Origin: Aureibaculum flavum
GTDB taxonomy: Bacteria; Bacteroidota; Bacteroidia; Flavobacteriales; Flavobacteriaceae
Assembly (NCBI RefSeq): GCF_016406085.1
Contig: NZ_JAEHFJ010000008.1
Span: 62,001 to 126,000, forward strand
DNA length: 64,000 bases
Reading direction: 5' to 3'
Below, in pieces: positions 1-64,000 of the stretch (its first letter is position 1; each line of letters starts with the position of its first letter). The notes below the pieces were generated by a model. It was not told the origin of the DNA, ran no database searches, and worked only from the letters and a program-made list of their open reading frames with translations. The translations under genes and the position numbers were made by a program.

Positions 1-442
1 CGCCATCTGTATCCAATAATAAATCATCAGTTTCATCGACTCCATCATTGTCATCTTCTGAAAACTCAGTATTTACCAAAACAGTCCCTGTTCCTGTCCA
101 CTCTTGCGTAACCGTAGGAGAAGTTGGTGGTATATTTTGGCAGAAATAACTAGAGGTTGGTGCTTCGGACATTGTTCTATAGGTAATACTATTGGTTCCA
201 CTCTCTGAAACGGTAAATGTTTCTTCATTCCAATTATACGTTAAGAAGGTTTCTTCATCATCTGCGTCAAAATCAGAATCCAATTCAATAACAAAAGTTT
301 CGTTTTCATTAATTTTGAACAGGACCACCTCACCGCAAGTTTCAATGTCTGTAGAGGAAAAGTCAAATTCAGGAATGTCTAGGCTACCATCATTACATGA
401 CAATACAAGTATCAGTAAAAAAAATAAATATATTCTGCTCAT
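1..442 (-). CDS. Partial lipoprotein, C-terminus beyond window edge
   Basis: An open frame runs on the minus strand from an ATG at 440-442 to the window edge, about 147 codons without a stop. The product starts with a hydrophobic signal ending in a lipobox (LVLSC, Cys near residue 16), so it should be a lipoprotein. The rest is acidic. The last visible part (EDDNDGVDETDD, then LLLDTDG) resembles the Asp-rich thrombospondin type 3-like calcium-binding repeats common in Flavobacteria surface proteins. I do not recognise a catalytic domain. It is divergent from the cysteine desulfurase at 626. Existence is well supported; function is unknown. Confidence 0.75.
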   Translation of the reverse strand, partial: MSRIYLFFLLILVLSCNDGSLDIPEFDFSSTDIETCGEVVLFKINENETFVIELDSDFDADDEETFLTYNWNEETFTVSESGTNSITYRTMSEAPTSSYFCQNIPPTSPTVTQEWTGTGTVLVNTEFSEDDNDGVDETDDLLLDTDG

Positions 443-468
443 TTATAAACTTTAAATCTGTTCACTGA

Positions 469-476
469 CAAAAATA
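469..476 (-). promoter_or_regulatory. Candidate -7 box for the edge lipoprotein
   Basis: On the minus strand this reads TATTTTTG, a full match to the Bacteroidota -7 consensus TAnnTTTG, 27 bp before the lipoprotein start. No well-spaced -33 TTG is present, and the motif is common in AT-rich DNA. Confidence 0.42.
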
Positions 477-521
477 GGCGAAATACGCAACAAAGTAAAA
501 ATACTTGCTGTTAAATTTGAT

Positions 522-529
522 TACTTTTG
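522..529 (+). promoter_or_regulatory. Candidate -7 box for cysteine desulfurase
   Basis: TACTTTTG matches TAnnTTTG. It would start transcription near 535 and give a leader of about 90 bases before 626. A TTG at 505-507 is 14 bp upstream, shorter than the usual 17-23 bp spacing. Confidence 0.4.
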
Positions 530-625
530 TGCTCATAGAGCTCTTAATGGGCATTTGGTTTGATAACACAGAACACTACCTTATTAAGTGATTGAAATTA
601 AATAAGTTAGTGAAAATATATTTAG

Positions 626-1759
626 ATGAGTATAATTTATTTAGACAACGCAGCAACAACGCAGATAGATACTAAGGTAATTGAACGAATTACGGAAGTT
701 ATGACTAATGTTCATGGCAATCCGTCTTCAACACATCAAGTGGGTAGGAAAGCGAAATCAGTGGTTGAAGCAGCCAGAAAAAGCATAGCAAAACATTTTA
801 ATGTAACTGCGGGAGAGGTTGTGTTTACGGCAGGGGGAAGTGAAGCTGATAATTTAATACTGCGTAATGCAATTGTACATTTAGGAGTACAAAGAATAAT
901 TACGACTAAAATTGAACATCATGCCGTGTTACATACTATTGAAGCCTTGGCCGAAGAGTTTAATATCACCATCGATTTTTTAGAATTAGACGAACGGGGA
1001 GTGGTAAATTATAGTCAAATTGAGGCTCTTTTGAATTCAAATAAAGAAAAAACCTTAGTGAGTTTAATGTCAGTAAATAATGAATTGGGAAACATATTAG
1101 ATAGCACGAAAGTCTCTGATTTATGTATAGCTCATAAGGCCTTTTTTCATTCAGATACGGTACAGGCTATTGGACATTATGCAATGGATTTACGAGAAGT
1201 ACCGATTGACTTTATTACAGCGAGTGCTCATAAATTCCATGGACCAAAAGGTGTGGGATTTGCCATTTTTAAAAAAGGTTTTGGCATAAAACCCATGTTA
1301 ATAGGAGGAGAGCAGGAGCGTGGTGCTAGAGCAGGAACAGAAAATGTGCCGCAAATAGCAGGAATGGAAATAGCATTAGATATAGCGTTGGAAAATGAAG
1401 AAATTGATAAAACATACATTACCAATTTAAAAAAGCATTTTATTAATCAAATTAAAAGTGAATTACCAACATTAGAATTTAACGGTTGTTCAGCAGATTT
1501 AGAACACAGTAGTTATACCATTTTAAATGTGCGTTTTCCAAAAGAATTACCAATGTTATTGTTCCAACTGGATCTAAAAGGTGTTGCGGCTTCAGGAGGC
1601 AGTGCTTGCCAAAGTGGAAGTGCAAAAGGCTCACATGTGCTGGAAGCCATTTTACCAGAACATAAGGTCAAATCAACTTCAGTTCGGTTTTCTTTTAGTA
1701 AATACAATACTTTAAAAGAAATTGATCAAGTTGTGGAAGTGTTGAAAAGTTTGGTTTAA
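626..1759 (+). CDS. Cysteine desulfurase (NifS/IscS-like, class V aminotransferase fold)
   Basis: A PLP enzyme that removes sulfur from L-cysteine and passes it on as a persulfide for Fe-S clusters or thiolation. Length (377 aa) is normal. The N-terminus shows YLDNAATT, a family hallmark. The PLP lysine lies in SAHKFHGPKG (K203), and the persulfide cysteine in GGSACQSGSAKGSH (C328). HHAVLHT and the SDTVQAIGH stretch also fit. The ATG at 626 puts YLDNAATT at the very start, as expected. It stands alone: the upstream gene is divergent and the downstream gene convergent (8 bp apart). No iscU or suf gene is adjacent, so I cannot say whether it serves Fe-S assembly or tRNA thiolation. Family is certain; subtype is not. 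Confidence 0.93.
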   Translation: MSIIYLDNAATTQIDTKVIERITEVMTNVHGNPSSTHQVGRKAKSVVEAARKSIAKHFNVTAGEVVFTAGGSEADNLILRNAIVHLGVQRIITTKIEHHAVLHTIEALAEEFNITIDFLELDERGVVNYSQIEALLNSNKEKTLVSLMSVNNELGNILDSTKVSDLCIAHKAFFHSDTVQAIGHYAMDLREVPIDFITASAHKFHGPKGVGFAIFKKGFGIKPMLIGGEQERGARAGTENVPQIAGMEIALDIALENEEIDKTYITNLKKHFINQIKSELPTLEFNGCSADLEHSSYTILNVRFPKELPMLLFQLDLKGVAASGGSACQSGSAKGSHVLEAILPEHKVKSTSVRFSFSKYNTLKEIDQVVEVLKSLV

Positions 1760-1767
1760 TTATTCAT

Positions 1768-3048
1768 TTATTTTAAAACACTTTTTACCTCTTCTAGCTT
1801 TCCGTCAATACTATTAGGGATAGGAAGTCCTAACAATTTACAGAGCAGTGGATAAATGTGTATGTTTTTAAACGAAGGAGTGATATATCCGTTTTTAAAA
1901 CCGGGACCATTGGCATAAAATATTCCGTGCATGTCTTTATACTTGGTATCTGGACCATGGATCCCCATTATTTTAATAGCGTTCTTTTTATACGATGCTA
2001 TTCTTGAATTAGAACTAAAATAATAGCCAAAATCTGGAATTATCTGTAGCGTTCCCCAGTCTTTACTTTTAGGAATATATTCAAAACCCGGAGTGTTTGC
2101 AGTTTTATAAACTTTAAAGTGAACTTCTTTTTGTTTTAAATTCTTAAAAATAGCATCCGTGTCACTTTGTTTTTTTGGGTGAATATTTACAATGGCTCCA
2201 TTATCTATGGTAACATACAAGCTATCGTTTTTAACCCTCTCTATAGGAATCAAATTTTCAGTTTTTTGTTCTGTCATACCATGATCAGAAACAATAATTA
2301 TGTTGATAGGTAGACTCGTTGCTGCTGTACCTTTAAATAAATCACCTAAGTTTCTATCCAATTCAAATAATGTCTTTTTCAGTTCAGTATCATTATTTGG
2401 TCCAAAATCATGACCCGTATTATCCATGTCAGAAAAATACATGGTAATTAAATGTGGCCTTTTTTCTTCTGGTAATGCTAACCAATCAAGAGCTTGAGCT
2501 ACTCGCGTTTCATTTTTTATACTTCCATCATAAATTTTATAATAGGTAGGGTGTTTACCTTGAATGTCGGCTTCAGAACCAACGAAAAAATAACTAGCAG
2601 AAACCATCTGATTTTTATCAGCTAGTATCCAAATTGGGGTACCTCCATAAAAACTACCATCTTCTACGGTCTCACGGTTTCCTAATTTATAAGTTGCATT
2701 TTTTTTATAACTATAGAATGAATTTCCAATAATACCGTGTTTATCTGGATACATCCCGGTGGCAATGGTATAATGATTTGGAAAGGTTTTAGAAGGAAAT
2801 GAAGGAATTAAGGACTCCGCTTTTACACCATTTTTAATAAAATTAGTTAAATGAGGCGGTTTATATTTATCTACATAATCCCAACGAAAACCATCCAAGG
2901 AAATTAAAATTACATATGGTTTTTCAAGAGAAGCTTTTGAATTAACCGTAGTCGTTGGACTTGTTAATTTTGAACTTGAGCTACAAGAGGACAATACGAT
3001 TACACAAATAAATAAAACAAGTTGGTAACTAAAGAATCTCTTAAGCAT
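1768..3048 (-). CDS. Alkaline phosphatase superfamily lipoprotein, nucleotide pyrophosphatase/phosphodiesterase type
   Basis: 426 aa. The signal peptide ends in LSSC (C22), so this is an envelope lipoprotein. The core is the NPP fold: SLDGFRWDY places the first metal Asp at residue 52, and SFPSKTFPNHYTIATG carries the nucleophilic Thr (about T88). Later metal ligands sit in YFSDMDNTGHDFGP, VSDHGMT and GIHGPD/DMHGIF. Family members hydrolyse phosphodiester or pyrophosphate bonds of nucleotides or lysophospholipids with two Zn ions; the substrate here cannot be read from sequence. It is transcribed alone, convergent with the cysteine desulfurase and downstream of the yidC terminator. Confidence 0.88.
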   Translation of the reverse strand: MLKRFFSYQLVLFICVIVLSSCSSSSKLTSPTTTVNSKASLEKPYVILISLDGFRWDYVDKYKPPHLTNFIKNGVKAESLIPSFPSKTFPNHYTIATGMYPDKHGIIGNSFYSYKKNATYKLGNRETVEDGSFYGGTPIWILADKNQMVSASYFFVGSEADIQGKHPTYYKIYDGSIKNETRVAQALDWLALPEEKRPHLITMYFSDMDNTGHDFGPNNDTELKKTLFELDRNLGDLFKGTAATSLPINIIIVSDHGMTEQKTENLIPIERVKNDSLYVTIDNGAIVNIHPKKQSDTDAIFKNLKQKEVHFKVYKTANTPGFEYIPKSKDWGTLQIIPDFGYYFSSNSRIASYKKNAIKIMGIHGPDTKYKDMHGIFYANGPGFKNGYITPSFKNIHIYPLLCKLLGLPIPNSIDGKLEEVKSVLK

Positions 3049-3162
3049 TAGGTTAGGTTTTTAGGTTGTCTTGAATGTAAAGATATAAAATCACTATAAT
3101 TATTTGAGCAAACGAAGTTCGTATTTTTAAAGAAGAAAATCAAATAAAATAGAATCATAAAA

Positions 3163-3189
3163 AAAACCGAAGCTATTAACTTCGGTTTT
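3163..3189 (-). terminator. Intrinsic terminator of yidC
   Basis: Perfect 10-bp arms AAAACCGAAG and CTTCGGTTTT flank a 7-base loop. On the minus strand the hairpin is followed by a run of T, 27 bp after the yidC stop codon. Confidence 0.85.
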
Positions 3190-3215
3190 GAATTTTCAAC
3201 AATAATTTAAATAAA

Positions 3216-5126
3216 TTATTTGTTTTTCTTTTTTTGTTCCTGTTGCACTTGAGCTTGCTTCATAGCATCATCTAAACGTTGTTTAAACTTGCTTTTTTTC
3301 TTTTCAGGCTTGGCTTTGTTTTCTTGTATTTGAGCGTGAATTTTATCTTCATCGATAATAAAATTCTTAATGACCAACATAATTATAATAGTAAGTAAGT
3401 TTGATACGAAATAGTATAAACTTAAACTACTTGCATAATTATTAAAAAAGAAAAGCATCATAAGAGGAGAAAAGTACATCATGTATTTCATCATCTTACT
3501 CATATCAGGCATACCTTCTTGTGTAGGTTGTTGCATGTTCATTTGCTGACTTTGCGTCATACGCATATAAAAGAATATAGCTATAGATGCTAAGATTGGA
3601 AATAAACTGACGTGATCTCCATAAAACCATATTTTAAAGGGTAATTGAGCAACCATATCATAAGAAGATAAATCATCTGCCCATAAAAAGCTTTTTTGTC
3701 GTAAACCTATCTCTGAAGGGAAAAATCTAAATAAAGCAAAGAATACTGGCATTTGAATCAATGCAGGTATACAACCAGCTAATGGACTAACTCCAGCTTT
3801 ACGTTGTAACGCCATTGTTTCTTGTTGACGCTTCATTGCATTTTCTTTACCCTTAAGTCTTTCATTTATCGCTTGCATTTCAGGTCTTAACACCTTCATT
3901 TTTGCACTAGATAAATAAGATTTATATACCACAGGTGACATGATAATACGAACAATTATGGTCATTAAAATAATTATTAATCCATAATTGGTCATGTACG
4001 TACTTAAAAACGTAAATACAGGGATAAAGATAATTCTGTTAATCCAACCAAAAATACCCCAACCTAGGTCAGCCACATCTTTAATGTCTGTGCCTTCATA
4101 CTTTTTGAATATTTTATAATCTGTAGGCCCATAATACCAGTTCATGGCATAATTAAGCTCACCATTTTTCATATCTAATGGTGCTTTTAAAGTAAACAGC
4201 TTTGTAAAGACGGTATCCTTTTCTTCATCTTTTACTAAATCTGTAGAAGAAACATTTGCAGAACTGAAAGGAGTCTCTGTTTTTAATAAAGAAGTAAAAA
4301 AGTGCTGTTTGTAGGCAACCCAGTTTACATCTTTTAACTCATCTTCATCTGTAAAACTTAAGTAACTTACATCATCATCAGCTTTATAGTAGAAATAACC
4401 GTACATATTTTCGGTCTTTATACTTTTTTCTTGACGGTAGGCTTTAAAGTCCCAATTCAATTGTAAAGGTTGTGTAGTATTTATTGCCCTATCCATGCCT
4501 TGAGATTTTATAGCAAAATCGAGCATATAATCTCCTGGTTTAATCTCGTAACGATATTCTAAATATTGGTCAGCCGATACTTTCAGTTTCATAGAAAGTA
4601 CTTGGTTTTCCCCATTTTCAGATAAGGTTGGTTCAAAGAATAGATCTTTAGTGTTTAAAGTTCTATTATCCATTGTCGCAAAGTTGATATTAAAAAGAGC
4701 ATTATTATCTTTTACGAGGTGTAATGGTTTTTGAGCGTTTGTTTTAAATTCTTTAAGCTCAACGTCTGTTATTTGTCCCCCTTTATTAGAAACTTTAATT
4801 TTTAATAAATCGTTTTCAATAATGGTTTCATTGGCGGATGCAGAGGGCAATGTTGCACTATATGCAAAAGCACCCAATTGGCTTTGAGCATTAGAAAGAG
4901 CCAAAGAATCTGTAGGGTTTACGGTTGTAATTGCTGAGTCAACGGTCTTTGTAGACGGTTGAGTTATTTGGTCTTGAACGCTTTGTATTGAATCTTGTAT
5001 TTGCTCAGTTCTTTGCTTTTCAAGTTCTTCAGGTGTTGGTTGATTGGTGTACATATACCAAACCATAATAGCACCTAATAATAAAAAACCTATGAGCGAA
5101 TTGACATCAAATTTCTTTTCTTCCAT
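3216..5126 (-). CDS. yidC: Membrane protein insertase YidC
   Basis: Inserts and folds inner-membrane proteins, alone or with SecYEG. The layout is that of Gram-negative YidC: an N-terminal transmembrane helix (about residues 8-25), a large periplasmic beta-sandwich domain (about 60-350), then the conserved five-helix insertase region (from FIPVFTFLSTYMTNYGLIIIL onward) and a basic C-terminal tail rich in Lys and Gln. I chose the ATG at 5124-5126 (MEEKKFDVNSL, 636 aa) over an ATG five codons upstream because Bacteroidota YidC proteins typically start ME-K-FD-NS. It is followed by a strong terminator. The upstream neighbour is ggt, 276 bp away and on the same strand, with a repeat between them; pyrG, a frequent yidC neighbour in this group, is not here. 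Confidence 0.96.
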   Translation of the reverse strand: MEEKKFDVNSLIGFLLLGAIMVWYMYTNQPTPEELEKQRTEQIQDSIQSVQDQITQPSTKTVDSAITTVNPTDSLALSNAQSQLGAFAYSATLPSASANETIIENDLLKIKVSNKGGQITDVELKEFKTNAQKPLHLVKDNNALFNINFATMDNRTLNTKDLFFEPTLSENGENQVLSMKLKVSADQYLEYRYEIKPGDYMLDFAIKSQGMDRAINTTQPLQLNWDFKAYRQEKSIKTENMYGYFYYKADDDVSYLSFTDEDELKDVNWVAYKQHFFTSLLKTETPFSSANVSSTDLVKDEEKDTVFTKLFTLKAPLDMKNGELNYAMNWYYGPTDYKIFKKYEGTDIKDVADLGWGIFGWINRIIFIPVFTFLSTYMTNYGLIIILMTIIVRIIMSPVVYKSYLSSAKMKVLRPEMQAINERLKGKENAMKRQQETMALQRKAGVSPLAGCIPALIQMPVFFALFRFFPSEIGLRQKSFLWADDLSSYDMVAQLPFKIWFYGDHVSLFPILASIAIFFYMRMTQSQQMNMQQPTQEGMPDMSKMMKYMMYFSPLMMLFFFNNYASSLSLYYFVSNLLTIIIMLVIKNFIIDEDKIHAQIQENKAKPEKKKSKFKQRLDDAMKQAQVQQEQKKKNK

Positions 5127-5290
5127 AATGTATAAAATCAACCCAACTATAGTATCAAGTTTTAAAGTAAAAAACAGATGGGTTTTTGAGACTGCGAAAA
5201 TATGAAAAAGTAGGCATATAGGGTGTGTTTTAGTAAAAATATTGTTGGGAAAGAAGTAAGGATACTAAATTAGGAAGATAAAAGCTAACT

Positions 5291-5363
5291 GTCATTCCGA
5301 CGAAGGACGAATCTGTTTAAATGATAGGTCTTGTTTATGAGATTCCTCGTGCCTCGGAATGAC
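5291..5363. repeat. REP-like imperfect inverted repeat
   Basis: GTCATTCCGA at the left end pairs with TCGGAATGAC at the right end, and GAATC with GATTC further in, forming an imperfect hairpin of about 23-bp arms. The sequence resembles the dispersed intergenic palindromes starting GTCATTCCGA that I recall from Flavobacteriaceae genomes. It lies between ggt (stop at 5403) and yidC. Whether other copies exist in this genome cannot be judged from this window. Confidence 0.6.
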
Positions 5364-5402
5364 AATTGTTAACATTATACTCAATTATTTGAATTTTTAA
5401 AA

Positions 5403-7115
5403 TTAAAACCCTTCTGCACTATCGTCACCTCTAGGATCGGCACCTCCTTCTAATTTACCATTGGGTAAAACTAAAATGGCATCTACTTTACCTATAATGC
5501 GAGAGTTACTTTGGTCAATGTTATATCCTTTATTTCGTAAATCGGGAAATATGATACTATCAAATGTAGTTTCAAATTTAATATCATCTGGATACCATTG
5601 ATGATGAAATCGAGGTTGTGATACGGACTCTTGCATGGTCATATCGTATTCTAATACATTTAAAATGTTTTGCATTACCGAGGTGATAATTGTTGAACCG
5701 CCAGGGGTGCCAATCACCATTTTAAGTTTACCGTCTTTTTCTACAATGGTAGGTGTCATAGCACTTAACATTCTTTTTTGAGGGGCAATGGCATTCGCTT
5801 CCGCTCCTAATAATCCAAACATATTTGGCTCGCCAGGTTTAGAACTGAAGTCGTCCATTTCATTATTTAGAAAGAATCCAGCATCTTTAACATACACTTT
5901 AGAACCATAAGCTCCATTAATTGTAGTAGTAACCGCTACAGCATTTCCAAATTGATCGATAATGGAATAATGTGTTGTTTCGTCACTTTCAGGTAAGGTG
6001 ATTTCGCCATACGTAATATCGGTAGATTTGGTTGCTTTATCCCAATTAAAATCAGACATTCTTTGCGATAAGTAATAGGGGGAAAGTAAGGTGTCAATAG
6101 GCACATGTACAAAATCAGGGTCACCTAAAAATTCAGATCTATCGGCATAAGTTCTTCGTTCTGCTTCGGTTATTAATTGAACATATTCTATAGAGTTATG
6201 AGCATATTGATTGATGTTATAGGGCTCAATACTTTTTAAAATTTGACCAATACAAATTCCTCCACTAGATGGTGGAGACATAGAAATGATCTTATTGCCT
6301 TTATAATCAAATGTTATTGGTTTTCTCCATTGTGCTTCATAGCTAGCCAAATCTTCTTTCGTTATAATTCCACCTAAACTTTGAACATAATCCACCAACA
6401 TATCAGCTGTTTTTCCTTTATAGAATTCATCTCTGCCATTATCTCTTATTCTTGTTAATGTTAACGCTAGTGCAGGATATTTTATAGTATCACCAACCTG
6501 CCATTCTTTATCTAAAAGGATAGTACGTTTGTTTGCTTTCTCAAAAAGAGGGCGGTATGCATTCAACATTCTCGCTTGGTGCTTGGTAACAACAACACCA
6601 TTCGTTGCCAAATCTATGGCAGGTTGCATAAGTTTTTCAATGGGTAGGGTGCCAAATTTTTTATGAACTTCAAATAACCCAGCCACAGTGCCAGGCACGC
6701 CAACAGCCATAGCTCCCAAAGTACTTTTATTGGGAATTACATTCCCTTTTTTATCTAAATACATATCTCTCGAGGCTTTGAGAGGAGCTTTTTCACGGTA
6801 GTCAATACTTCCTGTTTTACCATCTTTTAAACGGTAAACCATAAAGCCACCACCTCCAATATTGCCTGCAAATGGATAGGAGACAAGCAATGATAAATCA
6901 GTGGCAACCATAGCGTCAAAAGCATTTCCACCCTGTTTCATAATAGCTAATCCAATTTTGGAAGCCTCTTCTCTTGCAGATACCACCATGGCAGAATCGG
7001 CCAAAATACCATAGGTTCTATTAGCTACGGGTTCAAGTATTGTAGTTTTTGGGGCACTTTTTTTACATTGTATAACAAGGAAGCTAATGCTTAAAATAAG
7101 TAGGATTTTTTTCAT
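5403..7115 (-). CDS. ggt: Gamma-glutamyltransferase (glutathione hydrolase), lipoprotein
   Basis: 570 aa, normal for the family. The signal ends in a lipobox-like VIQC (about C17), which suggests lipid anchoring. The N-terminal large subunit carries GGNAFDAMVA and NIGGGGFMVYR, both family hallmarks. The autoprocessing site precedes TTHYS, making Thr380 the predicted nucleophile and new N-terminus of the small subunit, followed by GNAVAVTTTINGAYGS. PPSSGGICIGQIL and GTPGGSTIITSV (oxyanion region) also fit. The enzyme cleaves gamma-glutamyl bonds of glutathione and related peptides in the periplasm. It is a single gene with no close partner; a REP-like element follows it. Confidence 0.92.
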   Translation of the reverse strand: MKKILLILSISFLVIQCKKSAPKTTILEPVANRTYGILADSAMVVSAREEASKIGLAIMKQGGNAFDAMVATDLSLLVSYPFAGNIGGGGFMVYRLKDGKTGSIDYREKAPLKASRDMYLDKKGNVIPNKSTLGAMAVGVPGTVAGLFEVHKKFGTLPIEKLMQPAIDLATNGVVVTKHQARMLNAYRPLFEKANKRTILLDKEWQVGDTIKYPALALTLTRIRDNGRDEFYKGKTADMLVDYVQSLGGIITKEDLASYEAQWRKPITFDYKGNKIISMSPPSSGGICIGQILKSIEPYNINQYAHNSIEYVQLITEAERRTYADRSEFLGDPDFVHVPIDTLLSPYYLSQRMSDFNWDKATKSTDITYGEITLPESDETTHYSIIDQFGNAVAVTTTINGAYGSKVYVKDAGFFLNNEMDDFSSKPGEPNMFGLLGAEANAIAPQKRMLSAMTPTIVEKDGKLKMVIGTPGGSTIITSVMQNILNVLEYDMTMQESVSQPRFHHQWYPDDIKFETTFDSIIFPDLRNKGYNIDQSNSRIIGKVDAILVLPNGKLEGGADPRGDDSAEGF

Positions 7116-7223
7116 TTAAATAAAATTATACGAACCTTTATGCTTAAGGTTATTTAGATAAGTCGTTGTAGGTTATGTTATTAATTACTGTTTCAGATGG
7201 AGCACAATTAAACGGTCATACCT

Positions 7224-7817
7224 CTATTTATTAAGTATTATTTTTGTTTGTTCAGATGATAAGTTACGTAAATCTTCAAAGAAAGTTGTAAAATCATCTT
7301 CAAAATCAGTATAATAGAGTTGTAAATCTTCAATGGCTAAATTCATTTTAGAGATATTTTTTGTTCTTTTATTCATACCTATTAATACCGTTTCTATTCC
7401 TTCGATAGTTCTATAATTGTACAACCAATTACCCTTGATCATATATGGCAATAGCTTTTTAATTTTTTCAGGTAGAATCTCATGATTATCGGTTAATAAG
7501 GTATAAAATTGTTGTGCATACGCATTCAGTTCTATATCGCTGTATACTAACCAGTTTTTTGCCAAATAGTGATCGTATAAAATATCAATAATTACGCCGT
7601 CGTAATGTCGGTATCTTGGATGAAGCCTTTTTTTACTCTTACGAACAATTGGATGTGTATCCGTAAATGAATCAATTTTTCGATGGAGTTGAATTCCTTT
7701 TTGAACAGTAATAGGGAGGTGTTTATATTTATTTCCAACAATTCCATCGGCAATAAAATTACCAATTTTAAGTTCGTCGTTATTACCAGAAAGATAAATA
7801 TGTGCTAAAAAGTTCAT
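7224..7817 (-). CDS. Acyl carrier protein phosphodiesterase-like protein (AcpH/DUF479 family)
   Basis: 197 aa, the usual family length. It opens with MNFLAHIYLSG and continues with GNFIADGIVGNKY, GIQLHRKIDSFTDTHP and HYDGVIIDILYDHYLAKNW. These His/Asp pairs match the HD-like metal site of AcpH, which removes 4'-phosphopantetheine from holo-ACP. Biochemical activity has been shown for few members, so the reaction is inferred from family. It is transcribed alone and cytoplasmic, with no signal peptide. Confidence 0.8.
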   Translation of the reverse strand: MNFLAHIYLSGNNDELKIGNFIADGIVGNKYKHLPITVQKGIQLHRKIDSFTDTHPIVRKSKKRLHPRYRHYDGVIIDILYDHYLAKNWLVYSDIELNAYAQQFYTLLTDNHEILPEKIKKLLPYMIKGNWLYNYRTIEGIETVLIGMNKRTKNISKMNLAIEDLQLYYTDFEDDFTTFFEDLRNLSSEQTKIILNK

Positions 7818-8039
7818 TCTCGAAAGGTAGGAAAAAAAGTCTTTCGTCGGCGTCTGCAGCAGTTAGTTTTTCTGTAATATTTAATTACAAATAATTAGAG
7901 CTTAAAGTTAAAAAAGTGTTCTGATGATTACTTATTATAACACGAAAGATTACGATAACTGAACGAATAAGATCCGTACTATGCAACTGAAAGTAAAATG
8001 AATGAAAATTTAAATAAGAATTTAAGTTGCCTTTTTTAG

Positions 8040-8738
8040 CTATTTTACTGGTTTTTCAAATGACCAATCCATTTTTTGGAAAGCAGCTACAAGACTGTCT
8101 TTTTCATTAGTTTTACAAACAAAGAAGTCATAATTGGCGATCATTGCTGTTAGCCCTTTCGTATTAATGCCTGCATTAGCAGAACTTAAATAATAACTTG
8201 GCCAATCATTAGCTCTAATAGATCTGAATTTATATTTTTCTGTATGCAACATGTTGGCTAATGCCTTTTTTACACCTTTTGCATCTTCACTATACCCCAT
8301 TAATTTATAAAAGGTTAGTAATTGCCCAACTGCATCTTTAAAATATAAAATATCATTTTGAGCTTTGGTCCATTTGGCTAAAAAAGGGTTGGGTTCGATA
8401 ACAATTTCACCTTTAAAATTCTTTTTATCCCAATTAGGAATAGATTGAACGGCAATATCTTTAAAGACGTAATCAAATTTCTTTGGATCTAAAAGTGCCA
8501 GCCAAATTTTTTCGGTAATATCAATTACTTCGTCCTCGTTGTAAAAAGAACTTCCTAATAATGATACGATATTTTGAATATCAGCTTTTTTAAAATTAGC
8601 GTCTTTTAAGTTGGGTTTTTCTTTTTTATATTCTTTTATAGTACTGTGGAAACGTATTGCAGAATAATCTGGTTGAGCAAAAAGGTCAACATTAAATGTA
8701 ATTAACGCTAAACAGATAAGTATGATGTTTTTCATCAT
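8040..8738 (-). CDS. Secreted protein of unknown function, paralogue of the next gene
   Basis: 232 aa with an N-terminal signal peptide (hydrophobic residues about 3-20, ending LFAQ) and no lipobox, so probably periplasmic or secreted. I recognise no named domain. It is clearly related to the 232-aa product of 8848-9546: both contain FD(Y/F)VFKD-AV, NW, GE-V-EPNP and DA-GVK in the same order. A strong terminator separates the two, so they are transcribed independently despite sharing strand. Two ATG codons in a row begin it; either may be used. Confidence 0.72.
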   Translation of the reverse strand: MMKNIILICLALITFNVDLFAQPDYSAIRFHSTIKEYKKEKPNLKDANFKKADIQNIVSLLGSSFYNEDEVIDITEKIWLALLDPKKFDYVFKDIAVQSIPNWDKKNFKGEIVIEPNPFLAKWTKAQNDILYFKDAVGQLLTFYKLMGYSEDAKGVKKALANMLHTEKYKFRSIRANDWPSYYLSSANAGINTKGLTAMIANYDFFVCKTNEKDSLVAAFQKMDWSFEKPVK

Positions 8739-8786
8739 GTTGTCATTAGTTTTTATTTATTAATAGCTGGTTCGGCGTTGCATGGA

Positions 8787-8817
8787 AAAAAACCGCTCCC
8801 TTAAAGAACGGTTTTTT
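8787..8817 (-). terminator. Intrinsic terminator between the two paralogues
   Basis: AAAAAACCG and CGGTTTTTT form a perfect 9-bp stem around a 13-base loop. It lies 30 bp after the stop codon of the 8848-9546 gene and ahead of its paralogue. The A and T runs make it able to work in both directions. Confidence 0.8.
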
Positions 8818-8847
8818 AATTACTTGAGTATAATTTTTTTATAAATT

Positions 8848-9546
8848 TTAGGGTTGAATAAAATCCCATTCAATTTTTTTGAAAAGCTCGGTTATTTCGT
8901 CCTTCTTTTCAAGTTTACATACTATGATGTTATAATATCCTTTCGTAACCAATGCTACTAATCCTTTTGGTGCTAAATCGGCATTTACAGTTTCTAAATA
9001 AGAATATGCCCAATCATCATCTTTAGGATCTTGAAAGTTAATATTTTTTGTGATTAATAATTCATTAAACGATGATTTCACACCTTCAGCATCATCACCA
9101 TACGTTATTAATTCATAGTGACTTAATATTTTACTTAATGCCAATTGAAAATAGGGAAACTCGTCGCTATTGATAGTCCATTCAGTAAGGTATGGATTGG
9201 GTTCTAATACCAATTCACCATTAGCATTTACTTGCCCCCAGTTATTAATTGTTTTGACGGCAAAATCCTTAAAAACAAAATCAAATAGTTTAGGGTTAGA
9301 AAAAGCCAACCATGCTTTATCTACAATGTCTTTTTTTTCTTTCTCTGAGTAAAGTGAATCGCCAAGATTATCAATAATATTTGATAATAATTCTTTATCG
9401 ATACCTAATTCTTGAGTTCTGGGTTCGTCGTTTTTGTATTCATATATTTTACTACTGAAAATAACCTTAGAGTAGTCAGTTGTTTGAGAAACTGCCACAT
9501 AGGTGAATACTGTGAATGTTAAAATAGAGAGTAGTGTTCTTTTCAT
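8848..9546 (-). CDS. Secreted protein of unknown function, paralogue of the previous gene
   Basis: 232 aa with a signal peptide ending AVSQ, exactly the length of its neighbour at 8040-8738. Shared landmarks are the FDFVFKDFAV segment near residue 90, the GELVLEPNPYL-EW segment, and DDAEGVKSSFNELL. The C-terminal portions (NIIVCKLEKKDEI and FFVCKTNEKDSL in the partner) also align. This points to a tandem duplication followed by strong divergence. No enzymatic motif is visible. It ends at its own terminator (8787-8817). Confidence 0.72.
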   Translation of the reverse strand: MKRTLLSILTFTVFTYVAVSQTTDYSKVIFSSKIYEYKNDEPRTQELGIDKELLSNIIDNLGDSLYSEKEKKDIVDKAWLAFSNPKLFDFVFKDFAVKTINNWGQVNANGELVLEPNPYLTEWTINSDEFPYFQLALSKILSHYELITYGDDAEGVKSSFNELLITKNINFQDPKDDDWAYSYLETVNADLAPKGLVALVTKGYYNIIVCKLEKKDEITELFKKIEWDFIQP

Positions 9547-9843
9547 AGAGTTATTTTAATTACACTTCGCTTTTACACACGAAAATTAATAATATTTTAG
9601 TGAAATAATATTAATTTTATTAATACAATAAATTAAAATAGAATTTAGGGGTTCTATAAGACTGCTAAAGTAACGAATATTTCATTACATTACAATAAAA
9701 TCAATATAAAGTATGGTTTTCTATTTAAATGGTAAGAAAATGGTAGTATTCTGTTTATTTAATAAAAAAACATACCGATTGGTCTTAAAATAAGCCTTAA
9801 AAACAGTAATTAAAATAATAAAATAAAAGGGGCTTAAAAGGTA

Positions 9844-10962
9844 TTAACCGTTTAACATTACTGGCATAACAAGCATTGTAATATGCTCACCTTCTTCTAA
9901 TCCATCTATTGGAGTTAAAATTCCAGCTCTATTGGGTAATGACATTTCTAATAATATTTCATTTGATTCTAAATTGTTTAACATCTCTGATAAAAATTTA
10001 GAATTAAAACCTATTTGCATATCATCACCTTCATAGTTACATTTTAGGCGTTCGTCTGCTTTATTTGAAAAATCAATATCTTCTGCAGAGATATTTAATT
10101 CAGTACCTGCCATTTTTAAACGTATTTGATGTGTCGTTTTACTTGAGAATATAGAAACACGACGAACAGAATTTAAAAATGAACTTCTTTCTAAAGTTAA
10201 CTTATTTGGATTCTCTTTTGGAATTACCGCTTCGTAATTAGGATATTTACCATCAATTAAACGACAAACTAAAACTGTTTTGTCTATCGTAAATTTGGCA
10301 TTAGCGTCGTTATATTCAACACTAACGTCTTCTTGAGAACCTGATAAAATATTCTTTAATAGGTTCAATGGTTTTTTAGGCATGATAAACTCAGCAACTT
10401 CACTTGCACTAACATCATTACGCGTATATTTAACCAGTTTATGAGCATCTGTAGCTACAAAAGTTAAGTTTTCTTTAGAAAACTGAAAGAAAACACCACT
10501 CATTACCGGACGTAAATCGTCGTTACCAGATGCAAAAATAGTTTTGGATATAGCTGTTGCTAATATATCTCCAGTAATTACAGTTTTACTAGGTTCTTCT
10601 AATTCAACGGCTTTCGGAAATTCTTCACCATCAGCATATGCTAAGGCGTACTTACCACTTTCAGAGCTGATCTCAAGCGTGTTATTTTCTTCAACAACAA
10701 AAGTTAAGGGTTGTTCCGGAAAAGTTTTTAAAGTATCTAATAATAATCTTGCATTGATTGCAACTTTACCATCTTCGTCAGCCTCAGCTTCAATAATTGT
10801 AGTCATTGTAGTTTCTAAATCTGATGCAGAAACTTTTAACTGATTATTTGACAATTCAAATAAGAAATTGTCTAAAATTGGTAATGTATTGCTATTATTG
10901 ATAACACCTCCTAAAACTTGAAGTTGCTTTAATAATTGATTACTTGAAACTATAAATTTCAT
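9844..10962 (-). CDS. dnaN: DNA polymerase III beta subunit (sliding clamp)
   Basis: The ring-shaped processivity clamp of the replicative polymerase. The product begins MKFIVSSNQLLKQL and runs 372 aa, the normal size, covering three repeated clamp domains. The C-terminus (HITMLVMPVMLNG) matches the hydrophobic cleft and P-x-R/L-x end typical of beta clamps. I take the ATG at 10960-10962 because an upstream in-frame start adds MNILTYYTE, which is not part of the fold. dnaA and gyrB are not adjacent, as is common in Bacteroidota, so this does not mark the replication origin. A TATATTTG box at 11064-11071 may drive it. Confidence 0.96.
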   Translation of the reverse strand: MKFIVSSNQLLKQLQVLGGVINNSNTLPILDNFLFELSNNQLKVSASDLETTMTTIIEAEADEDGKVAINARLLLDTLKTFPEQPLTFVVEENNTLEISSESGKYALAYADGEEFPKAVELEEPSKTVITGDILATAISKTIFASGNDDLRPVMSGVFFQFSKENLTFVATDAHKLVKYTRNDVSASEVAEFIMPKKPLNLLKNILSGSQEDVSVEYNDANAKFTIDKTVLVCRLIDGKYPNYEAVIPKENPNKLTLERSSFLNSVRRVSIFSSKTTHQIRLKMAGTELNISAEDIDFSNKADERLKCNYEGDDMQIGFNSKFLSEMLNNLESNEILLEMSLPNRAGILTPIDGLEEGEHITMLVMPVMLNG

Positions 10963-11063
10963 CTCTGTATAATAGGTTAAAATGTTCAATGTTTAGTCAC
11001 TACCTTTTGTAGTAATTAAACGAGTTATATCAAAGCTCTTAATGAAGTCTTCTAATATATTTA

Positions 11064-11071
11064 CAAATATA
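11064..11071 (-). promoter_or_regulatory. Candidate -7 box for dnaN
   Basis: The minus strand reads TATATTTG, a full TAnnTTTG match, about 93 bp before the dnaN start. No clear -33 TTG is seen. Confidence 0.42.
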
Positions 11072-11134
11072 GATTAATATATAGGAGCTAAAAAAATAAA
11101 TTTTACTGTTTTATTCACAATCGTAAATTTTAAG

Positions 11135-11142
11135 TAGATTTG
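11135..11142 (+). promoter_or_regulatory. Candidate -7 box for the PIG-L operon
   Basis: TAGATTTG matches TAnnTTTG and would start transcription near 11148, about 29 bases before the ATG at 11177. It lies in the divergent region shared with dnaN. Confidence 0.48.
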
Positions 11143-11176
11143 TGAGCCTAAGATTTAATTAGACTCATTAAAATTT

Positions 11177-13681
11177 ATGAAAAAAATACTATTATTACTG
11201 GTAATTCTTCTTTTTGTATTACCAATTAATGCTCAAAAGCCTAATAAACCCAGTACTTCTGAGATTTACGAATCGATACAGAAATTAAATTTTTTAGGAA
11301 CAGTACTATATGTAGCTGCACATCCTGATGATGAAAATACACGATTAATCTCCTATTTTTCGAATCATATTAAAGCCAGAACGGGATATTTGTCAATAAC
11401 TAGAGGTGATGGTGGACAAAATTTAATAGGTTCTGAATTACAAGAACTTTTAGGAGTTATAAGAACACAAGAGTTATTAGCTGCACGACGAACAGATGGT
11501 GGAGAGCAATTTTTTTCAAGAGCCAAAGATTTTGGGTATTCTAAGCATCCTGATGAAACCTTATCTATATGGAATAAAGAGGAAGTTTTAAAAGATGTGG
11601 TTTCAATTATTAGAAAATTCAAACCAGATGTAATTATTAATCGTTTCAATCATAGAACGCCAGGCACTACACATGGACATCATACATCATCGGCAATGTT
11701 AAGTGTAGCGGCATTTGATTTAGTTGGAGATAAAAATTTTAAAAGTCACAATTTATATGGAACGTGGCAACCAAAGAATTTATTTTTTAATACCTCTTGG
11801 TGGTTTTATGGAAGTCAAGAAAAATTTGATAAAGCTGATAAAACAAATTTATTAAGTTTTGATATGGGAGTTTATTATGCTTCTAAAGGATTGTCTAACC
11901 CTGAAATTGCGTCATTAAGTAGAAGTCAACATAGATCTCAAGGTTTTGGTAGCACAGGTTCTAGAGGTTCTGAATTAGAATATATAGAACTATTAAAAGG
12001 TACAATGCCAAAAAATGGAAATATCTTTGAAGGGGTTGACACATCTTGGAACAGAGTAGTGGGAGGGAAAGCCATTGCTGATATTTTGGGTAAAGTACAA
12101 CAAGAATTTGATTTTAAGAATCCAGACCACAGCATACCTGAATTAATGAAAGCCTATCAATTGATTGATAATTTACCTGAGGGGCATTGGAAATCTTTAA
12201 AATTACCTGAAATTAAAAGTGTTATTGCAGCGTGTACGGGTTTGTATTTAGAGGCTAAATCAGAAAGTTCATATAGTGCTTTAAATGAAAAGGTGAATAT
12301 TGACATTGAAGCCATTAATAGAAGTGATGTACCTATTAAATTAACTGGTGTTAATTTGATGACTTCTTTTGAAAGACCAATAAAAGGTCAAGGGTTTACA
12401 CAGGTAAAAGATTTGGACAATAATCAATCATATACATATACAGATCAACTTTACATTTCTGATAAGGAACAATTTACGGCTCCTTATTGGTTAACTGATG
12501 TGAGTACGTTGGGGATGTATAAAGTTAAAGATCATACCTTAATAGGTAACCCAGAAACACCACATAAAGCCACGGCAGTTTTTAGTTTGGTGATTGACGG
12601 TTATCCTATTGACATAAAAAAGCCTATTGTTTATAAATATAACGATCCTGTAAAGGGTGAAGTGTATCAACCTTTTGAAATTTTACCAGTAGTAACGGCC
12701 AAAATTTCGAATAAAGTAAATATTTTTTCTGATCATTCAGCGAAAGAAATACCAGTAGTTATTAAATCTTCAAAAGATAATTTATCAGGTTCAGTTAATT
12801 TATGTTATCCTTCTGATTGGAAAGTGAGTCCCGAAAAGATCGATTTTACCATCGCTAATAAAGGTGGAGAAAAAACAGTTATTTTTACGATAACACCGCC
12901 AAAAAATCAAAGTGAAGGGTTAATGTCACCTATGGTAACTATCGGAGATAGTGTTTATACCAAAGAATTGATAAACATTGATTATGATCATATTCCGAAA
13001 CAAACTATTTTAATGCCGTCAGAAGCTAAATTGGTGCGATTAGATATTAAAAAGAAAGGAAATTTAATAGGATATATTCAAGGTGCAGGAGATCAAATTC
13101 CAACAAGTTTGGCACAAATTGGTTTTAAAGTTGAGGAATTGAATGAAGACAATATAAGTTTAAATACATTGAACAAATACGATGCTGTTGTGTTGGGTAT
13201 TAGAATCTACAATGTAAGTGATAAAGCAAAATTCTACCAAGCTGCACTACATAAATATGTAGAAAATGGAGGTACATTAATTGTTCAATACAATACGAAT
13301 AGGGGATTGAAAGTAGATGCTGTGGCTCCTTATGAATTAAAATTATCGAGAGATAGGGTTGTAGAAGAAGATGCTACAGTCGGTTTTTTATCAGAAAATT
13401 ATGGGTTGTTAACTTCCCCGAACAACATTGAGCCAAAAGATTTTGAGGGATGGATTCAAGAACGTGGCTTGTATTTTCCAAATGAATGGAGTAAAGATTT
13501 TACACCAATATTATCAATGCATGATAAAGGAGAATCTGCAAAAAAAGGAAGTCTGCTCGTATCAAAATACGGAAAAGGGCATTTTATATATACAGGAATT
13601 AGTTTTTTTAGAGAATTACCTGCTGGTGTACCCGGAGCTTATAAATTATTTGCTAATATGATTTCTGTTGGAAAAAAATAA
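11177..13681 (+). CDS. Secreted PIG-L/LmbE family deacetylase, multidomain
   Basis: 834 aa with a clear signal peptide (LLLLVILLFVLPINAQ). The N-terminal domain (about 35-330) is the PIG-L/LmbE Zn-dependent de-N-acetylase fold: AAHPDDENTRLI carries the HPDD-E metal motif, RGDGGQN and the TTHGHHTSS segment supply further residues. This much longer protein adds a middle beta-sandwich region (about 380-620) and a C-terminal alpha/beta region (about 640-834; IGYIQGAGDQIP, YDAVVLGIR, YVENGGTLIVQYN) resembling a ThuA/class I glutamine-amidotransferase-like fold. Small LmbE enzymes act on GlcNAc-containing thiols or glycolipids. This secreted form more likely handles an extracellular amino sugar, but that is inference. 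A 35-codon gene and an SSS symporter follow at 11 and 9 bp, implying one operon. Confidence 0.85.
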   Translation: MKKILLLLVILLFVLPINAQKPNKPSTSEIYESIQKLNFLGTVLYVAAHPDDENTRLISYFSNHIKARTGYLSITRGDGGQNLIGSELQELLGVIRTQELLAARRTDGGEQFFSRAKDFGYSKHPDETLSIWNKEEVLKDVVSIIRKFKPDVIINRFNHRTPGTTHGHHTSSAMLSVAAFDLVGDKNFKSHNLYGTWQPKNLFFNTSWWFYGSQEKFDKADKTNLLSFDMGVYYASKGLSNPEIASLSRSQHRSQGFGSTGSRGSELEYIELLKGTMPKNGNIFEGVDTSWNRVVGGKAIADILGKVQQEFDFKNPDHSIPELMKAYQLIDNLPEGHWKSLKLPEIKSVIAACTGLYLEAKSESSYSALNEKVNIDIEAINRSDVPIKLTGVNLMTSFERPIKGQGFTQVKDLDNNQSYTYTDQLYISDKEQFTAPYWLTDVSTLGMYKVKDHTLIGNPETPHKATAVFSLVIDGYPIDIKKPIVYKYNDPVKGEVYQPFEILPVVTAKISNKVNIFSDHSAKEIPVVIKSSKDNLSGSVNLCYPSDWKVSPEKIDFTIANKGGEKTVIFTITPPKNQSEGLMSPMVTIGDSVYTKELINIDYDHIPKQTILMPSEAKLVRLDIKKKGNLIGYIQGAGDQIPTSLAQIGFKVEELNEDNISLNTLNKYDAVVLGIRIYNVSDKAKFYQAALHKYVENGGTLIVQYNTNRGLKVDAVAPYELKLSRDRVVEEDATVGFLSENYGLLTSPNNIEPKDFEGWIQERGLYFPNEWSKDFTPILSMHDKGESAKKGSLLVSKYGKGHFIYTGISFFRELPAGVPGAYKLFANMISVGKK

Positions 13682-13692
13682 GAACAAATCTA

Positions 13693-13800
13693 ATGAACGA
13701 GGATAAAAAATATACATGGCAAAAATTATATACATGGGTTTTAGTGGCCAATGCATTTTACGTGGTATTGTTTTATTTAATAATGAAATTATTTTCTTAA
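13693..13800 (+). CDS. 35-residue single-pass membrane protein between deacetylase and symporter
   Basis: A short ATG-to-TAA frame (35 codons) fills the gap between the PIG-L gene (stop 13681) and the symporter (ATG 13810), with 11 and 9 bp on either side. The product starts with charged residues (MNEDKKYTWQKLY) and continues as one hydrophobic helix (WVLVANAFYVVLFYLIMKLF). The tight fit, the stop just before the next gene and the amphipathic-then-hydrophobic pattern argue that it is real. It could be a small accessory subunit of the symporter, by analogy with YhdT next to PanF; that role is speculation. Confidence 0.65.
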   Translation: MNEDKKYTWQKLYTWVLVANAFYVVLFYLIMKLFS

Positions 13801-13809
13801 AAAATAGCT

Positions 13810-15537
13810 ATGCAGCAAATTGATTGGATAATTTTAATCTGTACTCTTATTTTTATAGTATCCTACGGTGTTTACAAAACTAGAGGAAGTAAAAATGTAC
13901 AAGATTTTATTCGAGGAGGTAACGAATCTAAATGGTGGACCATCGGTTTGTCAGTTATGGCCACACAAGCGAGTGCCATAACATTTTTATCTACTCCTGG
14001 CCAAGCATTTCATGATGGAATGGGCTTTGTGCAATTCTATTTCGGCGTGCCTATTGCCATGGTTATTATTTGTTTGGTATTTATACCTATTTACCATCGT
14101 CTTAAAGTATTTACCGCATATGAATATCTCGAAAGTCGTTTTGATTTAAAAACGCGGAGTTTGGCAGCAATTTTATTTCTAATTCAAAGAGGATTAGCTG
14201 CGGGAATTACAATTTACGCACCAGCCATTATCTTATCAGCGGTGTTGGGTTGGGATTTGATTACGCTTAATATCACCATAGGAATTTTAGTGATTATTTA
14301 TACAGTATCAGGTGGTACAAAAGCGGTGAGCGTAACTCAAAAAAGTCAAATGGCAGTTATTTTTACAGGTATGTTTATTGCTTTTTTTATGATTGTTAAT
14401 GCCTTACCAGCTGATGTTACCTTTACAAAAGCTTTAGATATTGCCGGAGCTAGTGATAAAATGAAAGTATTAGATTTTTCGTTTGATTTTGATAATCGAT
14501 ACACATTTTGGAGTGGTATTATTGGAGGAAGCTTTTTAGCCTTATCTTACTTTGGTACAGATCAAAGTCAGGTACAACGTTACCTTTCGGGTAAGTCCAT
14601 AAAAGAGATGCAATTAGGTTTGCTTTTTAATGGTTTCTTAAAAGTGCCCATGCAATTTTTTATACTCTTGGTTGGAGTAATGGTTTTTGTGTTTTATCAG
14701 TTTAATCCTACTCCTTTGAACTTTAGTCCAATAGCTACCGAGACGGTATTAAACTCATCCTATGCTAATGATTATAAAGTATTACAGGAAGAACAAGAAT
14801 TGATTTTCGATAAGAAACAATTGCTAATTAATGAATTTGTAAAAACGGAGAATGAAGACTTGAGTAAACAAATATCTGAAATTAATACTATTGACAAGGA
14901 AAATAGGGAAGCTGCCAGGGTTCTCATAAAAGAAGCTGCAATAGAAAAAGATATAAAAGTAGAAGCTAATGATAAGGATTATGTTTTTATTCATTTCATT
15001 TTAAATAATTTACCAAGAGGTCTTATCGGTTTGTTATTGGCTGTAATATTATCAGCTGCAATGTCATCAACGGCATCAGAGTTAAATGCCTTAGGTTCAA
15101 CCACCGCATTAGATTTATACAAACGGAATGTTGTTGGTGAGAAATCTGAAAAACATTTTATGTTCGCTTCTAAATGGTTTACATTATTATGGGGTATTAT
15201 TGCCATTTTAATAGCCTGTGTTGCCAATTTATTTGACAACTTAATTCAATTGGTAAATATTATAGGTTCTATATTTTATGGCAATGTGTTAGGTATGTTC
15301 TTGTTGGCCTTTTTTATAAAATTTGTGAAGAGTAATGCAGTGTTTACAGCGGCACTTATTACACAAGTAATTGTTATAGCAATTTATTATTTTACAATGT
15401 TCTTACCAGAAAGTCAAGGCGATAAGGCAATGTTGAGTTATTTATGGTTGAATTTAATTGGTTGTGGTTTGGTAATGGGTATTGCAATTATTATACAAGC
15501 TACATCAGGAACAAAAAATAGGCAATTGGCTTCATAA
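13810..15537 (+). CDS. Sodium:solute symporter (SSS family)
   Basis: 575 aa with about 13-14 predicted transmembrane helices, normal for SSS family Na+-coupled importers. Recognisable stretches are SVMATQASAITFLSTPGQ near residue 55, the YTVSGGTKAVSVTQKSQ segment, and GLLLAVILSAAMSSTASELNALGST near residue 410, a hallmark of the fold. Residues about 300-390 form a long charged insert predicted to be helical (EEQELIFDKKQLL, then IDKENREAARVLIKEAA) between two membrane segments, longer than in textbook members. The substrate may be a sugar or amino sugar released by the secreted deacetylase upstream; this is inferred from operon context only. Its stop codon abuts that of the convergent gene with no spacer. 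Confidence 0.9.
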   Translation: MQQIDWIILICTLIFIVSYGVYKTRGSKNVQDFIRGGNESKWWTIGLSVMATQASAITFLSTPGQAFHDGMGFVQFYFGVPIAMVIICLVFIPIYHRLKVFTAYEYLESRFDLKTRSLAAILFLIQRGLAAGITIYAPAIILSAVLGWDLITLNITIGILVIIYTVSGGTKAVSVTQKSQMAVIFTGMFIAFFMIVNALPADVTFTKALDIAGASDKMKVLDFSFDFDNRYTFWSGIIGGSFLALSYFGTDQSQVQRYLSGKSIKEMQLGLLFNGFLKVPMQFFILLVGVMVFVFYQFNPTPLNFSPIATETVLNSSYANDYKVLQEEQELIFDKKQLLINEFVKTENEDLSKQISEINTIDKENREAARVLIKEAAIEKDIKVEANDKDYVFIHFILNNLPRGLIGLLLAVILSAAMSSTASELNALGSTTALDLYKRNVVGEKSEKHFMFASKWFTLLWGIIAILIACVANLFDNLIQLVNIIGSIFYGNVLGMFLLAFFIKFVKSNAVFTAALITQVIVIAIYYFTMFLPESQGDKAMLSYLWLNLIGCGLVMGIAIIIQATSGTKNRQLAS

Positions 15538-15963
15538 TTAAATGGTAACCAAGATATCAATAGGCATCCACACCTTGTTTTTTAATGTATACCAAACCTG
15601 AATCCATGATTGCTCTTGTACCTTCCAAGAAGCTGCTGTGATTTCAATTTCATAGTTTAGATATTCTTTGTTTGGATACTGTTCTTTTATTAATGCTTCT
15701 AAATCAAAAGGAATATGATTTGCTGTTATTTTAATGATTTCTTTTTCTTGAGGGGTTCCATATTTTGCTGTCGCTTCAGTTAAAGAGAGCATATTTAATT
15801 CTTTTGTTGTTTTTGAAATAAGCAAAGCGGTTTTTTCATTTTTTGCTAGAGCATCATGCGTTTCTTCTTTTGAATTTATTACGGTATCCTTTTTATCTTC
15901 ACAAGAAAATATAAGAATCCATAAGAATACTAAAAATACAATATGTTTAAATTTTATCATCAT
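15538..15963 (-). CDS. Small lipoprotein of unknown function, paralogue A
   Basis: 141 aa with a lipobox (LIFSC, about C21) after a hydrophobic signal. It shares a pattern with the next gene (16009-16380): Y-G(T/E)PQ, YPNKEY or FPNKEY, a beta-rich segment ending A-W(K), and WYTLKN-VWMPIDI against WYLFIENEWKPIEV. I do not know this family. The stop codon TAA (15538-15540 on the reverse strand) touches the end of the symporter. It lies 45 bp after paralogue B and is probably cotranscribed with it. Confidence 0.7.
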   Translation of the reverse strand: MMIKFKHIVFLVFLWILIFSCEDKKDTVINSKEETHDALAKNEKTALLISKTTKELNMLSLTEATAKYGTPQEKEIIKITANHIPFDLEALIKEQYPNKEYLNYEIEITAASWKVQEQSWIQVWYTLKNKVWMPIDILVTI

Positions 15964-16008
15964 AGGTTAGCAAGTAGTAAGTTAAGTAACGGAATGAAAA
16001 TTAATAGG

Positions 16009-16380
16009 TTACGCATTTGTGCGAACTTCAATTGGTTTCCATTCATTTTCTATAAATAAATACCATACCGTAAGTTCTGTGCTTGTTGGTCTTTTCCATT
16101 GAGCTTCAAGAAAAAATACTTTTTTAGACTTATATTCTTTATTTGGAAAATAGGTATCTACAATGGCTAATTGCTCTTCAGAAAGATTTTTTTCTGCTAC
16201 CTTTTTCTTATTACTGATTTGTGGCTCACCATAGACCTGAATGGCATTTGTGAATTTTACATGACTTAAATATAATTTTTCTTTTTGGATGTCATCCGCT
16301 TTAGTATTGGTGTTCACTACTTCTTTAGTATTACAAGAAATTAATGATAAAACGATTAGTAGGGTTGCAAAAATTTTCAT
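16009..16380 (-). CDS. Small lipoprotein of unknown function, paralogue B
   Basis: 123 aa, lipobox SLISC (about C16). The mature part carries the same landmarks as paralogue A: YGEPQ, YFPNKEYKSKK, FFLEAQWKRP and a C-terminal WYLFIENEWKPIEV. It has the best promoter I can see in the region (TTG-N18-TACTTTTG at 16405-16433). The pair may have arisen by tandem duplication. No catalytic residues or known domain are apparent. Confidence 0.7.
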   Translation of the reverse strand: MKIFATLLIVLSLISCNTKEVVNTNTKADDIQKEKLYLSHVKFTNAIQVYGEPQISNKKKVAEKNLSEEQLAIVDTYFPNKEYKSKKVFFLEAQWKRPTSTELTVWYLFIENEWKPIEVRTNA

Positions 16381-16404
16381 GATGTTTGTTTTTATTATTT
16401 AAAA

Positions 16405-16433
16405 CAAAAGTATCTGAAAACCTAGGTGTACAA
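16405..16433 (-). promoter_or_regulatory. Bacteroidota-type promoter for the lipoprotein pair
   Basis: On the minus strand a TTG (16433-16431) and a TACTTTTG box (16412-16405) are separated by 18 bp. This fits the -33/-7 arrangement TTG-N17-23-TAnnTTTG. The -7 box is 25 bp before the start codon at 16380. Confidence 0.6.
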
Positions 16434-16457
16434 AAGCTGGTTTTTGGTGAAAATGAG

Positions 16458-16482
16458 CACCCTGAATACAGGGGTGTTTTTT
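16458..16482. terminator. Imperfect GC-rich hairpin, possible terminator
   Basis: CACCCTG and CAGGGGTG pair around AATA with one bulged base. Plus-strand RNA would end in six U; the minus-strand RNA has only a weak U tract. The genes on both sides are on the minus strand, so it most likely ends the P1 peptidase transcript (stop at 16545), but the stronger T run points the other way. Confidence 0.4.
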
Positions 16483-16544
16483 ATAAATATCTGTAAGACA
16501 TTAAATTATAGAGGTAGGGCTAAATAAGAAGCACAAGAAATTTT

Positions 16545-17675
16545 TTATTCTTCTCTAATTAGATTGTATTTTTTCATAATATCTAAAATATCAGCAATAG
16601 GCAAAGCCTTAATGGTATGGTTATTTCTACCGGTCATATCTTTAGCTGCGAACAGTGAATTGATAATAGCTTCTTCAGTAGCTTCAATTGTTGCCATAAA
16701 TAGGGGCGTCGTTTTACCGTTTTTTAATTCTTTAGGTTGATAAAAAGCGGAGTCATTTTTTGAATCAATTAAATTTTCTTTTGCTGTAGAAAGAGCAATC
16801 ACATAATCGCCACTTCCATTGGAGGCAATACCACCTGTTTTTGCGAGACCTAACATGGCTCTTTTTGCCATTCTTTCCAAGTTTCTTGAACCGATGGGAG
16901 CATCGGTAATTACAACAATCATACAAGAACCATCCGCTTCCATTTCATTCTTATAGGGGTAGCTATTGAGTTCTTTTGCAATGGGAGCACCATTGATTTG
17001 TAATACGCCGCCAAAATTAGTTTGTACTAAAACGCCAACGGTATAGCCTCCTAATGTTTCTGGTATCATTCTAGAAGAAGTTCCAATTCCACCTTTAAAT
17101 CCAAAACAAACAGTTCCAGTTCCAGCACCAACATTACCTTCTTCTACATTTGAAGTACTTGCGTTTTTAATAGCGGCTAACACATGCTTTTCTTTAACAT
17201 GCCTTCCTTGAATATCATTAAGATAACCATCATTGGTTTCACCAACAACGGAATTTACCGATCTTACATTATTGTTTTCGGGTTGGTTTAAAGTGTATGT
17301 AATCAATGCGTCAGAGGCTTTCGGAACACTTAAGGTGTTCGTTAAAATTATAGGGGTTTCTATATTCCCTAATTCTTTTACTTGACTATATCCTGCTAAT
17401 TTTCCAAAACCATTACCTATATAAATAGCTGCTGGTATCTTTAATTGGAATATGTTTTTGGCGTGTGGTAAAATGGCGGTGACTCCGGTTCTAATGCTAT
17501 CACCATCAATTAAAGTAGTGTGTCCTACTTTTACGCCATCCACATCAGTAATTGCGTTTTGTTTTCCCGTTTTCATAACGCCAATTTCAATACCATAATC
17601 TCGGGCTCTTTTTTCTTGAGATGAGATACTTTGAGAAATTAATACTGCAAAAAATAAAATATAGTTGAAGTTCAT
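16545..17675 (-). CDS. P1 family N-terminal nucleophile peptidase (DmpA/BapA-like)
   Basis: 376 aa including a signal peptide (FFAVLISQSISSQ). The P1 family contains aminopeptidases that activate themselves by cutting before a Ser, Thr or Cys. Here the sequence EADGS-CMIVVITDAP matches the beta-subunit start of DmpA and BapA, making Ser250 the predicted nucleophile. ITDVDGVKVGHTT, TNTLSVPKASDAL, VGAGTGTVCFGFKGGIGTSSR and LGLAKTGGIASNGSGDY are conserved family blocks. Members cleave N-terminal residues, D-amino-acid esters or beta-peptides; the substrate is unknown here. corA lies 33 bp upstream on the same strand and may be cotranscribed. Confidence 0.88.
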   Translation of the reverse strand: MNFNYILFFAVLISQSISSQEKRARDYGIEIGVMKTGKQNAITDVDGVKVGHTTLIDGDSIRTGVTAILPHAKNIFQLKIPAAIYIGNGFGKLAGYSQVKELGNIETPIILTNTLSVPKASDALITYTLNQPENNNVRSVNSVVGETNDGYLNDIQGRHVKEKHVLAAIKNASTSNVEEGNVGAGTGTVCFGFKGGIGTSSRMIPETLGGYTVGVLVQTNFGGVLQINGAPIAKELNSYPYKNEMEADGSCMIVVITDAPIGSRNLERMAKRAMLGLAKTGGIASNGSGDYVIALSTAKENLIDSKNDSAFYQPKELKNGKTTPLFMATIEATEEAIINSLFAAKDMTGRNNHTIKALPIADILDIMKKYNLIREE

Positions 17676-17708
17676 TTAGGTATAGAATAATTTGAATTTA
17701 AAGAGCTA

Positions 17709-18788
17709 TTACAACCATTTTTTCTTCTTAAAATAGAATAACAAACCGATTCCGATAACAATAGAAATGGCCCAGAAATAATAATATCCATATTCCCATT
17801 TTAACTCAGGGATGGTTTCAAAATTCATTCCATAAATACCTGAAATAAAGGTTAGCGGAATAAAAATGGTAGCCATAATGGTAAGTACTTGCATTACCTG
17901 ATTCATTTTAAGACTTAAGCTAGACAAGTAGCTATCTTTTAGACCAGAAACAACATCTCTATAAGATTCTAAGATGTCAATAATTTGAATGGTATGATCA
18001 TGAACATCATTAAAATATTTAATATTTTTCGGACTAATAAATTTGTCATTATCACGAAGTAATTTATTTACAGATTCCCGTAAAGGATAGATAGACCTTC
18101 TCAATACTAATAAAATATTTTTGTAGGCATGAATTTTCTGTAAAGATTTTTGTGAGGGATCGTTAAAGATTTCATCCTCCAAATCTTCCAGGTCATTCCC
18201 AATATTTTCAATGGCAATAAAGTAATTATCAACGATAGAATCAATAAGTGAATAAAAAAGATAGTCATTTTTTTTACTTCGTATTTGTCCTTTAGGAGCT
18301 TCAATCCGCTCTCTTATATGGCCAAAGACATCTCCTGTTTTTTCTTGAAAGCTAATGACATAATCTTTACTTAAAACCAGACTAATTTGCTCACTATCAA
18401 TGGTTTTTTCCACTTCGTCATAACGGAGCATCTTTAAAGATAAGAAGAGGTAATTTTCATATTCTTCAACTTTAGGCCTTTGATTGGTGTTAGAGACATC
18501 TTCAAGTAACAAATTGTCAAGGTTAAAAATATCATGAAATTCATTAATGAGCTGATAATTATGTATTCCATCAACATTAATCCAATTTACAGAATTGGGC
18601 TGCATGTTTTTATGAAGCTCAGCACAGGTGTCATATTTTACTTTAGAAAGCTCCTGAGGATTATAACTTATCATTTCTAATATAGCAGCTTCTGATCTTT
18701 CTTTACCAATATAGGTAATGCTACCAGGAGGCAAGCCCGCTTTTTTAGAGGCATTTGATTTCCTGTGTCTGATAGGTTTTTTTTTCAA
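17709..18788 (-). CDS. corA: CorA-type magnesium/cobalt transporter
   Basis: A pentameric channel for Mg2+ (and Co2+) uptake. The long cytoplasmic helical domain is followed by two C-terminal transmembrane helices, with the signature GIYGMNF near the end of the first and a positively charged end (YFKKKKWL). Two starts are possible. A TTG at 18813-18815 gives 368 aa, but that codon lies inside a TACCTTTG promoter box, so transcription would begin downstream of it. I prefer the TTG at 18786-18788 (product starting with KKKPIRHRK, 359 aa). There is no ATG before the conserved part. Function is firm; start is uncertain. Confidence 0.88.
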   Translation of the reverse strand: MKKKPIRHRKSNASKKAGLPPGSITYIGKERSEAAILEMISYNPQELSKVKYDTCAELHKNMQPNSVNWINVDGIHNYQLINEFHDIFNLDNLLLEDVSNTNQRPKVEEYENYLFLSLKMLRYDEVEKTIDSEQISLVLSKDYVISFQEKTGDVFGHIRERIEAPKGQIRSKKNDYLFYSLIDSIVDNYFIAIENIGNDLEDLEDEIFNDPSQKSLQKIHAYKNILLVLRRSIYPLRESVNKLLRDNDKFISPKNIKYFNDVHDHTIQIIDILESYRDVVSGLKDSYLSSLSLKMNQVMQVLTIMATIFIPLTFISGIYGMNFETIPELKWEYGYYYFWAISIVIGIGLLFYFKKKKWL

Positions 18789-18812
18789 GAGGTTTAAATT
18801 AAGGTTCTGACT

Positions 18813-18820
18813 CAAAGGTA
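18813..18820 (-). promoter_or_regulatory. Candidate -7 box for corA
   Basis: The minus strand reads TACCTTTG, a full TAnnTTTG match. It overlaps the upstream TTG start candidate and predicts RNA start near 18806, leaving a leader of about 18 bases before the TTG at 18788. Confidence 0.45.
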
Positions 18821-19003
18821 CTAAAATCTCAAGAATAATATTTAGATTAAACTTTTATAGTTAAAGCCTTATAAGTGAAAATTGATTTAAGAATACTTTT
18901 AAAATATTGGGAGATTATTATATAATTTTTTATAAACCTTTTCAAAAGTAACAAAAGTTAGATAATTAGTTATCTCTAGTTTAGGTAAATTATGAATCTT
19001 ATA

Positions 19004-19627
19004 TTATGGGGCTATACCGAAAACAAATTTTAATTTTTGTAAATTTTTATCTTCAGAATAATTTTTCAATAAACGAGTAGTAAGACGTTTCCCAGCTTCA
19101 CAATTTTTTTTGTCAAATTTGCAATTATAACTATAGGCCAACGCAAGTCTGTAATTTGCTTCGTACTCATTTGGAAATAGTTTTACAGCTTGTTGGTAGC
19201 GATATATTGCATTATTCCAATGTCTTTTTTCAATCCACTTATCACCTTCATCCAAATAATAGCTGTAAGTATTGATATGTTCTTTTAAATAAATGTCTTT
19301 CTGATCTTCAATATTATCCAACTTTTGATTTTCAAAAACATTTGTTGAGTATAGAATAAAAAATAGAATAGGCAACAACAATGAAATTGTAACAAACCAA
19401 ATCTTAATGTTTTCAAACTTTCTTTGCTTTATTACCCTTTCTCTAATTATTTTTAGTTCTTGTTTACTCGCTTTTTTTAAGTTAATTTTTCCTTTTGAAG
19501 CTTTATAATACTCTTTACGAGTACTCAAAAATGTACGATCTCTTTTAAAGAAGCTTTTTTTACGTAGCAAGTTTTTATTGTTACGTAAAATAGTAATCAT
19601 ACTTTGCATGCTTCCTTCGCCACCCAT
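19004..19627 (-). CDS. Membrane-anchored TPR-like protein of unknown function
   Basis: 207 aa. The first 75 residues are strongly basic and cytoplasmic in character (RNNKNLLRKKSFFKRDR). One transmembrane helix follows (IWFVTISLLLPILFFILY). After it comes a helical region with a TPR-like unit: YYLDEGDKWIEKRHWNNAIY, then QQAVKLFPNEYEANYRLALAY. TPRs usually bind other proteins. A cysteine pair (YNCKFDKKNC) lies near the C-terminus on the presumed periplasmic side. It is 34 bp after the TRIC channel gene on the same strand, so cotranscription is likely. I do not recognise a named family. Confidence 0.7.
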   Translation of the reverse strand: MGGEGSMQSMITILRNNKNLLRKKSFFKRDRTFLSTRKEYYKASKGKINLKKASKQELKIIRERVIKQRKFENIKIWFVTISLLLPILFFILYSTNVFENQKLDNIEDQKDIYLKEHINTYSYYLDEGDKWIEKRHWNNAIYRYQQAVKLFPNEYEANYRLALAYSYNCKFDKKNCEAGKRLTTRLLKNYSEDKNLQKLKFVFGIAP

Positions 19628-19661
19628 AATTATTGTTTTATATTATTTTAGCTTTAAAAAA

Positions 19662-20276
19662 TTATTCTCGTGTAGAAAATGTAGGTAAACTCAACTTGAA
19701 TTTTGCAGTAATAAGACGAATTACTATTACAATTAAAGAAGTAATAATGTAATTTATATTTACAGGTACATTAAATCTTGTTAAAACTAAAAAAGTTATG
19801 CCTCCTACAACACATGCACTTGCATAGATGATTTTTTTATGGAAAATAACTGGTATTTCATTACATAAAGTATCTCTAATTACGCCGCCAAAAGTAGCGG
19901 TAACTACTCCTAAAATGACACAAACAATAGGATGCAAATTTTGTTGAAGACCAATTTCAGTGCCAATAATAGTAAAAATGCCTAACCCAATGGTATCAAA
20001 TAAAAATAAGGAAGTACTTAAATATTCTATCTTTTTCCTCATAATAATTGCAAAAATTGTAGCACCAATAATTGCATATACATAGTTTAGATCTAGCATC
20101 CAACCTACTGGTGTTCTGCCAATGAGTACATCACGTAAGGTTCCGCCGCCAATTGCAGTTGCAAAGGCAATAATAAAAACGCCAACAGGATCAAATTTTT
20201 TATGAATTGCGGTTAACGTACCAGAAATAGCAAATGCTATGGTACCTAAAATATCTAAAGAATAAAATATAGTCAT
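19662..20276 (-). CDS. Trimeric intracellular cation (TRIC) channel family protein
   Basis: 204 aa, seven predicted transmembrane helices in two repeated halves. Each half has the glycine-rich signature: FATAIGGGTLRDVLIG in the first and VVTATFGGVIRDTLCNEIP in the second. This is the bacterial TRIC (YadS/UPF0126) family, homotrimeric K+/Na+ channels. ISGTLTAIHKKFDPVGVF near the start is also typical. The physiological role in bacteria is poorly defined. Confidence 0.88.
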   Translation of the reverse strand: MTIFYSLDILGTIAFAISGTLTAIHKKFDPVGVFIIAFATAIGGGTLRDVLIGRTPVGWMLDLNYVYAIIGATIFAIIMRKKIEYLSTSLFLFDTIGLGIFTIIGTEIGLQQNLHPIVCVILGVVTATFGGVIRDTLCNEIPVIFHKKIIYASACVVGGITFLVLTRFNVPVNINYIITSLIVIVIRLITAKFKLSLPTFSTRE

Positions 20277-20387
20277 GCGTTAAATTAATAAACATATTAC
20301 AAGTATCAAATAACAACTAATGTTCACATCTCAATTAAAAGAAAACGAAATCATTTAATTTATTTTTGGTTTTTGCTATTTGATTTT

Positions 20388-21104
20388 TTATTGTTGTGTA
20401 TAGTAATTATAATCTTTTATTACAACATCAACAAAATCCATTGCTCTTGAGTCCGTTTTTATATCTGTTATTTCAATAATTTTCTGCTGTAGTTTATCAA
20501 TAACATTATGATTTCCTTTTCTTTTGGCTGTTCTGTATAATTCTTTTATAGACTGAATATCAGCGTCAGAAAGCATGGTAACTTGAGGATATGTGGGCAC
20601 ATAATTATCAGGAATATCGGCTACTAAGGTATCGTGTATTGTAACTCGCTTTTTTTCTGAAATAACCGTTGTAGATGCTGCAATATCTCCAAGACGTTGC
20701 CCTTTTCCATTTAATAATAACGTTAGTAATGCTATAGAGCCAGAAGCGATGTCTATATCAATTAAACGTAACATCCATCGTATTAAGTAACTTCCGAAAG
20801 TAGGTTTAGATCCATCTATTTTTACTACGCGTATTTTATTGGCATATTTCCCAGGTGTTTGTCCATTCATTAAAACTTCAAAGATTAAGCTGTAAAAGAA
20901 AATAGGTAATCCCATGATGGTAAGTATGAGCCAAGAATCCATATTTTGTTCAATACCAATAGCATTTAAAATGAAATACATTATGATATAATACCCAACA
21001 ATTATCAATAGATCTATAAGATAAGAACCTATTCTGGTACTCACATTAGCAACATTTTGATTAATGCTTACATTTTGGGCGGTTTCTATTTGAAAATTAT
21101 CCAT
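20388..21104 (-). CDS. RDD family membrane protein
   Basis: 238 aa. The RDD domain spans about residues 18-150: ANVSTRIGSYLIDLLIIVGYY holds the first helix with its Arg and Asp, and GQTPGKYANKIRVVKIDG-KP and GQRLGDIAASTTVI are family landmarks. A soluble tail of about 90 residues follows and includes a helical part (IQSIKELYRTAKRKGNHN). RDD proteins are often encoded next to SpoIIM-like/MoxR clusters. Here it is divergent from such a cluster (21216 onward), sharing a 111-bp intergenic region. Molecular function is unknown. Confidence 0.85.
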   Translation of the reverse strand: MDNFQIETAQNVSINQNVANVSTRIGSYLIDLLIIVGYYIIMYFILNAIGIEQNMDSWLILTIMGLPIFFYSLIFEVLMNGQTPGKYANKIRVVKIDGSKPTFGSYLIRWMLRLIDIDIASGSIALLTLLLNGKGQRLGDIAASTTVISEKKRVTIHDTLVADIPDNYVPTYPQVTMLSDADIQSIKELYRTAKRKGNHNVIDKLQQKIIEITDIKTDSRAMDFVDVVIKDYNYYTQQ

Positions 21105-21125
21105 TTTTACGTTTATTTGTACAAA

Positions 21126-21133
21126 TAGTTTTG
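21126..21133 (+). promoter_or_regulatory. Candidate -7 box for the SpoIIM-MoxR operon
   Basis: TAGTTTTG matches TAnnTTTG and lies 82 bp before the ATG at 21216, in the divergent gap with the RDD gene. Confidence 0.42.
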
Positions 21134-21215
21134 GAAACTAAAAACAGGCGAATATAAAAAGAATCTACAATTTAAAATATGATTTTTCTTTTTATAAAAG
21201 AATTAAAAAATAGCA

Positions 21216-22187
21216 ATGCGAGAAGCGGCTTTTGTAAAAAAACATAAGGAAAGATGGCAATTATTTGAAAATGTGCTGTCCAACCAACAACAAATTTCGC
21301 CCGATAAATTATCTGATTTATATATAGAAATAACAGACGATTTAAGTTATGCCAAAACCTTCTATCCAAAAAGCAATACCGTAAAGTACTTAAATTCAGT
21401 AGCTTCTACTGCTCATAGAAAGATTTATAAAACGAAAAAAGAAGGAAAGAATAGACTTATTAGTTTCTTTAAAACAGAATTTCCTTTAGCGTTTTATACC
21501 CATCGTAAACAATTATTAATTGCGTTTTTAGTATTTGCATTTTTTACCATAGTAGGTGCCTTTTCTGCTGCAAAAGATGGTGACTTTGTAAGGCTTATAC
21601 TTGGTGATTCTTATGTGAACATGACGCTAGAAAACATTGCGAAAGGAGATCCAATGGCTGTTTATAAGCAGGAAGGCGAAACGGCAATGGCGGTTTCAAT
21701 AACCATTAATAACATAAAAGTAGCCATGTATGCTTTTTTATTGGGGATGTTATTCTCTGTAGGAACACTGTATATAATGATGCGTAATGGTATCATGTTA
21801 GGTTCCTTTTTATATTTTTTTTACGACAATGATTTACTCTGGGAATCTACCCGGACGATATGGATACACGGTACCATTGAAATTTCGGTGATAGTTATAG
21901 CCTCATGTGCTGGTATGGTATTAGGTAATGGTCTCCTTTTTCCGGGAACGTATACCCGATTAGATTCTTTTAAACGCAGTTTCAAGGCGGGGTTAAAAAT
22001 TATGGTAAGTACCATTCCGTTTTTTATAGTCGCTGGTTTTTTAGAAGGATTTGTGACAAGACATACAGAAATGCCAGATTGGTTGGCTTTATTAATTATA
22101 GTGGCCTCTTTATTTAGTATATTATATTATTACGTTTATTATCCAATTAAATTAACCAAACAAAATCAAGAATATGGAGAATCATAG
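21216..22187 (+). CDS. Stage II sporulation protein M-like (DUF95) membrane protein
   Basis: 323 aa: a cytoplasmic N-terminal helical region (KKHKERWQLFENVL), then about six transmembrane helices. FPLAFYTHRKQLLIAFLVF, the NNIKVAMYAFLLGMLFSVGT segment, and WIHGTIEISVIVIASCAGM are the family core. The name comes from Bacillus SpoIIM, but this organism type does not sporulate; in Bacteroidota such genes head operons with DUF4129, DUF4350 and MoxR. The next gene overlaps its end by 14 bp, so the two are translationally coupled. Confidence 0.85.
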   Translation: MREAAFVKKHKERWQLFENVLSNQQQISPDKLSDLYIEITDDLSYAKTFYPKSNTVKYLNSVASTAHRKIYKTKKEGKNRLISFFKTEFPLAFYTHRKQLLIAFLVFAFFTIVGAFSAAKDGDFVRLILGDSYVNMTLENIAKGDPMAVYKQEGETAMAVSITINNIKVAMYAFLLGMLFSVGTLYIMMRNGIMLGSFLYFFYDNDLLWESTRTIWIHGTIEISVIVIASCAGMVLGNGLLFPGTYTRLDSFKRSFKAGLKIMVSTIPFFIVAGFLEGFVTRHTEMPDWLALLIIVASLFSILYYYVYYPIKLTKQNQEYGES

Positions 22188-23064
22188 TTTTATTGAATTT
22201 AAAAAAGAAAGAGATTTAGGAGCAATTATCAATGATACTTTTGCCTTTATTAGAGAAAATTGGAAGTCTTATTTTAGTGCAGTTATAAAAATTGCAGGTC
22301 CTTTCATTTTGGCTGGATCAATATTGATGGTTGTAATTTTAGGTTATTACCTAGGAGTTGCAGGTGAAATGGCGGGTATGATCAATAGTTCAAACCCTAA
22401 TGATGTGTTGGGGTTAATGGGACCCATATTTGGTTGGATGGGCTTGATGGCTATTGTATTTATGTTAGTCTTTATTATGGTGTCTTTAACTTCTTTATAT
22501 TATATAAAATCTTATATTGAAAATAATGGAGAGGTGAACATTGAGGATGTGAAATCAAATACATATAAAAATATATTTAAGTTTTTAGGCTTAGGTATTC
22601 TTATAGTATTAATGGTGATCTTTGGAACTATTTTATGTTATTTACCAGGTATTTATCTATGGGTAGTATTATCCTTAGCAACTTCAATTATGGTATTTGA
22701 AGACAAAAGTGTTGGCGAAAGTATCTCACATTGTTTTGTCTTAATAAAAGAACAATGGTGGAACACTTTTGGGGTGTTACTTGTAGTAACTATTTTAGTT
22801 AATATATTAGGATATGCGTTTTCTATACCTGCAATGTTCTATGACTTGATAAGTGGAGGTACAACAATTGGAAGTAATGATCCTACAGAAATTGTAATGA
22901 CGCTTAATGACCCAATTAGTATGGGTTTAAATATAATCTCCTTTATAGGTAAATTCGTATTGTCTTCAATTACATTAATAGCATCCGTTTTTATTTATTA
23001 CGATTTAAATGAGCAAAAGAATTTAACAGGAACCATTGAAAAAATTGATAGTTTAGGTCAATAA
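22174..23064 (+). CDS. Polytopic membrane protein of unknown function
   Basis: 296 aa with about six hydrophobic segments. A short cytoplasmic start (FKKERDLGAIINDTFAFIR, then ENWKSYF) precedes the first helix. The glycine-rich ILGYYLG and a KSVGESISHCFVLIKEQWW region near residue 180 recall proteins with a glycerophosphodiester-phosphodiesterase-type membrane domain or DUF975, but I cannot fix the family. The ATG lies inside the end of the SpoIIM-like gene, and the DUF4129 gene starts 4 bp after its stop, so it belongs to the same operon. Confidence 0.75.
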   Translation: MENHSFIEFKKERDLGAIINDTFAFIRENWKSYFSAVIKIAGPFILAGSILMVVILGYYLGVAGEMAGMINSSNPNDVLGLMGPIFGWMGLMAIVFMLVFIMVSLTSLYYIKSYIENNGEVNIEDVKSNTYKNIFKFLGLGILIVLMVIFGTILCYLPGIYLWVVLSLATSIMVFEDKSVGESISHCFVLIKEQWWNTFGVLLVVTILVNILGYAFSIPAMFYDLISGGTTIGSNDPTEIVMTLNDPISMGLNIISFIGKFVLSSITLIASVFIYYDLNEQKNLTGTIEKIDSLGQ

Positions 23065-23068
23065 TCCT

Positions 23069-23794
23069 TTGAGAAAAATTTTATTTTACATATTCGTATT
23101 AGTTACTGTATACAGTAATGCTCAACAAGACTCTCTAAAGGTTCAGGTAGATAAGCAAGCCATTGAATTAAAAAAGTTTGACACTAACAACCTTGACGAC
23201 TATAATGCGGATAAAAATTTCAATTATAAAGTTGAAGTAAGAGAGCCTTCCATGTTAGAGCGTGCACTCGATTGGTTGTATCGAGTGTTTTTGAATATGT
23301 TAAGAGCAATATTTGGTAATGAGGTTGCCACTGGTATTATGGGGTTTTTGGTTAGAATTATACCCTATGCTATAGCAGCGGTGGTATTGTTTTTATTGAT
23401 AAAATTCTTTTTAAAAGTGAATACAAGTAGTCTTATTTCAGGTTCTACAAATACATCAACAGTTCGATTAACTAATGATGAAGAATTGATAAAGAGTGAA
23501 GACTTACCTAATTTAATTAAAAATGCAATTGCTCAAAAAAATTACAGACTTGCAGTAAGGTACTATTACCTCATGGTTTTACAAAAGCTGTCTAACTCAG
23601 AGATCATTGATTGGCAACAACAAAAAACAAACGAAGATTATATTAAGGAAATAACATCTGAAACTTTAAAACATAAGTTTGCGTCAGGCACTTATCTGTA
23701 TGATTTTGTTTGGTATGGAAATTTTGAATTGAATGAAACGGAGTTTGTAAAAGCAGAAAATCAATTAAATGAACTTGCAAAATTGATAAAGTAA
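23069..23794 (+). CDS. DUF4129-like membrane protein
   Basis: 241 aa, starting at a TTG codon (23069-23071), since there is no ATG before the signal-like segment (ILFYIFVLVTVYSNAQ). A periplasmic stretch (about 20-85) leads to one transmembrane helix (IIPYAIAAVVLFLLIKFF). The cytoplasmic C-terminus carries the pattern KNAIAQKNYRLAVRYYYLMV, then LQKLSNSEII-W-QQKTNEDY, as in DUF4129 domains. These accompany MoxR ATPases and, in other phyla, transglutaminase-like proteins. The next gene starts one base after the stop. Confidence 0.8.
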   Translation: MRKILFYIFVLVTVYSNAQQDSLKVQVDKQAIELKKFDTNNLDDYNADKNFNYKVEVREPSMLERALDWLYRVFLNMLRAIFGNEVATGIMGFLVRIIPYAIAAVVLFLLIKFFLKVNTSSLISGSTNTSTVRLTNDEELIKSEDLPNLIKNAIAQKNYRLAVRYYYLMVLQKLSNSEIIDWQQQKTNEDYIKEITSETLKHKFASGTYLYDFVWYGNFELNETEFVKAENQLNELAKLIK

Positions 23795-23795
23795 T

Positions 23796-24989
23796 TTGAG
23801 TAAGAGATCTAAAATATTGTTAGGAGTTGCTATACTAGTGTTTATGGCTTTTATTTATTTGGAAAGCGTTAAACCTAAGCCCTTAAATTGGTTTCCTACT
23901 TATGCTGCAAACCACAAATTACCTTATGGAACATATGTGTTGCGTAACGAATTAGAAACTATTTTCCCTGATACAGAAATTCAAGACATTATAACTCCTC
24001 CTTATGTCTTTTTGCAAGACACAACCCAAATGGGAACCTATTTTTTTATTAATGATGGAGTAAATTTTGGTGAAGATGAGTTTAACAAGTTGTTGCAATT
24101 TGTAGAACGAGGTAACGACGTCTTTATATCAACACACGGCATTAATATTGATACCTTACATCTAAAAACAGAGGGAATTTCTTCAGTTGAATATGAGCAA
24201 GATGTGTTTTTTAAGCTTAACAATAAAAATTTAAGTAAGAAAGAATTTAGTTTTGATAGAGGTTTTTATAACACTACTTTTTCTGAAATTGATACCTTAA
24301 AGGCAATAGCCTTAGGTATAACAGGCTATTTAAATTCAGATGGGGAACGGGTTTCTGAAGGCATAAATTTCCTTAAAGAACCCTATGGAAAAGGGAATTT
24401 TTATTTTCATACTTTTCCTGAGGCTTTTACCAATTATTATATTTTAAAATCGCCTAACCAACAATATACTGCTTCACTGTTGTCTTATTTAGATGCTTCA
24501 AAACCCATACTTTGGGATGCTTATTATAAAACGGGCAAGAGCAAAATAACATCGCCCATGCAATACATATTAGGTTCAAAAAGTTTGAAATGGGCCTATT
24601 ATATCACATTGATAGGGGTGCTAATTTTTATTATTTTCGAAGGGAAACGCAAGCAGCGTTATATTCCGATTCTTACACCATTAAAAAATCAAACGTTGGC
24701 ATTTACGCGTACCATAGCAAATATGTATTACGAAAAGTCAGAACATAAAAATATTGCAGAACATAAGATTACCTATTTGTTAGAGTATATTCGCACTAAA
24801 TTACATGTACCAACGGTAACCATTAATGATAGTTTTTATAATTATGTAGCTTCAAGAAGTGGACATAAATTGGACGATGTAAAAAAGCTTTTTAAACAGA
24901 TAGAAATAATTCATCAAAAAAATACAATTACAAAGGAAGAATTGATAGGTCTTAATTCTTTAATAGAAAAATTTAAAAATCCAGTATAG
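23796..24989 (+). CDS. DUF4350-like membrane protein
   Basis: 397 aa, also starting at TTG (23796-23798), one base after the previous stop. An N-terminal helix (ILLGVAILVFMAFIYLES) is followed by a periplasmic domain with NWFPTYAANHKLPYGTYVL, the usual start of DUF4350 proteins, and a segment GKGNFYFHTFPEAFTNYYIL. A second helix (WAYYITLIGVLIFIIFEGKR) returns the chain to the cytoplasm, where a helical tail of about 110 residues follows. The fold is thought to be Rossmann/GATase-like. It is two bases ahead of the MoxR gene. Confidence 0.82.
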   Translation: MSKRSKILLGVAILVFMAFIYLESVKPKPLNWFPTYAANHKLPYGTYVLRNELETIFPDTEIQDIITPPYVFLQDTTQMGTYFFINDGVNFGEDEFNKLLQFVERGNDVFISTHGINIDTLHLKTEGISSVEYEQDVFFKLNNKNLSKKEFSFDRGFYNTTFSEIDTLKAIALGITGYLNSDGERVSEGINFLKEPYGKGNFYFHTFPEAFTNYYILKSPNQQYTASLLSYLDASKPILWDAYYKTGKSKITSPMQYILGSKSLKWAYYITLIGVLIFIIFEGKRKQRYIPILTPLKNQTLAFTRTIANMYYEKSEHKNIAEHKITYLLEYIRTKLHVPTVTINDSFYNYVASRSGHKLDDVKKLFKQIEIIHQKNTITKEELIGLNSLIEKFKNPV

Positions 24990-24991
24990 AC

Positions 24992-25993
24992 ATGGAAAAC
25001 ACGGAACAAACTCCAGAAGAAGGCTTACATTTTAATAGCAGAATAGATTTAAGTAAGTTAAGAGTTGCGGTAGAGCAAATAAAAGAGCAATTACATCAAG
25101 TAATTGTGGGGCAAGAAGAATTTATGGAATTGCTGTTGGTAGCACTTTTGGCAGATGGACATGTACTGATAGAAGGGGTTCCTGGAGTCGCAAAAACAGT
25201 TACGGCTAAGTTATTAGCAAAAACGATTGCTACAGATTTTAATAGAATTCAGTTTACACCCGATTTAATGCCTTCAGATGTATTGGGTACATCAGTATTA
25301 AATATGAAAACATCGGATTTTGAGTTTAAAAAAGGACCCATATTTTCTAATCTCGTACTGATAGATGAAATTAATCGTGCACCAGCCAAGACACAAGCGG
25401 CTTTGTTTGAGGTAATGGAAGAACGCCAAATAACAATAGATGGTGCTAAATATATAATGCCACCACCGTTCATGGTATTGGCCACGCAGAATCCTATAGA
25501 GCAAGAAGGAACGTATGCGTTACCAGAAGCTCAATTAGATCGTTTTTTATTTAAAATTAATGTGGGCTATCCAAATTTAGAGGAAGAGGTGTTGATCATT
25601 CAGTCTCACAATAATCGTAAAGGAGCATCACCACAATCACAAGTGACATCAGTACTGTCTGAAAAAGATTTAGCCGAGTATAGAAGTAAGATTTATGAAA
25701 TTTTAGTTGAAGAAAAGATTATTAAATACATAGCAGAAATCATTATTAAAACAAGAAATCATCCACATTTATACTTAGGAGGTTCGCCAAGAGCAAGTAT
25801 TGCCGTGTTAATGGCATCTAAAGGTTTTGCCGCCATTAATGGTCGTGATTTTGTAATACCTGAAGATGTGAAAAAAGCGATGACTCCTGTTTTAAGACAT
25901 AGAATTATTCTAACTCCAGAACGTGAAATGGAAGGAATGACCACAGATAAAGTAATAGAAATGATAGTTCAATCTGTAGAGGTGCCGAGATAG
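24992..25993 (+). CDS. MoxR family AAA+ ATPase
   Basis: 333 aa, cytoplasmic. Walker A is GVPGVAKT (about residues 62-69), Walker B LVLIDEINRAPAKTQ, and sensor 1 lies in VLATQNPIEQEGTY, followed by LPEAQLDRFLFK. The C-terminal lid (HPHLYLGGSPRASIAVLMASKG) is typical. MoxR ATPases act as chaperones for protein complexes, usually with VWA-domain or DUF58 partners. It is the last gene of the 21.2-26.0 kb operon. The DUF58 gene that normally follows is absent; hisA comes next after 84 bp. Confidence 0.92.
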   Translation: MENTEQTPEEGLHFNSRIDLSKLRVAVEQIKEQLHQVIVGQEEFMELLLVALLADGHVLIEGVPGVAKTVTAKLLAKTIATDFNRIQFTPDLMPSDVLGTSVLNMKTSDFEFKKGPIFSNLVLIDEINRAPAKTQAALFEVMEERQITIDGAKYIMPPPFMVLATQNPIEQEGTYALPEAQLDRFLFKINVGYPNLEEEVLIIQSHNNRKGASPQSQVTSVLSEKDLAEYRSKIYEILVEEKIIKYIAEIIIKTRNHPHLYLGGSPRASIAVLMASKGFAAINGRDFVIPEDVKKAMTPVLRHRIILTPEREMEGMTTDKVIEMIVQSVEVPR

Positions 25994-26077
25994 TTTATAA
26001 TTGTAGAAGTTTAATTGTAAGATTGTCCCTTGTAGTGGACTTTATGGGTGTAATCCCTATTTAAAATATAAGAAAAA

Positions 26078-26800
26078 ATGAGAATTATTCCCGCCATAGA
26101 CATCATAGATGGTAAATGTGTACGATTATCGAAAGGTGATTATGCTACAAAAAAAATATATAATGAAAGTCCACTAGAAGTGGCTAAGCAATTTGAAGCA
26201 CATGGCATCACGCATTTACATTTGGTAGATTTAGATGGTGCAAAAGCAAGTCATATTGTCAATTATAAGGTCTTAGAGAAGATTGCTTCTCAAACAAGTT
26301 TACATATTGACTTTGGTGGTGGATTAAAATCGGATGACGATCTTAAAATTGCATTTGACAGTGGTGCAAATCAGATTACTGGCGGTAGTATTGCGGTAAA
26401 AAATCCGGAGACTTTTAAAGGTTGGATTCAAAAATACGGTGCAGATAAAATTATTTTAGGTGCTGATGCTTTAGGTGAAAAAATTGCGATAAGCGGATGG
26501 TTAGAAGAGTCAGATAAAGAATTGATTCCTTTTGTGCATGGGTATCAAGAAGAAGGTATAAAATATGTTATTTGTACAGATATTAGTAAAGATGGGATGT
26601 TAGAAGGTCCGTCATTTGAATTGTATAAACGGCTGTTATCAGAAGTGCCAGAAATTAATTTAATAGCTTCTGGAGGTATTTCAACTTTTGATGAACTTCC
26701 TAAGCTAGCTGAGTTAGGTTGTGAAGGTACTATTATAGGAAAAGCTATCTATGAAAATAGAATAAGTTTGAAGCAATTAGAAGAATTTATATTAAAATAG
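26078..26800 (+). CDS. hisA: Phosphoribosylformimino-AICAR ribotide isomerase (HisA)
   Basis: Fourth step of histidine synthesis: opens the ribose of ProFAR to PRFAR. It is a 240-aa (beta/alpha)8 barrel. The N-terminal catalytic Asp is in [16 protein letters not shown], and the second acid in [15 protein letters not shown]. Phosphate-binding loops are DFGGGLKS and [11 protein letters not shown]. Length and all key residues are normal. It is followed after 7 bp by a leucine-rich-repeat gene rather than hisF. hisG, hisD, hisC, hisB and hisH are not in this window. Confidence 0.95.
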
Positions 26801-26807
26801 AGATACG

Positions 26808-28151
26808 TTGAAAAAAATAATAATACTTACGGTGTTGCTTGTCTTTCAGGTATTTATAACTAATGCTCAGAAAGTGGAAACCGTTGTTGAAGTTTCGGAA
26901 ATTAACGAATCTGTTAAAAAAGAAAAAGTAGTATTACCTTCCGAATTAGAAGATCTTACCATTGAAACATTAAAATTATCATACAGGCATCTTAACAGTT
27001 TACCCGATGGAATTTGGGAACTGAAAAAATTAAAAAAACTAGATGTATCACTTAATAACTTAACTGAAATTTCGGAATCAATTAAAAATTTACAACAGCT
27101 AGAATTTTTAGATTTGCGACATAACAGCTTAAAAACATTACCTAAAAGCATAGGTGATTTAAGTGCTATAAAAGAATTAAATTTAAATTTAAATAGAGGT
27201 ATATTATTACCAGAAGCTTTTGGGAATCTATCAAATTTAGAGAAATTAGATTTGGGTAGAATATTTCATAATAAGTTGCCAGCGTCTTTTGTGAAATTAC
27301 AACATCTTAAGTCTTTAGATTTATCTGAAAATGAACTCTCAAGTATATCAACAACTATTAAGTCCTTACATAGTTTAGAAGAATTATTCTTAGCTTATAA
27401 TAATCTAAAGACGTTGCCTTATTGGTTGGGCGAAATGAAATCTATTAAAAAGATAAATTTATGGAACAATCAAATTGAAGAATTACCAGCATCTTTATGT
27501 AATTCTAAAACGTTAGAAAAATTACAGATTCCGAATAATAAAGTTAAAAAAATAGCTAGTAGTATTGGAAAATTAAGCACACTAAAAGTATTAAACCTGA
27601 GTGGTAATGAATTAATAACACTGCCAAAGACCATGGGGAATCTAATTTCATTAGAAGTGTTAGATTTAGGAAATAATAAATTAATTAGTATTCCTGATAC
27701 CCTATGTAAACTTCCTAATCTAGTAGATTTAAACCTTCATAGGAATAAATTAACAGCATTACCAGAGGCTATCGATCAATTAAAATTAGAAGGTATTGAC
27801 CTCGATAATAATTTAATTAAATCGCTACCTGAGTCTATAGGAAATGTAAATTGGAAAGAAATAGACCTAAAGAACAATTTATTAGAGCGTTTACCAAACT
27901 CTATTGGAAATATAACAGTTTTAACAGCCATAAGTTTATCTCATAATAAGCTTGTTGAATTGCCTGAAAGTTTTGGGAAACTAAGCAATTTAAAATATCT
28001 AGATTTAAATTCTAATCAACTTACAAAAATGCCAGCGTCTGTTGGTAATTTAAAAAAATTAATACGTCTAAATTTAGAGAATAATAATTTTTCAGAACAA
28101 GAACAATTAAGAATTAAAGAAGCTTTACCTAATTGTAAAATAAATTTTTAG
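26808..28151 (+). CDS. Secreted leucine-rich-repeat protein inserted between hisA and hisF
   Basis: 447 aa with a signal peptide (KKIIILTVLLVFQVFITNAQ, start codon TTG at 26808). From about residue 50 to the end there are roughly 17 leucine-rich repeats of about 23 residues, with the pattern L-xx-L-x-L-xx-N-x-L-xx-LP-xx-I/L. They resemble the plant/Ras-suppressor-type repeats seen in many bacterial LRR proteins. Such domains form curved solenoids that bind proteins; no catalytic domain is attached, and I see no T9SS sorting domain at the C-terminus. It starts 7 bp after hisA, so it probably shares that transcript. No link to histidine synthesis is evident. Confidence 0.88.
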   Translation: MKKIIILTVLLVFQVFITNAQKVETVVEVSEINESVKKEKVVLPSELEDLTIETLKLSYRHLNSLPDGIWELKKLKKLDVSLNNLTEISESIKNLQQLEFLDLRHNSLKTLPKSIGDLSAIKELNLNLNRGILLPEAFGNLSNLEKLDLGRIFHNKLPASFVKLQHLKSLDLSENELSSISTTIKSLHSLEELFLAYNNLKTLPYWLGEMKSIKKINLWNNQIEELPASLCNSKTLEKLQIPNNKVKKIASSIGKLSTLKVLNLSGNELITLPKTMGNLISLEVLDLGNNKLISIPDTLCKLPNLVDLNLHRNKLTALPEAIDQLKLEGIDLDNNLIKSLPESIGNVNWKEIDLKNNLLERLPNSIGNITVLTAISLSHNKLVELPESFGKLSNLKYLDLNSNQLTKMPASVGNLKKLIRLNLENNNFSEQEQLRIKEALPNCKINF

Positions 28152-28258
28152 TCAATGAGGTGCACCATCTGAAGAATAGTATAATAAAGCGAGGTTTTAT
28201 GAAGTTTCAAAGGGTTATTCTAAAACTGGAATTCAGAATATATAATTAATTTAAAAGC

Positions 28259-28278
28259 ATTCTCGCTGATGCGAGAGT
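28259..28278 (+). promoter_or_regulatory. Hairpin just ahead of the hisF start codon
   Basis: TCTCGC and GCGAGA pair perfectly around a TGAT loop, and two further pairs (one G-U) extend the stem to 8 bp. The hairpin ends 10 bases before the hisF ATG, where it could mask or shape the ribosome landing site. It may also be a leftover of a dispersed palindrome. No regulator is known to me. Confidence 0.4.
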
Positions 28279-28288
28279 AAAAGAAATC

Positions 28289-29044
28289 ATGTTAACAAAA
28301 AGAATCATACCTTGTTTAGATATCAAGAACGGACGCACTGTTAAAGGTGTTAATTTTGTCGATTTAAGAGATGCTGGAGATCCAGTAGAATTGGCGGCTA
28401 TTTATGCTGAAAACGGTGCCGATGAATTGGTATTCTTAGATATTTCTGCCACTGAAGAACGAAGAAAAACATTGGCCGACTTAGTATTACATGTTTCTGA
28501 AAAAGTAAACATACCCTTTACTGTTGGTGGTGGAATTTCTTCAGTTGAAGATGTTGATGTACTCTTAAAATGTGGAGCTGATAAAGTATCTATTAACTCG
28601 TCTGCCGTTAAAAATCCTGATTTAATCAATCAATTATCAGCTAAATTTGGCAGTCAGTGTATTGTAGTTGCTATAGATGCAAAACAAATTGATGGAAAAT
28701 GGACCGTACATTTAGTAGGAGGAAAGGTACCTACGGAATTAGATTTGTTTGAATGGGCAAAAGAGGTAGAGCAAAGAGGAGCTGGTGAAATATTATTTAC
28801 CTCTATGGATCATGATGGTACTAAAAACGGATTCGCAAATAAGGCATTGGCCAAATTATCAACGGAATTAAATATCCCGATAATTGCTTCGGGTGGAGCA
28901 GGTACTAATCAACATTTTATTGATACTTTTGTAGACGGAAAATCTGATGCAGCATTAGCAGCAAGTGTTTTTCATTTTAAAGAAATTGAAATTAACGAAT
29001 TAAAAAAGGAATTGCAATCGCATAATATTCCTGTAAGGTTATAA
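28289..29044 (+). CDS. hisF: Imidazole glycerol phosphate synthase cyclase subunit HisF
   Basis: 251 aa (beta/alpha)8 barrel that uses ammonia from the HisH glutaminase to turn PRFAR into imidazole glycerol phosphate and AICAR. The first catalytic Asp is in [18 protein letters not shown], and the second in [21 protein letters not shown] and [12 protein letters not shown] bind the phosphates. It is homologous to HisA. HisE/HisI is encoded 10 bp downstream. The HisH partner gene is elsewhere. Confidence 0.96.
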
Positions 29045-29054
29045 TTAATAGAAC

Positions 29055-29651
29055 ATGGAGATCGATTTTAATAAAAATAGTGACGGATTAGTACCCGCAA
29101 TAATTCAAGATGCATTGACAAAAAATGTATTGATGTTGGGCTATATGAATGCCGAAGCTTATCAACAAACTATTGATAGTAAAAAAGTAACTTTTTTTAG
29201 TAGGACTAAAAATAGATTATGGACTAAAGGTGAAGAAAGTGGAAATTTTCTAAATTTAGTGGATATAAAGCTAGACTGCGATAATGATACCTTATTGGTA
29301 AGTGTTGTTCCAGTTGGGCCTACCTGTCATAAAGGAACGGATACCTGTTGGGGAGAAGATAACAAAACAACTTTCGGATTTTTATCAGAATTAGAATCGG
29401 TTATCACGGACAGAAAAGAAAATTCAGATGGAAAGAAAAGCTATGTGGCTTCACTATTTGAAGATGGCATGAACAAAATAGCTCAAAAAGTTGGTGAGGA
29501 GGCTGTTGAAGTGGTTATTGAAGCAAAAGATGACAATGACGATTTGTTTTTAAATGAGTCTGCTGATTTACTTTTTCATTATCTTATACTATTACAGGCG
29601 AAAGGATATAAACTAAATGATGTTGTTGAAGTGTTAAAGACACGGCATTAA
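29055..29651 (+). CDS. hisI: Bifunctional phosphoribosyl-AMP cyclohydrolase / phosphoribosyl-ATP pyrophosphatase (HisIE)
   Basis: 198 aa carrying steps two and three of histidine synthesis on one chain. Residues about 1-105 are the HisI cyclohydrolase, with MLGYMNAEAY, FFSRTKNRLWTKGE, and metal ligands in LDCDNDTL and CHKGTDTCW. Residues about 110-198 are the HisE pyrophosphatase, with KVGEEAVEVVIEAK and NESADLLFHYLILL. Fusion is the norm in Bacteroidota. It is the last his gene here; the VWA gene follows after 49 bp. Confidence 0.95.
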   Translation: MEIDFNKNSDGLVPAIIQDALTKNVLMLGYMNAEAYQQTIDSKKVTFFSRTKNRLWTKGEESGNFLNLVDIKLDCDNDTLLVSVVPVGPTCHKGTDTCWGEDNKTTFGFLSELESVITDRKENSDGKKSYVASLFEDGMNKIAQKVGEEAVEVVIEAKDDNDDLFLNESADLLFHYLILLQAKGYKLNDVVEVLKTRH

Positions 29652-29700
29652 TTAACATTTTGTTAGAGTTATTGTAATATTTTGTTCCTATTTTTATACG

Positions 29701-30822
29701 ATGAATAACATCTTTAAAAAAGGGTTACGTTTCGAAAACTACGAAGCTCCTAATATTTCTCCTTTTGATAAACTCTTTGAAATTTTTAAAGAGTTGATTA
29801 CACATACTTCTGGTGATGTTGAAGAGGCCTTAGACTGGCTAGCACAACTAGATAAGGAGTATGATTTGACTACAGCTGAGTATACCCTTGATGATTTTAT
29901 TGAAGATCTTAAAAAGAAGGGATACCTACGCGATGAAGTTGATCCTGAAAAGGGTGGTGGTATGACCATTACTGCGAAAACAGAACGTGCCATTCGGCAA
30001 AAGGCATTAGATCAAATTTTTGGCAATTTAAAGAGAAGTCGCTCTGGTAATCACAAAGCTAAAAGTATTGGGCAAGGAGACGAACATACAGGTGAGTTTC
30101 GTAATTATCGCTATGGAGATGGTCTTGATAATATCTCAATGACGGAAAGTATTAAAAATGCACAAATACATAATGGCATTGGTGAGTTTATACTAAACGA
30201 AAATGATTTAGTGGTAGAAGAAACTAACTTTAAGGCTCAGATGAGTACGGTTTTAATGATAGATATTAGCCATAGTATGATTTTATATGGTGAAGATCGT
30301 ATTACTCCAGCCAAAAAAGTAGCCATGGCTTTAGCGGAATTAATTACAACACGATATCCAAAAGATACCTTAGATATTTTAGTGTTTGGTAATGATGCCT
30401 GGCCAATAGCTATCAAAGACTTGCCTTATTTAAAAGTAGGGCCCTATCATACAAATACGGTGGCTGGTTTACAATTGGCAATGGATATGCTCCGCAGAAA
30501 GCGGAATACGAATAAACAAATTTTTATGATAACGGATGGTAAGCCAAGTTGTTTGCGAATGCCTGATGGTCAGTATTATAAAAACAGCAATGGTTTAGAT
30601 CAATTTATTGTTGAGAAATGTTATAATATGGCGAGCCAAGCTCGGAAATTACATATACCTATTACCACCTTTATGATTGCTCAAGATCAATATTTAATGC
30701 AGTTTGTACGTGAATTTACTCAAGCAAATCAAGGAAAAGCATTTTATACGGGTCTGCAAGGGTTGGGAGAAATGATTTTTGAGGATTATGAACAAAATAG
30801 AAAGAAACGATTAAAAGGATAA
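29701..30822 (+). CDS. VWA-domain protein, partner of the adjacent AAA+ ATPase
   Basis: 373 aa, cytoplasmic. The C-terminal half (about 180-360) is a von Willebrand factor A domain: VLMIDISHSMILYGEDR contains the MIDAS motif D-x-S-x-S (about residues 187-191), and FMITDGKPSCL supplies the last metal Asp. The N-terminal half is helical and resembles the N-terminal part of CoxE/BchD-like proteins. The ATPase gene starts 8 bp downstream, so the two form an operon like ChlD-ChlI or ViaA-RavA, which remodel metal enzymes. No metal-enzyme client is encoded here. Confidence 0.85.
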   Translation: MNNIFKKGLRFENYEAPNISPFDKLFEIFKELITHTSGDVEEALDWLAQLDKEYDLTTAEYTLDDFIEDLKKKGYLRDEVDPEKGGGMTITAKTERAIRQKALDQIFGNLKRSRSGNHKAKSIGQGDEHTGEFRNYRYGDGLDNISMTESIKNAQIHNGIGEFILNENDLVVEETNFKAQMSTVLMIDISHSMILYGEDRITPAKKVAMALAELITTRYPKDTLDILVFGNDAWPIAIKDLPYLKVGPYHTNTVAGLQLAMDMLRRKRNTNKQIFMITDGKPSCLRMPDGQYYKNSNGLDQFIVEKCYNMASQARKLHIPITTFMIAQDQYLMQFVREFTQANQGKAFYTGLQGLGEMIFEDYEQNRKKRLKG

Positions 30823-30830
30823 AAGACGAT

Positions 30831-32294
30831 ATGAAAATTGAAAATATAAAAACATTAGGTGCTTTAAAAAAAGCAGGGTATCAATCAAAGTCTATTAAAG
30901 ATGAATTGAGAGACAACTTAATTGAAAAAATAAAATTAGAAGAAAATGTCTTTGAAGGTGTTTGGGGTTATGAAAATTCAGTAATTCCTGAATTAGAAAC
31001 GGCTATTCTTTCGCGTCACAATATCAATTTACTAGGTTTACGTGGACAAGCAAAAACGCGTTTGGCTCGTTTAATGGTTAATTTATTAGATGAATATATT
31101 CCTGTTGTAGAAGGTTCTGAAATTAATGATGATCCCTTAAGACCGTTATCACGTTATGCGATTGATTTAATTAATGAAAAGCAACATGATACACCAATTG
31201 TATGGCTTCATAGAGATGAACGTTTTTATGAAAAATTAGCAACACCAGATGTTACGGTAGCAGATTTAATAGGAGATGTTGACCCCATAAAAGCAGCGAA
31301 CTTAAAATTGAGCTATGCTGATGATCGGGTGATCCATTTCGGAATGATTCCGAGAGCCAATAGATCTATTTTTGTAATTAATGAGTTGCCGGATTTGCAA
31401 GCTCGGATTCAGGTTTCTTTATTTAATATTTTACAAGAAGGTGATATTCAAATTAGAGGTTTTAAATTGCGATTGCCTTTAGATTTACAATTCATCTTTA
31501 CTGCAAATCCTGAAGACTATACCAATAGAGGAAGTATTGTTACGCCGTTAAAAGATAGAATAGGATCTCAAATATTGACCCATTACCCGGAGTCTATCGA
31601 AATTGCTCAAAAGATTACCAATCAAGAAGCAAATGCAGACAAACCTCAGTTGGAGAAAATCCATGTGCCAGACATCGCAAAGAAATTGTTAGAACAAATT
31701 AGTTTTGAAGCGAGAGAAAGTGAATATATAGATGCTAAAAGTGGTGTAAGTGCACGTATGAGTATTACTATTTTTGAGAATTTATTAAGTACGGCAGAAC
31801 GTAGGAGTATACGAACTTCTGATAGTGCTACCTCTGTTCGATTATTAGATTTTTTAGGCGTTATTCCTGCAATTACTGGTAAAGTAGAGTTGGTATATGA
31901 AGGCGAGCAAGAAGGAGCTTCTTTTGTAGCTAAAACCTTGATTGCTGATGCAATTAAAACCTTATTTCCAGATTATTTCCCTGAAATTCAAAAATTACAA
32001 CACAAAGAGGAGGTTACGCCTTATGATAAAATCATACAATGGTTTTTCGAAGAAAGTAATTTTGAATTACTGGATGACATGACCGATGAAATGTATAAAA
32101 ATGAACTCGATAAAATTAAAGCATTGGACGTATTGATAGATAAGTATCAACCAGAGGTTGCTGAAAACGATCGTTATTTCTTTAAAGAATTTGTATTGTG
32201 GGCACTCGTAGAGCATAAAAAATTAAATAAAAGTAGATTTACAAAAGGATATCGATTTAATGACCTGTATGGAAGTTATATAAATGACCTTTAA
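30831..32294 (+). CDS. AAA+ ATPase of the Mg-chelatase ChlI/MoxR type
   Basis: 487 aa. The AAA+ core spans about residues 45-290. Walker A is GLRGQAKT (from about residue 68). The Walker B position reads SIFVINELPDLQ, with Asn where Asp is normal, while the catalytic Glu remains. Sensor 1 is in FIFTANPEDYTNRGSIV, and an arginine-finger region in TPLKDRIGSQI. A C-terminal helical extension of about 190 residues carries SGVSARMSITIFENLL, the ChlI-like lid. It most likely works with the VWA protein encoded 8 bp upstream in assembling or activating another protein. The Asn substitution would need checking against relatives; my recollection is that it is shared in Bacteroidota. Confidence 0.87.
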   Translation: MKIENIKTLGALKKAGYQSKSIKDELRDNLIEKIKLEENVFEGVWGYENSVIPELETAILSRHNINLLGLRGQAKTRLARLMVNLLDEYIPVVEGSEINDDPLRPLSRYAIDLINEKQHDTPIVWLHRDERFYEKLATPDVTVADLIGDVDPIKAANLKLSYADDRVIHFGMIPRANRSIFVINELPDLQARIQVSLFNILQEGDIQIRGFKLRLPLDLQFIFTANPEDYTNRGSIVTPLKDRIGSQILTHYPESIEIAQKITNQEANADKPQLEKIHVPDIAKKLLEQISFEARESEYIDAKSGVSARMSITIFENLLSTAERRSIRTSDSATSVRLLDFLGVIPAITGKVELVYEGEQEGASFVAKTLIADAIKTLFPDYFPEIQKLQHKEEVTPYDKIIQWFFEESNFELLDDMTDEMYKNELDKIKALDVLIDKYQPEVAENDRYFFKEFVLWALVEHKKLNKSRFTKGYRFNDLYGSYINDL

Positions 32295-32306
32295 AATTAT
32301 CTTGCT

Positions 32307-32314
32307 TACCTTTG
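32307..32314 (+). promoter_or_regulatory. Candidate -7 box for the DUF2461 gene
   Basis: TACCTTTG matches TAnnTTTG, 19 bp before the ATG at 32333. The gap to the ATPase gene is only 38 bp, so readthrough is equally possible. Confidence 0.35.
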
Positions 32315-32332
32315 AAAGAATAAAATAAATTT

Positions 32333-33010
32333 ATGGCGACTACAATACCGCAAGAAGCATTTGCTTTTTTTAAAAAACTAGAGAAAAATAATAATAGAGA
32401 TTGGTTTAACGAACGTAAACCAGAGTTTAAGCAAATTGAGGCGGAGGTAAAGCAATTCTATAATGAATTATTAAAAAAAATACAAGAGCATGATGAGGTT
32501 GATAAATTAAAAATGTTTCGGATTTATAGAGATGTACGTTTCTCAAAGAATAAAGCTCCGTATAAAACGCATTTTGGTGGTTCTTATAACCGAATAAAAC
32601 CAAAATTACGAGGAGGATATTATTTACAAATTGCTCCAGGTGATTCTTTTATAGCAACTGGTTTTTGGAACCCTGAAAAAGAAGATTTGTTGCGTATTCG
32701 TAAAGAGTTTGAATTGGATGCTACTGAAATTAATGACATTCTTAATGACAAAAGCTTTAAAAACATTTGGGGAGCTATGGTAGGTGATGCTGTTAAGACC
32801 GCTCCAAAAGGTTTTAGTAAAGAACATGAGAACATAGAATTAATTCGTAGAAAGCAATTTATGTTCATTAAAAAATATACAGATAAAGAGGTACTTTCAG
32901 CTAATTTTATGGATGAAGTGAATACTGCATTTAAAAGCATTCGTCCATATTTTAATTTGATGAGTGATATTTTAACAACAGACTTGAATGGAGTTTCTTT
33001 GATTGATTAG
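32333..33010 (+). CDS. DUF2461 family protein
   Basis: 225 aa, cytoplasmic. The N-terminus ALPQEAFAFFKKLEKNNNRD-like pattern (here IPQEAFAFFKKLEKNNNRDW, then FNERKPEF) is the DUF2461 hallmark, followed by RIYRDVRFSKNKAPYKTHFG and GGYYLQIAPGDSFIATGFW. The family is widespread in Bacteroidota and other phyla, but its biochemical role is unknown. It follows the VWA/ATPase pair in the same direction and may share their transcript. Confidence 0.85.
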   Translation: MATTIPQEAFAFFKKLEKNNNRDWFNERKPEFKQIEAEVKQFYNELLKKIQEHDEVDKLKMFRIYRDVRFSKNKAPYKTHFGGSYNRIKPKLRGGYYLQIAPGDSFIATGFWNPEKEDLLRIRKEFELDATEINDILNDKSFKNIWGAMVGDAVKTAPKGFSKEHENIELIRRKQFMFIKKYTDKEVLSANFMDEVNTAFKSIRPYFNLMSDILTTDLNGVSLID

Positions 33011-33014
33011 TGCT

Positions 33015-33206
33015 TTCATTGCGAGGAGCATTATAAAAATAACGTACTCGTTTAATGTGAATTGATGATGTGGCGTGGCAATCTTCTGAAGGCTATTGTT
33101 GCATGTTTTTGCATTGTCATGACAAACTAAAAACTGATAATCTTTACATCAAGGATGTCTATTCCTTCCCGTTTTTTCAAGGGGAGTTACCGTTTAGCGT
33201 AGGGAT
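33015..33206. repeat. Decayed intergenic repeat remnants
   Basis: The 196-bp gap between two convergent genes holds two patches that look like worn copies of dispersed flavobacterial repeats. One is TCATTGCGAGGAGC (near 33017) with GTGGCAATCTT (near 33074). The other is a stretch near 33160-33206 with TTCCTTCCC, TTTTTTCAAGGGGAG and TAGCGTAGGGATTTA. The resemblance is from memory; only a genome-wide comparison could show other copies. No gene is seen here. Confidence 0.4.
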
Positions 33207-33557
33207 TTAATTAAACCAAACGGCATAACGTTGTCTTCTTAAGTCTAATGCTAATTTGGCTTCCATTTTTAAGGCCTCAGCTCTTGTTTTTATAGGGTTT
33301 ATATGATTATATAAACTTGGACGTAAATACATACCATATTTTTCTACAATATTTGAAGATAGTTTATGCCCTTTTTTATTTCTATAGCCAGTTTTGTGTT
33401 GTTTGAAACGGTCTTCAGGGGTCTTACTGGTCATACCCACATAAAGACACTGGAGTACGCCATTAAATTGTGGGTTGGCAGCTCTAAACCTTCTGTTGTC
33501 GGTAAAAACACGTTTAGATAACTCTATCACATATACACTATATTCTGTTTTAGCCAT
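33207..33557 (-). CDS. GIY-YIG-like small protein
   Basis: 116 aa. The pattern VYVIEL near residue 8 and CLYVGMTSKTPEDRFKQHKT near residue 40 matches the GIY-YIG nuclease fold (the two Tyr-containing strands and the following Arg-x3-His helix). A conserved-position Glu occurs in ALKMEAKLALDL. The spacer between the two motifs is longer than in UvrC or Slx1. It has no other domain, so it is a stand-alone nuclease-like protein of unknown target. It stands alone on the minus strand, divergent from the SatD-like gene. Confidence 0.68.
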   Translation of the reverse strand: MAKTEYSVYVIELSKRVFTDNRRFRAANPQFNGVLQCLYVGMTSKTPEDRFKQHKTGYRNKKGHKLSSNIVEKYGMYLRPSLYNHINPIKTRAEALKMEAKLALDLRRQRYAVWFN

Positions 33558-33610
33558 GTATCAAATTATTACGCAATATACTTTAAATCCTAAAAACAGC
33601 AATTAAGTAT

Positions 33611-33688
33611 TATTAGTCTATAGGCTAATATTATGTCATTATTAGTCTGTAGGCTAATATTTAGTCATTATTAGTCTGTGGACTAATA
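33611..33688 (+). promoter_or_regulatory. Three near-palindromic operator-like repeats at 29-bp period
   Basis: Units of 20 bp start at 33611, 33640 and 33669, exactly 29 bp apart. They read TATTAGTCTATAGGCTAATA, TATTAGTCTGTAGGCTAATA and TATTAGTCTGTGGACTAATA. Each is close to a palindrome (TTAGTC...GACTAA or GGCTAA). The intervening 9 bp are partly conserved as well (TT-GTCAT). The array ends 19 bp before the SatD-like gene and covers its expected -33 region, so bound protein would probably block transcription. The HTH domain of that gene is an obvious candidate binder. Confidence 0.72.
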
Positions 33689-33695
33689 TTTTTTA

Positions 33696-33703
33696 TATAT
33701 TTG
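33696..33703 (+). promoter_or_regulatory. Candidate -7 box for the SatD-like gene
   Basis: TATATTTG matches TAnnTTTG and lies only 4 bp before the ATG at 33708. If used, the mRNA would have almost no leader. Confidence 0.45.
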
Positions 33704-33707
33704 TAGT

Positions 33708-34355
33708 ATGAAAACCGTAATTACAGGAGACCTAATAGACTCTACCAACTATCCACCGCAGCATTTAGATGCGATACTTAATGTGGTAAATACAGAATTT
33801 GAATACTTTCGAACTGCCTATGATGCGGATTTTAAAATATTTAGAGGCGATAGTTTTCAGGGTGTTGTGCTAGATTCTTCAAGAGCATTAGAATTGGTGC
33901 TTACGGTAAAGACAGCCGTTAATAAAATTCCAGCAAAAAATAAGAAAATAAGTGGGTTAACAGATTTTAGAATTGCTATAGGTATTGGTAATATTAATTT
34001 AAAAAGAGAATCAATTTTAGAATCTAATGGCGAAGCGTTCCATTTTTCGGGAAGAACATTAGATAGTATGAAAGGAGATTATCCACGTTTACTATTAAAA
34101 ACGGCTGATGAAAATTTAAATGATGAGTTTAATGTGCATTTTGCTTTGTTAGATAGTGTAACAAGTAAATGGAGTGTCGCATCTGCTGAGGTGGCTTATT
34201 ATTTACTTAAAGGTAAAAAGGAAACGGAAGTTGCAGAAATACTAGGTATAAATCAATCTGCGGTTAATCATCGAAAAAAAGCAGCCAATTGGGATGCCGT
34301 TGCCCTGTTGTTAGAACGTTATAAGTCAGCTATCGGAAACTATACCAACGCTTAA
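33708..34355 (+). CDS. SatD-family-like protein with C-terminal helix-turn-helix
   Basis: 215 aa, cytoplasmic. The N-terminus MKTVITGDLIDSTNY and the FKIFRGDSFQGVV and DFRIAIGIGN segments suggest the SatD family, whose N-terminal domain looks like a nucleotidyl-cyclase-type fold. Near the C-terminus EVAEILGINQSAVNHRKKAA is a good helix-turn-helix of the sigma-region-4 type. The gene is preceded by three phased palindromes and followed after 32 bp by a DUF3307 membrane protein, a pairing I recall from other genomes. I infer autoregulation through the repeats. Biochemical function is unknown. Confidence 0.72.
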   Translation: MKTVITGDLIDSTNYPPQHLDAILNVVNTEFEYFRTAYDADFKIFRGDSFQGVVLDSSRALELVLTVKTAVNKIPAKNKKISGLTDFRIAIGIGNINLKRESILESNGEAFHFSGRTLDSMKGDYPRLLLKTADENLNDEFNVHFALLDSVTSKWSVASAEVAYYLLKGKKETEVAEILGINQSAVNHRKKAANWDAVALLLERYKSAIGNYTNA

Positions 34356-34387
34356 AAATGAGTATTAGAAAAAAAAAGAATAAATAA

Positions 34388-35113
34388 ATGGACAACATTC
34401 TTATCATATTGCAATTGTTATTAGCTCATGTATTGACCGATTTTGTATTTCAAAATACTAAAATGGTGAAGCACAAACGCAATTATAAGGGTAAGTCATG
34501 GTATTTGTATGCTCATAGTTTATTGGCAGGTGTATTAACCTATATAATTTTACAGGATTGGAATCAGTTGTTCATTCCAATAGTTATTGTGATCACACAT
34601 TTTTTTATAGACCTATGGAAGTTACATCAAAAGAAGGATAATTTAAAGTACTTTATCATTGATCAAATTTTGCACTTAATTATACTAGTACTTGCCTGGT
34701 TATACTTAATTAATGGATTTTCAGAAGTACTGCCCACAATAGCTACATTTTTTACATCAACACAAGCCTTAGCCATTTTCACAGGATATTTAATTGTGAT
34801 TTTTCCAGTGGGCTTCATTATTGGTAAAGCAACAGAGCGTTGGCAAAAGGAAATATCAAACGAAGAAGCACAAAGTAGCTTGAATAAAGCAGGGCGTTAT
34901 ATCGGAATTTTTGAGCGTATATTGGTTTTGACTTTTATTTTAATTAATAATTTTGCCGCAATAGGGTTCTTGATAGGAGCGAAGTCCATTTTAAGGTTTA
35001 GTGATACAAAAGGGGCAAGAAAACAAACGGAATATGTCTTAATTGGTACCCTAATGAGTTTTGCCATTTGTATTATCATTGGATTGGCAATACGCTATCT
35101 AGTTTTCAAATAG
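34388..35113 (+). CDS. DUF3307 family membrane protein
   Basis: 241 aa with about six to seven transmembrane helices. The start LLAHVLTDFVFQNTKMVKHK and the VIVITHFFIDLWKL-KKDN stretch are typical of DUF3307, where His and Asp residues sit in the membrane part. The product probably works with the SatD-like protein encoded just upstream, with which it shares an operon. Its last 15 bp overlap the end of the convergent gene at 35099. Confidence 0.8.
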   Translation: MDNILIILQLLLAHVLTDFVFQNTKMVKHKRNYKGKSWYLYAHSLLAGVLTYIILQDWNQLFIPIVIVITHFFIDLWKLHQKKDNLKYFIIDQILHLIILVLAWLYLINGFSEVLPTIATFFTSTQALAIFTGYLIVIFPVGFIIGKATERWQKEISNEEAQSSLNKAGRYIGIFERILVLTFILINNFAAIGFLIGAKSILRFSDTKGARKQTEYVLIGTLMSFAICIIIGLAIRYLVFK

Positions 35114-35488
35114 TTGTAATTGATCCTTCAACCTTTCACTAATCATTTGCATCATTCTTTTACTAATTTCTGATGAATTTTCCGAGTAATATTGATATTC
35201 ATCTAAGGTAAACATTCCTGTAACTAAACCCTTTAGGGCATTTCTGAATTTTGTGTTTTTCTGTACAGCATTGTCTATATAATTCATTTTCCCAGCAATA
35301 GGTAACTCATAAAAGGCATTCTTAAAGCGTTTAATATATGCTTTAAAAATGGCTATTAAGAGCTCATTCTGAAATTTTAATATGGGTCTAAGCGTAGTGT
35401 TTTGAAATTTTTCTATTTCAGAAATAGCTTCGACTTTATAATTTATGATGGGCCTGATACTTAATAAGTGCTCTTTTCTAGAATTCAT
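35099..35488 (-). CDS. Conserved helical protein of unknown function
   Basis: 129 aa, predicted all-helical and cytoplasmic. It starts MNSRKEHLLSIRPII and contains EEKFQ-like EIEKFQNTTLRPILKFQNELL, then YIKRFKNAFYELPIAGKM. Proteins of this kind occur widely in Flavobacteria, sometimes labelled glyoxalase, but I see no glyoxalase fold or metal ligands, so I do not adopt that name. The gene overlaps the convergent DUF3307 gene by 15 bp at the 3' ends. Confidence 0.72.
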   Translation of the reverse strand: MNSRKEHLLSIRPIINYKVEAISEIEKFQNTTLRPILKFQNELLIAIFKAYIKRFKNAFYELPIAGKMNYIDNAVQKNTKFRNALKGLVTGMFTLDEYQYYSENSSEISKRMMQMISERLKDQLQLFEN

Positions 35489-35522
35489 GATGTATAAGTT
35501 TTATTTAAAAATAAGGATTATG

Positions 35523-35530
35523 TATATTTG
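35523..35530 (+). promoter_or_regulatory. Candidate -7 box for the thioesterase at 35616
   Basis: TATATTTG matches TAnnTTTG and predicts an RNA start near 35536, about 80 bases before the ATG. Confidence 0.42.
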
Positions 35531-35615
35531 ATAGAGCATTTAGAAGAATAGTTGTCCACGTATTATCAACCAAAAGGAACACGTTTAAAAGTAATTCTAA
35601 CGTAATTTAATACAT

Positions 35616-36008
35616 ATGAAATTTCACACTAGAAAATGGGTAAAACCTGAAGATTTAAACCCTAATGGAACCTTGTTTGGAGGAAGACTATTGTCTTGGA
35701 TAGATGAAGAAGCCGCCTTGTTTACAATTATTCAATTAGAGAATACAAAAGTAGTAACCAAACGCATATCTCAAGTAGACTTTAAAAATTCTGCCCGGGA
35801 AGGAGATATTATCGAGATAGGTATTGAAGCAGTTAAATTTGGCATGGCGTCTTTAACCTTAGCATGTGAGGTTAGAAACAAAATGACACAAGAAACTATT
35901 TTAACCATCTCTAGTATTGTGATGGCAAACCTTGATGACAAGGGTAAGCCAAAAGCACATGGTAAAACGGAGATGGAATATGTTACGGATCGGTTAAAAA
36001 ATAAGTAG
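35616..36008 (+). CDS. Acyl-CoA thioesterase, hotdog fold (YciA-like)
   Basis: 130 aa, the single-hotdog size. PEDLNPNGTLFGGRLLSWIDEEAALF is the signature of the YciA/BFIT group: Asn and Gly before the long helix, then W-x-DE. A second block SQVDFKNSAREGDIIEIG follows. Such enzymes hydrolyse fatty acyl-CoA thioesters in the cytoplasm. The MscS gene converges from the other side with 2 bp between the stops. Confidence 0.86.
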   Translation: MKFHTRKWVKPEDLNPNGTLFGGRLLSWIDEEAALFTIIQLENTKVVTKRISQVDFKNSAREGDIIEIGIEAVKFGMASLTLACEVRNKMTQETILTISSIVMANLDDKGKPKAHGKTEMEYVTDRLKNK

Positions 36009-36010
36009 CC

Positions 36011-37273
36011 TTACTTAAATTTAGAACTCAATTCTTGAAAATCTTTAGAGCTAGGTTCTTGAAATAATTCTAAATCAAAATGGGGAACGGTAGCAATCAA
36101 GTGTTCAAAAATATCGGCCATAATATGTTCATAGTTGATCCATCTTTTATCCTTTGAAAAAGTATAAATTTCTAATGGAATCCCTTTTGAAGTAGGCTCG
36201 AGATGACGCGTCATAATCATCATATCCTTATTGATTGCCGAATGTTCATTTAAATATAAATCGCAATACTTTCTAAATAAGCCAAGATTGGTTTGATTTC
36301 TGCCATTAACAATGATAGATCTGTCCGAATTATGTTCTGTATTATAATTATCAATATCAGATTGCCTGTGAGCTATATAATCGGTAAGAATTTGAATTTT
36401 TGAAAACTTTTTCAGGTCCTTATCTGTTAAAAATTTAATACTATTTGTTTTAATAATAAAAGCCCTTTTAATTCTTCTACCACCACTTTCTTGCATGCCT
36501 CTCCAGTTTTTAAAAGAATCAGAGATTAAAGCATATGTTGGTATTGTAGTAATCGTTAAATCCCAGTTAGATACTTTTACTGTGGCCAAATTTATTTCAA
36601 CAACATCTCCATCGGCACCATACTTTTCCATGGTTATCCAGTCACCAATACGAACCATATCATTGATAGAAACTTGTATACTTGCTACAAAACCTAATAT
36701 AGTATCTCTAAATATTAATAACAAAATAGCAGATGCGGCACCAAACGTGGCTAAGAATTTTAGGATACTTTGACCTGTAATTTCAGAAAAAATAAATACG
36801 GCTCCTACAAACCATAAAAAAATGACGATCACTTGAGCGTAACTGTCTAAGGGTTTATCTTTGAAATAATCTTTTTGCTTTAAGTACTCCTTGGTTGTTC
36901 TTAAAACACTTCTAAAAATCCAAACCATTAAAATTATAAGATATACATCGGTAATTTTAATAAAGAAGGTTTTCCAAACTTCAAAGTCTGCTAAAACAAA
37001 TGGAATTAGCTTTCTAAGTATAATAAAAGGGATGATGTGAGCTATATATTTTGGAAAATTACTTTGAACCAAGTAGTCATCATAAGTAGTTTTGGTCTTA
37101 ATGGTGAAAACTTTAAAGGTCCTTATTATTACTCTTTTAAGAATAAAATCAATCAATAGCAGTAAGACGATTAAAATAATCGCATTTATCAATAGGTTTA
37201 AATATAGGGCTACATCTTCAGATACATTATTGGTTATTAAAATATCATAAAACCATTTAAAATAATTGCTCAT
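36011..37273 (-). CDS. MscS-family mechanosensitive channel (YbdG/MscM-like)
   Basis: 420 aa. About five transmembrane helices occupy residues 20-200. The pore-lining helix region reads LKFLATFGAASAILLLIFRDTILGF, and the beta domain opens with SINDMVRIGDWITMEKYGADG, where MVRIGDWI is the MscS signature. The cytoplasmic portion (about 200-420) is larger than in MscS itself and matches the YbdG type. These channels open on membrane tension and protect against osmotic downshock. It is divergent from the second thioesterase. Confidence 0.9.
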   Translation of the reverse strand: MSNYFKWFYDILITNNVSEDVALYLNLLINAIILIVLLLLIDFILKRVIIRTFKVFTIKTKTTYDDYLVQSNFPKYIAHIIPFIILRKLIPFVLADFEVWKTFFIKITDVYLIILMVWIFRSVLRTTKEYLKQKDYFKDKPLDSYAQVIVIFLWFVGAVFIFSEITGQSILKFLATFGAASAILLLIFRDTILGFVASIQVSINDMVRIGDWITMEKYGADGDVVEINLATVKVSNWDLTITTIPTYALISDSFKNWRGMQESGGRRIKRAFIIKTNSIKFLTDKDLKKFSKIQILTDYIAHRQSDIDNYNTEHNSDRSIIVNGRNQTNLGLFRKYCDLYLNEHSAINKDMMIMTRHLEPTSKGIPLEIYTFSKDKRWINYEHIMADIFEHLIATVPHFDLELFQEPSSKDFQELSSKFK

Positions 37274-37386
37274 TATAGAAGGTGATTTTGGAAATTAAAC
37301 TAAAATGCAAAACTAAAGAAAATGAAATAACTATCGTTGCTGTTATACATTTATATTGTATTATTGGTGTTCAAAATTATAATTTC

Positions 37387-37797
37387 ATGATCGATAAAGT
37401 ACCGGAAAACAAAGTATCATTTAAATATTCTTTTAAAGTTACGTTAAATGATATAGATGCATTAGGACATGTAAATAATGTAGCTTATTTAGCTTGGACG
37501 CAAATGGTTGCTAATATGCATTGGGAAAAACTAGCTTCAGATGAACTAAAGAAAAACGTTCAATGGTTTGTGCTTCGGCATGAAGTTGATTATGTACAAC
37601 AAGCTTTTAACAATGACACTATAACTATTTATACGTGGATTGAAGATGTAAAAGGGGCACGGTCAAATCGGGTTTTTCGAATTTATCGTGAAGACGAACT
37701 TTTAGTGAAATGTAAAACGACATGGTGTTTGATAGATGCCGAAACTTTAAAACCAAAACGAATTGATAATGAATTAGCAGATTTATTTATCGTTTAA
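37387..37797 (+). CDS. Acyl-CoA thioesterase, 4-hydroxybenzoyl-CoA thioesterase type hotdog
   Basis: From the ATG at 37387 the product has 136 aa, the normal hotdog length. VTLNDIDALGHVNNVAYLAW holds the catalytic Asp-x2-Gly-His-Val-Asn-Asn motif. A GTG at 37282 would add 35 residues with no counterpart in the fold, so I reject that start. The likely role is hydrolysis of an acyl-CoA or acyl-ACP thioester. The stop codon lies inside an 18-bp-arm hairpin that ends transcription. Confidence 0.85.
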   Translation: MIDKVPENKVSFKYSFKVTLNDIDALGHVNNVAYLAWTQMVANMHWEKLASDELKKNVQWFVLRHEVDYVQQAFNNDTITIYTWIEDVKGARSNRVFRIYREDELLVKCKTTWCLIDAETLKPKRIDNELADLFIV

Positions 37798-37827
37798 AGA
37801 CGCAATACATTGCGTCTTTAAACGATA
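37788..37827. terminator. Bidirectional terminator with 18-bp perfect arms
   Basis: Arms 37788-37805 and 37810-37827 are perfectly complementary (inner part AAAGACGCAA / TTGCGTCTTT) with a TACA loop. The left arm contains the last codons and stop of the thioesterase gene; the right arm ends 4 bp before the stop of the convergent dipeptidase. The classic U tract is weak, but the stem is unusually strong, so it probably serves both genes. Confidence 0.7.
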
Positions 37828-37831
37828 TGTA

Positions 37832-39190
37832 TTAGACTACTTTTTGTAAATCTGCAGCCACTTTTTGTACATCATCTAATACCCTTAATAAATTACCACT
37901 CCATAACTTACTAATCTGATCTTCGGTATAACCACGTTTAACCAGCTCGAGTGTTACATTAAAAGTTTCAGAAGCATCTGACCATCCTTCAATACCACCA
38001 CCGCCATCAAAATCAGAAGAAATTCCTACATGGTCAATACCAATCAAATCTACCAAATAATCAATGTGATCTACAAAATCAGAAACGTCAACCGCACCAG
38101 GTGCATCTTTAATTGTTTCCATCTTACGATTCACCACAGATCTAGCTTTCATATAATTTGCATAATAAGTATCTCTGTCAGCTTCAGCTAGTTTTCTAGC
38201 TTCGCTTCTTTCTAAATACTTTACACCCATGGAGTCTAATACCTTTTTATAGATAGATTTTTCAAAAGCATTTCTTTTATTTTGTTTATTGGTGTTTACA
38301 TACGATTTAAAGGCTACTGTTTGCACTACGCCATTCTTTTCTTTAATTAATTGCAATACTTCGTCAGTTAAGTTTCTGCTATGGTCGCATAAAGCTCTTG
38401 CGGCTGAATGTGAGGCTATTACTGGAGCTTTAGATAATGCAATAGCTTGTTTATTAGCTTCAATAGATGGGTGCGATAAATCTACCATTATACCATATTT
38501 ATTCATTTCAGCGATAACTTCTTTACCTAAATCACTTAAACCTTTATGTAACCATACATTATCCTTTTCACCTGTATTTGAATCCGCTAATTGGCTATGT
38601 CCATTATGAGCTAAGGACATATATCTGGCTCCTAGATCATAAAATTTCTTTACATTAGAAATATCTGTTCCAATTGGATATCCATTTTCTACACCAATCA
38701 TTGCCACTTTTTTTCCAGCTGCGTTTATTCTTCTAACGTCATCAGAAGTTAATGCTAATTCAATTTTATCTGGTGCAATTTCTTCAGTCAATCTATGAAT
38801 AGCTTCAAATTTAGCCATTGCATTTGCATAAGCTTTTTTATACCCCGCCTTATTCAAATTACTTTGACCAGTGTAAACTATAAACCATGCCACATCAAGT
38901 CCACCTTCTTCCATTTTAGGCAAGTTAACTTGGTTTTCTAAACGTTGTGTATAATTTTTTTCTTTAAGAAAATTAGCTACATTAATATCATCATGGGTAT
39001 CTAATGTAATAACGCGTTCATGAATTTCTTTGGCGTATGCTACAGTGTCTACTATTTTAGTTTCAACAATTTTAGTTTTAATGTCAGTAGAATCTGAAAT
39101 CGTTTCTGAGGTTTCGGAAGTATCCGATTTTTTATTCATATTACAAGAAGTTAAAAAGACAATTGTAAGTAAAAGCAATGTAGTTCTCAT
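37832..39190 (-). CDS. Membrane dipeptidase (peptidase family M19), lipoprotein
   Basis: 452 aa. A signal ending TSCNMN (about C16) indicates a lipoprotein. The M19 (renal-dipeptidase) barrel follows: VITLDTHDDINV holds the first zinc ligands, IGVENGYPIG the bridging Glu, LAHNGHSQLADS and VDLSHPS the later His ligands, ASHSAARALCDHSRNLTD the substrate loop, and GISSDFDGGGG the last Asp. M19 enzymes split dipeptides, including those with a D-residue at the second position, with two Zn ions. It is transcribed alone. Confidence 0.92.
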   Translation of the reverse strand: MRTTLLLLTIVFLTSCNMNKKSDTSETSETISDSTDIKTKIVETKIVDTVAYAKEIHERVITLDTHDDINVANFLKEKNYTQRLENQVNLPKMEEGGLDVAWFIVYTGQSNLNKAGYKKAYANAMAKFEAIHRLTEEIAPDKIELALTSDDVRRINAAGKKVAMIGVENGYPIGTDISNVKKFYDLGARYMSLAHNGHSQLADSNTGEKDNVWLHKGLSDLGKEVIAEMNKYGIMVDLSHPSIEANKQAIALSKAPVIASHSAARALCDHSRNLTDEVLQLIKEKNGVVQTVAFKSYVNTNKQNKRNAFEKSIYKKVLDSMGVKYLERSEARKLAEADRDTYYANYMKARSVVNRKMETIKDAPGAVDVSDFVDHIDYLVDLIGIDHVGISSDFDGGGGIEGWSDASETFNVTLELVKRGYTEDQISKLWSGNLLRVLDDVQKVAADLQKVV

Positions 39191-39216
39191 GTATTTAAAT
39201 TTAAGGTTGGTTAAGG

Positions 39217-39245
39217 TGTAAAATATGTATAATTATTTATATTTG
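39217..39245 (+). promoter_or_regulatory. Bacteroidota-type promoter for the 39.3-kb lipoprotein
   Basis: TTG (39217-39219), 18 bp, then TATATTTG (39238-39245) form a full -33/-7 pair. The predicted RNA start lies about 12 bases before the ATG at 39263. Confidence 0.62.
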
Positions 39246-39262
39246 AATCAAATATATCAATT

Positions 39263-39946
39263 ATGAAACTATCTAAAAACATTTTACCAATTATTTTATT
39301 AACGATTTTTTATATTTCTTGTGAAAAACCTAAAGAAAACACACAAAAGGTAGAAGAAAATGAAAAATTAGAGCAAAAGGTCGAAAAAACAGAAGAAAAT
39401 GTAATTGTTCCAAATCAAAAACTGACGAAAGAGCATCAAATTGCCTCGGCAGTTTTGGCAGCCCCTGAAGAAACAAGGGCAGGAGCAAAGGTATATGGGT
39501 ATGATGATGAAGGAAATTTTATCACTTTAAGAGAAGGTACAAATGCGATGATTTGTATTGCTGACAATCCCAATAAAAAGGGATTTCAAGTAGTGGCATA
39601 TCATAAAGATCTAGATCCATTTATGGCGAGAGGTAGAGCATTAAAAGCCGAAGGGAAGAAAACACAAGAATTAAGGGCAATACGAGAACAAGAGGGTAAG
39701 GATGGTAAATTAGAATTGCCTAAAAACCCCTCAACATTGCATGTTTTACAAGGTGAAAAAGGTGGTTTTGATGTTGAAAGTGCAACGAATGTAAATACGC
39801 ATTATAGATATGTTGTTTATATGCCATTTGCCACTCAAGAAAGTACAGGTTTATCATTAAAACCTAATGCTCCGGGGCATCCTTGGTTGATGTTTCCAGG
39901 TACTGCAGGTGCACATATCATGATAACGCCACCGACTGAAAAATAA
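39263..39946 (+). CDS. Lipoprotein of unknown function
   Basis: 227 aa with a lipobox (FYISC, about C20) followed by a charged Lys/Glu-rich linker (about 21-55). The remaining soluble domain contains ASAVLAAPEETRAGAKVYGY, REGTNAMICIADNPNKKGF and a C-terminal part ending PGHPWLMFPGTAGAHIMITPP. The single mature-domain Cys lies in MICIAD. I recognise no family. It has its own promoter and stands between two unrelated genes. Confidence 0.72.
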   Translation: MKLSKNILPIILLTIFYISCEKPKENTQKVEENEKLEQKVEKTEENVIVPNQKLTKEHQIASAVLAAPEETRAGAKVYGYDDEGNFITLREGTNAMICIADNPNKKGFQVVAYHKDLDPFMARGRALKAEGKKTQELRAIREQEGKDGKLELPKNPSTLHVLQGEKGGFDVESATNVNTHYRYVVYMPFATQESTGLSLKPNAPGHPWLMFPGTAGAHIMITPPTEK

Positions 39947-39985
39947 GAATAAAAGTAAACTTTAAAACCCGAAATAAGGTGTTGA

Positions 39986-40014
39986 ACATCGTAATCTTAT
40001 ACGATGTAATTTTA
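39986..40014 (+). terminator. Probable terminator after the lipoprotein
   Basis: ACATCGTA and TACGATGT form a perfect 8-bp stem with a 6-base loop, followed by AATTTT. It lies 40 bp after the stop at 39946 and before leuC. Confidence 0.48.
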
Positions 40015-40076
40015 TAGCTATTTTATAAAATTTTATATTCGCAATCATTTTAAAAATAAGAAAATTTATATTGATT

Positions 40077-41474
40077 ATGAGTAATACTTTATTTGACAAA
40101 GTTTGGGATGCCCATGTGGTACGTAAAATTGAAGGAGGACCAGATGTTTTTTTTATCGACAGACACTTAATACATGAGGTTACAAGTCCTGTTGCTTTCT
40201 TGGGGTTAAAAACTAGAGGCATTCAGGTTATGGAGCCGAAGCGAACTTTTGCTACAGCTGACCATAATACACCAACTATAAATCAACATTTACCGGTTGA
40301 GGATCCGCTTTCTGCTAATCAGTTAAGAGCCTTAGAAGAAAATTCTAAAGAGCACGGTATTCTACATTGGGGTTTAGGTCATGAAAATAATGGAATTGTT
40401 CATGTTGTAGGTCCAGAAAATGGAATTACATTACCAGGAGCAACTATAGTTTGTGGAGATTCACATACATCAACACATGGTGCTTTTGGAGCTATTGCTT
40501 TTGGTATTGGTACTTCAGAGGTTGAAATGGTGCTTTCTACGCAATGTATTATGCAGCCTAAGCCTAAAAAAATGAGAATTAATATCGTTGGGAAACTGAA
40601 TAAAGCAGTGACACCTAAAGATGTTGCATTATATATTATTTCACAATTGTCAACTTCAGGTGCCACAGGTTATTTTGTAGAATATGCAGGTGATGTATTT
40701 GAGGAAATGTCCATGGAAGGAAGAATGACCGTTTGTAACTTAAGTATTGAGATGGGAGCTCGAGGTGGAATGATTGCCCCTGATGAAAAAACATTTGATT
40801 ATATAAAAGGTAGAAAGTTTACACCAAAAGGAGCGGATTGGGATACAGCTATGGAGTATTGGAAAACGTTGAAAACTGATGCTGATGCTACTTTCGATAA
40901 AGAATATACATTTAATGCATCAGATATAGAACCCATGATTACGTATGGTACCAATCCAGGAATGGGTATGGGTATTTCTAATCAAATTCCACAATCAGAT
41001 ACCGTAAAAGATGGAAAAGCTACTTATGAGAAATCATTGAGCTATATGGGGTATGAACAAGGAGAATCTATGATTGGTAAAACTATAGATTTTGTTTTTG
41101 TTGGTAGTTGTACTAATGGTAGAATAGAAGATTTTAGATCTTTTGCATCTATTGTTAAAGGAAGAAAAAAAGCAGACAATGTTACCGCTTGGTTAGTACC
41201 AGGTTCACATAAAGTTGAAGCTCAAATTAAAGAAGAAGGTATTTTAGATATTTTAACAGATGCAGGTTTCGCATTAAGAGAGCCTGGTTGTTCAGCTTGT
41301 TTAGCAATGAATGATGATAAGGTACCTGCAGGGAAATATGCAGTAAGTACTTCAAATAGAAATTTTGAAGGCCGTCAAGGACCCGGTTCTCGTACATTAT
41401 TAGCAAGTCCTTTAGTGGCAGCAGCAGCGGCAGTGACTGGAAAAGTAACTGATCCACGTGAATTGATGGCGTAA
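40077..41474 (+). CDS. leuC: 3-isopropylmalate/citramalate isomerase large subunit (LeuC)
   Basis: Aconitase-type Fe-S dehydratase large subunit that, with LeuD, isomerises 2- to 3-isopropylmalate; the same enzyme isomerises citramalate. The start [15 protein letters not shown] at the ATG 40077 is the standard one (465 aa); a TTG two codons earlier is not needed. The 4Fe-4S cysteines are in [13 protein letters not shown] and [24 protein letters not shown] and [17 protein letters not shown] are conserved. leuD follows after 45 bp and a citramalate-synthase-type gene after that. Confidence 0.96.
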
Positions 41475-41519
41475 GCGTCTACCAAATAACAATAAGTATA
41501 ATAATAGAATAACCATACA

Positions 41520-42116
41520 ATGGCATACGATAAATTTAATATATTAAAAACATCAGCATACCCACTTTCAATAGAAAATGTGGATACCGATCAAATCATT
41601 CCTGCTCGTTTTTTAAAGGCTACAGAAAGAAAAGGTTTTGGAGATAATCTTTTTAGAGATTGGAGATACAATGCAGATGATAGTCCGAAAGTTGATTTTC
41701 CTTTAAACGATCCAAAATACAGTGGTAAAATTTTAGTAGGAGGAAGAAATTTTGGATCAGGATCTTCACGAGAGCATGCCGCTTGGGCAGTATATGACTT
41801 TGGATTCAGATGTGTAATTTCTAGTTTTTTTGCAGATATCTTTAGAGGGAATTGTTTGAATATTGGTGTTTTACCAGTTCAGGTAAGCGAAGAATTTTTA
41901 CAAGAGATATTTGGAGCAATTGAAGCTAATCCGGACACGGAAATCAAAGTAGATTTACAAAATCAGACGGTTACACTTTTAAGTTCGGGTAACTCAGAAT
42001 CGTTTGAAATTAATTCCTATAAAAAGGAAAATATGCTCAATGGTTTTGATGATATAGACTATTTACAAAATATAAAAGGAGAGATTCAAGAGTTTGTAAA
42101 AACTCGTCCTTTTTAA
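41520..42116 (+). CDS. leuD: 3-isopropylmalate/citramalate isomerase small subunit (LeuD)
   Basis: 198 aa swivelling domain that completes the active site of LeuC. ENVDTDQIIPARFLK and GGRNFGSGSSREHAAWAVYD are the family signatures, the second binding substrate carboxylates, and CLNIGVLPV follows. It is encoded 24 bp ahead of the next gene and clearly in one operon with leuC. Confidence 0.96.
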   Translation: MAYDKFNILKTSAYPLSIENVDTDQIIPARFLKATERKGFGDNLFRDWRYNADDSPKVDFPLNDPKYSGKILVGGRNFGSGSSREHAAWAVYDFGFRCVISSFFADIFRGNCLNIGVLPVQVSEEFLQEIFGAIEANPDTEIKVDLQNQTVTLLSSGNSESFEINSYKKENMLNGFDDIDYLQNIKGEIQEFVKTRPF

Positions 42117-42140
42117 TATAATTTTCTACAGCAGACCTAT

Positions 42141-43658
42141 ATGACCAAGCGTAAAATTGAAATTATGGACACCACCTTACGAGATGGTGAACAAACTAGT
42201 GGTGTATCATTTTCTTCATCAGAAAAGTTGACCATTGCTCAATTATTATTAGAAGAACTAAGGGTAGATCGAATTGAAGTTGCTTCAACGCGAGTTTCTG
42301 AAGGTGAATTTAATGCGGTTAAAAGCATAACGGAATGGGCTAAAGAAAAAGGTTATTTAGATAAAATAGAAGTTTTATCTTTTGTAGATAATGGATTGTC
42401 CATCGAGTGGATGAAAAATACAGGAGCCAAAGTTCAGAACTTACTGACCAAAGGCTCCTTAAATCATTTAAAATATCAGCTTAAAAAAACACCTGAGCAA
42501 CACTTTTCAGAAATAAAAAAAGTTATAGAACTTGCTGTAGCCGCTTCAATTAAAACTAATGTTTATTTAGAAGATTGGAGTAATGGAATGCGTAATTCAG
42601 AAGCTTATGTCTATGAATATTTAGATTTTTTAGAAACGCAACCTGTAGAACGTATTTTATTACCAGATACTTTGGGGGTATTATCGCCAGAAGAAAGTTT
42701 TAAATATCTCTCCACCATTCGTGCTAAATATCCTAAAATGCATATTGATTTCCATGCACATAATGATTATGATTTGGGAGTTGCAAATGCCTTAGAAGGG
42801 GTAAAGGCAGGTGTAAACGGTTTGCATCTTACGGTTAATGGAATGGGTGAGCGAGCGGGCAATGCTCCGTTGGCTAGCGTTGTTGCTGTAATAAATGACT
42901 TTTTACCTGATGTTGAAATTGGTGTCAATGAAAAAGCGTTATATACAGTAAGTAAATTGGTAGAGACCTTCTCTGGTTTTAGAATACCGGTTAACAAACC
43001 TGTTTTAGGAGATAATGTCTTTACTCAAACCGCAGGTATTCATGCGGATGGCGATAGTAAAAAGAATCTTTACTTTAATGATTTGTTACCAGAACGATTT
43101 GGTAGAAAACGTAAGTATGCCTTAGGAAAAACCTCTGGAAAAGCCAATATTCAAAAGAATTTACAAGAGCTAGGTTTACAATTAAACGATGAAGATGTTT
43201 TAAAAGTAACGCAGCGTATTATTGAATTAGGTGATAAGAAAGAAGTAGTTACCAAGGAAGATTTACCTTATATAATTTCTGATGTATTGGATAGTAATGT
43301 TTATGAAGAACGTATTACTATTGAATCATACGTGTTAACACATGCTCAGGGGTTAAAACCATCAACTACCGTTTCTGTTAAAATTGATGGCGTCTTAATA
43401 GAAGAGCATTGTCAAGGTGATGGACAATTTGATGCGTTTATGAATGCGTTAGGTAAGGTGTATAAAAGTAAAGGGTTAACATTACCTAAACTTACAGATT
43501 ACGCTGTTAGAATTCCACCAGGGTCGAGCTCTGATGCACTTTGTGAAACTGTTATTACTTGGAAAACAGCTGATAAAACTTTTAAAACAAGAGGGTTAGA
43601 TTCTGATCAAACCGTCTCAGCTATAAAAGCGACTCAAAAGATGTTGAATATAATTTAA
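42141..43658 (+). CDS. cimA: (R)-citramalate synthase-type enzyme (2-isopropylmalate synthase superfamily)
   Basis: 505 aa. The catalytic TIM barrel starts IEIMDTTLRDGEQTSGVSF and has the metal ligands in DFHAHNDYDLG. The C-terminal third (about 360-505) is the LeuA regulatory dimer domain. Two features favour citramalate synthase (pyruvate plus acetyl-CoA) over isopropylmalate synthase. The blocks VEVASTRVSEGE-like VDRIEVASTRVSEGE, NLLTKGSLNHL and TNVYLEDWSNGMRNS match what I remember of the characterised Leptospira enzyme, including its pyruvate-pocket Leu, Tyr and Glu positions. It also shares an operon with leuCD, which handle citramalate. If right, the operon feeds isoleucine synthesis from pyruvate. 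Databases may call it 2-isopropylmalate synthase. Confidence 0.75.
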   Translation: MTKRKIEIMDTTLRDGEQTSGVSFSSSEKLTIAQLLLEELRVDRIEVASTRVSEGEFNAVKSITEWAKEKGYLDKIEVLSFVDNGLSIEWMKNTGAKVQNLLTKGSLNHLKYQLKKTPEQHFSEIKKVIELAVAASIKTNVYLEDWSNGMRNSEAYVYEYLDFLETQPVERILLPDTLGVLSPEESFKYLSTIRAKYPKMHIDFHAHNDYDLGVANALEGVKAGVNGLHLTVNGMGERAGNAPLASVVAVINDFLPDVEIGVNEKALYTVSKLVETFSGFRIPVNKPVLGDNVFTQTAGIHADGDSKKNLYFNDLLPERFGRKRKYALGKTSGKANIQKNLQELGLQLNDEDVLKVTQRIIELGDKKEVVTKEDLPYIISDVLDSNVYEERITIESYVLTHAQGLKPSTTVSVKIDGVLIEEHCQGDGQFDAFMNALGKVYKSKGLTLPKLTDYAVRIPPGSSSDALCETVITWKTADKTFKTRGLDSDQTVSAIKATQKMLNII

Positions 43659-43735
43659 CCTTAGTAAAGTTAAATATATAGCCAAATATTCCTTTTTTTT
43701 GATTAAATTACTACCTTAATTTTTGACTTAAAACT

Positions 43736-45046
43736 ATGGTAGCTATAAATATTACTTCAATTTCAACAAAAATATTGTTCTCTTTTATTTGCTTGACTTT
43801 GTCAGTAGGTTCAGTGTTTGCCTATTCAAATTTTCAGGATGACTCAATTGCGTATGCTAATGAATATTTAGAATATGGCGGTGTTGTTTTAGATAGTGAA
43901 ACTGGTAATGCATTGGTTTTTGCAACATTAACTGTTAAAGAAACAAATATCAGTACGATTACAAATTCCGATGGCCAATTTCTATTAAAAGTACCAAAAG
44001 ATCTTGACAATGGAGTGTTAGTAATATCCTATATCGGATTTGATACGAAGGAGGTTTTATTGACAACGCTACAGGCTGAAGGTAATGAGATTGTATTAAT
44101 CAATTCAATCATCAAGTTAAGTGAAATTAAATTGGTCGCTCCAAATGATGCTAAAGCTTTGGTGAAATCTACATTAAAGAAAAAAGCTGATAATAATGTA
44201 AATAAACCTGTCCTAATGACCGCTTTTTATAGAGAAACTATTAAAAAAGGTCGTAAAAATGCCTCTTTAGCTGAGGCAATTGTAAATGTGTATAAACAAC
44301 CGTATACCTCATCTAGACAAGATGATATTGAGCTGTTTAAGGCAAGAAAAAGTACAGATTATAACAAGTTAGATACTGTAGCTTTAAAATTGCAAGGAGG
44401 TCCTTATAATCCGTTATATATAGATTTAATGAAGTACCCTGAATATATTTTTAATTCGGATATGATTAATTCTTATCGATTTAGCTTTGCTTCTTCAACA
44501 ACAATTAATGGTAAAGCCGTTTATGTAGTCGAGTTTAAGCAACTAAATACGGTTACGGAACCTTTATATTATGGTAAATTATATATAGATGTTGAAACGT
44601 CAGCGTTAAAAAGTGCGATCTACAATTTAAATGTTGAAAATAAAGAATTAACGGGCGACCTATTTGTGCGAAAAAAACCGAGGGATATTAAAGTATACCC
44701 AACCAATGCAGCATATAGGGTGGATTATCGTGAAAAAGATGGTAAATATTATTATGGTTATGGAAATGTACAATTGAGTTTTAAAGTGAAACGGAAACGA
44801 AAATTGTTTAGTTCTAACTATTCATTAACGAGTGAAATGGCAGTAACCGATTGGAAATTTAATAGTAATAATGAGAAGTTAAAGAATAGAGAAAAGCTTA
44901 AGAAATCTGTCGTTATAAGTGATTCTGCATCAGGGTTTTCAGATCCAGGATTTTGGGGAGCTTATAATGTTATCGAACCTGAAAAGTCTATTGAATCTGC
45001 TATTAACAAAATAAAGAAGCAGTTAAAAAAAGCCAATAAAAGTTAA
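43736..45046 (+). CDS. Secreted protein with carboxypeptidase-like regulatory domain
   Basis: 436 aa with a signal peptide (LFSFICLTLSVGSVFA, cut near residue 30). Residues about 45-125 form a CarboxypepD_reg-like beta-sandwich: GGVVLDSETGNALVFATLTV, TNSDGQFLLKVP and VISYIGFDTKE. The rest (about 140-436) is a domain found in many Bacteroidota outer-surface proteins, with TAFYRETIKKGRKNASLAEA, the PLYIDLMKYPEYIF segment and a beta-rich tail. It resembles the N-terminal half of some TonB-receptor-like proteins but has no barrel. Function unknown; probably envelope-located. Confidence 0.78.
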   Translation: MVAINITSISTKILFSFICLTLSVGSVFAYSNFQDDSIAYANEYLEYGGVVLDSETGNALVFATLTVKETNISTITNSDGQFLLKVPKDLDNGVLVISYIGFDTKEVLLTTLQAEGNEIVLINSIIKLSEIKLVAPNDAKALVKSTLKKKADNNVNKPVLMTAFYRETIKKGRKNASLAEAIVNVYKQPYTSSRQDDIELFKARKSTDYNKLDTVALKLQGGPYNPLYIDLMKYPEYIFNSDMINSYRFSFASSTTINGKAVYVVEFKQLNTVTEPLYYGKLYIDVETSALKSAIYNLNVENKELTGDLFVRKKPRDIKVYPTNAAYRVDYREKDGKYYYGYGNVQLSFKVKRKRKLFSSNYSLTSEMAVTDWKFNSNNEKLKNREKLKKSVVISDSASGFSDPGFWGAYNVIEPEKSIESAINKIKKQLKKANKS

Positions 45047-45073
45047 ACTGCTCATCAATTCTATTATTAAGCG

Positions 45074-45081
45074 TACTTTTG
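45074..45081 (+). promoter_or_regulatory. Candidate -7 box for the DEAD-box helicase
   Basis: TACTTTTG matches TAnnTTTG, 19 bp before the ATG at 45101, giving a leader of about 14 bases. Confidence 0.45.
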
Positions 45082-45100
45082 CAGAAAATTACATTAAATT

Positions 45101-46222
45101 ATGTCAACGTTTTCTGATTTAGGTGTTCAATCGTCTTATATAAAATCTTTGAAAGAATTAGGGATTACTGTTCCCACTGAAATTCAAGAAAAAGCTATTC
45201 CTGTACTTTTAAGTTCAAAAACAGATTTTATTGGATTAGCTCAAACAGGTACGGGTAAAACTGCTGCTTTCGGACTCCCTATATTACAAGCAATAGATCC
45301 TTCTAAAGATGAGATTCAGGCTTTAATTTTGGCTCCCACACGAGAGTTGGTACAACAAATTCAGAAACAATTATTTAGGTTTACAAAGTACCATTCAAAA
45401 AAAATATTTTCTGAAGGTATTTATGGTGGTGAAAAAATTGATATTCAATTGAAAAGAATTCAGCGTACTACCCACATTGTTGTTGCTACACCTGGACGAT
45501 TAATTGATTTTATTGAAAGAGGAGAAATTGATTTACAACACATGAAGACGTTAGTTTTAGATGAGGCTGATGAAATGATGAGTATGGGTTTTAAACAAGA
45601 TTTAAATACCATCTTAAAATATACAAGTGGACTTAGAAATACATGGTTGTTTTCAGCTACAATGCCTGATGAAATTCAAAGTATCATCAAGAAATACATG
45701 TCGCCAAAGGCGGTACGGATTGCAGTGAATGAAAATAATTTAGTCAATTCAAATATTAGTCATCAATATTTAATCACTACTATAAAGAAAAAAGTAGATG
45801 TCCTTATTCAGTTTTTAGAAAGTAAGCCTGAAGAACGCGGTATTATTTTTTGTAGAACAAAAGCTGGTACACAAAACCTTACAAATATTTTGAAAGAAGA
45901 AGGCTTCTCAGTAGGAGCTTTGGAAGGAGATATGCAGCAAAGAGATCGTGATAAGGTAATGCGAGCATTTAAAAATGAAAGTGTACAAATCCTTATTTCT
46001 ACAGATGTTTCTGCTCGTGGTATTGATGTTAATAGTTTAGCCTTTGTAATTCACCACCAATTACCAGAACAACTAGAATATTATACCCATAGAAGTGGTA
46101 GAACGGCAAGAGCCGGAAAAAAAGGAGTTTCAATGGCATTGATTTTACCTAATGAATTACAAATGATTCATGGACTTCAAAAGAGCTTAGGCATAAAATT
46201 TACGGAGGTATTTACGTCTTAG
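45101..46222 (+). CDS. DEAD-box ATP-dependent RNA helicase (core only)
   Basis: 373 aa: two RecA-like domains with all motifs. Q motif region VPTEIQEKAIPVLL, motif I AQTGTGKTA, Ia PTRELVQQ, Ib TPGRLIDF, II LDEADEMM, III SAT, IV IIFCRTKAG, V STDVSARGIDV and VI HRSGRTARAGKKG. It stops soon after motif VI, without the basic or DbpA-type RNA-binding tail of CsdA/DbpA relatives, so its RNA target cannot be inferred. Members unwind short RNA duplexes in ribosome assembly and decay. It is a single gene. Confidence 0.93.
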   Translation: MSTFSDLGVQSSYIKSLKELGITVPTEIQEKAIPVLLSSKTDFIGLAQTGTGKTAAFGLPILQAIDPSKDEIQALILAPTRELVQQIQKQLFRFTKYHSKKIFSEGIYGGEKIDIQLKRIQRTTHIVVATPGRLIDFIERGEIDLQHMKTLVLDEADEMMSMGFKQDLNTILKYTSGLRNTWLFSATMPDEIQSIIKKYMSPKAVRIAVNENNLVNSNISHQYLITTIKKKVDVLIQFLESKPEERGIIFCRTKAGTQNLTNILKEEGFSVGALEGDMQQRDRDKVMRAFKNESVQILISTDVSARGIDVNSLAFVIHHQLPEQLEYYTHRSGRTARAGKKGVSMALILPNELQMIHGLQKSLGIKFTEVFTS

Positions 46223-46319
46223 AAAGTACTTACCTGTTTTTATTAAAAACAGCTCATTTAATCATTAAGAAATTTTTTAGTAAATTTCATTCATCTAACT
46301 GAATGTTGAATAGACTATT

Positions 46320-46733
46320 ATGCTAAAGAATATCTGCCTATTTATGGTCTTATCCGTTGTAATTGGATGTAAGAAAAAAATTGAAGATCCTTTTACTTGG
46401 AAAACAATTAAAGTTACTGCTACTGCCTATAATTCTACAACAGCACAAACAGATGGGAATCCACATATTACCGCTTGGGGCGATAGTCTACGACCCGGAA
46501 TGCCATATATTGCCGTTTCTAGAGATTTATTGAGAATGGGATTAAAGCATAATACACCCATAAAAATTGAAGGAATAAAAGGAACGTATCTTGTAAAAGA
46601 TAAAATGCATTACCGTTGGAGAAATAAAATTGATATCTATATGGGTAAAGATATTAAGCGAGCGAAAGAGTGGGGCCGCAAGAAATTAGAGATACAATAT
46701 GGTGTTATCGATACTACAAAAATAAAAAAATAA
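46320..46733 (+). CDS. 3D-domain lipoprotein
   Basis: 137 aa with a lipobox (VVIGC, about C17). The mature part is a 3D domain (double-psi beta barrel, as in MltA and Bacillus YabE/YocH): KVTATAYNSTTAQTDGNP, AWGDSLRPGMPYIAVSRDLL and the closing KDKMHYRWRNKIDIYMG with its Asp residues. Such domains often cleave or bind peptidoglycan glycan strands. It lies between the helicase and the sigma factor, each about 60-100 bp away. Confidence 0.8.
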   Translation: MLKNICLFMVLSVVIGCKKKIEDPFTWKTIKVTATAYNSTTAQTDGNPHITAWGDSLRPGMPYIAVSRDLLRMGLKHNTPIKIEGIKGTYLVKDKMHYRWRNKIDIYMGKDIKRAKEWGRKKLEIQYGVIDTTKIKK

Positions 46734-46789
46734 TTTTTTTTGTGATTTTTCAGAGACTTCAGATACTAATGGAGTGTAATTAATTTTGA

Positions 46790-47275
46790 ATGACCAAGAA
46801 ACAAGCATTTACTGAAGTTATAAAAGAGAACCAAGGAATTATTTTTAAAATAACCTCAGTTTATACAAACCACAAAGAAGATCAACAAGATTTATATCAA
46901 GAAATAGTTTATCAGCTGTTTAAGTCTTATAAGACCTTTAAGGGTAACGCAAAAATTAGCACCTGGATGTATAGGGTCGCTTTAAATACATCAATAACCT
47001 ACTTGAAAAAGGAAAAGAGAGGTGGCGTTCGAATTCCAATTGAAAAAATACTTACATATAAAACGGAACAAGAAGATACTATTATAGAAGATCGTATTGT
47101 GCTGTTACATACTCAGATTAAGAAATTGAATATTATAGAAAAAGGTATAATTCTGCTTTATTTAGAAGGAAAAAACTATGATGAAATAGCGGAAATAACC
47201 GGATTTACAAATACAAATGTGGGTACCAGATTATCTCGAATTAAAGAAAAATTAAAAACGCAAATTTTAAAGTAA
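46790..47275 (+). CDS. ECF-type RNA polymerase sigma factor
   Basis: 161 aa, the two-domain ECF size. Region 2 is seen in KEDQQDLYQEIVYQLFKSYK, then TFKGNAKISTWMYRVALN, where the STWMYRVALN helix binds the -10 element. Region 4 is EKGIILLYLEGKNYDEIAEI, then TGFTNTNVGTRLSRIKEKL, an HTH. The next gene starts one base after the stop and encodes a membrane protein that probably holds this sigma factor inactive until a signal arrives. The stimulus is unknown. Confidence 0.9.
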   Translation: MTKKQAFTEVIKENQGIIFKITSVYTNHKEDQQDLYQEIVYQLFKSYKTFKGNAKISTWMYRVALNTSITYLKKEKRGGVRIPIEKILTYKTEQEDTIIEDRIVLLHTQIKKLNIIEKGIILLYLEGKNYDEIAEITGFTNTNVGTRLSRIKEKLKTQILK

Positions 47276-47276
47276 T

Positions 47277-47888
47277 ATGGAACTAGAAGAAATGAAATCA
47301 CTTTGGTCCAATTTATCTAAAGAAGTTGAACAACAAAAAATATTAACTGATAATTTAATTATGGAAATGACTAAGGAACGTATTAACTCGAAATTGAATA
47401 AAATAGCACTTCCTGAAATGATTGGAGCATTGGTTTGTTTTGCAGGAGCCTTATTTATTTTAGCAAATTTCTCAAAATTAGATACCTGGTATTTTATTAC
47501 CTGTGGTATTTTTACTATTTCATATCTCATTTTACTGCCTATAGTTTCGTTAAGAAGTTTATTCAAAATGAAAAATGTTTCGCTTGATGATACTAATTAT
47601 AAGCAGACCTTAATTAAATTTTCAAGAAACAAAAAAAGATATATGATGATTCAAAAATCAAGTATCTACTTTAGTCTTTTACTAGTATTTACAGCAATGC
47701 CTTTGGCAGGTAAAATAATAAATAATAAAGATATTTTCTTTGAAAGTAACATTTGGTATATCTATTTACCTGTAATGTTGGTATTTCTATTTTTCTTTTC
47801 AAGATGGGGAATTAAATGTGTAAATAATGTTACACAATCGAGTGAAGATTTATTAAAGGACCTTGAAAAATCGTCAAGTAGTAATTAA
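47277..47888 (+). CDS. Putative membrane anti-sigma protein
   Basis: 203 aa. An N-terminal cytoplasmic helical segment (LEEMKSLWSNLSKEVEQQKI) could bind sigma, followed by two pairs of transmembrane helices (about 45-90 and 120-170) and a Ser-rich tail. The one-base spacing to the ECF sigma gene is the main argument for an anti-sigma role; I see no ZAS zinc motif or other named anti-sigma domain. If this is the regulator, it would differ from FecR-type proteins, which have one helix. Confidence 0.68.
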   Translation: MELEEMKSLWSNLSKEVEQQKILTDNLIMEMTKERINSKLNKIALPEMIGALVCFAGALFILANFSKLDTWYFITCGIFTISYLILLPIVSLRSLFKMKNVSLDDTNYKQTLIKFSRNKKRYMMIQKSSIYFSLLLVFTAMPLAGKIINNKDIFFESNIWYIYLPVMLVFLFFFSRWGIKCVNNVTQSSEDLLKDLEKSSSSN

Positions 47889-48080
47889 AATAATTTTTTT
47901 AAATGAAATTTTATTAATCTGATAATTAGTCGCTTATATAATATCTTCTAAATAATGTAAAAAAACATGGATTTTATGTAGGAGTTTTTGAATGGAAGTT
48001 GTTTTAATAATGAATAGTGAAATAATATTAATCAAATTATAAATTCAGATATACTATAAGATTAATAGAACAAAGGGGTA

Positions 48081-48124
48081 AAAACTGTCTTAACGCATTG
48101 GTGAGTTAAGGCAGTTTTTTTTTT
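48081..48124 (+). terminator. Strong intrinsic terminator of the sigma operon
   Basis: A 14-bp stem, AAAACTGTCTTAAC with GTTAAGGCAGTTTT, has one G-U pair and a 10-base loop, followed by at least ten T. It lies about 190 bp after the putative anti-sigma gene, leaving a long 3' untranslated tail if it is the first terminator. Confidence 0.85.
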
Positions 48125-48173
48125 GCGTTATTTTAAATTTTCAAAATACATTATTATATGTAATTAAGTTTAG

Positions 48174-48181
48174 TATTTTTG
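48174..48181 (+). promoter_or_regulatory. Candidate -7 box for the amidase
   Basis: TATTTTTG matches TAnnTTTG, 28 bp before the ATG at 48210. It follows the sigma operon terminator, so a new promoter is expected here. Confidence 0.5.
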
Positions 48182-48209
48182 AAACGTTAAAAGTGGAAAA
48201 TTGTACTCA

Positions 48210-48869
48210 ATGAAATGTAGTGTATTGTTACTTGTTTTTATAGCCTTTTTTTCCTGTAAATCTGCTCAGAAAATTGTGGATAAACCAATAATTTTTGATC
48301 AAGAAAGGAAAGAGTTGACTTTAGCTTATTTATCTAATCGTTATGGGTTAGAACAAGAATCGCCAACAATTGAGCCTAAAATGGTGGTACTGCACTGGAC
48401 GGCTATTCCTACTTTAGAAAGATCTTTTACTGCTTTTAATAAATCAGCTTTACCGAATTGGAGACCTGAATTGGTTGATAAGAGTTGGCTAAATGTTTCT
48501 TCACAATTTTTAGTAGCTCAAGATGGTACTATTTATCGTTTAATGCCCGAAACTTTTATGGCTAGGCATGTTATTGGATTAAACCATGCAGCAATTGGCA
48601 TAGAAAATGTAGGAGGTACAAAAGATACACCATTGACATCAGCTCAATTAAAATCGAATATATGGTTGGTTACTTATTTAGCTAAAAAATATGATATTCA
48701 ATATGTGATTGGACATTATGAATATACTAATTTTGAAGGTCATCCATTATGGTTGGAAAAAGATGGTAATTATAGGACCGAAAAAACCGATCCTGGTGTA
48801 GATTTTGTAAACAAAGTTAAAAGTGCTACAAAAAGCTTAAATTTGAAACCAACACCTTTAAAATTATAA
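48210..48869 (+). CDS. N-acetylmuramoyl-L-alanine amidase (amidase_2/AmpD fold), lipoprotein
   Basis: From the ATG at 48210 the product has 219 aa and starts MKCSVLLLVFIAFFSC, a lipoprotein signal; a TTG three codons earlier is unlikely. The zinc ligands fit amidase_2: His in VVLHWTAIP, His in GLNHAAIGIENVGG, and Asp in KTDPGVDF, with GHYEYTNFEGHP nearby. Such enzymes cut the bond between muramic acid and the stem peptide. As an envelope lipoprotein it would act on murein or its fragments in the periplasm. Confidence 0.88.
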   Translation: MKCSVLLLVFIAFFSCKSAQKIVDKPIIFDQERKELTLAYLSNRYGLEQESPTIEPKMVVLHWTAIPTLERSFTAFNKSALPNWRPELVDKSWLNVSSQFLVAQDGTIYRLMPETFMARHVIGLNHAAIGIENVGGTKDTPLTSAQLKSNIWLVTYLAKKYDIQYVIGHYEYTNFEGHPLWLEKDGNYRTEKTDPGVDFVNKVKSATKSLNLKPTPLKL

Positions 48870-48953
48870 ATGATTTATACGAGGCATTAAAAATGATTTT
48901 ATGATAATGCCGAGGGTAAAACTTCAACGAATAACTATCAAGACAATTAAACT

Positions 48954-50420
48954 ATGAAATTAAGAATACTACTTATAACTATTATCCTATTAAGTACAGA
49001 ATTAATGCTGGGTCAATCTGAAGAAATGACCAGCGAACTTTATAAGACTTATGAAAAGTTTAAAGAGGCAAGTCTAGACAAACGTAGAATTAAGCATAAT
49101 ACTATAAAGCCATTAGTTGATAAACTTCGTAAGAACCCTAAGTTTATTGTAAACAAAGTTGGAGAATCTATAGAAGGTCGCGATTTAAATCTAATTAGTA
49201 TTGGTAATGGTAAAACCAATGTTTTTTTATGGTCACAAATGCATGGTGATGAACCAACAGCTACGCAAGCCATCTTTGATATTTTAAACTTTTTAGATAG
49301 TGATGATTTTTCGAAAGAGAAAAAGAAAATTTTAAAAAAATTGACCTTACATTTTTTACCGATGTTGAATCCCGATGGAGCGGAAGTTTTTACGAGAAGA
49401 AATGCATTAGGTGTTGATATAAATAGAGATGCATTACGTTTACAATCACCGGAAGGAAAAACGTTAAAGCGTGTTAGGGATAGTTTGAATGCTGAATTCG
49501 GATTTAATTTACATGACCAAAGTACCTATTACAATGCTGAGAGAACCGATAAACCTGCAACAATATCGTATTTGGCACCTGCCTATAATTATGAAAAGGA
49601 AATAAACGATGTTAGAGCCAATGCCATGAAGGTTATTGTTTATATGAATTCTATTATACAAAAATATGCCCCAGGACAAGTAGGGCGTTATAATGATGAT
49701 TTTGAACCTAGAGCATTTGGCGATAATATTACAAAGTGGGGTACGAGTGCCATTTTAATAGAATCGGGTGGTTATTTAAATGATGTGGAAAAACAAGAAA
49801 TTAGAAAACTAAATTATGTTTCTATACTTTCAGCAATTTATACAATAGCAAATGGAGATTATAATGATATCGCTGTTGAAGATTACAATAAAATTCCTCA
49901 GAATGATCGGAAATTATTTAATCTAAAAATTAAAAATCTTACCTATGAGCTAAACGGGAAACCTTATAAAATAGATTTAGGTATTAATCGTATAGAAGTT
50001 GATAATAGAGAAAATACAGATTTTTATAACGTTGGTAGAATTGTAGATCTAGGAGATTTGTCTACTTATTACGGATATGAAACTTTTGATGCAGAAGGTT
50101 ATAAAATTGTTGCAGGTACATTATACCCAACTATGATTGCTTCTAGTACAAGTTACGAAAGACTGAATGCTTTATCGATGTTAAAAAAGGGATATGCCTA
50201 TGTTAAAATGGCAAAATTACCTGATGTTAGATACACGAGTAAACCTATGACCGTATTAAAAGTAACTAAGGCTACTCCTAAATTGAATATTAATGTAGGT
50301 AGAAATCCGACCTTTTTATTGGAGAAAAACGGTACGATTGAGTACGCAGTGGTAAACGGTTATTTAATTAATCTAAATGGAGAAAACGCTAATTTTAAGA
50401 ATGGTTTAATTTATAAGTAG
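48954..50420 (+). CDS. Secreted M14 family zinc carboxypeptidase
   Basis: 488 aa with a signal peptide (ILLITIILLSTELMLGQ). The M14 metal site is HGDE (His97, Glu100) and a third ligand in NLHDQS (His187). NRDALRLQSPEGK resembles the substrate Arg/Asn region, and IESGGYLND holds the catalytic Glu. The C-terminal 200 residues are a separate beta-rich region. M14 enzymes remove C-terminal residues or cut murein peptides. It may act with the amidase 84 bp upstream. Confidence 0.87.
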   Translation: MKLRILLITIILLSTELMLGQSEEMTSELYKTYEKFKEASLDKRRIKHNTIKPLVDKLRKNPKFIVNKVGESIEGRDLNLISIGNGKTNVFLWSQMHGDEPTATQAIFDILNFLDSDDFSKEKKKILKKLTLHFLPMLNPDGAEVFTRRNALGVDINRDALRLQSPEGKTLKRVRDSLNAEFGFNLHDQSTYYNAERTDKPATISYLAPAYNYEKEINDVRANAMKVIVYMNSIIQKYAPGQVGRYNDDFEPRAFGDNITKWGTSAILIESGGYLNDVEKQEIRKLNYVSILSAIYTIANGDYNDIAVEDYNKIPQNDRKLFNLKIKNLTYELNGKPYKIDLGINRIEVDNRENTDFYNVGRIVDLGDLSTYYGYETFDAEGYKIVAGTLYPTMIASSTSYERLNALSMLKKGYAYVKMAKLPDVRYTSKPMTVLKVTKATPKLNINVGRNPTFLLEKNGTIEYAVVNGYLINLNGENANFKNGLIYK

Positions 50421-50424
50421 CAGG

Positions 50425-50967
50425 TTACCAATTCATTCTTTTTATTAATCCGTTAATATGAGCATAATGGTGGACTGAATGCCATGCGTAAATTCCGATA
50501 TTTTCAGCAAGAGAAACTTCTTCATTGGTTTCAGGGTGTACAAAAGTATGTTGTAACTCGTTAGCACTTAATCCCTTTAAAAAATACACCCATTTTTGAT
50601 GTAAGGCATCTAAAGATCTTAAAGAGAGTAGGATGGGGGCAGATTTACCATCTCTAAGTTCAGCCCAACGATCTTCATAATAGGTTTTTATGATAGGTTT
50701 TACTTCTGTCAATGCCCATTTAAAACGAATATAACTGTTGTAATGGCTATCTGACAAATGATGTACAACTTGTCTTACCGTCCAACCACCAGGTCTGTAA
50801 GGTGTATCCAATTGCGAATCATTTAAATAGCTTACAAGTTTTGTCAATTGTTCTGGGAAATCTTCCAAAATTTGAATCCAATCTGTAATATGTTGAGAAG
50901 AAATGGGAGTGGGTATTTTTGCTTTACCTATAGGATATTTAAGAATATCGATGTCTGTTACTGGCAT
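50425..50967 (-). CDS. DinB/YfiT-like metal-dependent hydrolase
   Basis: 180 aa from the ATG at 50965-50967 (MPVTDIDILKYPIGKAKIP). The four-helix DinB fold has three metal histidines: HHLSDSHYNSY and AWHSVHHYAH, with GGWTVRQVVHHL typical of the YfiT branch, some of which are bacillithiol S-transferases. An ATG at 51021 would add a hydrophobic extension, but that codon lies in the loop of the terminator of the gene upstream, so I reject it. Substrate unknown. Confidence 0.85.
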   Translation of the reverse strand: MPVTDIDILKYPIGKAKIPTPISSQHITDWIQILEDFPEQLTKLVSYLNDSQLDTPYRPGGWTVRQVVHHLSDSHYNSYIRFKWALTEVKPIIKTYYEDRWAELRDGKSAPILLSLRSLDALHQKWVYFLKGLSANELQHTFVHPETNEEVSLAENIGIYAWHSVHHYAHINGLIKRMNW

Positions 50968-51006
50968 ATTAGTTATAATTTTAAGAAGCAACAACGCTAC
51001 AAATAT

Positions 51007-51039
51007 AAAAAAAGACTCCATTTTGTGGAGTCTTTTTTT
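51007..51039 (-). terminator. Intrinsic terminator of the immunophilin gene
   Basis: AAAAAAAGACTCCA and TGGAGTCTTTTTTT form a perfect 14-bp stem with a TTTTG loop. It is 28 bp after the stop at 51067 on the minus strand, and its A/T runs allow termination in both directions. Confidence 0.88.
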
Positions 51040-51066
51040 AATTTTTATAAAATCTTATGCGAAATT

Positions 51067-51999
51067 TTATTTCACATCTATTAATTCTACATCAAAGATT
51101 AATGGAGCATTTGGAGGAATAACACCACCAGCTCCTCTAGAACCATAAGCTAATTCAGAAGGAATTACCATACGTGCTTTATCGCCAACTTGTAATAGTT
51201 GAATACCTTCATCCCAACCTGCAATAACTTGGCCAACACCAATTGCAAATTCGATAGGTTCTTTACGTTCAAATGATGAATCGAAAACAGTACCATCTAA
51301 TAACTGACCTCTGTAGTGTACAGAAACTTTAGCTCCTTTAGTTGCACTTTTTCCATTTCCTTTTTCCGTGATTTTATATCTTAATCCGCTATCCGTTTTT
51401 TCAAAACCTTTAGAAACATCACTCAATAATTTTTCAGAATTTTCTTTTTCTTCAGCTTCTCTTTTTGCTCTAGAACCTTCAAAAGTTCTAAAAGCCTCTA
51501 TAGCGTTAAAGTCTTCCGCTTCTTTACCAACTCTTATAATTTCAATGCTTTCTGTTTTGTCATCTTGTTGAATACTGTCAACAACGTCTTGACCTTCTAT
51601 AACATTTCCAAATATGGTGTGTTTATTATCTAACCAAGGGGTTGGTACATGTGTAATAAAAAACTGACTTCCGTTAGTTGCTGGACCAGAATTGGCCATA
51701 GATAAAACACCTGGTTTGTCATGTTTTAAATCAGGATGAAATTCGTCATCAAAACTATAACCTGGGTTTCCAGTACCTGTTCCTTGTGGACAACCACCTT
51801 GAATCATAAAATCAGGTATTACCCTGTGAAATTTTAAACCATCATAGTAAGGTGTTCCTTGTGGAAGTATCTTATTTTCTAAATTCCCTTCAGCTAGAGC
51901 TACAAAATTTCCAACTGTACCTGGTGTTTTGTCGTAAGTTAACTCAACTATTATTTCACCTTTGGTGGTGTTGAATTTTGCGTATAATCCGTCTTTCAT
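51067..51999 (-). CDS. Dual-family immunophilin: cyclophilin fused to FKBP-type peptidyl-prolyl isomerase
   Basis: 310 aa with two unrelated proline isomerase domains. Residues about 5-160 are cyclophilin: [33 protein letters not shown] and [12 protein letters not shown] charged helical linker (about 165-200, rich in Glu/Lys/Arg) joins them. Residues about 205-310 are [39 protein letters not shown] and [20 protein letters not shown]. No signal peptide is seen, so it should be cytoplasmic. Fusions of this order have been described in Flavobacterium as dual-family immunophilins. It should assist folding of prolyl-containing clients. Confidence 0.94.
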
Positions 52000-52037
52000 T
52001 ATTATATTTTTTAAATGTACTCGTTTTTAATTGTCGG

Positions 52038-52045
52038 CAAAGATA
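52038..52045 (-). promoter_or_regulatory. Candidate -7 box for the immunophilin gene
   Basis: The minus strand reads TATCTTTG, a full TAnnTTTG match, 39 bp before the start at 51999. Confidence 0.5.
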
Positions 52046-52076
52046 GTTTGCTTTTAAGCGAAATAAAAACCAAATA

Positions 52077-55000
52077 CTATTTATTTAGTTCTTTTAATAG
52101 TATTTCAATGGCTTTATCTAATTGAGGCTGCTTACCTTCTAATCTATCTTTAAAGCTTTCAGCGACATAAACATCAGGACTTACACCTTCACTTTCTAAG
52201 TTTTTACCATCGAGGGTATAACATCCCCAAGAAGGTAATCGATAAAAAGAGCCATCAACTAAAGATTTACCTGTGGTAAAAATAATCCATCGATACGTTT
52301 CAGTTCCAACAATGGTACCTAAACCCAACTCTTTGAATCCACTCGCAGTCATCTCAGCATCAGATAATGATTGTTCATTAATTAAAAGAACAATTGGTTT
52401 ATTACCATAATTAAAATTAGACTGACCGGTTAACTTCCCTTCTCTATATTTCCAATTTAAATATTTTTTTTGTTGTAAAAAATTAAGCACACCATCATGT
52501 ACATTTCCACCTGTGTTAAAACGTAAGTCAACTATTAAAGCCTTTTTATCGGCCTCGTTACTTACTAAATTTTCTTTAAATTTTGTCAATTCTCCACCAG
52601 ACATATTTTTCATATGAACATAGGCTATTTTATTATTTGATTTATTATCTACATAGTTTTGATTAAAATCTTGCCATTCATCATAAAGTAAGCTTTTGAT
52701 AGTATTAGTTGATGCAGTATGAATATTTACTTTATGTTCAACACCTTTACGTTTCAATGTTAGCGTAATCTCATTTATAAAAGAGGGAACAGAGAAGTAT
52801 TTTTCTCTATTTTCTGTTTTTAAAATTTTCACTCCATTTACGGCTACCAATTCATCACCCTTTTTTATGTTTTTACCTTTTACATCTGTCGGACTTTCCT
52901 TTACAATCGCATCTACGATAAACGGATCAGTATTATTAAATAAAATTCCGGTTGCTAAAGAACGCGTACCATAATAAACATCTTGTTCATCACCGTGAGA
53001 GTTGAATCCAAAATGTGATGTGTTCAATTCACCCAACATATCATTAAAAATTAAGCTCAAATCATTTCTACTGGTAACATTGGGTAAATATTGAGCATAA
53101 TGGTCGCGTAATTTTTGCCAGTTTTGACCATGGAAATTTTCATCATAGAAATTCTCTTCCATACCCGCCCAAGCTTCATAAAACATTTGGTCAAATTCAT
53201 TTACAAGAGCTTTATTAAATGTGAAATTGGTTTCAATTTCCTTTAACTTATTACCATCAATATCAAGTGTTGCAATAGCTCCATCAAAAAGGATATAATT
53301 GTTTTTAGATGAGGATACAATTTGATAACCATTAATGCCTTTATCACTTACACTTTCGGTTTTGTTTTTTTCAAAAGGTTCTAAAGTAGTTTTCCATAGT
53401 TTGTTTTTACCTTCACTATGATTAGAAATATAATAAATATAGGTTTTATCATCTTTTGTTATTACGGTAATATTTTCTTGCTGACCAAAACTTGGACTAA
53501 TTTGTTTGAGACGTTCCATTGTATTATTTGGGTTAATAGTAACCACTGGTTTTACAACTTTTTCTTCCTCTTTATTTTTGTCTTTTTCCTTTTTTGATTT
53601 AGATTCCTCTTTTTTCTTTTCTTCAAATAATTTTTCAATCTTATCTAATTTAAAAGGGGCTTCATATTTATCTAAAGCCATTTGATAAATTTTAGAATTT
53701 GTAGTGCCCATAGGATAGCCTGGTTGTAGTTTATCAGAAGAAAAGTAGATAAATTTACCATCAGGAGACCAAGTAGGTTCTGATTCAGATACTTTGGTAT
53801 TGGTTAAGTTTGTTGTTTTTTTTGTAGCGATTTCATAAGTAAAAATGTCAGATTCAAAATTGCGATGTGCATTGTAAACTACATACTTATCATCTGGAGA
53901 AAAATAAGGATTACTATTATAAAAACCCCATAATTCATCAGTTACAATGGTGTTTGTTTTAAAAGTAATTAAATCTAAAATCATTATATTATTTCTTCCA
54001 CTGATATAAACACCCTTTGTTCTATCACTATTAAAAGTAAGTTGTCTATTATTTTTATTGTTTTTTGTAATTTGTTTTTTATTGGAATTATCTTCGGCAT
54101 TTATTGAATACCAATTGTAGTACCCTTTTAAGGATTGCGAATAAAGTAACGTTTTATTGTTTTTTAACCATTTTACTTCTTGTACGGCTTCTATCGGGTC
54201 CGTTTTTATTTCTTTTATAAATTTTCCTTTTATATCAGAAATAAATAATCTACCTCTTGAAATAAAGGCTAACTTTTTATCATCTGGTGATACATCAAAA
54301 TAGCTTATTTTACCTTTAGTTTTAAAACTCTGATCTTTATTTAAGGTATTGTTTTTAAAAATTCGAATTATCGGTTTATTCGTTTTACCAGAGGTTACAT
54401 CATATACATAAATTTGATAATCTTTTCTAAAAACAACTTTTTCTCCATTGGCACTCACTTTAGGCCACATTATTGAAGTTTTAAAATTTGTAAGTGATTT
54501 TTTTACGCCATTATTAAATGTGTAAAGATTGTATTCATCATTGGCTTCATCAGATTTAAAATAAAGCGTTCCATTTTTATCGAAAGTGGCTCCAAAATCT
54601 TTACCTCTATATGTTGTATATTTTTTAAATGCCTTGGTTTTTGTATTGTATGATTTTATGTCAGGATTGTAATCTCCTTTATATCTTTTTCTATGTGCAA
54701 ATCGACCACTTTCCCATGATTCGTTAAAATAAATTTCATCATTAATAGGATTTTCAACTACGTTATGTACCGTGTTAAAATAGTTTTCAAATAGTCGTAT
54801 GGGCGTTCCACCATTTTTATGAATACTATAGGTTGTAAAACTATTAAACCTTCCAGAAGTAAAATAAATGGTAGCACTGTCCCAACTCCAAGAAGAAACT
54901 TTATCATCACTTTGATGAAAAGTAAGTTGCGTAATTTCTCCACCTTTTAAAGGAATAATGTATACATCTGCATTCCCAAATTGGGTACTAGAAAATGCTA

Positions 55001-55241
55001 ACCATTTTCCGTCAGGAGATACGCTAGGATTGGTTTCTTCGCCTTCCATTGCCGTAAGTCTTTGAGCATTTCCTCCAGAAGTTGGTACTTTCCATAAATC
55101 ACTATCCATACTGAAGATAATTGATTCGGCATCTGGTGTGAATGTTGGATCAAGTGTAAAAAAAGTATCGGTATCTTGAGCGGAGGTAAGATGGACTATT
55201 GAAAAAGCAATAGTCATTAACAGGAATTTATAGAACTTCAT
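52077..55241 (-). CDS. Secreted tricorn-protease-like S41 peptidase
   Basis: 1054 aa from the ATG at 55239-55241, which gives MKFYKFLLMTIAFSIVHLTSAQ, a clear signal peptide; the longer reading adds 12 unhelpful residues. The N-terminal half consists of WD40/PD40-type beta-propeller repeats (SPDGKWLAFSS, SPDDKKLAF, SPDGKFIYFSS). A Lys/Glu-rich linker near residue 550 precedes a helical S41 N-terminal domain (FDQMFYEAWAGMEENFYD), a PDZ-like domain (GDELVAVNGVKI) and the peptidase, with catalytic Ser in NEQSLSDAEM. Tricorn cuts short peptides from the proteasome; secreted Bacteroidota homologues probably degrade imported or periplasmic peptides. Confidence 0.92.
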   Translation of the reverse strand: MKFYKFLLMTIAFSIVHLTSAQDTDTFFTLDPTFTPDAESIIFSMDSDLWKVPTSGGNAQRLTAMEGEETNPSVSPDGKWLAFSSTQFGNADVYIIPLKGGEITQLTFHQSDDKVSSWSWDSATIYFTSGRFNSFTTYSIHKNGGTPIRLFENYFNTVHNVVENPINDEIYFNESWESGRFAHRKRYKGDYNPDIKSYNTKTKAFKKYTTYRGKDFGATFDKNGTLYFKSDEANDEYNLYTFNNGVKKSLTNFKTSIMWPKVSANGEKVVFRKDYQIYVYDVTSGKTNKPIIRIFKNNTLNKDQSFKTKGKISYFDVSPDDKKLAFISRGRLFISDIKGKFIKEIKTDPIEAVQEVKWLKNNKTLLYSQSLKGYYNWYSINAEDNSNKKQITKNNKNNRQLTFNSDRTKGVYISGRNNIMILDLITFKTNTIVTDELWGFYNSNPYFSPDDKYVVYNAHRNFESDIFTYEIATKKTTNLTNTKVSESEPTWSPDGKFIYFSSDKLQPGYPMGTTNSKIYQMALDKYEAPFKLDKIEKLFEEKKKEESKSKKEKDKNKEEEKVVKPVVTINPNNTMERLKQISPSFGQQENITVITKDDKTYIYYISNHSEGKNKLWKTTLEPFEKNKTESVSDKGINGYQIVSSSKNNYILFDGAIATLDIDGNKLKEIETNFTFNKALVNEFDQMFYEAWAGMEENFYDENFHGQNWQKLRDHYAQYLPNVTSRNDLSLIFNDMLGELNTSHFGFNSHGDEQDVYYGTRSLATGILFNNTDPFIVDAIVKESPTDVKGKNIKKGDELVAVNGVKILKTENREKYFSVPSFINEITLTLKRKGVEHKVNIHTASTNTIKSLLYDEWQDFNQNYVDNKSNNKIAYVHMKNMSGGELTKFKENLVSNEADKKALIVDLRFNTGGNVHDGVLNFLQQKKYLNWKYREGKLTGQSNFNYGNKPIVLLINEQSLSDAEMTASGFKELGLGTIVGTETYRWIIFTTGKSLVDGSFYRLPSWGCYTLDGKNLESEGVSPDVYVAESFKDRLEGKQPQLDKAIEILLKELNK

Positions 55242-55365
55242 AATAATAAGGTTTGGTTTAAACCTTAAAATTACCAAATTTTATTAGAAACAAGATTAAT
55301 TGCAGAAAAACGTATGGTTAAAATTATCTAGATCAATAATTTAACCTTTAAAATAAGAAACAAAA

Positions 55366-56187
55366 CTATTTAATAATTTTAAAAGTCCCATTTTTATCAC
55401 CAACTTCTACTTGAATTAAATAGACACCATCGGGCAAATTATCCATGTACAATTTAGATTCAGCAGCAACAGGTTTTTTTGACATTACTTTTTGGCCAAT
55501 CGTATTGTAGACATTAACTATAGCAATGTTTTCATTTGCTCTTAAGGTTAATACATCATCCGTTACTGGATTAGGAGAATAATTAAATCCTACAGAAACT
55601 AAATCTTCAATACTCGCAGTTGTTGTGTTCAGTAAGGTATAGTGATCAATACCTACACCCCAAGTATAGGTGTTTTCATCATCATAAATAAATTTGACTT
55701 TAAAAGCATTATTAATATATGCGGTTACATCAATGGAAACACTTTGATTAGATCCAGTATTAGGAGCTGTATCATCGCCATTTACAAAGAGAACATTTTG
55801 CCATACTGTACCATCCCAAACATCAACCATAAAATTACCACTATTACTAAATGTCTGATGATTATAAACAAGCTCTATAGCAGCAGTAGAAACACTTGCA
55901 GCTATTAAATCTACTGTTGGACCTTCAAGTTCTACATAATTATTTACAAAACTATCACAGCTGTTGTCATTAAAAATCACCCCACCCGTAGAGAAACTTG
56001 CAGGTGTTGTATAGCCACTACCAATGAGAGAACCTGTATATCCAAACTGCCAAGTGCAGCCTGTAGGACCAGAAGTTGCAGACCAACCCTCAGGAATTAC
56101 TGACGCATCAAAATTCTCCTCTTGAATTTGAGCGTTGCTTATCCAAGCGATACAGCATAACATACACAGTAAAATTACTTTTCTCAT
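55366..56187 (-). CDS. T9SS cargo protein with concanavalin-like domain and type A sorting signal
   Basis: 273 aa from the ATG at 56185-56187 (MRKVILLCMLCCIAWISNAQ, signal peptide). The mature N-terminal part (about 22-195) is a choice-of-anchor J/MAM-like beta-sandwich: ENFDASVIPEGWSATSG, TPASFSTGGVIFNDNSC and GVGIDHYTLLN. The last 75 residues are a type IX secretion C-terminal domain: FNYSPNPVTDDVLTL, IVNVYNTIGQKV and DNLPDGVYLIQVEVG. It should be exported through the outer membrane and attached to the surface. Ligand unknown. Confidence 0.88.
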   Translation of the reverse strand: MRKVILLCMLCCIAWISNAQIQEENFDASVIPEGWSATSGPTGCTWQFGYTGSLIGSGYTTPASFSTGGVIFNDNSCDSFVNNYVELEGPTVDLIAASVSTAAIELVYNHQTFSNSGNFMVDVWDGTVWQNVLFVNGDDTAPNTGSNQSVSIDVTAYINNAFKVKFIYDDENTYTWGVGIDHYTLLNTTTASIEDLVSVGFNYSPNPVTDDVLTLRANENIAIVNVYNTIGQKVMSKKPVAAESKLYMDNLPDGVYLIQVEVGDKNGTFKIIK

Positions 56188-56423
56188 AGAATTGAATTTT
56201 AATTCCACTATAATTATTCGAATTCTACTTGATATATGTTTTTAAGTAGTAATTTTTTTCCATACTTTTTTGTTTATGATAAGCTCGTTATTAAACAGCA
56301 TTCATCATTTATTATAAACAATCTAAGTTAGAGGTAAATAGTATAACGTAAAAAGTGTTAAAATATTTTAGAAAAAGTGTACTATAAAATAAACGTCAAA
56401 AATGTACGGAAACTATTAGAAAC

Positions 56424-56442
56424 ACTAATGCTCAGCATTAGT
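56424..56442 (-). terminator. Possible aroC terminator hairpin
   Basis: ACTAATGC and GCATTAGT are perfectly complementary around a TCA loop, 32 bp after the aroC stop on the minus strand. The following U tract is short, so termination is uncertain. Confidence 0.4.
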
Positions 56443-56473
56443 ACAATAGCCCATGATATTACGGAATTAAAAA

Positions 56474-57535
56474 CTAAATTTTACTTGAATTATCTAACAA
56501 ATAAAAATCCATCAAAACCATAGCCGTTAAAGCTTCTACAATAGGTACAGCTCTGGGTACAACACAAGGATCATGTCTTCCTTTACCTTGCACATTTACG
56601 GCATTGCCATCAGCGTCTATGGTATCATATTTTTGAAGTAATGTGGCTACCGGTTTAAATGCGACGTTAAAATAAACATCCATTCCATTAGAAATACCAC
56701 CTTGAATACCACCAGATAAATTTGTTTTAGTAGAACCATCCTCATTAAAAGCATCATTATGTTCAGATCCTTTTAGTTTTGTGCCTTCAAAACCACTACC
56801 ATATTCAAACCCTTTTACAGCGTTTATGGTAAGCATGGCTTGACCTAATCTGGCATGTAATTTATCAAAAATGGGTTCGCCAAAACCTAAGGGTACATTT
56901 TTAGCTACACACGTAATGGTTCCACCAATGGTATCACCTTGTTTTTTAATAGCTTTAATATGATCTATCATTTTTGTTGCAGTTTCTGAATCAGGACAAC
57001 GTACAGCATTTGATTCTGTTTGCGATAAATCTAATTCTTGATAGGATTTATCTAAAGTAATAGCTCCTACAGAATTGGTAAACGCATTAATTTTTATGTC
57101 TTTGAGTATTTGTTTGGCGATGGCACCTGCAACAATCCAATTGGCAGTTTCACGAGCAGATGAGCGTCCTCCACCTCTAAAATCTCTTAAACCATATTTC
57201 TTAGTATAGGTATAATCGGCGTGAGAAGGTCTAAACGTATTTTTAATATCTGAGTAATCTTGCGATTTTTGGTTGGTATTTTTAATTATAAAACCAATAG
57301 ATGTACCCGTAGTTTGACCATCAAATATACCCGATAAAAACTCAACAGTGTCAGGTTCTTTACGTTGGGTAACAATAGCAGATTGCCCAGGTTTACGTCG
57401 ATCTAATTCATTTTGAATCGCTTTAAAATCTAATGTGATACCAGCGGGACAGCCATCTATAACACCACCAATAGCGGCTCCATGTGATTCTCCAAACGTA
57501 GTCAGTTTAAATAATTTTCCTATACTGTTGCTCAT
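56474..57535 (-). CDS. aroC: Chorismate synthase
   Basis: 353 aa. It converts EPSP to chorismate with reduced FMN, the last step of the shikimate pathway. Signatures are [19 protein letters not shown] at the start, [17 protein letters not shown], and [20 protein letters not shown], then [26 protein letters not shown] and [18 protein letters not shown] close the active site. All are present and length is normal. It is transcribed alone. Confidence 0.97.
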
Positions 57536-57553
57536 TTACTAAAAATTGAAAAG

Positions 57554-57561
57554 CAAAGGTA
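57554..57561 (-). promoter_or_regulatory. Candidate -7 box for aroC
   Basis: The minus strand reads TACCTTTG, a full TAnnTTTG match, 18 bp before the start at 57535. Confidence 0.45.
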
Positions 57562-57774
57562 AAATAATAATTCTATACTATAAGCTTAGGTTCAATATAA
57601 CTTTTCTATCGTATTGTTATCTTTTTAAGGATTTGAATATTGAATATTCATTTTTATATTGATAAAACATTATAAATAACTCACCCTTTTAGCGGCTTTA
57701 AAATAGAATTCACCTGTGTCGCATCATTTATCATTTCATTCTGTTTATTATGCCAATTTGTAAAACGCAATCAT

Positions 57775-57806
57775 TTTCATAAAATGACCTACGTCATTTT
57801 ATGAAA
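57775..57806 (+). promoter_or_regulatory. Palindromic operator TGAC-CTAC-GTCA with extended arms
   Basis: TTTCATAAAATGAC and GTCATTTTATGAAA are perfectly complementary around CTAC. The core ATGAC-N4-GTCAT has the 5-4-5 layout of CRP/FNR-family sites. A TAnnTTTG-like box (TAATTTTA) starts at 57820, 29.5 bp from its centre, which places the site near -41.5 of the predicted RNA start. Similar cores occur at 58470 and 62449. Confidence 0.6.
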
Positions 57807-57819
57807 TATTAAGAAGACA

Positions 57820-57827
57820 TAATTTTA
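57820..57827 (+). promoter_or_regulatory. Weak -7 box downstream of the palindrome
   Basis: TAATTTTA differs from TAnnTTTG only in the last base. A weak core box is expected for an activator-dependent promoter. The leader to 57969 would be about 137 bases. Confidence 0.4.
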
Positions 57828-57968
57828 TATTAAAATAAAACAACATTAAAAGTCAGATTTTAAAGCGTCTATAATTTTTATTAGAACGGATTTATAGCAT
57901 CAAAGTTTAGTAATTGAAGAGAGTATACAGTAACGTTAAGAATTAAATGAACCCATAAAAAATTTATT

Positions 57969-58439
57969 ATGAATAATTTTAGATACAGACCAAAAGACAA
58001 TTTTATTCAAGAGGCAGATTGGAAACAACTTTTTGTTCTTACAGAACACTGGAAATCTGACCTTTTATTTTTTGCAGATGATATAAAATTTCTACACGAT
58101 TTAATTGATAAATATTTTCTATGGATAGCAAGAAAAGAACATATAGATAAGGTACAAGAGATAGAAATTAACTTGTTAAATGTAGATAGACAAAATTCTT
58201 TATTATTAAAGAAAACGAATAAACATCTAGAACATTTGGAAGCTTTAATTGATGATCCATTTAAATACGATGCTTATGAATTTAGAAATGAACATGAGCA
58301 ACTCGAAGATGATTTATCTGATTTCTTAAAATCTTTTAGAAAAAATAGAAAGGAAGTTTTCAGTATTACAGAATTTATAATTGATAAAGAAGAATTGGTA
58401 AGGCATCTAGACTTTAGTAAAATTAAAAATTATGCATAA
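57969..58439 (+). CDS. Helical protein of unknown function
   Basis: 156 aa, no signal peptide, predicted almost entirely alpha-helical with a possible coiled coil (about 85-130: EINLLNVDRQNSLLLKKTNK). Many acidic residues (EQLEDDLSDFLKS). It begins NNFRYRPKDNFIQEADWKQL. I recognise no family. It is the first gene of the plus-strand cluster that runs to the window end and is preceded by a long leader with a CRP/FNR-like palindrome. Confidence 0.72.
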   Translation: MNNFRYRPKDNFIQEADWKQLFVLTEHWKSDLLFFADDIKFLHDLIDKYFLWIARKEHIDKVQEIEINLLNVDRQNSLLLKKTNKHLEHLEALIDDPFKYDAYEFRNEHEQLEDDLSDFLKSFRKNRKEVFSITEFIIDKEELVRHLDFSKIKNYA

Positions 58440-58469
58440 TGTAGTTGATTTTGCATCAATAGGTAACAT

Positions 58470-58481
58470 TGACCTGTGCCA
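58470..58481 (+). promoter_or_regulatory. Near-palindromic site TGAC-CTGT-GCCA ahead of the exporter operon
   Basis: It differs by one base from TGAC-N4-GTCA. Its centre is 56 bp before the ATG at 58532. A weak box TGATTTTA begins 28.5 bp from the centre at 58504. It is less convincing than the two perfect sites nearby. Confidence 0.4.
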
Positions 58482-58531
58482 TTCTAATTAGAATTCATAG
58501 ATATGATTTTACAATTCAAAATTGATAGGAG

Positions 58532-59752
58532 ATGAAAAAATACAGATGGTTAATAGTTACGATAGTTGTTGTTATTGCGGCAATAGGTTATTTTTATGTA
58601 AGACCTAAAATTGAGTCAAAAAAAGTGGATTATACGTCTACTGTTTTTCAAAAAGGTGATATTGAGTCTGATGTGTCTAGCACAGGAACATTAGAAGCCA
58701 TTAATACTGTAGATGTAGGTACACAAATATCAGGTACTATTTCTAAAATATATGTTGATTACAATGATCGGGTAAAGGCGGGGCAATTATTAGCTACGAT
58801 GGACATGAAAATGCTAAGCACTGCATTAGAATCTGCTCAAGCCAATTTAGCCGTGAGTCAAGCACAATTGAATCAGGTTGAAGATGATTATAATAGAAAT
58901 AAAGTGCTATTTGAAAAAGATGTTATATCTGAAAAGGAATTTAATACTTCAAAGTATAGTTATGAGCAGGCTGTTAGTTACAAAAAAGCATCTCAAGCTG
59001 CACTTACAAATGCACAAGTTAATATGGGATATGCAAAAATATTATCACCTATTAATGGTGTAGTTATTGAAAAAGCGGTAGATGAAGGACAGACTGTTGC
59101 TGCAAGTTTTTCTACACCAACAATGTTCATTATAGCGGAAGACTTGTCTAAAATGCAAATTTTGGCAGATGTTGATGAAAGTGACATTGGTTATGTAAAA
59201 GATAGTATGGACGTACGTTTTACCATACAAACTTATCCAGATAAAAAGTTTTTTGGTAAGGTAAGTCAGGTTCGATTACAGCCTACAGAAATAAATAATG
59301 TAGTTAATTATCAGGTGGTTATTGATATAGAAAATAAGGGAGGGTTATTAATACCTGGTATGACTACAAACATAGAGTTTATTACAGCTAAAGCAAATGA
59401 TGTATGGCTTATAAATAATTCTGCTTTACGCTTTAGACCCACCGAAGCAATGCTAAAAGAAGTTAAACCTATATTAGAAGATAAGGCAAAAACAATTTTA
59501 TCTGATTCTCTACAAGTAGTGTTTAAAAATGCAATTAACAATGAAGAGTTGTTTACGCCAACAAATTTCAAGAAAAATTTACCCGCCAATATTAATGGTT
59601 TCTTTTATAAGAATGAAAATGGAAAACTAGATTTCAAATTTATAGAAACAGGTATTACATCTGGGTTACAGTCTGAAGTTAAAAAATTTCTAGATGGATC
59701 GGAAATAAATGAAAGTATAAAGGCTATTAACGGTATAAAATCTAAAAAATAG
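58532..59752 (+). CDS. Periplasmic adaptor protein (HlyD/MacA-like) of a tripartite exporter
   Basis: 406 aa. An N-terminal transmembrane helix (WLIVTIVVVIAAIGYFYV) anchors it in the inner membrane. The lipoyl half-motif STGTLEAINTVDVGTQISGT (about 50-70), an alpha-hairpin (about 90-165) that would contact an outer-membrane channel, and the second half ILSPINGVVIEKAVDEGQTV follow in the normal order. An ATPase and a permease gene come next, giving a MacA-MacB-type pump. The C-terminus carries an extra segment of about 80 residues. No TolC gene is in this stretch. Substrate unknown. Confidence 0.9.
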   Translation: MKKYRWLIVTIVVVIAAIGYFYVRPKIESKKVDYTSTVFQKGDIESDVSSTGTLEAINTVDVGTQISGTISKIYVDYNDRVKAGQLLATMDMKMLSTALESAQANLAVSQAQLNQVEDDYNRNKVLFEKDVISEKEFNTSKYSYEQAVSYKKASQAALTNAQVNMGYAKILSPINGVVIEKAVDEGQTVAASFSTPTMFIIAEDLSKMQILADVDESDIGYVKDSMDVRFTIQTYPDKKFFGKVSQVRLQPTEINNVVNYQVVIDIENKGGLLIPGMTTNIEFITAKANDVWLINNSALRFRPTEAMLKEVKPILEDKAKTILSDSLQVVFKNAINNEELFTPTNFKKNLPANINGFFYKNENGKLDFKFIETGITSGLQSEVKKFLDGSEINESIKAINGIKSKK

Positions 59753-59758
59753 AAAAAG

Positions 59759-60511
59759 ATGCCTGCAAAAAAAGTCATAGAAACCAAAAAGCTAAACCGT
59801 ATTTTTAAAAATGGTGAAATCGAGGTGCATGCCCTAACGGACATTGATATGATTATTGAAGAAGGTGAATTTGTAGCCATTATGGGGGCATCTGGTTCTG
59901 GAAAGTCAACCTTACTACATATTATTGGCTGTTTAGATAGAGCGACCTCAGGAGAATATGATTTAGACGGAGTGCAAGTAAATAAATTAGGTAAAAATCA
60001 GTTGGCAGATGTTCGAAATCAAAAAATAGGGTTCATTTTTCAAAGTTATAATTTATTAGCTAGAACTACAGCATTGGAAAATGTTGAATTGCCTCTTATT
60101 TATGATAGAACGGGGCAATTTCCGAACTCAAAAGAGTTGGCTCAAAAAGCCCTTGAACAAGTGGGTTTGGCAGATCGTATTTACCATAAAACGAATGAAC
60201 TTTCAGGTGGACAACAACAGCGTGTCGCTATTGCTAGGGCATTGGTTAACAATCCCGCTCTTATTTTGGCGGATGAACCTACGGGTAATTTAGATAGTAA
60301 AGCCAGTATTGATATTGCCGATCTTTTTGTTCAATTGAATAACGAAGGAAAGACGATTGTAATGATTACGCACGAACCAGAAATTGCACAATTTGCGAAA
60401 CGCATGATTTATTTAAGAGATGGGCAAATTATTTCTGATAAAATGATAGAAAAAAGAAGTACCAAAGCATTTGCACTCAAAGAATTAGAAAAACCAGTTG
60501 AAACACCTTAA
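59759..60511 (+). CDS. ABC transporter ATP-binding protein (MacB/LolD type)
   Basis: 250 aa. Walker [11 protein letters not shown]-loop region [12 protein letters not shown], signature [15 protein letters not shown], Walker [14 protein letters not shown] and the H-loop MITHEP are all present. The EKNVELPL-like [12 protein letters not shown] and the position of the Q-loop are typical of the MacB/LolD/FtsE group. It starts 6 bp after the adaptor gene; the permease gene begins about 10 bp after its stop. In E. coli MacB this domain and the permease are one chain; here they are split. Confidence 0.94.
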
Positions 60512-60521
60512 AAGAATACTT

Positions 60522-61736
60522 ATGAAAAGGTTTTTGAAAATATTTAAAGTTGCTTTTATATCTATCTATAAGAATAGGACGCGGAGTTTATTAACAATGC
60601 TAGGTATTATTATTGGAGTTGGAGCTGTTATTATGACCATATCAGCAGGTGAAGGAGCAACATTGGAGGTGGAAAACCAAATATCAGGGTTAGGTACCAA
60701 TCTATTGATGATACAAACCAAGTCAGAACATAAGGCCGGTATAAATGTTAGAATGGGACGTCCCATTAATGAAAAAGATTTTGATATACTTAAAAAAAAT
60801 TCAGTTTGGATGCCCCAATTATCTCCTTTAGTAGCTATTGGAGCACAAGCTATCGGACCAAGCGGTTATAAATCGACTATGGTCTATGGTGTTTCTTACG
60901 ATTATTTTTATATCACTAGTAGAGCATTACAAACCGGTAGTTTTTTTACCGAAGATGATGTGCGAACAGCAAAAAAATATTGTGTTATTGGCCAAACCAT
61001 ACGTGAAGAACTTTTTCCAGGGGAAGACCCAATCGGTCATCAAATACGTATAGATAAAGTGCCTTTTACTGTACTCGGTCTTTTAACTGAAGAAGGTTCA
61101 GGTGGTATGCAGGATATGGATGATATAATATTGGCCCCTTATACAACAATTCAAAATAGGCTGTATGGTCATCAAAATGGTTATACTATGATTATGGCAA
61201 GTGCGTTAAGCGAAGATCATATTGCTGATGCTGAAATGGAAGCTTCTGAACTTTTAAGAGAGTCTCATAAAATAATGGATGGAGATGAAGATGATTTTGA
61301 AATTATGACGCAAATTGAACTGCAGGAAATTACGGGGAATGTTACAGGAATCTTAACCATTCTGTTAGGTGCCGTAGCTAGTATTTCATTAATTGTTGGA
61401 GGTATAGGTATCATGAATATAATGTTGGTTTCGGTTACTGAGCGAACACGTGAAATAGGTACTAGACTAGCAATTGGTGCAAGAGAAAGCGATATTTTAA
61501 CGCAGTTTTTAATAGAAGCTATAGTGCTAAGCTTAGTGGGTGGTATTTTAGGAATAGTATTTGGAATTTTAGGAAATCAAATTATTTATAAAGTGACTGG
61601 GTTTTTTATTCCCACTGTTGGGTATTCCATACTCATTGGGTTTGGATTTTCAGCACTTGTTGGTGTGGCTTTTGGATATTTTCCAGCACGAAAAGCAGCA
61701 AAATTGAATCCGATAGATGCATTACGATATGAATAG
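60522..61736 (+). CDS. ABC transporter permease (MacB/FtsX type)
   Basis: 404 aa from the ATG at 60522; an upstream TTG (60498) overlapping the ATPase gene is possible but unneeded. One N-terminal transmembrane helix (SLLTMLGIIIGVGAVIMTIS) is followed by a large periplasmic MacB-core domain (about 45-275) and three C-terminal helices, with VTERTREIGTRLAIGAREsd-like VTERTREIGTRLAIGARESD between the first and second and PARKAAKLNPIDALRYE at the end, both FtsX-family marks. With its neighbours it should export or extract a substrate from the periplasmic side. Confidence 0.93.
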   Translation: MKRFLKIFKVAFISIYKNRTRSLLTMLGIIIGVGAVIMTISAGEGATLEVENQISGLGTNLLMIQTKSEHKAGINVRMGRPINEKDFDILKKNSVWMPQLSPLVAIGAQAIGPSGYKSTMVYGVSYDYFYITSRALQTGSFFTEDDVRTAKKYCVIGQTIREELFPGEDPIGHQIRIDKVPFTVLGLLTEEGSGGMQDMDDIILAPYTTIQNRLYGHQNGYTMIMASALSEDHIADAEMEASELLRESHKIMDGDEDDFEIMTQIELQEITGNVTGILTILLGAVASISLIVGGIGIMNIMLVSVTERTREIGTRLAIGARESDILTQFLIEAIVLSLVGGILGIVFGILGNQIIYKVTGFFIPTVGYSILIGFGFSALVGVAFGYFPARKAAKLNPIDALRYE

Positions 61737-61775
61737 AAAGTAACATAAAAGTAAGACAAATAAAAATATAAAATT

Positions 61776-61994
61776 ATGAAAGATCTACATACCATACTTA
61801 AGGAAATTACAAAACTAACCTTGAATATTGAAATGAATTATCCTGAGCTTTATCGCTCATTAGATGAAAACCCGATGACATTACCTGTAACGAGTCATCC
61901 TCATATAGATAAAAAGGTAATGCAGGAATATTTAGAAGGCTTAAAGGAGTTGTTGGAGCGGTATGTAGCGGAAGAGAATACTAAAAACAAATGA
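61776..61994 (+). CDS. Small protein of unknown function
   Basis: 72 aa, cytoplasmic, predicted helical: MKDLHTILKEITKLTLNIEM, then a Pro-containing turn (NPMTLPVTSHPHIDKKVMQE) and a Leu/Glu-rich helix (YLEGLKELLERYVAEE). It starts 39 bp after the permease and 25 bp before the ArsC-like gene, so it is part of the operon. Homologues I recall in Flavobacteria sit in similar clusters. Function unknown. Confidence 0.75.
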   Translation: MKDLHTILKEITKLTLNIEMNYPELYRSLDENPMTLPVTSHPHIDKKVMQEYLEGLKELLERYVAEENTKNK

Positions 61995-62019
61995 AAAATC
62001 AACTTTTAAAATCTACATT

Positions 62020-62385
62020 ATGGGAGAAATCGCTACATCAAATAGAGAAATAACTTTGTTTTATAGTTCAAATTCTGAAAGAGCAAAACAGGCTTTAGCG
62101 TATGCAAAAACAGAAGGATTGGCTATTCACGAAGTAGATATATTAAAAACGAAACTTACAGGTCTCCAAATAATAGAACTAGCGGAAAGATTACATATAG
62201 AAGTTGCTGATCTTGTAAATCAAGAACACCCTGCATATACTTCCCATTTGCAACATCATAATTTATCAACGGATGATTGGATAAAAATGATACGGCATAA
62301 TCCAGAGATTATGAAACAACCCATTGCTTTGAAAGGCGATAAAACAGTATTGGTTGAAACACCTACGGATATTTTAAAAATATAA
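62020..62385 (+). CDS. ArsC/Spx-like thioredoxin-fold protein lacking cysteines
   Basis: 121 aa. The overall pattern of the ArsC/Spx/YffB family is visible: a first strand (ITLFYSSNSERAKQALAYAK), the VDILKTKLTGLQIIELAERL helix, and the closing WIKMIRHNPEIMKQPIALKG, which matches the family block L-x-NP-x-L-x-x-RPI. The catalytic Cys is replaced, and the whole protein has no Cys at all, so it cannot act as an arsenate reductase or redox switch of the usual kind. It may be a binding protein derived from the fold, perhaps of Spx-like (RNA polymerase contact) nature; that is speculation. Confidence 0.75.
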   Translation: MGEIATSNREITLFYSSNSERAKQALAYAKTEGLAIHEVDILKTKLTGLQIIELAERLHIEVADLVNQEHPAYTSHLQHHNLSTDDWIKMIRHNPEIMKQPIALKGDKTVLVETPTDILKI

Positions 62386-62448
62386 AAAACAATTCGAATA
62401 GCTTACATCAAGACAACTGAAGTGATGAAATTATTTTATTACTGTAAC

Positions 62449-62460
62449 TGACCATGGTCA
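62449..62460 (+). promoter_or_regulatory. Perfect palindrome TGAC-CATG-GTCA (CRP/FNR-like operator)
   Basis: TGACCATGGTCA is a perfect 12-bp palindrome sharing the TGAC-N4-GTCA core with 57785-57796. A full TAnnTTTG box starts at 62484, 29.5 bp from its centre, so the site would lie near -41.5, the class II activator position. Confidence 0.65.
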
Positions 62461-62483
62461 TTTCAAGAATTCTTCTATTAAAC

Positions 62484-62491
62484 TAGCTTTG
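62484..62491 (+). promoter_or_regulatory. -7 box for the 62.5-kb gene
   Basis: TAGCTTTG matches TAnnTTTG. With the palindrome upstream it predicts an RNA start near 62496 and a leader of about 50 bases to the ATG at 62548. Confidence 0.55.
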
Positions 62492-62547
62492 GTATACCTT
62501 TAAACGAGTAGTGAAATATAAAATTTAATTTTTTAAATAATAAAGTC

Positions 62548-62964
62548 ATGATTAAAGAAAACACAAAAAATTATAGTGATTCAAAAGCTTCAAAAACAAA
62601 AGAGCTCGGTATCTATATGGATCATTCAACGGCAAAATTAATTGATTTACGTTCAGAAAAAAATAGTTATACAATCACCTCTGAATTTACTTTTGAGACA
62701 AAAGAAGAGGCCCTAACTAGAAGTGAAAACCTTATGCATAATAAACGACAACAAATGCAGGAAGAATATTATGAGAAAATAGCTAAAGTCATTTTGAAAT
62801 ATGACGAAGTACTTCTTTTTGGATTAACTAAAGCTAAAACAGAACTCTATAATTTTCTGAATGAAGATTTACGTTTTAAGGATATTAAAATTAGTGTTGA
62901 GCCTGCCGATAAGTTAACGGTAAACCAACAAGATGCTTTTGTGAGAACTTTTTTTGAAAAATAA
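62548..62964 (+). CDS. Conserved flavobacterial protein of unknown function
   Basis: 138 aa, cytoplasmic. A polar N-terminus (about 1-22) precedes ELGIYMDHSTAKLIDLRSE, a beta-hairpin-like start, then helical QMQEEYYEKIAKVILKYDEV, LLFGLTKAKTELYNFL and VEPADKLTVNQQDAFVRTFF. The layout recalls the RNase H/eRF1-domain-like fold seen in some host-attachment or translation-factor relatives, but I cannot assign it. It has its own regulated-looking promoter. Confidence 0.75.
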   Translation: MIKENTKNYSDSKASKTKELGIYMDHSTAKLIDLRSEKNSYTITSEFTFETKEEALTRSENLMHNKRQQMQEEYYEKIAKVILKYDEVLLFGLTKAKTELYNFLNEDLRFKDIKISVEPADKLTVNQQDAFVRTFFEK

Positions 62965-63082
62965 ACCTTGTTAGTTTGTTATTGGGTATATCAATTAAAA
63001 AAAAATGAAAACATGGTGGTTAAAAAATAATTATCATTTTCTATAAATAAAATGAAAACATAACCAATTAAATTTTTTAATT

Positions 63083-63433
63083 ATGATTAAAGACTATTCT
63101 AAACATTATAGTAATCTTACCAAGTTAATGGGGGAATTGGGAGCTGAAATGCCCGAAGTCATGGGTGGTTTTAATACGTTACATGAAGCTAGTATTAAAG
63201 AAGGTGTACTCTCTTCAAAAAATAAAGAGCTTATTGCATTAGGCATTGCTATAACGGTAAGGTGCGATGGTTGTATTGCTTTTCATGTACACGATGCTTT
63301 AAGTGCAGGAGCCAGTTCAGAAGAAATTATGGAAACTATTGGTGTTGCCATTCTAATGGGAGGAGGACCAGCATTAGTGTATGGTTGCCAAGCCATGGAG
63401 GCATTAAGTCAATTTGTGGTCTTAGAAAGATAG
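63083..63433 (+). CDS. Carboxymuconolactone decarboxylase / AhpD-like protein
   Basis: 116 aa, normal for the family. The redox motif is RCDGCIAFHVHDALSAGAS, with C-x2-C and the following His as in AhpD. MGELGAEMPEVMGGF and VAILMGGGPALVYG flank it. AhpD-like proteins use the Cys pair to reduce peroxiredoxins or related partners. Placement among putative stress genes fits an antioxidant role; substrate unproven. Confidence 0.86.
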   Translation: MIKDYSKHYSNLTKLMGELGAEMPEVMGGFNTLHEASIKEGVLSSKNKELIALGIAITVRCDGCIAFHVHDALSAGASSEEIMETIGVAILMGGGPALVYGCQAMEALSQFVVLER

Positions 63434-63449
63434 TTATTTCTTACCAGAT

Positions 63450-63457
63450 TATTTTTG
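63450..63457 (+). promoter_or_regulatory. Candidate -7 box for the acid phosphatase gene
   Basis: TATTTTTG matches TAnnTTTG, 56 bp before the ATG at 63514. No TGAC-N4-GTCA site is found at the matching upstream distance. Confidence 0.4.
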
Positions 63458-63513
63458 TAATTCTAAATAAAAATTGGTCATTTGTTCTTTCAAAGAATAA
63501 ATAAAAATAAATA

Positions 63514-64000
63514 ATGAAAAACCATAAATTACTAATTATCATTTTTGCGTTTATATTTCTTTATGGATGTAAAACGCAACAGGTTCATTCTAAACAAGAA
63601 GTAAGTGGAAATGTTCCTCTTCGAGAATATTCAATTCAGGCAGTTTTATGGCAGCAAAATGCAGCAGAATATAGAGCATTGGCCTATCAAGCATTTAATT
63701 TAGCACAGCTTCAGTTAGACAATATAATTGCGAATAACAAAGATACAAAGAAGCCTCTTGCAATAGTAACAGATATTGATGAAACGTTATTAGATAATAG
63801 TCCATACAGCGGAAAACAGATAGAACTTGATGAAGAATATACGTCACTCAGATGGGCAGAGTGGGTAAAACTAAAAAAAGCAGAAGCGATACCGGGTGCA
63901 TTACAATTTTTTAATTATGCGAAAAGTAGCGGTGTAGAAGTGTTTTATATTTCTAACAGATCTATCAAGCAAAAAAATGAAACCATTGAGAATCTTCAAT
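63514..64000 (+). CDS. Acid phosphatase, lipoprotein e(P4) family (partial)
   Basis: The frame opens at the ATG 63514 and is still open at the window end (about 162 codons visible). A signal with lipobox (FLYGC, about C19) makes it a lipoprotein. Residues about 40-60 (SIQAVLWQQNAAEYRALAYQ) match the e(P4) N-terminal region. The HAD nucleophile motif is VTDIDETLLDNSPYS, and VFYISNRS holds the motif II Ser/Asn. Members are class C nonspecific acid phosphatases of the outer membrane that dephosphorylate nucleotides. The rest of the protein lies beyond the window. Confidence 0.88.
   Translation, partial: MKNHKLLIIIFAFIFLYGCKTQQVHSKQEVSGNVPLREYSIQAVLWQQNAAEYRALAYQAFNLAQLQLDNIIANNKDTKKPLAIVTDIDETLLDNSPYSGKQIELDEEYTSLRWAEWVKLKKAEAIPGALQFFNYAKSSGVEVFYISNRSIKQKNETIENLQ

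Follow-up and report, generated by a model that had tools for sequence, protein, structure and literature searches.

The stretch of Aureibaculum flavum DNA analyzed here (the window; 64,000 nucleotides, C39:62001-126000 of the 4.75-Mb genome) holds, close to its 3' end, the beginning of a gene island in which exporter genes and several genes for small proteins are interspersed with palindromic sites. The features are as follows (window coordinates unless prefixed with C39).

57785 to 57796, + strand: operator 1, TGACCTACGTCA, exact TGAC-N4-GTCA palindrome, weight-matrix score 26.0
57820 to 57827, + strand: -7 box of operator 1, TAATTTTA, TAnnTTTG-type with one mismatch, predicted RNA start near 57832
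57969 to 58439, + strand: first gene downstream of operator 1; 156-aa protein, helical family lacking annotation, no Pfam match
58470 to 58481, + strand: degenerate site TGACCTGTGCCA, palindrome with a single mismatch
58532 to 59752, + strand: HlyD-type membrane-fusion protein of the exporter (PF16576, PF13437)
59759 to 60511, + strand: ABC ATPase (PF00005)
60522 to 61736, + strand: MacB/FtsX-type permease (PF12704, PF02687; MacB model under cut-off)
61776 to 61994, + strand: 72-aa protein, no Pfam or NCBIfam match
62020 to 62385, + strand: ArsC/Spx-like 121-aa protein (PF03960 over cut-off; NCBIfam models under cut-offs)
62449 to 62460, + strand: operator 2, TGACCATGGTCA, exact TGAC-N4-GTCA palindrome, weight-matrix score 29.2
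62484 to 62491, + strand: -7 box of operator 2, TAGCTTTG, exact TAnnTTTG, predicted RNA start near 62496
62548 to 62964, + strand: first gene downstream of operator 2; 138-aa protein, no Pfam match, weak pelota match far under cut-off
63083 to 63433, + strand: AhpD-like (CMD) protein (PF02627)
63514 to 63999, + strand: acid phosphatase-like lipoprotein (PF03767), truncated by the window end; full ORF C39:125514-126335

The family of the 156-aa protein has 22 members in the regions examined, that of the 138-aa protein lies downstream of a site in 4 genomes, and the AhpD-like family is found immediately 3' of an operator with an exact box in 4 other genomes. The earlier note on this DNA described two perfect palindromes, each followed at a fixed distance by a TAnnTTTG-type box, along with a third, imperfect palindrome, all three upstream of genes. 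Both perfect palindromes are present, and the window contains no further exact TGAC-N4-GTCA sequence; the number expected is 0.23, and 2 of 100 shuffled windows contain at least two. The boxes lie exactly 23 nt 3' of their operators, with the first base 29.5 bp from the palindrome center, as had been stated. Each of the three sites indeed precedes an ORF start, the distance from the beginning of the site being 184 nt (57785 to 57969), 62 nt (58470 to 58532) and 99 nt (62449 to 62548). The comparison of orthologous upstream regions that the note proposed supports the two perfect sites: neither operator 1 nor operator 2 differs in the aligned regions of the two closest relatives, G001 and G002. 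The box of operator 1 has one mismatch in all three aligned genomes, and an exact box accompanies none of the sites of the operator 1 family in five genomes. A longer palindrome is located at 57775-57806, for which a hairpin role was considered.

The third site fared differently. The one-mismatch palindrome at 58470 exists, but palindromes of this class occur in the window about as often as expected by chance (16 compared to 12.9 expected, with 23 of 100 shuffles reaching 16), there is no TAnnTTTG at 23 nt from this site, and it does not appear among the 23 places with a weight-matrix score of at least 9; a working operator at this position in this genome is not supported. The equivalent sequence in G001 and G002 is TGACCTGTATCA, a better half-site, with no exact TAnnTTTG 23 nt downstream in the aligned stretch, and in G009 the orthologous exporter gene is preceded, at a distance of 22 nt, by a perfect operator accompanied by an exact box (318236). 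Given the missing box, the sequence in the relatives and the perfect site in G009, the 58470 site is probably a decayed operator.

Within the window alone, the operator-box pattern is not significant: allowing up to two mismatches, it has 2 matches, a number reached by 11 of 100 shuffles. Thus, the window by itself cannot settle the question, and the weight of evidence lies in the genome and its relatives.

Operator-box spacing across genomes

The TGAC-N4-GTCA 12-mer occurs in 36 places in the genome, compared to 26 for the backwards control. A genome-wide search for the operator together with the box, another check suggested in the earlier note, gave 10 exact matches of the full pattern at the 23-nt spacing, 6 of these within C39:124449-162448. 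When the spacing was left free between 9 and 38 in 17 genomes of the genus, 53 of the 84 matches had spacing 23, the remaining spacings having 0 to 3 each; the backwards pattern yielded 10 matches against these 84, and 0 against 13 in G000. When G000-G002, the three closest genomes, are left out, 20 of the remaining 45 matches in the genus are at spacing 23.

The preference is also seen around two paralogous candidate regulators, RegA and RegB (described below). Around RegA in 15 genomes, of which 5 (G000-G003 and G009) belong to the genus of the window and are not independent, TGAY-N4-RTCA with an exact box is found 106 times, 92 of these at spacing 23 and 14 over the other 29 spacings; 72 of the 92 sites remain after removal of near-copies. 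Around RegB in 7 genomes, the respective numbers are 20 of 24, with 4 elsewhere. Most exact-box sites occupy promoter positions: 108 of 112 have an ORF start at most 350 nt downstream and 2 of 112 fall inside an ORF. Among more distant members of the class, represented by 12 RegA-like proteins selected from the class-wide matches, exact-box matches number 6 at spacing 23 and 0 to 2 at each other spacing, and one-mismatch matches 15 compared to 0 to 2 elsewhere; a spacing-23 site is absent from 2 of these 12 stretches. A hand count over 80 of the listed CC-N2-GG loci places 22 of 27 inside a frame of at least 100 aa outside Bacteroidota, compared to 3 of 53 in Bacteroidota. A chance origin of the pattern was rejected on the basis of the free-spacing control, the backwards-pattern control and the positions of the sites.

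Class II activators of the CRP/FNR family bind at -41.5. In a flavobacterium with mapped RNA starts, the TAnnTTTG box of the primary sigma factor occupies -12 to -5, according to the accessible part of the report (PMC9723704). With the box so placed and the palindrome center 29.5 bp upstream of its first T, the predicted operator center is at -41.5, the class II position, by reference to RNA starts mapped in that other flavobacterium. Together with the fixed 23-nt spacing, this agrees with the CRP/FNR-type arrangement that the note had proposed.

Some operators have a box on either side. A box with at most one mismatch lies at 23 nt on both sides of 22 operators, with ORF starts on both sides in 18; among 110 exact-box operators, a second box on the opposite side is found at spacing 23 in 19, compared to 0 to 9 at other spacings. 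These two-sided boxes suggest that one dimer may serve two promoters.

The island and its candidate regulator

The cluster that the note had delimited to 57.5-64 kb exists but is considerably longer, about 43 kb, and lies mostly outside the window, extending to about C39:162.4 kb. We scanned C39:62001-178000 with a weight matrix derived from 44 sites in nine genomes; G000, G001 and G002 were excluded, as were G026, G050 and G066, whose stretches contain both regulators, and G003 and G009 were kept. The 17 places scoring above 21 (15 operators, two of them read both ways) are all located within 119785-162448, and the top score elsewhere in the scanned region (73 kb outside the island) is 11.8. 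The operator alone contributes part of the matrix score: with the threshold lowered to 12, there are 18 island places at spacing 23, compared to 1 to 10 at each of ten alternative spacings.

Pfam matches over the cut-off include the exporter, ArsC-like, AhpD-like and acid-phosphatase proteins and, beyond the exporter stretch, ferritin, Dps-type ferritin and MCRA, along with TspO, BON, aldehyde dehydrogenase, DnaJ and dodecin. No match to an hcp or other nitrogen-oxide gene was obtained in this general (rather than hcp-dedicated) Pfam scan of 29 proteins from part of the island. The families that recur behind sites (box with at most one mismatch) in the 15 RegA genomes include those that we take to be Hsp20-like (11 genomes), YtxH-like (10) and patatin-like (9), and this genome also has distant candidate targets that are presumably peroxiredoxin-like (C35:289411) and Hsp20-like (C35:288035). 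The likely RegA targets resemble genes for general, oxidative and protein stress.

The genes of the putative regulators and the kinase are these.

C39:156905-157975: RegA, 356 aa, receiver-cNMP_binding-HTH_Crp fusion (PF00072, PF00027, PF13545)
C39:157972-160377: PAS histidine kinase, 801 aa, overlapping RegA (PAS, HisKA, HATPase_c)
C1:360790-361845: RegB, paralogue of RegA with the same architecture, overlapping a kinase-like gene

By its domains, RegA is a two-component response regulator, with a phospho-acceptor Asp (D52) and an adjacent kinase gene; its PF00027 (74.3 bits) and PF13545 (HTH_Crp_2, 48.6 bits) matches both exceed the cut-off, and the output portion consists of cNMP_binding and HTH_Crp_2 rather than an OmpR-type winged helix. 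E8, D9, D52 and K104 of the receiver are retained in all 25 of the proteins aligned, and a kinase homologue is encoded directly upstream in 13 of 15 RegA loci and 10 of 10 RegB loci, the two RegA loci where none was found next to the gene being those of G050 and G072. Among the 60 listed of 173 solved-structure matches, none covers both halves of RegA. Receiver-CRP proteins occur in 98 of 197 genomes of the class (E 1e-40); in the family, 74 of 149 genomes have a match, 12 of them of the RegA type (at least 57% identity), all other matches being at most 48% identical. When aligned with CRP, the recognition helix of RegA has T, E and R at what we take to be positions 180, 181 and 185. These residues fit the TGA(C/T) half-site under the correlation of recognition helix and site given in the accessible part of PMC1274295.

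RegA-type proteins and sites also occur together. CC-N2-GG sites, counted at spacing 23 only (which excluded 7 of 25 matches), are found in 6 of 12 genomes with RegA and in 5 of 137 other genomes of the family (p 2.6e-5), and 11 of 13 such sites in the RegA-containing genomes lie within 33 kb of RegA. The exact CC-N2-GG pattern is missing in 6 of the 12 genomes with RegA and may be too strict for many genomes. These misses count against RegA, as do the exact CC-N2-GG pattern in 5 of the 137 genomes that have no RegA-type protein and the presence of a stand-alone CRP/FNR protein that shares T, E, A and R in the recognition helix, such that the sites could be common to both.

Given the linkage, the co-occurrence and the domain logic, the best candidate for the regulator is a response regulator of the receiver-CRP type that is paired with a kinase. 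The note had inferred one CRP/FNR-like activator over a stress or low-oxygen cluster; the stress cluster, with its exporter and AhpD-like genes, is supported, and a receiver-CRP protein is favored over an ordinary CRP or FNR. We consider it likely that the RegA-kinase pair activates the stress island from class II operators at -41.5, with our confidence set at this level because the sites of the operator 1 family are all without an exact box. The palindromes would then be operators of a CRP/FNR-family activator in the class II position: the PAS histidine kinase would sense a stress signal and phosphorylate RegA, a RegA dimer would bind TGAYCTAGRTCA-type sites centered at -41.5, and bound RegA would recruit RNA polymerase carrying the primary sigma factor to the TAnnTTTG box. 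The exporter, the ArsC-like and AhpD-like proteins, ferritin, Dps, BON, aldehyde dehydrogenase, DnaJ and dodecin would be induced jointly. In several relatives, RegA would also switch on its own kinase operon, which is preceded by a site in 7 of 15 RegA genomes (box with at most one mismatch; exact box in 4). What the sequences show directly is the geometry of operator and box, with its conservation and its clustering around RegA, along with the domains and the conserved phosphorylation residues; the roles of RegA as the binding protein and as the activator, and of the kinase as the sensor, are what we infer here.

RegA, RegB and competing readings

The surroundings of RegB contain sites similar to those of RegA but with an A+T-richer center. 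In stretches with one regulator, after removal of near-copies, G or C occupies 78 of 224 central positions (four per site) near RegA compared to 9 of 80 near RegB (p 4e-5), and CTA or TAG is found in the center of 22 of 56 and 1 of 20 sites, respectively. The genes on the RegB side are presumably universal-stress-like, HemN-like, Rrf2-like and nos-like. On these labels, the low-oxygen flavor fits the RegB regulon better than the RegA island; of the two conditions named in the note, the island looks more like stress (general, oxidative and protein). In G026, G050 and G066, the RegA and RegB genes are about 25 kb apart.

A wider reading, which we advance tentatively and rate somewhat short of an even chance, is that receiver-CRP regulators with PAS kinases constitute a general stress switch in much of Bacteroidota, with RegA serving general, oxidative and protein stress and RegB low oxygen, the promoters being distinguished mainly through the four bases at the center of the -41.5 operator and one palindrome often firing two divergent promoters. 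If the discrimination by the center is real, RegA would favor TGACCTAGGTCA and RegB TGATATATATCA.

The activator could instead be the stand-alone CRP/FNR protein (C1:408593-409279), with the island as a low-oxygen FNR regulon. This protein carries CRP-family domains as well as the shared recognition-helix residues, its MSKCQQC start is, we assume, reminiscent of the FNR cysteines, and its gene adjoins genes resembling cbb3 oxidase; however, the sites concentrate around RegA, and the lone site detected next to the stand-alone gene combines an A+T center with a one-mismatch box, so this scenario appears unlikely. A scenario in which the sites bound by RegA overlap with those of RegB, and perhaps with those of the stand-alone protein, the island being a target common to several CRP-type regulators, draws on the identical half-sites and spacing around RegA and RegB, the overlapping composition of their site centers and the proximity of both genes in the three genomes named above; against the differences in central G/C and in CTA or TAG content, we regard it as quite improbable. 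That the palindromes are repressor sites or functionless chance palindromes, as the chance-level one-mismatch palindromes and the non-significant whole pattern in the window might suggest, is highly improbable in view of the fixed 23-nt spacing, the promoter position, the conservation and the clustering, and the fixed distance at -41.5 suits activation.

Relation to known systems

The proposed RegA system shares features with CRP/FNR activators that use TTGACnnnnGTCAA or TTGATnnnnATCAA sites (HcpR of delta-proteobacteria, FNR, DNR): the TGA-N6-TCA core, according to the accessible part of PMC1274295, a recognition helix with E and R, and the -41.5 position. It differs from them in the fusion of RegA to a receiver, the adjacent kinase, the TAnnTTTG box of Bacteroidota and the preferred center CTAG, and it may differ from HcpR also in its regulon, since nothing hcp-centered was seen in the Pfam scan of 29 proteins from part of the island. 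As in OmpR/PhoB-type regulators, a receiver with phosphorylation residues is accompanied by a neighboring kinase gene; unlike in these, the output of RegA is CRP-type, and the best 25 of 106 NCBIfam models are all far under their cut-offs. In the low-oxygen FixLJ-FixK and FNR circuits, a PAS kinase acts on a response regulator and a CRP-type protein binds a TTGA(T/C)-like box. The combination of a PAS kinase with CRP-type output, and what we take to be HemN and nos genes on the RegB side, resemble these circuits, whereas, unlike in FixLJ-FixK, the receiver and CRP parts reside in a single protein and the RegA targets are mostly general stress genes.

To our knowledge, Bacteroidota have neither RpoS nor SigB, and their general stress response is poorly known. 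In titles and abstracts, with subscription papers mostly outside this coverage, we found no receiver-CRP regulon of Bacteroidota and no recognized TGACCTAGGTCA promoter, while the string TGACCTAGGTCA itself occurs in two papers. The island is probably switched on by RegA, a little-studied kind of two-component regulator in which a phosphorylation switch and a CRP-like DNA reader share one protein. A simple DNA signature would then predict promoters of the activator type in many genomes across the class, the kinase-regulator pair can be named as a likely switch of the stress response, and there is a testable account of how two paralogues would hold their regulons apart. Unannotated stress proteins also become findable through their promoters. 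A family of 164-aa proteins, accompanied by an exact box in none of the 15 RegA genomes, lies behind sites with a box of at most one mismatch in 11 of them.

Operators with boxes on both sides

A single palindrome is accompanied by a -7-type (TAnnTTTG-type) box at 23 nt on each of its two sides in 22 operators, including one on contig C39 of the window's own genome (C39:155886-155897), and 18 of these 22 are flanked by ORF starts in both directions. This sequence arrangement suggests that the two-sided operators are shared bidirectional class II operators.

Operator 1 is enclosed by a longer inverted repeat, TTTCATAAAATGAC-N4-GTCATTTTATGAAA (57775-57806), which in the alignment is unchanged in one of the two closest relatives (G001) and differs by one base in the other (G002).

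An unannotated helical protein family

In the regions examined, this family has 22 members, among them:

57969-58439 (window), helical family member
C39:150978-151385, helical family member
C1:364232-364669, helical family member

A Pfam scan of two members yielded no match. Several of the genes are directly preceded by sites of the type assigned to RegA, the receiver-CRP fusion, or to its paralogue RegB.

Separately, a 257-aa protein adjoining DnaJ (C39:152345-153118) gives a weak, below cut-off match to sigma-70 region 4.

Operators at other loci

At C1:367712-375396 (L249), a RegB-side operator precedes genes that resemble a nitrous-oxide reductase (nos) cluster. Beyond the genus of the window, among the matches listed, three Algoriphagus loci (L091, L109 and L111) carry a CC-N2-GG operator and box 29-36 nt upstream of genes that we take to be peroxiredoxin-like.
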